A stretch of 24,453 bases of DNA from a virus. The notes below the pieces were generated by a model. That model made no database searches and had not been told where the DNA came from. It saw nothing but the letters and a program-made list of their open reading frames with translations. The stretch covers positions 1 to 24,453 of IMG/VR virus record IMGVR_UViG_3300044621_001901; one strand, 5' to 3'. Position 1 is the stretch's first letter. Every line of letters starts with the position of its first letter. Positions 1 through 24,453 of the stretch are shown in pieces. The position numbers and the translations under genes are program-made.

Positions 1-314
1 TTTATCAAATCGAGTAAATCAAGAGCCTCGGTCAAATCGATCTTACGCCAGTTCGCAGTCCACTCAATCTTGCTCCCGAACGACAACGCACAGGAGACCT
101 TCGAGCAGATCGTTCGACCGATCCGCATATCGCGTAGCTGCGAATCGTAGGCAAACGTTGTGTCTATGATCCCGTTCATCGGGAACTGAAAAATCTCGAT
201 CGTCCACTTACCGCAGACCTCATCGTCGCTGGTGCAACGAGCAAGCCGAGTCAGTTCGGAACGCTTCGGAACTTCCCTCGATGCTTTGATTTCGTAGTAC
301 AGGGTCTCGATCAT
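1..314 (-). CDS. Hypothetical protein, C-terminus cut off by window edge
   Basis: An ATG at 314 opens a frame that stays open for 104 codons to the window edge. It begins MIETLYYEIKASREVPKRSE. The start overlaps the stop of the DUF2997 gene in an ATGA (314-311), so the two are probably translationally coupled. The visible part contains two cysteine pairs (roughly RC..DDEVCG and TICSKVSC) and no membrane segment. I do not recognise the family. As the last visible member of the Ycf46-Ycf35-DUF2997 operon it may belong to the same functional unit, but that rests on position only. Confidence 0.7.
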   Translation of the reverse strand, partial: MIETLYYEIKASREVPKRSELTRLARCTSDDEVCGKWTIEIFQFPMNGIIDTTFAYDSQLRDMRIGRTICSKVSCALSFGSKIEWTANWRKIDLTEALDLLDLI

Positions 315-493
315 CGCTTTGCCTGTTGGCCCTGAGCCTGCTTGAAGTACTCCGGCTTGGTCTCGTCCTTCGTCACCGCGCCGAGTGCCTTTTCGATCCC
401 CTCGGTAAGCGACTTGCAGCCCGAGCCTGAGCAGCCGTTGACCTCGACTGTGACCTTGCCGACCTTGTCGATGATGATTTCCACGTTTTCCAT
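311..493 (-). CDS. DUF2997 family small protein
   Basis: This 60-residue protein has the DUF2997 layout: an N-terminal beta strand pair (VEIIIDKVGKVTVEVNG), a G-x-x-G-x-x-C motif (GCSGSGCKSLTEGIEKALG), and a charged tail ending KPEYFKQ. DUF2997 proteins are about 60 residues long, and in cyanobacteria they commonly sit beside ycf35 (DUF1257), as here. The biochemical role of the family is not established. The start ATG has a good ribosome binding site (GAGGT, 5 nt upstream) that overlaps the end of the DUF1257 gene. The stop overlaps the next start (ATGA). Confidence 0.85.
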   Translation of the reverse strand: MENVEIIIDKVGKVTVEVNGCSGSGCKSLTEGIEKALGAVTKDETKPEYFKQAQGQQAKR

Positions 494-495
494 GA

Positions 496-897
496 TTACC
501 TCGAAAGAGTAAGTTTGACCCGACCGTCAGCCTGGACCGTTTGACGCACCGAGAAGCCTTGTCGCTTTGCTTGCTTGATCGCAACCTCGACCGCATAGGC
601 TTGCTGGAGCTTCCCCAGGCCCTTGATATCGTCCTCGAACGCAACCGCATCCTGCATCCCGTATCCACGCATGAACGGGTCGTACTGGATCTTGAGGCCG
701 GTATCGGTCTTGTGGACCCCGATTTGGTAAGCCTTCGCGTTGGGGTGGACGATCGCCGCATCGCATGGCGTGACCTGTCCGTTGTACCAGCGGAACGTTT
801 TCTGGTCCTGTCGAAGCTCGACGCCGCACTTCGTACAGGCTTTCGCCAGTGCGTCCATGTCCCGGAACTCGACTTCGACCGTTGCAATGTGACTCAT
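496..897 (-). CDS. DUF1257 / Ycf35-like protein
   Basis: The start chosen is the ATG at 897 (MSHIATVEVEF). The MSH opening is typical of Ycf35/DUF1257, and GAGG lies 5 nt upstream. The frame is open further upstream, but that would run through the regulatory palindrome at 924-939. The 133-residue product has the family pattern: an N-terminal strand with a conserved acidic residue and a leucine-rich helix (DMDALAKAC), then CGVELRQDQKTFRWYNG. It ends in a basic segment (IKQAKRQGFSVRQTV). Ycf35 is conserved in cyanobacteria and red-algal plastids and its function is unknown. It lies between the coiled-coil protein and the DUF2997 gene and has its own upstream GGTGGCGTTA plus palindrome element. 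Confidence 0.82.
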   Translation of the reverse strand: MSHIATVEVEFRDMDALAKACTKCGVELRQDQKTFRWYNGQVTPCDAAIVHPNAKAYQIGVHKTDTGLKIQYDPFMRGYGMQDAVAFEDDIKGLGKLQQAYAVEVAIKQAKRQGFSVRQTVQADGRVKLTLSR

Positions 898-923
898 GAT
901 TCCCTCAAAACTTGGTTCGATTC

Positions 924-939
924 TTGGAAACGTTTCCAA
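924..939. promoter_or_regulatory. Perfect palindrome TTGGAAACGTTTCCAA (operator candidate 1)
   Basis: Located 27 nt upstream of the DUF1257 start. The form, a palindrome with central CG and A/T-rich flanks, resembles LacI/GalR-family operators. Regulation is inferred. Confidence 0.6.
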
Positions 940-944
940 ACTTC

Positions 945-954
945 TAACGCCACC
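945..954 (-). promoter_or_regulatory. Intergenic motif GGTGGCGTTA, copy a
   Basis: Lies in the gap before the DUF1257 gene. On the minus strand it is followed after 5 nt by TTGGAAACGTTTCCAA. Five copies (four identical) occur in the left 5.3 kb, which is far above chance for a 10-mer. A promoter or regulator site is inferred. Confidence 0.5.
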
Positions 955-977
955 GACTGGAAAAAGTAAAGCGCCGT

Positions 978-1883
978 TTATTCAAATTCGATCACTCGCT
1001 CGGCAGCGGTGACAACGTGTGCATCGATCGAAGTCTTTAGCCGCGCGAACGCTTCTCGCATTGCCGTGTGTTGGCCGGAATCGGCCTTCATCGCCTTGGT
1101 ATCGAGCCCGACCGCAAGCTGCTCGGCCTGTGCGACCAGTGCGTCCAGCTCGGCATTGTCGCCGATCGAAAGGGACCGGAACCGATCCGCGAACTCGACG
1201 ATGTTATCGACCGCGCGCTGTTGCAGGACTCGCTTCTTGCCGTCCTCGCTTTCGCCACCTTCCAGCCGCTCGGCCACCCCTGCAATCATATCCGCGAACT
1301 CTTGTCGCAACGCAGCCTCGGCAGCATGAGCGGCCTCGTCGAACTTGAGCGCGAACTTCTGCATCTCTTTTTCCCAAATGTCTTTGCCGAGCTTTTCCAG
1401 CTTGCCGTCAGGCTGAACCGATGGGTAGCTGATGTTGATCCAGATCGTTTGGCGAACGTCAAAATTGTAGTCCGAATCGACGTACAGGTCGGCCAGCCGA
1501 GTCCTGGCATCGGCCTTGACTGCATCCCAGTTTGCCCACAGTTCGTCCTTGGCTGCTTGCAAGTGCTCTTGGAAGCTTGCGATTTGCTCGTTCATCCAGA
1601 CGATCTTGTCGGCCTTGATCAGCCGTGTTCCCTCTTCGTACTTGACCGTGTAGCCCTGCCACAGAGCCCGAGCCGATCGAATGATCGCGTAGACCGCTTT
1701 GACCTGGGGAAGCTTCTTGTTAAGGATCTGCCGTGTGCCCGATACCGACTTGACCTCGGAATCGAAGAACTCGGCCATGCGAGCCCGTTGGCCGTCGGTG
1801 AATTTCTTGCCTGCCGAGAAGCTTGTCACTTCGAGCTTGCAGCCCGACATCTGATCGGCCAGTTGTGTACCCAGTGAAACCAT
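978..1883 (-). CDS. Coiled-coil protein of the Ycf46/Ycf35 operon (possibly DUF3150-like)
   Basis: The 301-residue acidic, mostly helical protein starts at an ATG with GGAG 7 nt upstream. A compact N-terminal part (about 1-60) is followed by W-Q-G-Y-T-V-K-Y-E-E-G-T-R-L-I, then helices and an ISYPSVQP strand near residue 155. A long coiled-coil C-terminal half follows. This layout reminds me of DUF3150 proteins, which occur beside AAA+ ATPases in phages, but the match is weak. It sits between the AAA+ ATPase and Ycf35-like genes, each preceded by a GGTGGCGTTA element, so a shared complex is plausible. No catalytic motif is visible. Confidence 0.75.
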   Translation of the reverse strand: MVSLGTQLADQMSGCKLEVTSFSAGKKFTDGQRARMAEFFDSEVKSVSGTRQILNKKLPQVKAVYAIIRSARALWQGYTVKYEEGTRLIKADKIVWMNEQIASFQEHLQAAKDELWANWDAVKADARTRLADLYVDSDYNFDVRQTIWINISYPSVQPDGKLEKLGKDIWEKEMQKFALKFDEAAHAAEAALRQEFADMIAGVAERLEGGESEDGKKRVLQQRAVDNIVEFADRFRSLSIGDNAELDALVAQAEQLAVGLDTKAMKADSGQHTAMREAFARLKTSIDAHVVTAAERVIEFE

Positions 1884-1921
1884 TTTGAACTCCGTAGAAA
1901 AAAGGAACGATCACAAAATAC

Positions 1922-1931
1922 TAACGCCACC
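1922..1931 (-). promoter_or_regulatory. Intergenic motif GGTGGCGTTA, copy b
   Basis: Lies between the AAA+ ATPase and the coiled-coil gene. After 5 nt comes TTGTGATCGTTCC, which looks like a degenerate version of the palindrome next to copies a and c. Confidence 0.5.
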
Positions 1932-1947
1932 AACCGACAGGAAAAAA

Positions 1948-3408
1948 CTACTCGATCGTTCTTTTGGCGATTTCTTTCGTCCTGGTGTAAGGCCCCGGAA
2001 CGCTCGCCGACAGGAACCGGCCCTCGGCCCCTGCTCGTAGCTTAGCGATCGCCTCGGGTGCTTGCTTGGCGACCGGTACGATATACGCCGCCGCTTCGTT
2101 GAGCGTGATCGAAAGGGAATCTGCGATCTCGCAGCACGCTTCGATCTCGGCCCCGGTCCATTCGTTTTCCGTCAGCCGAGCAATCAGCTTCGTGTCGGTG
2201 TGTCCGAACTTTGCAGCGTAGATCTTCCAGATCGCTGTTCGTTCTTCCAGGTCCGGTAGGTCGAAGAACCAAGTCCCGAGCTTGAACCGTCGCTTCAATT
2301 CCGGTGGCAGGTCCGTCAGGCTGTTGCAGGTCGCAATCCAAAGGGTCTCGCCGCCGCTGATCGCATCGATCACCTTCAGCGCCTCGCGGATCTGTGCTTC
2401 GGACTGTCCGACCAGTGAGCCCTTCGTGCCTCCCAGGTCGAGTTGGATCGTTGGGATTCCACCTTCGGAACCAGCCGCCTTCGCTACAGCCGACTTCGCA
2501 GCCCCAGGAGGACCGACCAGGATCGTACCGGTCGCCCTTCGATCCTGCATCCAGGACAACAGTTGGCCTAGTTGATCTTGCGATACCCCGCTGGAGTCCG
2601 AACCCGCAGCTCCGAGGCACTTTTCGATCTCGTCGACGAAGACGATCGCCTTGGGTTTTGCCTTGCCTTTGAGGACCGACCGCATGAATGTCTTGTAGGC
2701 ACCGCAGCCTCCGATCTTGTCGAATCCCCCCTGCTGGGTGACCACTCGCAGCCCCGGTGTCTGATCGATCTTCTTTCGCTTCGATTCCCACAGTTGGTCG
2801 ACTTCGAGCCCTTCGGTCTTGCTCATCGCCAACGATGCCAGATTCTCCGCACAGAACGCCGTGACTCCGATCGCTGCATTCGCCCCGCTCTCGATCGTCT
2901 CTTTGCTTGCGTCCGCCTGCCCCCACTCGCAAACCGTCGAGATAATTTCCCGCAGTTGCTCTTGGTTCGGCAGGGGGTCGTCGAACTGGACAACGTCGTG
3001 AATCAGCTCCGGTGGCAGGGTCGCAACACCGAGCAGCACCAGGGTCTTCTTCGAGGCCTTGAAATCGTCTCGCAGATTCCAGATCGCTTGGATCGCTCGT
3101 GGATCCTCAAGAAACAGGTGAGCGTTGCAGATGATCACCGCTTGGCGGTTGGCCAGCTCTCCAAGGTCAGACAGGAAATTGACCAGCGAACCTTGATAAT
3201 CCTGTTGGGGGAGTCCGGCCAGTGCGTCGGTCGCTCGCTGATCGTCTTTCGTGGTTCTGGCCCCTCGGACCACATCCCAAACGATGACCCCGACCGGATC
3301 GGCGAAATCTGCGAACTGCTCGCGGATCGTTTTGATCGTCGCCGCTGGGTCGCCCGTCGTCACAGAAACCAAAGGAACGCCAGCTCGAAATGCTCTTGAA
3401 ACCTGCAT
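1948..3408 (-). CDS. Ycf46-like AAA+ ATPase with Walker B segment placed before Walker A
   Basis: The start chosen is the ATG at 3408 (MQVSRAFRAG) with GAGGTGG just upstream; longer starts would cross the regulatory palindrome. The 486-residue protein has a Ycf46-type N-terminal half (TTGDPAATIKTIREQF, then VIVWDVVRG, then a VLLGVATLPPEL strand) and a C-terminal AAA+ core. A Walker B-like IVFVDEIEK is at about 255-263, followed by SGVSQDQLGQLLSWMQD. Only then comes the P-loop GPPGAAKS at 299-306, followed by GSLVGQSEAQIREAL, a sensor-1 IATCN (358-362) and the LPPELKRRF arginine-finger region. In canonical AAA+ proteins Walker A precedes Walker B. The P-loop also has Ala where Gly normally precedes Lys. 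Probable ATP-driven remodelling factor; its substrate is unknown. Confidence 0.88.
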   Translation of the reverse strand: MQVSRAFRAGVPLVSVTTGDPAATIKTIREQFADFADPVGVIVWDVVRGARTTKDDQRATDALAGLPQQDYQGSLVNFLSDLGELANRQAVIICNAHLFLEDPRAIQAIWNLRDDFKASKKTLVLLGVATLPPELIHDVVQFDDPLPNQEQLREIISTVCEWGQADASKETIESGANAAIGVTAFCAENLASLAMSKTEGLEVDQLWESKRKKIDQTPGLRVVTQQGGFDKIGGCGAYKTFMRSVLKGKAKPKAIVFVDEIEKCLGAAGSDSSGVSQDQLGQLLSWMQDRRATGTILVGPPGAAKSAVAKAAGSEGGIPTIQLDLGGTKGSLVGQSEAQIREALKVIDAISGGETLWIATCNSLTDLPPELKRRFKLGTWFFDLPDLEERTAIWKIYAAKFGHTDTKLIARLTENEWTGAEIEACCEIADSLSITLNEAAAYIVPVAKQAPEAIAKLRAGAEGRFLSASVPGPYTRTKEIAKRTIE

Positions 3409-3435
3409 AGTCCCACCTCTTTGAGTGAATGAATC

Positions 3436-3451
3436 TTGGAAACGTTTCCAA
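3436..3451. promoter_or_regulatory. Perfect palindrome TTGGAAACGTTTCCAA (operator candidate 2)
   Basis: Located 28 nt upstream of the AAA+ ATPase start, with the same spacing to GGTGGCGTTA as candidate 1. Confidence 0.6.
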
Positions 3452-3456
3452 ACCTT

Positions 3457-3466
3457 TAACGCCACC
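3457..3466 (-). promoter_or_regulatory. Intergenic motif GGTGGCGTTA, copy c
   Basis: Lies between the CsrA-like gene and the AAA+ ATPase gene. It is followed after 5 nt by the perfect palindrome, with the same geometry as copy a. Confidence 0.5.
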
Positions 3467-3484
3467 GAAGCAAAAAAGGAAACG

Positions 3485-3682
3485 TCATTTTTTTACATTT
3501 TCAGGCAATCGCGGATCGCCCGGGTTTTTCTTGCGAATGAAATCCTCTCGCTCGATCGTCGCCCCGTTTGGGTTCTCGACCAGCAGCACCACCTTTCGCT
3601 CGCCGACGCTCTCGACTGTGACCCGGGTTGACCCGTCGATCCAGAAAACGTCCCCTCGCCATGCCTTGATTTTCAGGGCCAT
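3485..3682 (-). CDS. CsrA-like small RNA-binding protein
   Basis: The start chosen is the ATG at 3682 with AAAGGTG upstream; the frame is open to a TTG at 3712 but without a better signal. The 65-residue product (MALKIKAWRGDVFWIDG...) follows the CsrA strand pattern. TRVTVESVGERKVVLLVENP aligns with the ITVTILGV...VRIGINAP core, and ATIEREDFIRKK aligns with AVHREEIYERI. The arginine equivalent to CsrA Arg44 (IER) is kept, while the N-terminal LTR RNA-binding motif is not. CsrA proteins are about 61 residues and control mRNA translation by binding GGA motifs. Here it could regulate phage or host translation, or have a diverged target. The call rests on pattern only. Confidence 0.65.
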   Translation of the reverse strand: MALKIKAWRGDVFWIDGSTRVTVESVGERKVVLLVENPNGATIEREDFIRKKNPGDPRLPENVKK

Positions 3683-3701
3683 GTTGCACCTTTGTTGCTG
3701 A

Positions 3702-3965
3702 TTACTTGCCAAGAATTGCCGAGTTGCTTGCTGCGATCTCTCGCTGCTTCTCGGTCAGGAAAAACCCGCTGACGATCCCCAAGCATCGATCATCGGCATC
3801 AGATTGCCGAGCGTGCCAGACGGAATCAAACACCCCGTAGACTTGATCCACGGTCACATAGACCATCCCCTCGGTGAGCAAGACCTGTTCGAGGACTTCG
3901 CTTGGCATCTGCAAGTCGCAGAACTGGAAGCCTTCGGAGTCGGTCGTCACGTTCAATTCAGCCAT
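3702..3965 (-). CDS. Hypothetical small protein
   Basis: This 87-residue acidic protein starts MAELNVTTDSEGFQFCD. Its ATG follows an AGGAG ribosome binding site with 7-nt spacing. The binding site lies in a 14-bp leader (CTCTAAGCAGGAGA) shared with the next two upstream genes. A strand-rich middle (GMVYVTVDQVYGVFDSVWH) is followed by a helical C-terminus. I do not recognise it. Context suggests an early-expressed phage accessory or host-interaction protein. Confidence 0.7.
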   Translation of the reverse strand: MAELNVTTDSEGFQFCDLQMPSEVLEQVLLTEGMVYVTVDQVYGVFDSVWHARQSDADDRCLGIVSGFFLTEKQREIAASNSAILGK

Positions 3966-3971
3966 CGTAAA

Positions 3972-3985
3972 TCTCCTGCTTAGAG
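3972..3985 (-). repeat. Shared leader/RBS repeat, copy 1
   Basis: CTCTAAGCAGGAGA on the minus strand, just upstream of the gene at 3702-3965. It contains the ribosome binding site and is identical to copy 2. Confidence 0.7.
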
Positions 3986-4022
3986 TGAAAGAACCGGAGC
4001 CGACCCGGAAACGGCTGGGGGG

Positions 4023-4262
4023 TTACTTGCCGAAGAGGTGGCTAAAACCCCAGAATGCAATCGCTCGGCTCTTGATCTTGGCCTGTGTCCTGGTTGCGAT
4101 ACTGTGGCATGCGGTGTAGTGACCCGCGACGGAATCCCAAGCTAGCACTCGGCCATTTTTTCCGGGCTCGACAAGGATCTTGTTTTCGCGGACGCCCTCA
4201 CCCGAGAAGGCCTTGCATCGAATGGTCAGCTCTACGTCTTGGCTTGCTGTTACTGTTGCCAT
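4023..4262 (-). CDS. Hypothetical small protein
   Basis: The 79-residue product starts MATVTASQDVELTIRCKAF. The middle carries VLAWDSVAGHYTACHSI and the C-terminus is basic and aromatic. The ATG lies 10 nt after AGGAG, in the same CTCTAAGCAGGAGA leader found before the two neighbouring small genes. No family is recognised. Pre-early phage proteins often look like this, but no function can be assigned. Confidence 0.7.
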   Translation of the reverse strand: MATVTASQDVELTIRCKAFSGEGVRENKILVEPGKNGRVLAWDSVAGHYTACHSIATRTQAKIKSRAIAFWGFSHLFGK

Positions 4263-4271
4263 CTGTCATCG

Positions 4272-4285
4272 TCTCCTGCTTAGAG
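4272..4285 (-). repeat. Shared leader/RBS repeat, copy 2
   Basis: CTCTAAGCAGGAGA on the minus strand before the gene at 4023-4262. It is preceded, as in copy 1, by CA. Confidence 0.7.
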
Positions 4286-4324
4286 TGTTTGCGGGACCAA
4301 ACATTTCGGCCCCCATTATCAAGG

Positions 4325-4348
4325 GCCCAGTCCCCGGAGGAACTGGGC
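4325..4348. repeat. 7-bp inverted repeat (hairpin) between two small genes
   Basis: GCCCAGT at 4325-4331 pairs perfectly with ACTGGGC at 4342-4348 around a 10-nt loop. A T-rich stretch follows on the plus strand from about 4354. In leftward transcripts it has no U-tract, so it is more likely a processing or attenuation hairpin than a leftward terminator. Confidence 0.4.
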
Positions 4349-4368
4349 GCGACATTTTGTTTTTATTT

Positions 4369-4578
4369 TCACACGCCATCGATTAGGTCTTGATCGTGCA
4401 GGATTTGCTCGGTCGCGTCCCTGAGCATCGCCAGGATCATTTCGTCCCGCTCGCTCATCTTCGAGGCTTCTGCTGGCACTGATCTTGCCCGAGCTTGGAT
4501 TTGACCCAGCAGTTCGATCACTGCGGTTCGAGCGTACTCAGGATCTTGAACTGGACTCACTGAAAAAATAACCATCAT
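4369..4578 (-). CDS. Hypothetical small protein
   Basis: This 69-residue, mostly helical acidic protein starts MMVIFSVSPVQDPEYART. The first of two consecutive ATGs has AGGAG 5 nt upstream, in the variant leader CTCTAAGTAGGAGA. It is the first recognisable gene downstream of the repeat-rich non-coding region at 4.6-5.3 kb, so it probably heads the leftward operon. The family is unknown. Confidence 0.65.
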   Translation of the reverse strand: MMVIFSVSPVQDPEYARTAVIELLGQIQARARSVPAEASKMSERDEMILAMLRDATEQILHDQDLIDGV

Positions 4579-4582
4579 TCGA

Positions 4583-4596
4583 TCTCCTACTTAGAG
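4583..4596 (-). repeat. Shared leader/RBS repeat, copy 3
   Basis: CTCTAAGTAGGAGA on the minus strand before the gene at 4369-4578. It differs by one base from copies 1 and 2. Confidence 0.7.
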
Positions 4597-4686
4597 CTAC
4601 TTCAACAGCGGGTACTTCCCGCCACATCTATCTAGGCCCAATCCGGTCGAAAACAGGGCGCAAAATCTCGAAAAGTTTTTTGCCCT

Positions 4687-4707
4687 GCGTTTTCCCAGCG
4701 TTTTCCC
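4687..4707. repeat. Tandem direct repeat of GCGTTTTCCC
   Basis: Two 10-bp copies spaced one helical turn apart (11 bp), next to motif copy d. The spacing suggests cooperative protein binding. It could equally be an iteron-like element. Confidence 0.45.
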
Positions 4708-4718
4708 TGGCAATCTTA

Positions 4719-4728
4719 TAACGCCACC
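4719..4728 (-). promoter_or_regulatory. Intergenic motif GGTGGCGTTA, copy d
   Basis: Lies in the non-coding region upstream of the small-gene operon. It is followed by TATAAGATTG, giving a -10-like TATAAG, then by a tandem GGGAAAACGC repeat. It may be the operon promoter. Confidence 0.45.
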
Positions 4729-4808
4729 GTCCAGCAGAAAAAAAAGCAAGATTCCTTTTTTTAGCCGTTTTTTGGTTTTTTCGGCCCTGCGCGCGCCCGC
4801 CCTTTGTC

Positions 4809-4912
4809 CCAGGACACCAGCCCTGGACAGGTACAGCCAGCCAAATTGCAGCAGCGCCAGGGGCATGTTGACCCCCAGGGACTCGGATTCGATGCGTCTT
4901 TCGGTGTCCTGG
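4809..4912. repeat. Long-range 10-bp inverted repeat
   Basis: CCAGGACACC (4809-4818) and its exact reverse complement GGTGTCCTGG (4903-4912) lie 84 nt apart in non-coding DNA. Confidence 0.4.
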
Positions 4913-5150
4913 ACCGGGTTGTCAGGTTGGACAGAGCCCGGATTTAGCTACCACGCAAAAAATCCAATGCGGGGTTGCGAGCCCCTGCCAGTCGCCGGTC
5001 GAACCGGCTCGCCTCAGATTGCGTCCGAGACTATCCCTCTGCGGTATGGACCGCAGCCGCTAGCTCCCTGTCGGATCATTCGACGCACACACGCAGGCAG
5101 CACTTCCAAGAATTTTTTCATCCGAGTTTTGCCCCGATCTAGTTTATCGC

Positions 5151-5179
5151 TTGAAGCTGACAGATCACTTTGCTACAAT
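5151..5179 (+). promoter_or_regulatory. Near-consensus sigma70 promoter pointing right
   Basis: TTGAAG (5151-5156), a 17-nt spacer, then TACAAT (5174-5179) preceded by TGC, i.e. an extended -10. Initiation is expected at about 5185-5187. It is the only clear plus-strand transcription signal in the window and points into the structured segment, towards the 3' end of the glycosyltransferase gene. Confidence 0.6.
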
Positions 5180-5183
5180 TCTC

Positions 5184-5286
5184 GGTGCTGGTTGGTTGGT
5201 CTCGCAAAAAACCGCGCTTGAGCTCAGGGAAACCTGGGCTCTTGTCGTTTCAGCACCGAACGCCGTCGAGGGCTACCAACCCTCGC
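5184..5286 (+). ncRNA. Candidate structured non-coding RNA
   Basis: Directly after the plus-strand promoter the sequence can fold into three helices. An 8-bp long-range stem joins CGGTGCTG (5183-5190) to CAGCACCG (5251-5258). A 9-bp stem with one G-U pair, capped by a GAAA tetraloop, lies at 5220-5241. A 6-bp stem CGAGGG/CCCTCG with a 7-nt loop lies at 5267-5285. The segment GGTTGGT (5190-5196) can also pair with ACCAACC (5275-5281), which would give a pseudoknot or an alternative fold. No open frame with a start signal explains it. No U-tract follows, so the 3' end is uncertain. I do not recognise a known RNA family. Confidence 0.4.
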
Positions 5287-5292
5287 CAATCA

Positions 5293-6303
5293 CTATAACG
5301 CCACGTCAGGCGATTTTGGAACCCCGACCCCCCAGATATCTAGCATTTTTCTGGCATGGTGGATCTTATCCCGCTCCCCTGCAAAATGGACGATCCAGGC
5401 ATCCGGAGCCTTTGCCCAAAAATCCCGGAAGTAGAACTGCCAGTTCCACCGGTCGTCGAGGTCCGAGTACCCGAGCCGAAACGCCGACTGCTCGACGAAG
5501 GTTTGCTCTGAGGTTTGGCTTTGCGGGATGTTGTCCGGTGGCCTAGTCCAGACCGCAGCAGCCTCACGCCTCGCGTAGACCACGCCAGAGTTAAGCGATA
5601 CGTCGCGTTGCTCGAACTGTACCCCGATTGTCTCGGCGATCCATGTTCGCTCCTTGCCGAGCCAGTTGGTGCGATGCAGCGAATGGTTGTCGTTTGGAAG
5701 ATCGTTGTGCATCGCCAGCGACTCCGGACGACCAAAGATCGAGGGCGCAGAAGGGTTGACCAAGCAGTCCGCATCGAGAAAAAGCGTCTCGTCGTATTGC
5801 TCAACAAAGTGCTTCGCTCGGCATTTCTCAAAGCCCCACCACAACTCGGTTTCGTTGGTCAACTCAATAAAGTCAGCGTTGCATTTTTCTGCATAGGCTT
5901 TGAGGTTTGGCCTTGTGACCGCAAGCAGCTCGCGGAACTTCCGACCGGTCGCCACGGTCAGAACGCATCGAGTCTTGCCGGTAGCTGGTCGTTTGTGCCT
6001 CCAAAGGGTCAGGGCATCTTCCAAGGAAATCACAGGCTTTGCAAGGCTTGGCTTCTGGTTGACCTCGTTGTGCCACACGATCCCACGCTCAAACTGCGCG
6101 ACAGGATCCCCGAAGACCGCTGGAAACGTTTCCAAGATTTCGTCGAACGATACTTGGCATCCGCAGCCAACTTGAGGCACCCTGGCCCTCCACTTGGAGA
6201 ACCACGATTCGTCGTAAAGTTCCTGCAAGTGAAGCTCGGACCACAACGGCAGTGTGTTTGCTTTCGGAACCGATGGAGTCCCGCCGATTTTTATCAAGAC
6301 CAC
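5293..6303 (-). CDS. Glycosyltransferase (DxD, GT-A/GT8-like) with Cys/His N-terminal domain
   Basis: The start chosen is the GTG at 6303 with GGAGG 5 nt upstream and a 10-bp overlap with the previous gene; an ATG at 6345 is the alternative. The 336-residue product has a GT-A-type C-terminal half: CVLTVATGRKF, then TLFLDADCLV with the DxD at about 177-179, LNSGVVYARR at about 237, and IVHFAGE at about 306. The first 110 residues contain a VPQVGCGCQVSF motif and WHNEVN with downstream KPVISLEDA. This faintly resembles the Cys motif plus HN-x-VN motif of Erv/Alr-type domains. It probably transfers a sugar to a virion protein or host glycan. It is the last gene of the late block and contains a palindrome copy. 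Confidence 0.75.
   Translation of the reverse strand: MVLIKIGGTPSVPKANTLPLWSELHLQELYDESWFSKWRARVPQVGCGCQVSFDEILETFPAVFGDPVAQFERGIVWHNEVNQKPSLAKPVISLEDALTLWRHKRPATGKTRCVLTVATGRKFRELLAVTRPNLKAYAEKCNADFIELTNETELWWGFEKCRAKHFVEQYDETLFLDADCLVNPSAPSIFGRPESLAMHNDLPNDNHSLHRTNWLGKERTWIAETIGVQFEQRDVSLNSGVVYARREAAAVWTRPPDNIPQSQTSEQTFVEQSAFRLGYSDLDDRWNWQFYFRDFWAKAPDAWIVHFAGERDKIHHARKMLDIWGVGVPKSPDVAL
5296..5305 (-). promoter_or_regulatory. Motif variant CGTGGCGTTA, copy e
   Basis: This copy overlaps the last codons of the glycosyltransferase gene (its TAG stop follows directly). It differs from copies a-d at the first base of the 10-mer. Confidence 0.35.
6121..6134. repeat. Palindrome TGGAAACGTTTCCA inside the glycosyltransferase gene
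   Basis: The 14-bp core is intact and encodes part of ILETFP. No GGTGGCGTTA lies beside it. It could act as an intragenic (stoperator-like) binding site. Confidence 0.5.
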
Positions 6304-7346
6304 CAGAACCTCCAAAGCTTTCCCGCTGGCGTCAGAAGAATCCATCCGTCGCGCTCGCAGATGTAATCGTCCGAGCAAACGAACCCTGAAAGGTCCGGAC
6401 ACTCATCGCCTTGGATCTCGAAAGATGTTTTCGGTTCGCATGAGCATCGAAAGTTATCATCGTTCCAGTCTACTGGTTTCCCGAGCGGTAGCGTCAAACG
6501 AAGGAATGGACTCGGCCAGTCTTTGCAACAATCGATGGCGCTGTCTGTGTCTTCAAGCTCAAAGTAAATTCTATTGGGGCTCAAAGGGTCATTTTTCAGG
6601 CTTTTGAAAACCTTCGATCGAGTGACACATACCGTACCCTCAGCCACCGTAGTAATCGTTCCAGTCGGAGTATCATAAAACGCTGGCAATTCGCTACAAG
6701 GATCGTTCGGCTGCCCGGTGGAAAAGTATGATTGCGTTTCGATCTTGTAGCAAATATCAATCGTAGCCACAACTAAATATCCGCATTGGCCGGTTCCTAA
6801 CTCTTCATCAAGAGCTATTTCAGCCTTACATGCGTCGTTAGGCACTTTGCATCTAGTGATTTTTATCTTCGGTAATGAAGTGTCGTAACTGATCCTCGCC
6901 CATGTCTGCGATCTGCGACAAACGTATGGCCCACCGATGGTAGTGAAGTCTCGGCATCTATATTGCAGACGTTCAATTTCTTTCCAGCCTGTCGACTCGA
7001 ACTCACCAGACCCACCAGTAAAACAAAAGTACCCGTATTGGTAGTACGGATTCAAAAACGTTCCGTAGCTTATGAAACATGAAACGTCTTCATCTCGCTT
7101 GAATTCCGTGACCGCTTCATAGGCATAGTAGTTGTCGGCTAGCAAGGAAAAAAACGTTGAGGTTGTCCCATCAACCTTTTGCTTAGTTAGCTCCCAGTTT
7201 AAGAATTGACGAGTCGTGTCGGTGCAGTTGTAGTTGAGACCTTCGACCGGCAATACTGAATTGAACCGGCAATAATAGTCCGGAAGCTCGACAAGCTGTC
7301 CAGGACCACAGCAGCAGCACAAAGCGCATTCGTTATTGCAACTCAT
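6294..7346 (-). CDS. Cysteine-rich virion-associated protein, unknown
   Basis: The start chosen is the ATG at 7346, which overlaps the previous stop (ATGA) with AGGGG 8 nt upstream; the ATG at 7352 is the alternative. The 350-residue product opens MSCNNECALCCCCGPG and has more than 20 cysteines spread along its length, several in CC or CxC pairs. The C-terminus reads CERDGWILLTPAGKLWRFWW. No catalytic motif or signal peptide is seen. Position in the tail-tip/fibre block suggests a structural or receptor-binding role. The cysteines could bind metal or form disulfides in the virion. Confidence 0.7.
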   Translation of the reverse strand: MSCNNECALCCCCGPGQLVELPDYYCRFNSVLPVEGLNYNCTDTTRQFLNWELTKQKVDGTTSTFFSLLADNYYAYEAVTEFKRDEDVSCFISYGTFLNPYYQYGYFCFTGGSGEFESTGWKEIERLQYRCRDFTTIGGPYVCRRSQTWARISYDTSLPKIKITRCKVPNDACKAEIALDEELGTGQCGYLVVATIDICYKIETQSYFSTGQPNDPCSELPAFYDTPTGTITTVAEGTVCVTRSKVFKSLKNDPLSPNRIYFELEDTDSAIDCCKDWPSPFLRLTLPLGKPVDWNDDNFRCSCEPKTSFEIQGDECPDLSGFVCSDDYICERDGWILLTPAGKLWRFWWS

Positions 7347-7996
7347 TGACATAGCCCCTGGCAATAGTATCTGTTCCCAGTGCGCCAGGCTTTGACCCAA
7401 GCGTTCACAAGGACAGCCTCGGATGAAATGTTGTACGGTTCGATTGTCGAGTTATCGCCGGTCTTCGCTATCAACACTCCCGATGAGTTCTCTTCGTAGA
7501 TCGTGACCGTTGCTCGGTACATCTGAGTGTTGACCCGACCGAGTATTCCAAGAGCGCACTTTCCAATGTAGAAATCCGACCGCCCGAAGGCTTCTTCGAT
7601 GAAGTACACCCCATGACCGGACTGGATATGCGGGTCCGTTAAGTCCTTGGCCAGAATCTTAAAGCAGTTCCCGGTCGTTGCTAGCGCAAAGGAATTGGCC
7701 TTGAGCCCGACTTGCAATCCGCTTGGGTGATCCGTCGAGGGTTGCTCGATTAACGCCTGTGCTGGCAAGTCTCGCGTACCCACGCCGAAAGTATCGTTAG
7801 GCACTGGTTGGATGCCGTTGAACAAAACACTCGCTGGTTGCTGATCCAGCTCGTCGGTCGCAGTTGGTCTTCGGATCGAGAAAACAATCTCGTTCTCAAC
7901 GACCGTCGCGCCGGTGATGACCATGCAACCGTAGGGGGGGATTTCATGACCGGTTTCGTTTCTGAACGACCACTTGACTTGCTGATCGAGGAACAT
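7343..7996 (-). CDS. Putative tail-tip/fibre protein
   Basis: This 217-residue, beta-rich protein starts MFLDQQVKWSFRNETGHEIPPYGCM. It lies between the 622-residue tail protein (5-nt gap) and the Cys-rich protein (ATGA overlap). The ribosome binding site is weak (AAGTGA), so it may depend on coupling with the preceding gene. No family is recognised. Confidence 0.65.
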   Translation of the reverse strand: MFLDQQVKWSFRNETGHEIPPYGCMVITGATVVENEIVFSIRRPTATDELDQQPASVLFNGIQPVPNDTFGVGTRDLPAQALIEQPSTDHPSGLQVGLKANSFALATTGNCFKILAKDLTDPHIQSGHGVYFIEEAFGRSDFYIGKCALGILGRVNTQMYRATVTIYEENSSGVLIAKTGDNSTIEPYNISSEAVLVNAWVKAWRTGNRYYCQGLCQ

Positions 7997-8000
7997 TTTT

Positions 8001-9869
8001 TCACTTAGTGTTTGTGAACCAATTCAAGCGAAAGTTTTGTTTTGCTGTCGCAACGCTCATCTGCTGCATTTGTGAACGTCGAAGGACTGCTGTGACCAAC
8101 TCTTTGTAGGTGGGTTGGAAGGTTGGATTTTCATTTTGCCATTGTACCGAGGTCGTGCATTGCCCCCCGGACCTTTGAAACGTCACCGTAGAAATCTTTC
8201 CGTCTGTTGCAATGTCGAACGCAAAGCCCTTCATGGGAACCGTTGCCGATTCGATCATTCGTTTCGAGGCCATGTACTGCTGCGTCAGTACCGAAAGTTG
8301 GTTGACCAAGCGATCAAAAGATTGTGGATGAAACCGATCGATGTGCACAGGATCATCGATCCGTATTTTTTCCACGATACCTCGCGCAGCGTATGGACTG
8401 TTGATCGGTACCGGAGCAACGTACCGAATGATTTCAAAATCTTTGTTCCTTCGTAGCTTGTGCCTAGCTCGCAAAATCAACTCTGCAGGTCTGTAGGTTC
8501 GCGCCTGCACAGCCCCGGCATTCCTGTTAATCAAAACCAATTGATCATCTAGTTCAACTGTCATCGTTTCAGGATCGAAATTTATTCGCCCGTTATAGCA
8601 CCGATCAACAAACGGATCTGTTCGCATCTCGGCATCCGGGAATCGATGAAACTCTCCGACTGGTATTTTCTCGTCAGCAGCCGGAGTGTAGTTGTTTTTC
8701 TGGTGAAGCGTAATATCTGCAAACCATCCATAGATTTTTAGGTCGTCGTCTGCTTCGTTATCAAAAAGCAATCGATTGAATTCTCGACCGGCACCCCATT
8801 GCTTCCATGCTACAGGTGCGGTCTGAGCAGGAACGTTGATACGAATTGGGTCGAAAAACACAAAATCAGTTGCGTCAAATTGAATGTTTGCTTTTGGAGG
8901 AATGCTAGGAAACGATGGCGTGACCAACTCGGTTCGTACAGAAGCATCAATGCGATATAGCTTGAAAATGGTCTTCCGACACAAATCTTTCAGCTTCTTA
9001 TTCTTGATGTTGTTGAACGATGGAGGGTCAGCTAGCGACCAGTCGATTTCGTTTGTGACCGGATCTCGCGGCCCGTAATTCAAAGCTGATAGAGGAACCA
9101 ATTTCTTTGTCGGAGAATTCGTTGTCTCGTCCCAAAGGTAGCCAACAGCTTCGAGCTTGAAGTCGTTTTCAAAGTTTACGTTCGCAAACTCATAGGCAAG
9201 AACCTCTGGAATGATTGGAGGGGTGCTCGATATCGTGTAGTCCATTACTCGTTGATCTTGCGGTATATCTCTGCCGTACCCGTTCCCGTAAAGCCGTACT
9301 TGATTATCCCATCCTAAATGGACTTGCACGCCGAAAGGCTGTAGTACTTCTTCGATGCACTCTGGCAATGGACGGCCATCAAAATGGTTTGCAGCATGGT
9401 AAGAATCTGAGTCAGCCAAGACGCCATACAACTGAGGGTCCATCTCGAAAAAGGCATCAGCAGGAAAAACTAGCGGAGCATACCCAAGCAACTGAAAAAA
9501 CTCTCTAACAATTTCAGCACGCTCTTTATGGAAAAGATTGTACCAGGAACCGAACATGCGCTTTTGAACATTCGTGTTTCCAAACCCGTAGGTGTAGGAC
9601 CAAATCCATCGGGTGTCTAAAAAGTCAACGTCTCGAAATCTTCCACCTGAACCACCCTGGATCGTTTGTTGCAGCAGTCGGCAGTTTGGGATTCGGATGA
9701 AATTATCACCATACCAAACCTCAATGTCGCCATACTGAGGCAAGTTCGCAGCGAGCACGAATTGAGCGCGAATCAAATCGGGTTGTGTCGAACCCGTCCG
9801 CGAAACGGAGAAATCTCCATCGGCCCAAATCCCCGCATACCTAAACTTGCCCTGTGGCGCGTTAGCCAT
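8001..9869 (-). CDS. Large tail protein (tail-tip or baseplate candidate)
   Basis: This 622-residue protein opens MANAPQGKFRYAGIWADGDF and has no signal peptide. It is rich in aromatic residues and beta strands (for example IEVWYGDNFIRIPNC and DTRWIWSYTYGFG). The start overlaps the previous stop by 8 bp and has GGGGTG upstream. Its place downstream of the tape measure gene, and its size, fit a tail-associated hub, tip or host-recognition protein. No specific family motif is identified. Confidence 0.65.
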   Translation of the reverse strand: MANAPQGKFRYAGIWADGDFSVSRTGSTQPDLIRAQFVLAANLPQYGDIEVWYGDNFIRIPNCRLLQQTIQGGSGGRFRDVDFLDTRWIWSYTYGFGNTNVQKRMFGSWYNLFHKERAEIVREFFQLLGYAPLVFPADAFFEMDPQLYGVLADSDSYHAANHFDGRPLPECIEEVLQPFGVQVHLGWDNQVRLYGNGYGRDIPQDQRVMDYTISSTPPIIPEVLAYEFANVNFENDFKLEAVGYLWDETTNSPTKKLVPLSALNYGPRDPVTNEIDWSLADPPSFNNIKNKKLKDLCRKTIFKLYRIDASVRTELVTPSFPSIPPKANIQFDATDFVFFDPIRINVPAQTAPVAWKQWGAGREFNRLLFDNEADDDLKIYGWFADITLHQKNNYTPAADEKIPVGEFHRFPDAEMRTDPFVDRCYNGRINFDPETMTVELDDQLVLINRNAGAVQARTYRPAELILRARHKLRRNKDFEIIRYVAPVPINSPYAARGIVEKIRIDDPVHIDRFHPQSFDRLVNQLSVLTQQYMASKRMIESATVPMKGFAFDIATDGKISTVTFQRSGGQCTTSVQWQNENPTFQPTYKELVTAVLRRSQMQQMSVATAKQNFRLNWFTNTK

Positions 9870-11100
9870 TGATTGTCACCCCGACACCAAGATCGAGATC
9901 CACATCGGCCAGACGGCACGCCTGTAGCGCTACGCCTGCGGTAAACGTGACCTTATCAAGCCGATCGAGCAACACACCGCCTGCATAAAGATCGCAAGCT
10001 GCGACTGTTTTAGTAGTTCCTACGCGACCGAAGTCGATCGTTCCGTTTTGCTCAACGTGCAGCTTTGTGGTGATCCCACCAGAAGAATCCCAATCGATCC
10101 TAGCTTGCGAGGATACTTTCACGGTTGCGATCGCAGCAGCCTTTGCCACTGTCACCCTGGCCTGTTCTCGTGCTATTAACGTAGTGGCCGGACCTTCTTG
10201 TATTAGAGTCCCGCCGTAAATCGTCAAAGCCGTGACCGTGACCTCTGCTTGAACTAAAACCGATGGAGGGATTTGCAGCGTGTCTCGCTGAATGATGTCG
10301 AGCGTTGCGATCGTAACCGCGCTAGAATTGCCAATCACAAGACCACCAGCATAAACCCGGACCGTCGATCCGGTTCCCAGGTTCCTCAGATCAAACGGAT
10401 ACTGAACGCCACCTTGTGTCCCTGCTGCCAAGACAGAAAAAGTAACATTGGAACTCTGTACATCTAGTCGAATACGACTCGAAAAATTACCGTAGCCCTC
10501 GCCAAGCAGGACAGTCAATGCCGAGCCAGTCCCCAGCGTCAGCCGTGTAGTTCGATACTCCGGATAGCCGCTAGTGTTTGTGTCCGGAAGGCCCACGGTA
10601 CCGGTGAACGTCGATTCAATTTTCAGGCTTGCGTAGTTGTTCGTGTCAGTCAGCCCGTAGAGGATCGACACCGACGAATCACGAACCACGATATCATCGG
10701 CAGCAGCCGGAAGACTACCTCCGAGCCAATTGCCTGCCACGTTCCAAAAGTTCGGACCGCTCGCTGTGGTTGGCTCGGTCACGGTCGCTGTTCCGGTCGT
10801 CGCCGATGCTGTGACTGTGCAGGGTACTCCGACCGTAGTTGCAGTCAGTTGCAATCCAGAAAGCGTTGGATCCTCGCGCCGAGCCGCGACCATCTCGCGG
10901 TGTTCCGGTTCTGCGGAACTGTTCCAGGCGTTGACCAGTGCATCGATCAGATCCCCAAGCGAGGTTCCTGTCGCTGTAACGCTGACTGACTTTCCGTTGA
11001 TCGTCACCGAATACGTGTTTGTCGCAACGATCGAAGAAAAAACAACCTTCGTTATTTGTGCGACCGAAGCTGCTCGACCGACCCAATATTTTGTTGCCAT
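9862..11100 (-). CDS. Beta-rich tail/adhesin-like protein
   Basis: This 412-residue protein starts MATKYWVGRAASVAQITK, with AGGA upstream of the ATG and 3 nt between it and the preceding TAA. The first 100 residues include a small alpha/beta segment (NTYSVTINGKSVSVTATG...LIDALVNAWN). The rest is a Thr/Ser/Gly/Val-rich series of short strands (NFWNVAGNWLGGSLP onward) resembling a right-handed beta-helix. Such folds are common in phage tail spikes and surface-binding proteins. Likely exposed at the tail tip. Confidence 0.65.
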   Translation of the reverse strand: MATKYWVGRAASVAQITKVVFSSIVATNTYSVTINGKSVSVTATGTSLGDLIDALVNAWNSSAEPEHREMVAARREDPTLSGLQLTATTVGVPCTVTASATTGTATVTEPTTASGPNFWNVAGNWLGGSLPAAADDIVVRDSSVSILYGLTDTNNYASLKIESTFTGTVGLPDTNTSGYPEYRTTRLTLGTGSALTVLLGEGYGNFSSRIRLDVQSSNVTFSVLAAGTQGGVQYPFDLRNLGTGSTVRVYAGGLVIGNSSAVTIATLDIIQRDTLQIPPSVLVQAEVTVTALTIYGGTLIQEGPATTLIAREQARVTVAKAAAIATVKVSSQARIDWDSSGGITTKLHVEQNGTIDFGRVGTTKTVAACDLYAGGVLLDRLDKVTFTAGVALQACRLADVDLDLGVGVTING

Positions 11101-11103
11101 GAT

Positions 11104-11418
11104 TTATCCTAGTGGACTTCTATGCGGAACACCGATCAATTTTGTATGCCACTCGAAATTGTACTCCCAAACGGTTCGAAAGTGAGTGTCGATCGTACCC
11201 TTAAATTGCGGTGAGGAAAGCTCATTCCTTGGCGATTGCATCAAAGCGAAAGGCCAGATTGGTGGCGGACGCAATGGATACGCCAGCAAGCCCAAGGCAG
11301 AACCGCTTTGAGTGTACTTGTACGTCTTTTGTTGCGTTGCAAGCTGACGCTCAGCGAAATTGACAGCACCGCCTACATAAACGTAGGTTGCTCCGCCAGG
11401 ATCCTCGGACAGCGTTTC
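11104..11418 (-). pseudogene. In-frame continuation after TAA of the tail-tip gene
   Basis: This segment continues the frame of the gene at 11419-11832 directly after its TAA: ETLSEDPGGATYVYVGG and so on to HRSPLG and a TAA at 11104. It has no ATG, GTG or TTG for the first 41 codons and no ribosome binding site, so it is unlikely to be an independent gene. The protein character (aromatic, beta-rich, tail-like) is unchanged across the TAA. Explanations are a recent nonsense mutation (a single A-to-T change would turn Lys AAA into TAA), stop-codon readthrough, or a sequencing error. Confidence 0.6.
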
Positions 11419-11832
11419 TTAAAACTCAAGTAAGTCTGATCCGACTCCTACATACTGGACAGCTTCGAACACCGCGCGATAGGAAAGACCGGTCACATAG
11501 ACCTCTTGTTCCGATGCGGGAAACGACATATCGATCAAATATGGTCCTTGCAAGCATCGCGACGGGTCGAGAACAAACGGTGTCGGCGTTGTACCGTCAT
11601 CGCCAAGCAAGGCCAAATAAGGATTTTCAGTTGTAAACGCATTCGACAGTGCAATCACTTCTGCCGATGTCAGCATTTGCGAGGCGGTTGGAAAATTGAC
11701 TACGCGACCAGAGATATCCCACCGAATACGCATTGAGGTTACTCTGCGCGTGAAATCATAAACTGGCTGGTACGATGGAACTACCACGGCTTCGTTGTTC
11801 GGACGTTTCAAATTCCCGACTCGTAAAATCAT
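11419..11832 (-). CDS. Tail-tip protein, N-terminal part, ended by in-frame TAA
   Basis: The 137-residue product opens MILRVGNLKRPNNEAVVV. The ATG overlaps the tape measure stop (ATGA) and has AAGGTGG upstream. It sits where a distal-tail-like gene is expected. The reading frame ends at TAA (11419-11421), but exactly the same frame then stays open for another 104 sense codons, so this may be only the front part of a 242-codon gene. Confidence 0.7.
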   Translation of the reverse strand: MILRVGNLKRPNNEAVVVPSYQPVYDFTRRVTSMRIRWDISGRVVNFPTASQMLTSAEVIALSNAFTTENPYLALLGDDGTTPTPFVLDPSRCLQGPYLIDMSFPASEQEVYVTGLSYRAVFEAVQYVGVGSDLLEF

Positions 11833-14330
11833 GGAGCCACCTTGTTGAATCGATTACGCATTGCGTCCTCTAGTTCCTTGACCTTCAACGTTTGCGTTCC
11901 GATCTGCGATGCCATTTCCTTGATTATGATACCGAACTGTGCATCGATCTGCTTGTTGATTTCCTTGGCAACAGCAGCCGAATCGACTTCCAGCTTTGCG
12001 ATTACTTGGGCCTGAGCCTTGACTTTGACCTCAATCTGAGCTCGTTCAGCTTCCAAGCTCTGGATTCGTTTCAAGTCCTCGGTTTGGAATGCTCCGAATC
12101 CAGCAGCCTGAGCCCGTCGCCTAGCCTCCGAAGCGATCTGTTCGTCCAGCGCCCCCGAGAAGCCGCGAAGCTTTCGCAGTTGGTCGACGTCCATCCCTTG
12201 CGCATTGCCAGTAAATTGTTTCTTCATTTCTAGCAAGTTTCCTTGCTCGACAACATCTAAAAGCCCGAAGCGTTCTGCAGCCGACGTCGCCGCATCCTGA
12301 GCGACTTTGATTTGCTTCTCTTTCGTTGCCAACTCTTCCTTGGCAGTTTTCAGCGTTTCTTGAGCAGCCCTCGTTTGCTCAGTTGTAATCTCTTTCTCTA
12401 CAGCGAGTCTTTGATTTGCTAATTGTATGACTTGCTTGGCTCGCTGATCGACAAGCAAAGCTGTGCTTTTTTCCCTTTCGTCGGTAAGTTTTGCTCTTTC
12501 TTCTGCTGTAATCGCTGTCTTTTTTTGCGTTTCTGCAATTTGATTGACAATCTCTTTTCTTCGATCTTCCAAAGACATCCCGGCCAGCTTGCTCGACAAC
12601 GCATCACGCTCGGCTTGTGCCTTGGTTTGTGCTGATGCAGTCTGCTCTCGATTCAGTTCAGCGATTCGCTTTTCGTCCTCGGCGTTTCGCTTCAAGACCG
12701 CTTCTCGCATTTTCTCGGCTTCGGTCAGCCTTTTGGCTAGGGCATCCTTTTGAATGTAAGCCTCCCGGGTGTCGCCCATATCATCCCGCAGACCGGTCCC
12801 TCGGGTCACGAAGTTATCGCCAGCCGTAGTGTTCCTCATGATCTGGAAAAACGGGTTGAACGAGCTCGTTCCCATCGTCTCTACGAACCCGCCCTTTTTC
12901 GCCCCTTGCCCGAAGTCAAAGGTCTGCCATTCCTGAATCAATTCCTTGAAGGCATAAAGGTCAACGGCAAGACCGGCTATCGCAGCACCAGCAGTACCTA
13001 GAACAGCTAGCCCAGCCATACCACCGGTTTCGATTCCGATCGCACCAAGGCCAATACCAACCCCTACACCCGCCCCTGCTCCAGCAGTCGCAAGATACCC
13101 CAGCGTTGATCCAGCAGCACCGCCAGCAACAGCACCGGCAGCACTCCCAGCCGCACCACCTACTGCCCCAGCCGTCGCTCGGCCGGAGAAACTACCAGCA
13201 GCAGCTTCGACAGTCTTTGCAGCCGCAAGTGCCGTGTGAGCCTCGGCAGTAAGCAGTACCACCTTTCGATATGCGTCGTATCCTTCTGCAGCTTGACGCA
13301 CCAAACGGATCGCCCCGGTAAAAACCTGAGTAGTCCCCTGGATAGTTAAAAGTGCATCAGTCAGTTTTTTCAGGTCTGTTTCGCCAACCAAACCCAGGTA
13401 CTTGAACCCGTTGGCAAACCGCATCAGTGCTTCGGACCCTTCGGAGAATGCCGAGACCACGCGACCGACCGACCTTCCGATCTGTTCGTTTCGACTTGCT
13501 GCGATGGAGGCCACTTTTTCCTGCTCGGCAGCGATCGACTTTAGACCTTTAAGCTCCTGCTCAACGAGAGCCGCTTTTTCTTTTTTCTCCGCCTCCAAGA
13601 AAATCTTTTTCTTTTTTGCGATTTCCTTTTCGACCTCAAGTTCGTCTAATCGCAGGCGAATAACATTGTCGTTCAACGGTCGTATTTTGCGTTTGCTTTC
13701 CTCGCGATCTTGAGCCTCGATCAAAGCATCTTCCGCTTCGATCCTTCGACGAGTGATATCGACTAAGGCTAGTTGAGCGTGAATGTAGTCCGCTCGTTCA
13801 GCATCAGCGGATATCTTTCGAATTTGGGTTTTTTCACCCTCAAGCTCTCGAATTCGTTCTGCGATCGACTTTGCAGATTCCTTGACCGTATCGACCGATT
13901 CCTCTGCGGCCTTTTCAGCCGCGACAGACGAAGCGGTGTAGGAATTTGTCCACGATTCAACTATTTCCTTGGCGGTTTTCTCTTGGCTTTCAGCTACCGA
14001 AGCATTGGCAATTTTGGCCTTAGAAGCAAATTGCTCTGCGCTAGCAGCAGATTCGGTTTGAATGGTTCGATTCGATTCAGCCGTTTTCTGCGCGATTGCA
14101 GAAGCGTCAGCAACAACCCTTTCCTGCGCCTGCCCTAATTCGTTCGCCATCTTTTCGATGGTCGCTTTGACTTGGGATTGTGTTGTTACCGCAACAGAAT
14201 CAACCGCAGAGTTGACCTTAGCTTGTCCACCGATGATCGACTCAAAAAAAGCATCAACGTTTGTTTTCGCTTGCGCGTCAACGTTGGCTTTCAGGTTGAA
14301 GATCACCCCACGTTCTGCATTTTCAGCCAC
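11829..14330 (-). CDS. Tail tape measure protein
   Basis: This 833-residue protein starts at a GTG (14330) overlapping the chaperone stop, with AGGAG about 9 nt upstream. Long Ala/Glu/Lys-rich coiled coils flank a glycine/alanine-rich hydrophobic stretch at about residues 377-457, which is typical of tape measure proteins that set tail length and help DNA entry. The N-terminal half has many alternating Ala-Glu helices. The C-terminal coiled coil ends MRNRFNKVAP. It directly follows the frameshifted chaperone pair, the classic position. At 833 residues it predicts a tail of roughly 125 nm using the usual 0.15 nm per residue; this is an estimate only. Confidence 0.9.
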   Translation of the reverse strand: MAENAERGVIFNLKANVDAQAKTNVDAFFESIIGGQAKVNSAVDSVAVTTQSQVKATIEKMANELGQAQERVVADASAIAQKTAESNRTIQTESAASAEQFASKAKIANASVAESQEKTAKEIVESWTNSYTASSVAAEKAAEESVDTVKESAKSIAERIRELEGEKTQIRKISADAERADYIHAQLALVDITRRRIEAEDALIEAQDREESKRKIRPLNDNVIRLRLDELEVEKEIAKKKKIFLEAEKKEKAALVEQELKGLKSIAAEQEKVASIAASRNEQIGRSVGRVVSAFSEGSEALMRFANGFKYLGLVGETDLKKLTDALLTIQGTTQVFTGAIRLVRQAAEGYDAYRKVVLLTAEAHTALAAAKTVEAAAGSFSGRATAGAVGGAAGSAAGAVAGGAAGSTLGYLATAGAGAGVGVGIGLGAIGIETGGMAGLAVLGTAGAAIAGLAVDLYAFKELIQEWQTFDFGQGAKKGGFVETMGTSSFNPFFQIMRNTTAGDNFVTRGTGLRDDMGDTREAYIQKDALAKRLTEAEKMREAVLKRNAEDEKRIAELNREQTASAQTKAQAERDALSSKLAGMSLEDRRKEIVNQIAETQKKTAITAEERAKLTDEREKSTALLVDQRAKQVIQLANQRLAVEKEITTEQTRAAQETLKTAKEELATKEKQIKVAQDAATSAAERFGLLDVVEQGNLLEMKKQFTGNAQGMDVDQLRKLRGFSGALDEQIASEARRRAQAAGFGAFQTEDLKRIQSLEAERAQIEVKVKAQAQVIAKLEVDSAAVAKEINKQIDAQFGIIIKEMASQIGTQTLKVKELEDAMRNRFNKVAP

Positions 14331-15086
14331 GTGTGATTGCTCCTAAGATCATGGTTTCCATCGTCGATCGATCCACTCGCTGTTCGATTTCCCGAAGCTG
14401 TCCGAACGTCTCAGCAAGCCACCAATCGGCCCGTTCTGCTTCGTTCAACATCGCCCCGCCAGTCGATCGCGATGCAAGGTACAAAGTGATCACCGCCTCT
14501 TGAGTCGCGTTCAGGTCCGGCTTGTCATTGTAGTGGCCCTTTGCGCACCCGATGGAAGCTTCGCAAGGTGTTTTGTGCAGCCGCTTCGCATACCCTTTGC
14601 CGTCCCTGGCCTTGATCGGTTGGCCGGTTTCCTCATTGAACATAATCTCTCGGCATATTTCGCAAGACCTCGCTGCTAGTGCAGGATTCGTAAGCCTGAG
14701 CAAAAATGCCGACGTTATTTTTTTTGCTCGCCCTCGGCGGTCCCAGTCTCGCCGGTCGCCAGATACTCCGGTGGAATCGGATCGGAAGGCTCTTGCTGGA
14801 TGATGATGAAGTAGGTCTTGAGCAAAATTGGGTGCATCAACGCTTTGATATTCTCGACGTTGACCGGTTCGGAATACTCCCACTCTTGCAGATACTGCGA
14901 GACGAAAGCCTGCATCGACTCGACCAGCTTTTCGATGTCGGTTTCCTTCTTGAATGCCTTGTGTTGCCTCTCGATTGAGACCGCATCAGCTCGTCGGAAA
15001 CGAAAGAATATCTGTGGGTGCAGGCCCTCTTGAGCCTTTATGAATGCAGGAAACGCAACGCCAGCACGAACGAAAGGTGAACCCAT
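14323..15086 (-). CDS. Tail assembly chaperone (gpGT-like), -1 frameshift fusion
   Basis: A -1 slip on the A heptamer (14718-14724) joins the 123-residue G product to a 131-residue extension beginning ITSAFLLRLTNP, making a 254-residue fusion. The extension has a CEIC pair (fusion residues 142 and 145) and a later C-x5-C (175 and 181, PCEASIGCAKGH) that could bind zinc. A conserved-looking helical end follows (ADWWLAETFGQLREIEQRV). The extension has no convincing start codon or ribosome binding site of its own, which supports frameshift expression. Its stop overlaps the tape measure start. In lambda, G and GT recruit tail tube subunits to the tape measure. Confidence 0.75.
14715..15086 (-). 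CDS. Tail assembly chaperone (gpG-like), zero-frame product
   Basis: The 123-residue product starts MGSPFVRAGVAFPAFIK, with GAGG 5 nt before the ATG. It is helical, with IERQHKAFKKETDIEKLVE and a WEYSEPVNVENIKALMHP segment, as in siphovirus G-type chaperones that coat the tape measure protein. It ends EGEQKK at TAA 14715-14717, immediately after an A-AAA-AAA slippery run. It is the first gene after the intrinsic terminator at 15.1 kb. Confidence 0.8.
   Translation of the reverse strand: MGSPFVRAGVAFPAFIKAQEGLHPQIFFRFRRADAVSIERQHKAFKKETDIEKLVESMQAFVSQYLQEWEYSEPVNVENIKALMHPILLKTYFIIIQQEPSDPIPPEYLATGETGTAEGEQKK
14718..14724 (-). promoter_or_regulatory. Slippery heptamer A-AAA-AAA for programmed -1 frameshift
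   Basis: The zero-frame codons are CAA AAA AAA TAA, so the heptamer sits in the exact X-XXY-YYZ register and abuts the stop. Both lysine tRNAs can re-pair after slipping back one base, giving AAA AAA ATA in the new frame. Confidence 0.8.
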
Positions 15087-15098
15087 AGCAACCTCAAT

Positions 15099-15122
15099 AA
15101 AAAAAGGGGACTGAAAGCCCCC
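15099..15122 (-). terminator. Intrinsic terminator after the tail tube gene
   Basis: On the minus strand GGGGGC-UUUCA-GUCCCC forms a 6-bp stem (one G-U pair) followed by seven U residues. It lies between the tail tube gene and the chaperone genes. It probably reduces chaperone and downstream expression relative to the abundant tube protein. Confidence 0.8.
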
Positions 15123-15149
15123 TGAGTATACCCGCTGAAATTCAGCACG

Positions 15150-16031
15150 CTATGACTTAACGATATGCAATTGGTTGTCACCGGTCGCGGTACCGGTGTT
15201 TGTTTTTCGAGCAGCCTCGAACGTCAGCGGTTGATTGATCCGGCCTCGGCCCGGAACGGTCGGCCCACCGGCCATGTACTTGAGATTCCCGAAGTTGAAC
15301 GAATAGGTAGTCGTACCATCGGTCACTGCTAACGATGCCTCAGCACCGGCCAAAGCCGCATCGTAGAGCGCACTCGTATCAGAACGGTACGCTGTCTGAA
15401 CCGAAAGCTGAACGCCAAAATCTTGCGACTCAAAACGTGTTGGAGTCAGCGAGTTTTCGTATTGGTTCGGATCGAGCATGTTGTCGATCAGCAGCCGGAA
15501 CGACTGCATTTTGTAAGCCGTTCCACCGTAGGTCAGCGTGCAGTCGGCAAAGGTGAATGCAGTCCCGCACTCAGGGACCGGTGTCGTTGGGTACGTTGAT
15601 CCAAAGACTTCTTCGAGCTCTCCGACACAGGCCACGTTCCAGTTGAGATACTGCGATTCCTGGCCTGAGATTTCAAGCGAAGTGATGCGCAGCTTGTTGT
15701 AGATAAAAATTCCAGCCACCTTGTCAAGCAAGGCATTCCACGGAAGGATCGTCTCAGCAGGAATGTAAGGCGATGCTCCAACGTGACCGATCGCCCGAGT
15801 CAGAAACCAGTCGATTTCCTGCACGCCGAAGTTCCCGGAGATATTTCCCCCGCATTTGTCCGTCACCGTCCGAGATCGACAACTAGCTCGCTGCCGTGTT
15901 CCTCGGTGGCCTTGGTGCATGAGGTTCGTTCGCTGACCGACCAGGGAGCATTCGTTGAACGCTACTCCGATCCCGCTGCCCCAGGTAAGGTTATCGTGAA
16001 CGATCAGACGGCTTGCAGTTGCTTGCGACAT
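15150..16031 (-). CDS. Major tail tube protein
   Basis: This 293-residue beta-rich protein begins MSQATASRLIVHDNLTWGSG. The pattern ISGNFGVQEIDWFLTRAIG, FIYNKLRITSLEISGQESQ, TFADCTLTYGG..YKMQSFRLLIDN and SLTPTRFESQDFG matches siphovirus tail tube proteins (Phage_tube-like folds). Position two genes before the tape measure and a terminator directly after it both support this. The ATG has only a weak ribosome binding site (GGGA) next to a small TTTGG-GAAA-CCAAA inverted repeat. Confidence 0.75.
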   Translation of the reverse strand: MSQATASRLIVHDNLTWGSGIGVAFNECSLVGQRTNLMHQGHRGTRQRASCRSRTVTDKCGGNISGNFGVQEIDWFLTRAIGHVGASPYIPAETILPWNALLDKVAGIFIYNKLRITSLEISGQESQYLNWNVACVGELEEVFGSTYPTTPVPECGTAFTFADCTLTYGGTAYKMQSFRLLIDNMLDPNQYENSLTPTRFESQDFGVQLSVQTAYRSDTSALYDAALAGAEASLAVTDGTTTYSFNFGNLKYMAGGPTVPGRGRINQPLTFEAARKTNTGTATGDNQLHIVKS

Positions 16032-16082
16032 TTTGGTTTCCCAAAGAGGTTTAGAATTTCCTGAATTCTATCCCCGGTCTGC

Positions 16083-16400
16083 TCACTCAGGACGACCGTA
16101 AACCGGGATGCTGTCGCGCAGGTGCAGAACCTTCTCCCCAGGTGCCGGGAATCGATCGCTCGGGACTGCCGAACTTTGGACCTGGAAGCAAGCCTCGAAA
16201 AGCTTGATTGCTTCCTGTTCGGTATCGCAGACGGCAAGCCGCCCGTAGACGATCCACACTCCATCGATTGTGGCCTTGGTTTCTGTCTGTTCAGCGGGAG
16301 CAAGACCTGTTTCGATCGTCCCCGATACCTCGATGACAGGCTCAGGTTTTGGAAACGTTTCCAAGATCGGTTCTGTTTTCTCAACGTTTTCATTGGTCAT
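16083..16400 (-). CDS. Hypothetical protein of the neck/tail block
   Basis: This 105-residue protein starts MTNENVEKTEPILETFPKPEP; its ATG overlaps the upstream stop (ATGA). An acidic, Pro/Glu/Thr-rich, probably disordered first 45 residues precede a small alpha/beta part (DGVWIVYGRLAVCDTEQEAIKLFEA). The disordered part contains a full copy of the 16-bp palindrome (16349-16364). The family is unknown. Confidence 0.65.
   Translation of the reverse strand: MTNENVEKTEPILETFPKPEPVIEVSGTIETGLAPAEQTETKATIDGVWIVYGRLAVCDTEQEAIKLFEACFQVQSSAVPSDRFPAPGEKVLHLRDSIPVYGRPE
16349..16364. repeat. Palindrome TTGGAAACGTTTCCAA inside a tail-region gene
   Basis: The full 16-bp palindrome lies inside the gene at 16083-16400 and, as at 6121, encodes ILETFP in an otherwise unrelated protein. 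Confidence 0.5.
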
Positions 16401-16918
16401 AGCAATTTAGAATCCAAACGGTTCATGGTGCATTCGATCGTGACAATACAGGAACTTACATCGTAGCCGGCCTCGAATGCCGGATCAATGAACACCGGAG
16501 CGAACTTGACTCCGATCGACTGAATTTTGGTTGAAGGAAACTTCCCCGCAGCCGTCGCAGTATCAAGCGCAGCCTGAGCCGTGGTACGGATTGAGACTGG
16601 CATGTTTGCGTGCGACTTGTTCTCAAAAATATTCTCGATCCGTTCGATCGCTCCAAGGTGCGATTCCATTCCTGTGACAAGATCCCCGTCCGCAGGGTCC
16701 GAGACCGAAATCAGGAACCGATACGCTCGCGTGTCCTGGGAATTCTCGTTCGTGAGTTCCTCGGTCCCTAGTGGGGACACCCGCCCACCAGGATCCCAGG
16801 TTCGGCCCCGGTTGTAGGGTTTCTTGCGAAGCGTGAACGCCCGCGCCGTCAGGTCAGCGTCGGCATTTAGGACCGCGACGATCGCATCTCCAAGTATTTT
16901 TATTCTCGATCCGAGCAT
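16397..16918 (-). CDS. Tail terminator-like protein (candidate)
   Basis: This 173-residue protein starts MLGSRIKILGDAIVAVLNAD; a GGTGG lies about 8 nt upstream. An N-terminal helix is followed by strands (AYRFLISVSDP, PVFIDPAFEAGYDVSSCIVTIEC) with an acidic helix (IERIENIFE). The order helix-strand-helix-strand, and the place between the gpG-like completion protein and the tail tube gene, are those of tail terminators. This is inferred mainly from position. Confidence 0.55.
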   Translation of the reverse strand: MLGSRIKILGDAIVAVLNADADLTARAFTLRKKPYNRGRTWDPGGRVSPLGTEELTNENSQDTRAYRFLISVSDPADGDLVTGMESHLGAIERIENIFENKSHANMPVSIRTTAQAALDTATAAGKFPSTKIQSIGVKFAPVFIDPAFEAGYDVSSCIVTIECTMNRLDSKLL

Positions 16919-17115
16919 CGTTTTTCCACCAGTGTGTTGTCGTCAGGGTGCCAAAGTTGTTGTTTGTTGATCCGTCGCAAAATCAAGACATCTACCTTTT
17001 CCAGGCTACCAGCTCGGGCAGACGTAGGGCGAGGCATCTCAGTTGGTTCAGGTTCCGATTCCAAGTAATCTTGTTGCGACTTCGTCCGCGAATCTTTCAT
17101 GTAGTTGGTCGACAT
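16900..17115 (-). CDS. Small gene overlapping the tail completion gene
   Basis: The ATG at 17115 has a strong GGAGG 6 nt upstream. It encodes 71 residues (MSTNYMKDSRTKSQQDYLES...), polar and mostly charged. Its first 68 nt overlap the 3' end of the gpG-like gene in another frame, and its last 19 nt overlap the next gene. The good ribosome binding site makes it credible despite the overlaps. Function unknown. Confidence 0.6.
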   Translation of the reverse strand: MSTNYMKDSRTKSQQDYLESEPEPTEMPRPTSARAGSLEKVDVLILRRINKQQLWHPDDNTLVEKRCSDRE

Positions 17116-17509
17116 AATCACCCTCCAGCCATAGGAACGGTCGTGCAGGAATCGGCCTTGGTCCGTCGGTTCCGTACTGTTGATAGGGAGCGTAAAAAAG
17201 CGACGTTCCAATTATTGCTTCGGTTTGCGTGATTTCTTCTATCCGGTTTGCTGCTCCCGATTGCGTGACCGAAGCCTTCATTGCGCCGGTCAGAATCAAC
17301 AACGGGTGAACACCATACTTGGCGATCGTCATCGGAGAATGCGGAGGCCACTGACCGTATGGGGCTCGGGTCTGATCGAAGTTCGATGCGAACCCCTCGT
17401 GCAAAATATCAATCACTGATTCAAAGACCGGAGCGAAGTCGAACGACTGCAAACGCCCGATGGTTTGCTCAACCTCATCGACCAGTAAATCGATCGATAT
17501 GTCTTTCAT
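17048..17509 (-). CDS. Tail completion protein, Mu gpG-like (Phage_tail_S)
   Basis: The start chosen is the ATG at 17509, which overlaps the upstream stop (ATGA). The 153-residue product shows the family pattern: ASNFDQTRAPYGQWPPHSP, HPLLILTGAMKASVTQ, AIIGTSLFYAPYQQYGT and PARPFLWLEG. Such proteins act at the head-tail joint and finish tail assembly. It lies between a probable head-closure protein and the tail-terminator-like gene. Confidence 0.75.
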   Translation of the reverse strand: MKDISIDLLVDEVEQTIGRLQSFDFAPVFESVIDILHEGFASNFDQTRAPYGQWPPHSPMTIAKYGVHPLLILTGAMKASVTQSGAANRIEEITQTEAIIGTSLFYAPYQQYGTDGPRPIPARPFLWLEGDYVDQLHERFADEVATRLLGIGT

Positions 17510-17955
17510 TCCTTGGTGCTCTTTCGGACCGTGCATCGCCACTGAGAAAGGTCAGCGTTGCGTTTTTTGCTCTTGATGATCCAGTCGAAATCAAACGCTG
17601 TGAACTTGTCCCCAGGTTCCGGCTCGATGATTGTATTCGTCGTGTCAACGAGCGTTTCGGCCCAAACAACAAACGTCATATCGTCCGGCTCATACCCGAA
17701 TGTCGAAGCAGCAACCGCGACTTCTCGATCAGTCAAAGCCGATCGTTTCGCCTTGGCAACGTTCGCCGATGCTGTCTGAGTTGTGTAGCGTTGTGGACCG
17801 AATGCAAACGTCAGATCCTCGATGCCGTCGAGGTACAACCAGTCGCCTTGGTAGTCGACCGAAAGCAGATTCGGTACGCTCCCCGTCCCAGGGCTTGGAG
17901 CTGGTCCGCCGCCCGAGCATCCGAAGAACGCACAAAACGTGGTTACAACAGGCAT
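17506..17955 (-). CDS. Head-tail joining protein (candidate)
   Basis: This 149-residue protein starts MPVVTTFCAFFGCSGGG; AAGG lies 8 nt upstream. A Gly/Pro-rich lead is followed by DGIEDLTFAFGPQRYTT, AKRSALTDREVAVAAS and a strand-rich end (DDMTFVVWAETL, GDKFTAFDFDWII, QWRCTVRK). Its place directly before the gpG-like protein and its size fit a head-closure/stopper protein. No motif proves it. Confidence 0.5.
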   Translation of the reverse strand: MPVVTTFCAFFGCSGGGPAPSPGTGSVPNLLSVDYQGDWLYLDGIEDLTFAFGPQRYTTQTASANVAKAKRSALTDREVAVAASTFGYEPDDMTFVVWAETLVDTTNTIIEPEPGDKFTAFDFDWIIKSKKRNADLSQWRCTVRKSTKE

Positions 17956-17957
17956 GG

Positions 17958-18992
17958 TTAAACCTTAGTGATCGAGACTTGGATTTGATTTGCAGGACTC
18001 GTCCAGAGTTGAATGTCACCGTATTTGAACAGGTTGACCGTGATCTTGGTAACTGCCGATGCATCGATTTTATCGCCTGTGATCGCATCGGTGGTAATCG
18101 AAGCAGCGTTGATCCATCCAGCCGGCGCGTTTGCCCCGAGCGATGTAAGCCAATTGCCCTTGCCGTTCAAGGCGTCAGCCGCAATCGATCCTGCATCGAT
18201 CGCACCATCAGCGATTGCAGCAGCATTGATCCAGTTTGCAGGAGCGCTTGCCCCGAGAGTCGTAAGCCAGTCGCCTTTACCGTTAAGCGCACCAGCAGCG
18301 ATAGCAGCTGCCGTAAGCACTGCGTTCTGAAATGCGTGGACGACAACCGCAACATGACCGTTCCCTCCGTTAATGACCATTGAACTGAAGTTGGCCGGGA
18401 AACTCACCCCGCTGATCGATCCGACTGAGCCTGTCACGTTGCCTGTCAAATTTCCTGTAATACCAACAGTCCATGCTGTCACCAACGCTAGCCCATCCGA
18501 GGCTAGCTTAAATCCTGTTTTATCGCTAACCGTTGCTGTGTAGCCGGTCTTGTCGTTGTTAGTTCCGACCGTGACGGGATTAGTCACGCTTGCAACCGCT
18601 CCACCTGCATAAGTGCTTATCACGCCTGCAAGCCCCGTGATCGCCGCCGTTGCAGTTGGCAGTCCGCCCGTCGCATTGGTTGCATTGGTTATGATCGCAT
18701 CATAGACGCTCGCCGGAACGACGTTTCGCTCCATTTTGGGCATCTGGTAAGTAGCCTTGTTGCAAGTGACCTGGACCGCCCCTAGCGTGTCCATATTGGC
18801 CGTCGTCGTCACCAAAGTGTACATGCCGTTTGCGATATAGGTCAACGTCGCTGCCGATGCCATCGCCGTAAGCGTTCCGCCGTTCTTGCTGATCGATAGA
18901 TCGCCAATAACCGCCGAGGCGTATTCCGCACCGGTCGAATCAAGAATCGGACCAACGACAACGGTTAAGGCTGTGGATTGTTTCGCTAGCAT
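17958..18992 (-). CDS. Phage structural protein with 39-residue duplicated repeat
   Basis: This 344-residue protein starts MLAKQSTALTVVVGPILDST, with AGGG 5 nt upstream. The first 90 residues form a beta-sandwich-like domain (AVIGDLSISKNGG...ANGMYTLVTTTANMDTLGAVQV). A low-complexity NLTGNVTGSVGS segment is at about 181-192. Two copies of ALNGKG(D/N)WLT(T/S)LGA lie 39 residues apart (235 and 274), each ending in W-I-N-A-A. Such Ala/Asp repeats occur in phage fibre, neck-fibre and decoration proteins. The position before neck genes suggests a head- or neck-attached fibre. Confidence 0.65.
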   Translation of the reverse strand: MLAKQSTALTVVVGPILDSTGAEYASAVIGDLSISKNGGTLTAMASAATLTYIANGMYTLVTTTANMDTLGAVQVTCNKATYQMPKMERNVVPASVYDAIITNATNATGGLPTATAAITGLAGVISTYAGGAVASVTNPVTVGTNNDKTGYTATVSDKTGFKLASDGLALVTAWTVGITGNLTGNVTGSVGSISGVSFPANFSSMVINGGNGHVAVVVHAFQNAVLTAAAIAAGALNGKGDWLTTLGASAPANWINAAAIADGAIDAGSIAADALNGKGNWLTSLGANAPAGWINAASITTDAITGDKIDASAVTKITVNLFKYGDIQLWTSPANQIQVSITKV

Positions 18993-18993
18993 G

Positions 18994-19761
18994 TTACCCT
19001 GCCGTTAGTAGGACTCTTCGTCGTCTATTGAATGCTGCCGCTGCCATTGTTCCGCGTCTTCGTTGCCGCTCTGGAATGAGCCCAAAGCCCCTGCCGCCGA
19101 TCCAAAACTGCCTGACCTCCGCTGCCGTCAAAGCTCGATTGAGGATCCGCGAATCGTCAACTTGACCGTTGAAATGCACGATAACCGAAGTCCGACCCAA
19201 AGCACCAATCGTCACGCGGTTTATCGTCGAGGCCCCTAACGAAGCGATCGACGAAGCCGAACCATACGCCGAGCCATTAACGTAAACTTGGAGCGTGCTT
19301 GCGTTTGCGACCGCCACAAGTTGATTCCATTGGTCATTATTGACGGCTGCTCCAGCACCAGGAATGACGAAGTTGCCCGCGCTGTCGCGGTAAAAAAATT
19401 GCGTTTGACCGTTTCCGCTAGGGTCGAGCCGAAAGCCTAAATATGGCGTGTCGCTGGCCGTGTTGCCTGCGGCAAATGGGTACGCATTTGAATTGGTCGC
19501 ACTGGTTTTGATCCAGGTTGAGAAGGTAAAAGCCTTCGTCGAAATCAACGCCGAAAGATCAACCGATGCGTTGCAAAACTGCGTCGACCCGTTGTAGCTT
19601 ATCGCAAGCTTCCCGGTATCGGCTAAATACGTCGGTCCATTGCTAAGCGTTGCATCGCGACGGTACGCGGAGCGATCGACAAGCCTAGTGCTGCTGGCCC
19701 CTAAGGATGGACACCATGCGCCCATCGTGTTGATCGACAAGTTCCCGCGACGAATACGCAC
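18994..19761 (-). CDS. LamG/concanavalin-like domain protein
   Basis: The start chosen is a GTG at 19761 overlapping the previous TAG by one base (TAGTG), the same junction as the next pair upstream; the frame is open back to an ATG at 19851. The 255-residue product has the LamG-type order: GAWCPSLGASS, LAISYNGSTQFCNAS, AFTFSTWIKTSA, QWNQLVAVANASTLQVYVNG and VDDSRILNRALTAAEV. This is typical of the Laminin_G_3 family of glycan-binding domains. It ends with a basic arginine-rich tail. A role in surface attachment to host or environment polysaccharide is inferred. Confidence 0.75.
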   Translation of the reverse strand: MRIRRGNLSINTMGAWCPSLGASSTRLVDRSAYRRDATLSNGPTYLADTGKLAISYNGSTQFCNASVDLSALISTKAFTFSTWIKTSATNSNAYPFAAGNTASDTPYLGFRLDPSGNGQTQFFYRDSAGNFVIPGAGAAVNNDQWNQLVAVANASTLQVYVNGSAYGSASSIASLGASTINRVTIGALGRTSVIVHFNGQVDDSRILNRALTAAEVRQFWIGGRGFGLIPERQRRRGTMAAAAFNRRRRVLLTAG

Positions 19762-20255
19762 TAGGTCACCGTTTCGTAGTAAGGCTCGATTTGGATCGAA
19801 TGATTGCCAGCCGTTGCGTTTAAGGCTGCCACGGTCGAATGCGTAAGCCATAAAACCCAGGACTTAGGCAGTTTCCCATTGAACACCGCCGCCAAGGATT
19901 CGCAGGAAAACGGATAGTCTCGATCCGACGTTGCAACGGTTGAAATCGATGCAACGGGCCTGCATATCTGCAATTTGTTTTCGGCCGATGCGATAGTTCG
20001 GCCTGCATTAGTTGCACCGAAAGCATCGGGCCAAGTAGTACCGCCATCCCAAGAGCCGACAGCCCACAACTCAATAACTCGGCCTGTCGTCGGATTCGTC
20101 CCGGTTCGGAATTTTCCGCGAATAGCATAGTCGAGAGCGTCGGTCGTGATCGACGTTGATTGCTGTCCGATTAAGAGACTAGTATCGCTTGCAAGACCGG
20201 CAATCGTGATCGTTGGCGTAATGATCGACGGGTAAAACGGTTTGATGTCTGCCAC
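19761..20255 (-). CDS. Hypothetical beta-rich virion protein
   Basis: The start is a GTG (20255) with GAGGGG 7 nt upstream and a TAGTG overlap. The 164-residue protein opens MADIKPFYPSIITPTITIAG and includes RVIELWAVGSWDGGTTWPDAF and YPFSCESLAAVFNG. The pattern suggests a jelly-roll-like fold. It is coupled to the LamG gene, so the two may build one structure. Unrecognised. Confidence 0.65.
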   Translation of the reverse strand: MADIKPFYPSIITPTITIAGLASDTSLLIGQQSTSITTDALDYAIRGKFRTGTNPTTGRVIELWAVGSWDGGTTWPDAFGATNAGRTIASAENKLQICRPVASISTVATSDRDYPFSCESLAAVFNGKLPKSWVLWLTHSTVAALNATAGNHSIQIEPYYETVT

Positions 20256-20737
20256 TATGCACCCCTCGCGATTTCTGCCCGAGCGTTTTGAATTCTACCG
20301 CGACCGACCTCGCCGATGCCAACGTGGTCGACCCATCGAACCGTTTCAAATTTCAAGGAATTCAGTTCTTGAGCTATGGTCGTTGAGATGTATGTTGGGT
20401 TTGTCGCGATCCCCTGGCGACGATATCGAAGCAGATCGCCAATCATTTCAATAGATGTTTCTGATTCCAAATCGGCATACTCGCTGTCGTTTGCTGCGTT
20501 GTCGATCCATCCTTTAATGTTAATGAGCGCGACTCGATGCTCTAATGGCAAAGCTAAGTTGTCGATGTCGACGATTATGTGACCATAGAAACCTCTAGTG
20601 GTCGCAACTTTCAGGATCTCTTTTCGAGGAACCAGTCTTACCTTTGTGACGGTAAGCAGACTTATTGCATCTTCCGCCTCTTGGTCGCTTAGCCCATGAA
20701 ATTGAGGCTCCTTGAGCTTTTCAGTTAGTGCATCCAT
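20255..20737 (-). CDS. Hypothetical protein
   Basis: This 160-residue helical protein starts MDALTEKLKEPQFHGLSDQE. GAGG lies 7 nt upstream of the ATG, and the gene overlaps the desaturase stop by 17 bp. LSDQEAEDAISLLTVTKV is a helix-turn pattern seen in several phage proteins of unknown function near the head genes. The end (GRGRIQNARAEIARGA) is basic. Function unknown. Confidence 0.65.
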   Translation of the reverse strand: MDALTEKLKEPQFHGLSDQEAEDAISLLTVTKVRLVPRKEILKVATTRGFYGHIIVDIDNLALPLEHRVALINIKGWIDNAANDSEYADLESETSIEMIGDLLRYRRQGIATNPTYISTTIAQELNSLKFETVRWVDHVGIGEVGRGRIQNARAEIARGA

Positions 20738-21266
20738 TTTGCGTCCTCGGGTTTATGCCTGTCACAAAGGAAATTATGTCTTCTAGTGCCCGCCAAAAAC
20801 CAATCGCATCGAGCAAAGGATTCAGGATCGGAGTCATTACGCAGTACCGAACGTGAAACGGATTTCGGTGGTGCTCGGCGTGATGCTTCGGACTCTGAAA
20901 GACACAAGCTCTTTGCAGGAACCTTACCAGCAATCCGTTTGTAGGCTTACTGTGCGACCAAGCGTGAACTTGGTTCGCCTGAGATAAAAACAGCATCGAC
21001 AGCCATCCGTTTCGCAGTGGCTCGAACGATAAGCAGATTGCCATCGCGACAAAACTCGGAACGATTGTTGTGTAGTTCCTCTGCCAATAGCTACCCTTCA
21101 AGAACGCATATTGATCCGCATGGTGGAGCTGGTTCGGACCACCGATCAGTCGCCCTAAAATCGAATCGGAATGCGACAAGTAGGTATCCTCCCACCAGTG
21201 GAACAATCCCGCGATGAAATCGGCAGCAAGCCAGGAAACAACGATATAGACCAATAGGTTTACCAT
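20721..21266 (-). CDS. Kua/CarF/PEDS1-type lipid (plasmanylethanolamine) desaturase homologue
   Basis: This 181-residue membrane protein carries the histidine motifs of the Kua/TMEM189 (CarF) family: DFIAGLFHWWEDT (D16, H23), NQLHHADQ (H48, H49), HAWSH (H101, H105) and PKHHAEHHRNPFHVRYC (H128, H129, H132, H133). The typical end FWRALEDIISFVTGINPRTQN follows. Hydrophobic segments lie at about 3-22, 66-82 and 86-98. The family uses di-iron chemistry to make the vinyl-ether bond of plasmalogens from alkyl-ether phospholipids. It is slightly shorter than cellular homologues. No strong ribosome binding site is seen. It lies between small membrane proteins and virion genes; probably an auxiliary metabolic gene. 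Confidence 0.85.
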   Translation of the reverse strand: MVNLLVYIVVSWLAADFIAGLFHWWEDTYLSHSDSILGRLIGGPNQLHHADQYAFLKGSYWQRNYTTIVPSFVAMAICLSFEPLRNGWLSMLFLSQANQVHAWSHSKPTNGLLVRFLQRACVFQSPKHHAEHHRNPFHVRYCVMTPILNPLLDAIGFWRALEDIISFVTGINPRTQNGCTN

Positions 21267-21283
21267 TGAGAATTTACTAGCCC

Positions 21284-21544
21284 CTACGCAGGAATATCCT
21301 TTTTGACCAACGCCACCTGGACAGCCAAATCGTGAACTTTGGCGTGAAGAACTTCTCGGTCTTCATCGCACTTTTTTTTCTCGGCTCTGGTCTCGTCAGC
21401 AAGCTTTTCTAGGTTGTCCTGCGTCTTGGAATTTGCTCGCATCAGCCACGCGAACAGAGTCCCGCAAACGCCAACCAGCGTTCCGACGATCGCGACAGTT
21501 GCGCTCATTTGCGCTTCTTGGGACAGTTGAGCCAAGTAAATCAT
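21284..21544 (-). CDS. Small one-TM coiled-coil membrane protein (holin/spanin-like candidate)
   Basis: The 86-residue product starts MIYLAQLSQEAQMSATVAI; its ATG overlaps the upstream stop (ATGA). A transmembrane segment at about 15-34 is followed by a charged coiled coil (NSKTQDNLEKLADETRAEKKK...). Phage XhlA-type or Rz-like lysis proteins have this shape, but so do other membrane anchors. No endolysin is recognisable nearby. Confidence 0.6.
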   Translation of the reverse strand: MIYLAQLSQEAQMSATVAIVGTLVGVCGTLFAWLMRANSKTQDNLEKLADETRAEKKKCDEDREVLHAKVHDLAVQVALVKKDIPA

Positions 21545-21831
21545 CGCGTCGCCTCGTCGATTCTTGAAAAAAGAAGGTAGCCTTTGTAGTCGTATTGTTT
21601 GCCATTTCGATCAATGATGAAGTGAGGCCAAGGACCACTTCCGGGGTCATTGCTTATCGCAACTACCCAGCCGTCAGATTGAAATTTAGGTTGCTCGATC
21701 TGCTTCCAGTCCTTGCATTCCTGGTTGTCGACACCGAATAGCACAACTTCTCGCCGAAGCTTTTCGTGAGAATGATTTCCGTATGTCAATAAAATGACTG
21801 CTACTAAAATCCGCAGTACCTGTCCGGTCAT
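21541..21831 (-). CDS. Small secreted or membrane-anchored protein
   Basis: The start chosen is the ATG at 21831 with GGGAG about 8 nt upstream; a TTG at 21837 is closer but poorly spaced. The 96-residue product has an N-terminal hydrophobic segment (GQVLRILVAVILLTYG) and then a soluble part containing DGWVVAISNDPGSGPWPHF and a YDYKGYLLF strand. It could be an anchored periplasmic protein in the same transcript as the holin-like gene. Unrecognised. Confidence 0.6.
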   Translation of the reverse strand: MTGQVLRILVAVILLTYGNHSHEKLRREVVLFGVDNQECKDWKQIEQPKFQSDGWVVAISNDPGSGPWPHFIIDRNGKQYDYKGYLLFSRIDEATR

Positions 21832-21843
21832 CGTCAAGACTCC

Positions 21844-22116
21844 CTAGTTCCCGTTTGCGAATCGATCCAATCGAATCATCGGCTTGACCAGTAACCGCAC
21901 CAGCTTGTCCAGGAACACGCGACCGAGCACCAGAGGCGATATCGCAAGCATCAGGACCAGCCACAGCACCGAGGCAAGCGAACGAGCCATCTCGAATCGG
22001 CTTGTATTGCTCGGAAGCGACGAACGTAGCGGTCTCTGTCCACCGCCAGACTCGCCGTCGATCGGTTGACCGTCTCGACCGATGTTCAGCCAGTTCCAAA
22101 AAAACTTGTCGGCCAT
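21844..22116 (-). CDS. Small membrane protein
   Basis: The start chosen is the ATG at 22116 (MADKFFWNWLNIGRDGQPID); the ribosome binding site is weak (GAGAA). The 90-residue product has a polar first half and one transmembrane segment at about 46-66 (SLASVLWLVLMLAISPLVLG), then a basic tail. It is third in a row of small membrane proteins, possibly a lysis or superinfection-related cluster. Function unknown. Confidence 0.6.
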   Translation of the reverse strand: MADKFFWNWLNIGRDGQPIDGESGGGQRPLRSSLPSNTSRFEMARSLASVLWLVLMLAISPLVLGRVFLDKLVRLLVKPMIRLDRFANGN

Positions 22117-22135
22117 AATTTGGTTTCTCGGGTAC

Positions 22136-22858
22136 TTAGGGGTTTGGACATTGGCCGTTGACACACAGGCCACGGATAACTGCCTTGAGGCACTCGCGGT
22201 ATTCGTCAGTTGTTTGAGGGTTCGCTTTCGCCATCTCCTTGTCGATCGGAATCCTCCACACGTTCAGCCAGTCTTTTCGTCGGCTCGTTGGCTCTCGCAT
22301 CGCGAAGCAAGTCTCGATCGTGCTTGTGACCAATCCCTTTGCATCAGGCAGATACGATGGAAGCTTCGGGAGCACGTTTGTCAGCGAGCTTGCCAGCAGC
22401 GAGGTTGTCGATGCGTCCTGCAAGGTATCAACCGCCGCCCTGGACGTCAGGCGAATCGATTCAAAGCTTGGCGGTGGATTGACCGGACTCGGATTGATTG
22501 GTCCAGGCGTTGGCCCAGGCGTTGGCGTAGGGGTCGGAGTTGGCGTTGGTGCGATCGATCCGGTGACGTTGATCGTGTGCCAACTGTAGGCTATCTCAGC
22601 CTGCTTGTTTGCGACGATCAAACCGAACTGATATTTCCCAGGGGTGGGAATCGAAAAGAAAATGTTGGATCCGCATGATGCCGAAGCGGACTTGAGCTCG
22701 TCGGGAATTATCCAGACTTTGTTGTCGCCGACAGCTTCCTCGTGGGACAGAAAAACCAAGGTGCCAGCGAGCGCCGTTGCCGGTCCTTTGATCGCAGCCT
22801 TGAGCTCTTGAGCGAAGGCTGGAATCGTGAGTAGCAGGAATGCAATCAGTGTTCGCAT
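22136..22858 (-). CDS. Secreted protein with Pro-Thr linker
   Basis: The start chosen is the ATG at 22858 with AAGG upstream; the frame runs further upstream without a start signal. The 240-residue product has a signal peptide (MRTLIAFLLLTIPAFAQ, cleavage expected after AFA or AFAQ). An Ig-like beta domain of about 90 residues follows (GKYQFGLIVANKQAEIAYSWHTINVTG), then an APTPTPTPTPTPGPTPG linker and a C-terminal helical domain with three cysteines (ETCFAMREP, EYRECLKAV, LCVNGQCPNP). A signal peptide is rare for phage structural proteins, so it probably acts outside the cell membrane, for example in host-envelope modification. Confidence 0.7.
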   Translation of the reverse strand: MRTLIAFLLLTIPAFAQELKAAIKGPATALAGTLVFLSHEEAVGDNKVWIIPDELKSASASCGSNIFFSIPTPGKYQFGLIVANKQAEIAYSWHTINVTGSIAPTPTPTPTPTPGPTPGPINPSPVNPPPSFESIRLTSRAAVDTLQDASTTSLLASSLTNVLPKLPSYLPDAKGLVTSTIETCFAMREPTSRRKDWLNVWRIPIDKEMAKANPQTTDEYRECLKAVIRGLCVNGQCPNP

Positions 22859-22910
22859 GGTGTGACCTTGGTTTTGTGGTAGGGTTGGGTATTGACGAAT
22901 CGAGTTCGCT

Positions 22911-23315
22911 TTAGGGGGTCGGAGCTGGTTGCTGCTTCTTGCGTCGTTGCTCAAGCAGATACTTGGCAAGCTCAATGAGCAACGGGATAAACACTTCCCA
23001 ACCTTGCGAGCCAACCGGAGGCCCCGAGGACTGAATCGAAGTCTCACGCTCGGCGCACTTCGTCTCGATCGCACAGAGGACGCTTTCGAGATCGCCGCAA
23101 CCCGACTCGCAATCCAGACTCTCGACATCGAGATCTTCGCTCATCGCCGAGAATCCGATGCCAGATTGGGGGGTCGCGAACTTCGCAATCAAGCACCCGA
23201 GCAACCAGAGAGCTTGCGTGAGAACCTTCAGCGAGGCTCCCTTGCGGACATCTGCAACCAATTCAAGCAAGCACGATACGCTTACTTCACCATCAAATTT
23301 GCTTTCGCAGGACAT
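22911..23315 (-). CDS. Cysteine-rich hypothetical protein
   Basis: The start chosen is the ATG at 23315 (MSCESKFDGEVSVSC); the upstream GAGTG is a modest ribosome binding site. The 134-residue product has a hydrophobic helix (LTQALWLLGCLIAKFA at about 46-61), a cysteine cluster (DCESGCGDLESVLCAIETKC) and a second hydrophobic helix (WEVFIPLLIELAKYLLEQ) followed by RRKK. Two membrane-interacting helices are plausible, so it could be a holin-type protein. Unrecognised. Confidence 0.6.
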   Translation of the reverse strand: MSCESKFDGEVSVSCLLELVADVRKGASLKVLTQALWLLGCLIAKFATPQSGIGFSAMSEDLDVESLDCESGCGDLESVLCAIETKCAERETSIQSSGPPVGSQGWEVFIPLLIELAKYLLEQRRKKQQPAPTP

Positions 23316-23368
23316 AAAACACTCTTTCAAACTAGGGACTACAAAACCACTCGCGGACAATCCGCAAG

Positions 23369-24289
23369 TTAAACAAAAGTCAGTTGGTCATTGACGAGCG
23401 CCGCAACGATGTCTGAGGTCTTCGGAATGCCGAGCCCCCAAAACGGATCGTGCCCAGGGTCGCCTTTATCTTGCGTGTACAGCTTCAAAAACTCTCGGAC
23501 TGCATCCACGCCGGTAAACGCTGCATTGCCTTCTCGGCGCATCAATTCGATTATCAGACAGAACAAGCCAGCAGCGAACGGGGTCGCCATGCTTGTACCG
23601 GACATCCCACGGAATCCGTTTGTCGTTGAGCACGAAATAATGTCCTGCCCTGGACAGCAGATATCGAGCTCTCGCCCCCCCGATGAGAACGAAGCTCGTT
23701 GACCGTCTTGACGATACGCACCGATGGAAAGTCCATCGAGATACCTCGCAGGATAGCCGATTGTGTTTTGTCGACCAGTGAACCCCGAGTTACCAGCAGC
23801 CGAGACCGTGATCGCCCCTTTGCCCCAAGCGTACTTCAAAGCTTCGCGCGTCGGCTCGTAAGGACTGCTAGATCCGAGCGACATCGAAATGACGTCAGCC
23901 CCTTTGTCCGCAGCCCAGCGAATGCCCTTTGCGATTCCGTCTGAGGATCCGCTGCCACCATTCGACAACACCTTTCCGACCATCAGCGAGGCACCAGGAG
24001 CGACTCCGATGCCATCGCGACCAAGTACCGTACCCGCGCAGTGTGTTCCGTGACCGTTGCCGTCCTTCCAATTTTGACCCTGGACGAACGATTCTGCATG
24101 GACTGGCTCTGGTAGTAAATCGTGAGGGTTGCAACCAGTATCCAAGACCGCCGCAACGATTCCCTTTCCAGTGACCTTTTTCCATATCGGCTCAAACGTC
24201 GCCTTCGGAAGATGCCATAGGTCTCCCGGTGCTGCGTACGTCTCGACGTCCGAAACCAAGTCTGGTGGCAAAAATACTGGTGGGCTCAT
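23369..24289 (-). CDS. Subtilisin-family (S8) serine protease
   Basis: This 306-residue protein has the complete S8 catalytic set: Asp50 (VAAVLDTGCN), His80 (DGNGHGTHCAGT), oxyanion Asn167 (VSAAGNSG) and Ser233 (GMSGTSMATP). There is no signal peptide and only about 35 residues before the catalytic core, too short for a usual prodomain. It would therefore be cytoplasmic or virion-packaged rather than secreted by the Sec route. Roles could include processing of virion proteins or attack on host proteins; a prohead-protease role is unproven. The start ATG follows AAGAGCC weakly, and the upstream gene ends 8 nt away. Confidence 0.85.
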   Translation of the reverse strand: MSPPVFLPPDLVSDVETYAAPGDLWHLPKATFEPIWKKVTGKGIVAAVLDTGCNPHDLLPEPVHAESFVQGQNWKDGNGHGTHCAGTVLGRDGIGVAPGASLMVGKVLSNGGSGSSDGIAKGIRWAADKGADVISMSLGSSSPYEPTREALKYAWGKGAITVSAAGNSGFTGRQNTIGYPARYLDGLSIGAYRQDGQRASFSSGGRELDICCPGQDIISCSTTNGFRGMSGTSMATPFAAGLFCLIIELMRREGNAAFTGVDAVREFLKLYTQDKGDPGHDPFWGLGIPKTSDIVAALVNDQLTFV

Positions 24290-24297
24290 GTTGGCTC

Positions 24298-24453
24298 TTA
24301 GCGAAGTTGGCGGAAGTGAAGTTGAAACGCGATTGCCCCGGTTTGAGCCGTTGCAGCCTTCAAGCGAATCTTGGCTTTGTAGCCCCTAGCTGACGCCAGG
24401 AACACGTTTGAGTTGACAGGCGTATAACCCTTCGTTGCACCGAGTGCTGTCGT
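24298..24453 (-). CDS. C-terminal end of an unknown protein, N-terminus outside the window
   Basis: An open frame runs in from the window edge for 51 codons to TAA (24298-24300). It shows a beta-rich end (SNVFLASARGYKAKIRLKAA...AIAFQLHFRQLR). It lies immediately upstream of the protease gene and is in the same transcript. Function not assignable. Confidence 0.6.
   Translation of the reverse strand, partial: TTALGATKGYTPVNSNVFLASARGYKAKIRLKAATAQTGAIAFQLHFRQLR

Follow-up and report, generated by a model that had tools for sequence, protein, structure and literature searches.

A phage Ycf46-like AAA+ ATPase with Walker B preceding Walker A, an order probably reached by a single non-circular transposition within its catalytic domain

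We analyzed a window of 24,453 bases, an IMG/VR virus record with tail and connector genes, in which the gene at 1948-3408 (minus strand) encodes a Ycf46-like AAA+ ATPase that carries its Walker B motif ahead of Walker A. This protein is very probably a tandem AAA+ protein of the Ycf46/p97 type, with a degenerate first domain and a catalytic second domain that was rethreaded by a single non-circular transposition and is probably active. At the scale of the family, we consider it likely, with somewhat less confidence, that these proteins form a natural, active AAA+ lineage of single origin with a core of strand order beta 3-1-2-4-5, the first in which Walker B stands before Walker A, and that this lineage has become dispersed among uncultured phages and mobile elements.

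The open reading frame spans 1948-3465 on the minus strand, a frame of 505 codons that is open back to a GTG at 3465. Since the relatives begin at the ATG at 3408 (codon 20 of this frame), we chose it as the start of the gene, and the AAA+ protein most likely comprises 486 residues, numbered here from this ATG. Along the chain, the motifs come in the order IVFVDEIEK (255-263), LGQLLSWMQD (from 284), GPPGAAKS (299-306), LVGQSE (332-337), ATCN (359-362) and RRF (373-375). This order confirms the initial annotation of the sequence, which had placed the Walker B stretch IVFVDEIEK and the helix following it ahead of the P-loop, and whose numbering of Lys305 and Glu260 agrees with ours. Residues 1-247 (2668-3408, minus strand) hold the N-terminal domain with its helical part, and helix alpha0, in canonical order, as indicated by structure alignment, secondary structure and a tree of their own; in alignment, they correspond to the D1 part of p97/Cdc48, and they are without a Walker A lysine motif. 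Within this region, GGCGAYKT (233-240) was considered as a second P-loop and rejected, its Lys and Thr lying within helix alpha0 and the pattern being lost in relatives.

The Pfam AAA profile (PF00004) matched the window protein with 57 bits against a cut-off of 21.2, in two separate stretches, and it matched all 80 non-redundant permuted members, each of which has Walker A, Walker B, sensor 1 and the arginines. Similarly, the PHROG 8638 model fitted a canonical Mycobacterium phage protein from end to end and the window protein in four stretches. The predicted model has the alpha/beta core and the lid, and homology to the canonical members extends over the full length, the N-terminal domain included. 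By homology and fold, the permuted protein is an AAA+ protein, and it departs from the family only in the defining chain order: instead of Walker A, Walker B and sensor 1 (beta1-2-3-4-5), we found Walker B, Walker A and sensor 1 in 177 distinct sequences. "Ycf46-like" is the name given to the canonical set, which holds no chloroplast or cyanobacterial record named Ycf46; the link to Ycf46 is backed by the DUF1257 (Ycf35) and DUF2997 neighbours described below.

The rearrangement was delimited by aligning each block of the window protein separately with the canonical homologue of Blastopirellula marina (L180). The moved block, residues 248-291 (2536-2667, minus strand), comprises beta3 with Walker B (IVFVDEIEK, 2620-2646, minus strand), the pore-loop-2 region and helix alpha3, and it matched L180 residues 312-354 with 25 of 40 positions identical (Z 17 against shuffles). 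The P-loop block, residues 292-352 (2353-2535, minus strand), comprises beta1, alpha1, beta2, the pore-loop-1 region and alpha2 and contains Walker A (GPPGAAKS, 2491-2514, minus strand); it matched L180 residues 257-313 with 31 of 57 identical (Z 26 against shuffles). On either side, residues 1-247 correspond to L180 46-245, and residues 353-486 (1951-2352, minus strand), with beta4 and sensor 1, the Arg-Arg pair (373-374), beta5 and the C-terminal lid, correspond to L180 362-477 (55 of 114 identical). A BLASTP comparison of the window protein with L180 gave complementary gaps of about 40 residues at both sites. The linkers are short: three residues separate alpha3 (end at 289) from beta1 (start at 293), and three separate alpha2 (351) from beta4 (355). 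A circular permutation joins the old termini and opens new ones in the domain; here, the N-terminal flank and the C-terminal lid are in place. Since only one internal unit moved and all else stayed where it was, the rearrangement is, on the evidence of these alignments, the transposition of a single beta-alpha unit within the chain and not a circular permutation. The earlier proposal that the beta3-alpha3 unit had been cut out and put before beta1, with the core otherwise intact, is thus supported by block homology, and also by the 177 sequences, the invariant catalytic residues, the predicted structure and the couplings.

Conservation was assessed in the 80 non-redundant permuted members, whose mutual identity is below 72%. 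Eleven residues were invariant in this set, namely D259, E260 and K263 in Walker B, G299, G302 and K305 in Walker A, G334, R341, N362 of sensor 1, R373 and R374. The column before the Walker A lysine holds Ala in 38 members, Gly in 35 and Ser in 7. The initial annotation had pointed to Ala in place of Gly at this position of the window protein, which is true, but the composition of the column shows no defect of the family. Synonymous codon changes prevail among close relatives: in comparison with L003, we counted 156 synonymous against 38 non-synonymous and, judging from these counts, the permuted AAA gene is under purifying selection.

Nucleotide handling may differ in this family, given Ala or Ser at the glycine of the Walker A GK in 45 of the 80 members. 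The same substitutions would suit a second domain folded as proposed but serving in nucleotide binding or regulation, with little or no hydrolysis, and the degenerate first domain indicates a lineage that tolerates the loss of activity. We consider this alternative unlikely, as all 80 members keep the Walker B Glu, the sensor-1 Asn, the Walker A Lys and the two arginines without exception, which would be unexpected were hydrolysis lost, and the classical GK is kept in 35 of 80. In the hydrolysing second domain that we favor, the active site would be composed of Walker A K305, Walker B D259 and E260 and sensor-1 N362; R373 and R374 are candidates for arginine fingers acting on the neighbouring subunit.

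An AlphaFold2 monomer model of the window protein, run on an 80-row alignment of permuted sequences only, reached a mean pLDDT of 94.3 and a pTM of 0.88, with a possible bias of AlphaFold towards known AAA+ cores. The second domain of this model contains exactly five strands (254-258, 293-298, 320-323, 355-361 and 379-381), which have one-to-one counterparts in the canonical model (pLDDT 80; 316-320, 257-262, 283-286, 359-365 and 383-387), and the transposed unit is made of the strand 254-258 and the helices 261-270 and 275-289. The comparison with AAA+ cores that had been suggested from the sequence therefore yielded the five expected strands, in the chain order 3-1-2-4-5, in a confident model set against the canonical one. 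An acidic strand after the P-loop that would serve as Walker B in place of IVFVDEIEK was not found: D324, the candidate substitute, was rejected, as it ends beta2 and has its counterpart in D287 of the canonical homologue.

The whole permuted model aligned with p97/Cdc48 D1-D2 chains, for example 8ub4_A (Z 18.7, rmsd 3.9, 394 residues aligned; VIA-align). Both fold aligners appear to be chain-ordered and cannot display a permutation directly; therefore, we gauged the permutation by the loss of aligned residues relative to the canonical homologue. Against p97 D2 (6g2v), the chain-order alignment covered 202 residues for the permuted protein (Z 16.7, rmsd 2.6) and 234 for the canonical one (Z 23.1, rmsd 2.5); the corresponding numbers were 214 versus 257 for Vps4 (6bmf) and 203 versus 240 for 4d82. 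At equal rmsd, the permuted model loses 32-43 aligned residues, roughly as many as the moved unit contains.

Mean-field couplings were computed from 178 permuted rows (effective number 129), with phylogenetic noise included. The couplings A254-S351 and K253-G352, which link the beginning of beta3 with the end of alpha2, were in the top 0.12% of comparable windows; these pairs (254-351 and 253-352) are neighbours in the canonical chain and about 100 residues apart in the permuted one. The alpha3-alpha2 couplings were in the top 0.8%, beta3-beta4 alone only in the top 10%, and those between beta3 and beta1, now near in sequence, were at background (0.94). The couplings thus appear to connect the moved unit with the neighbours it has in canonical proteins, most strongly at the ancestral alpha2-beta3 junction, and we take them as supporting evidence because shared ancestry adds noise. 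Being blind to the difference between intra-chain and inter-chain contacts, they would also fit a moved unit that is swapped between subunits, with its Walker B completing the site of the neighbour. Such a swap is very improbable in view of the very short links from alpha3 to beta1 and from alpha2 to beta4, and of the confident monomer model, in which all five strands are predicted within one chain. Under the transposition that we propose, the chain would thread the sheet as 3-1-2-4-5 and not as 1-2-3-4-5, with the sheet 5-1-4-3-2 and the active site rebuilt within one subunit.

We then consider the distribution of the two orders in IMG/VR, GTDB genomes and annotated phages and plasmids. The permuted order was kept in at least 177 distinct sequences, which answers the search for homologues proposed with the original observation, and the canonical order was found in the 45 nearest non-permuted relatives. 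Among these 222 distinct sequences, no intermediates and no sequences with two Walker B units were found. In the profile scan of genome contigs, narrow peptide patterns were too specific and gave no match, and wider patterns gave 80 loci; a viral scan with the Tunturi_3 sequence alone gave no match. Permuted members were found in IMG/VR phages, in the cultured phage Tunturi_3 (PP885686, complete genome; protein XOB77284), at two loci on the complete chromosome of Nitrospira moscoviensis (NZ_CP011801), and in MAGs of Acidobacteria, Armatimonadota, Gemmatimonadota, Deltaproteobacteria, Planctomycetes and Patescibacteria. The canonical relatives come mainly from Planctomycete genome contigs, plasmids and Mycobacterium phages. 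Metagenomes are the source of most members, but a broken gene, or an artefact of sequencing, assembly or recombination, is refuted by the complete phage genome, the two chromosomal loci, the 177 distinct sequences reaching down to about 35% identity, and the excess of synonymous changes.

Nitrospira moscoviensis also possesses a third relative, of canonical type, to which matches are split. At one of its permuted loci (L128), a ribonucleotide reductase gene comes before the AAA gene at 2982-5285, genes for primase and helicase come after it, and a TraG/TraD-like gene is close by; because of these neighbours, this locus probably lies in a mobile element. Two other loci were observed: a permuted relative at 2901-4555 of L041 extends over two overlapping frames, with an apparent frameshift near the P-loop, and the Streptococcus satellite phage Javan368 (L446, 2155-3732) carries a very distant, unannotated relative in canonical order.

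When the permuted sequences were rearranged to canonical order for alignment, the tree required a single switch of order (SH-aLRT 100). The same holds for a tree restricted to the N-terminal domain, which is untouched by the transposition (123 rows, SH-aLRT 96). The canonical motif order is general among AAA+ proteins, and the direction from canonical to permuted was assumed for this reason. A unit of about 40 residues (beta3 and alpha3) would thus have moved once, in one ancestor, leaving its place between alpha2 and beta4 for one directly ahead of beta1. When the profile of the permuted set was reordered in silico, it matched 33 canonical relatives in a single stretch, with best-domain scores of 194-401 bits; in its natural, permuted order, it split on the same 33 relatives, with best-domain scores of 47-153 bits.

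Three partner genes lie beside the AAA gene on the minus strand of the window. The genes at 496-897 and 314-490 encode a DUF1257 (Ycf35) protein (Pfam PF06868, E 1.7e-8) and a DUF2997 protein (PF11211, E 3.8e-16), respectively. The gene at 978-1883 is DUF3150-like, a transitive label, as it shares an iterative profile family with a plasmid protein called DUF3150 by Pfam and does not itself match a Pfam family. Near the permuted AAA gene, DUF3150-like genes were found at 111 of 124 loci, DUF1257 at 83 and DUF2997 at 80, counts that are limited by the ends of the loci. The three genes are also beside most canonical relatives, and DUF2997, ycf35 and the ferredoxin gene fed7 are kept together in cyanobacteria (PMC4284462). 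Further along the window, on the minus strand, we observed a Lipid_desat family protein (20721-21266; PF10520, E 3.9e-40), of a membrane lipid desaturase kind unexpected in a phage, and a subtilase family protease (23369-24289; Peptidase_S8, E 6.8e-46).

A palindrome, GGAAACGTTTCC, occurs four times in the window, at 925-940, 3437-3452, 6121-6136 and 16350-16365, and takes the form TTGGAAACGTTTCCAA at three of the four places; this represents 8 strand matches against 0.04 expected in the window. Two copies fall within 52-nt repeats that precede the AAA gene and the DUF1257 gene. The repeat copy before the AAA gene (3431-3482) contains TTGGAAACGTTTCCAA, about 30 nt upstream of that gene. The palindrome is also present upstream of the AAA gene in the relatives L001-L003 and L006-L008, and it is possibly an operator common to this phage group.

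We infer that the protein would assemble into a ring resembling that of p97. Beside a degenerate first domain, the permuted second domain would hydrolyse ATP and, via the pore loops, pull on a protein substrate for remodelling. Of the products of its gene module, the DUF3150-like protein would probably serve as adaptor, and those with DUF1257 and DUF2997 may act as substrate or cofactor partners.

The closest known systems are the canonical Ycf46-like proteins that belong to this module (Blastopirellula marina L180, the plasmid proteins L042-L045, Mycobacterium phage Catdawg gp97, PHROG 8638). They have in common with the permuted proteins the degenerate AAA-like N-terminal domain, the motifs, the lid and, in most, the DUF3150, DUF1257 and DUF2997 neighbours; by contrast, in them, as in every standard AAA+ protein, Walker A and alpha2 come before Walker B and alpha3. 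The p97/Cdc48/VCP, Drg1/AFG2 and Vps4 proteins of the classical AAA clade resemble the window protein in the AAA core, the pore-loop pattern and the structural match (Z 16-20), and p97 and Drg1 also in the tandem D1-D2 layout. However, they have the canonical order and no DUF1257/DUF2997 module, and D1 is active in p97. The motifs of P-loop NTPases are naturally reordered, with the fold preserved, in the circularly permuted TRAFAC GTPases YjeQ/RsgA and YlqF, where G4-G5 lie ahead of the P-loop and Walker B still follows Walker A. The window protein also reorders such motifs, but differently. Among phage proteins, the nearest precedent, a conserved fold permuted in a non-circular manner, is the BPP-1 major capsid protein (PMC3863775), which has the HK97 capsid fold and is no enzyme. 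In the open-access literature, we found no published AAA+ protein with a permuted order or with Walker B before Walker A; older or subscription papers may be missed by this search.

The AAA+ core is among the most conserved and most studied folds, and family models, annotation and evolutionary classification all take its motif order for granted. The permuted family illustrates why a profile search breaks up such proteins or gives them too low a score. A large permuted family that keeps its catalytic residues, with canonical relatives extant and sometimes in the same genome (Nitrospira moscoviensis), offers a direct test of how far the motor depends on chain order, and the same pairing allows one to test how a fold is rethreaded without a dead intermediate. 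Overall, because at least 177 phage and bacterial proteins keep the rearranged order with every catalytic residue intact, this family looks like a real alternative threading of a very common molecular motor.
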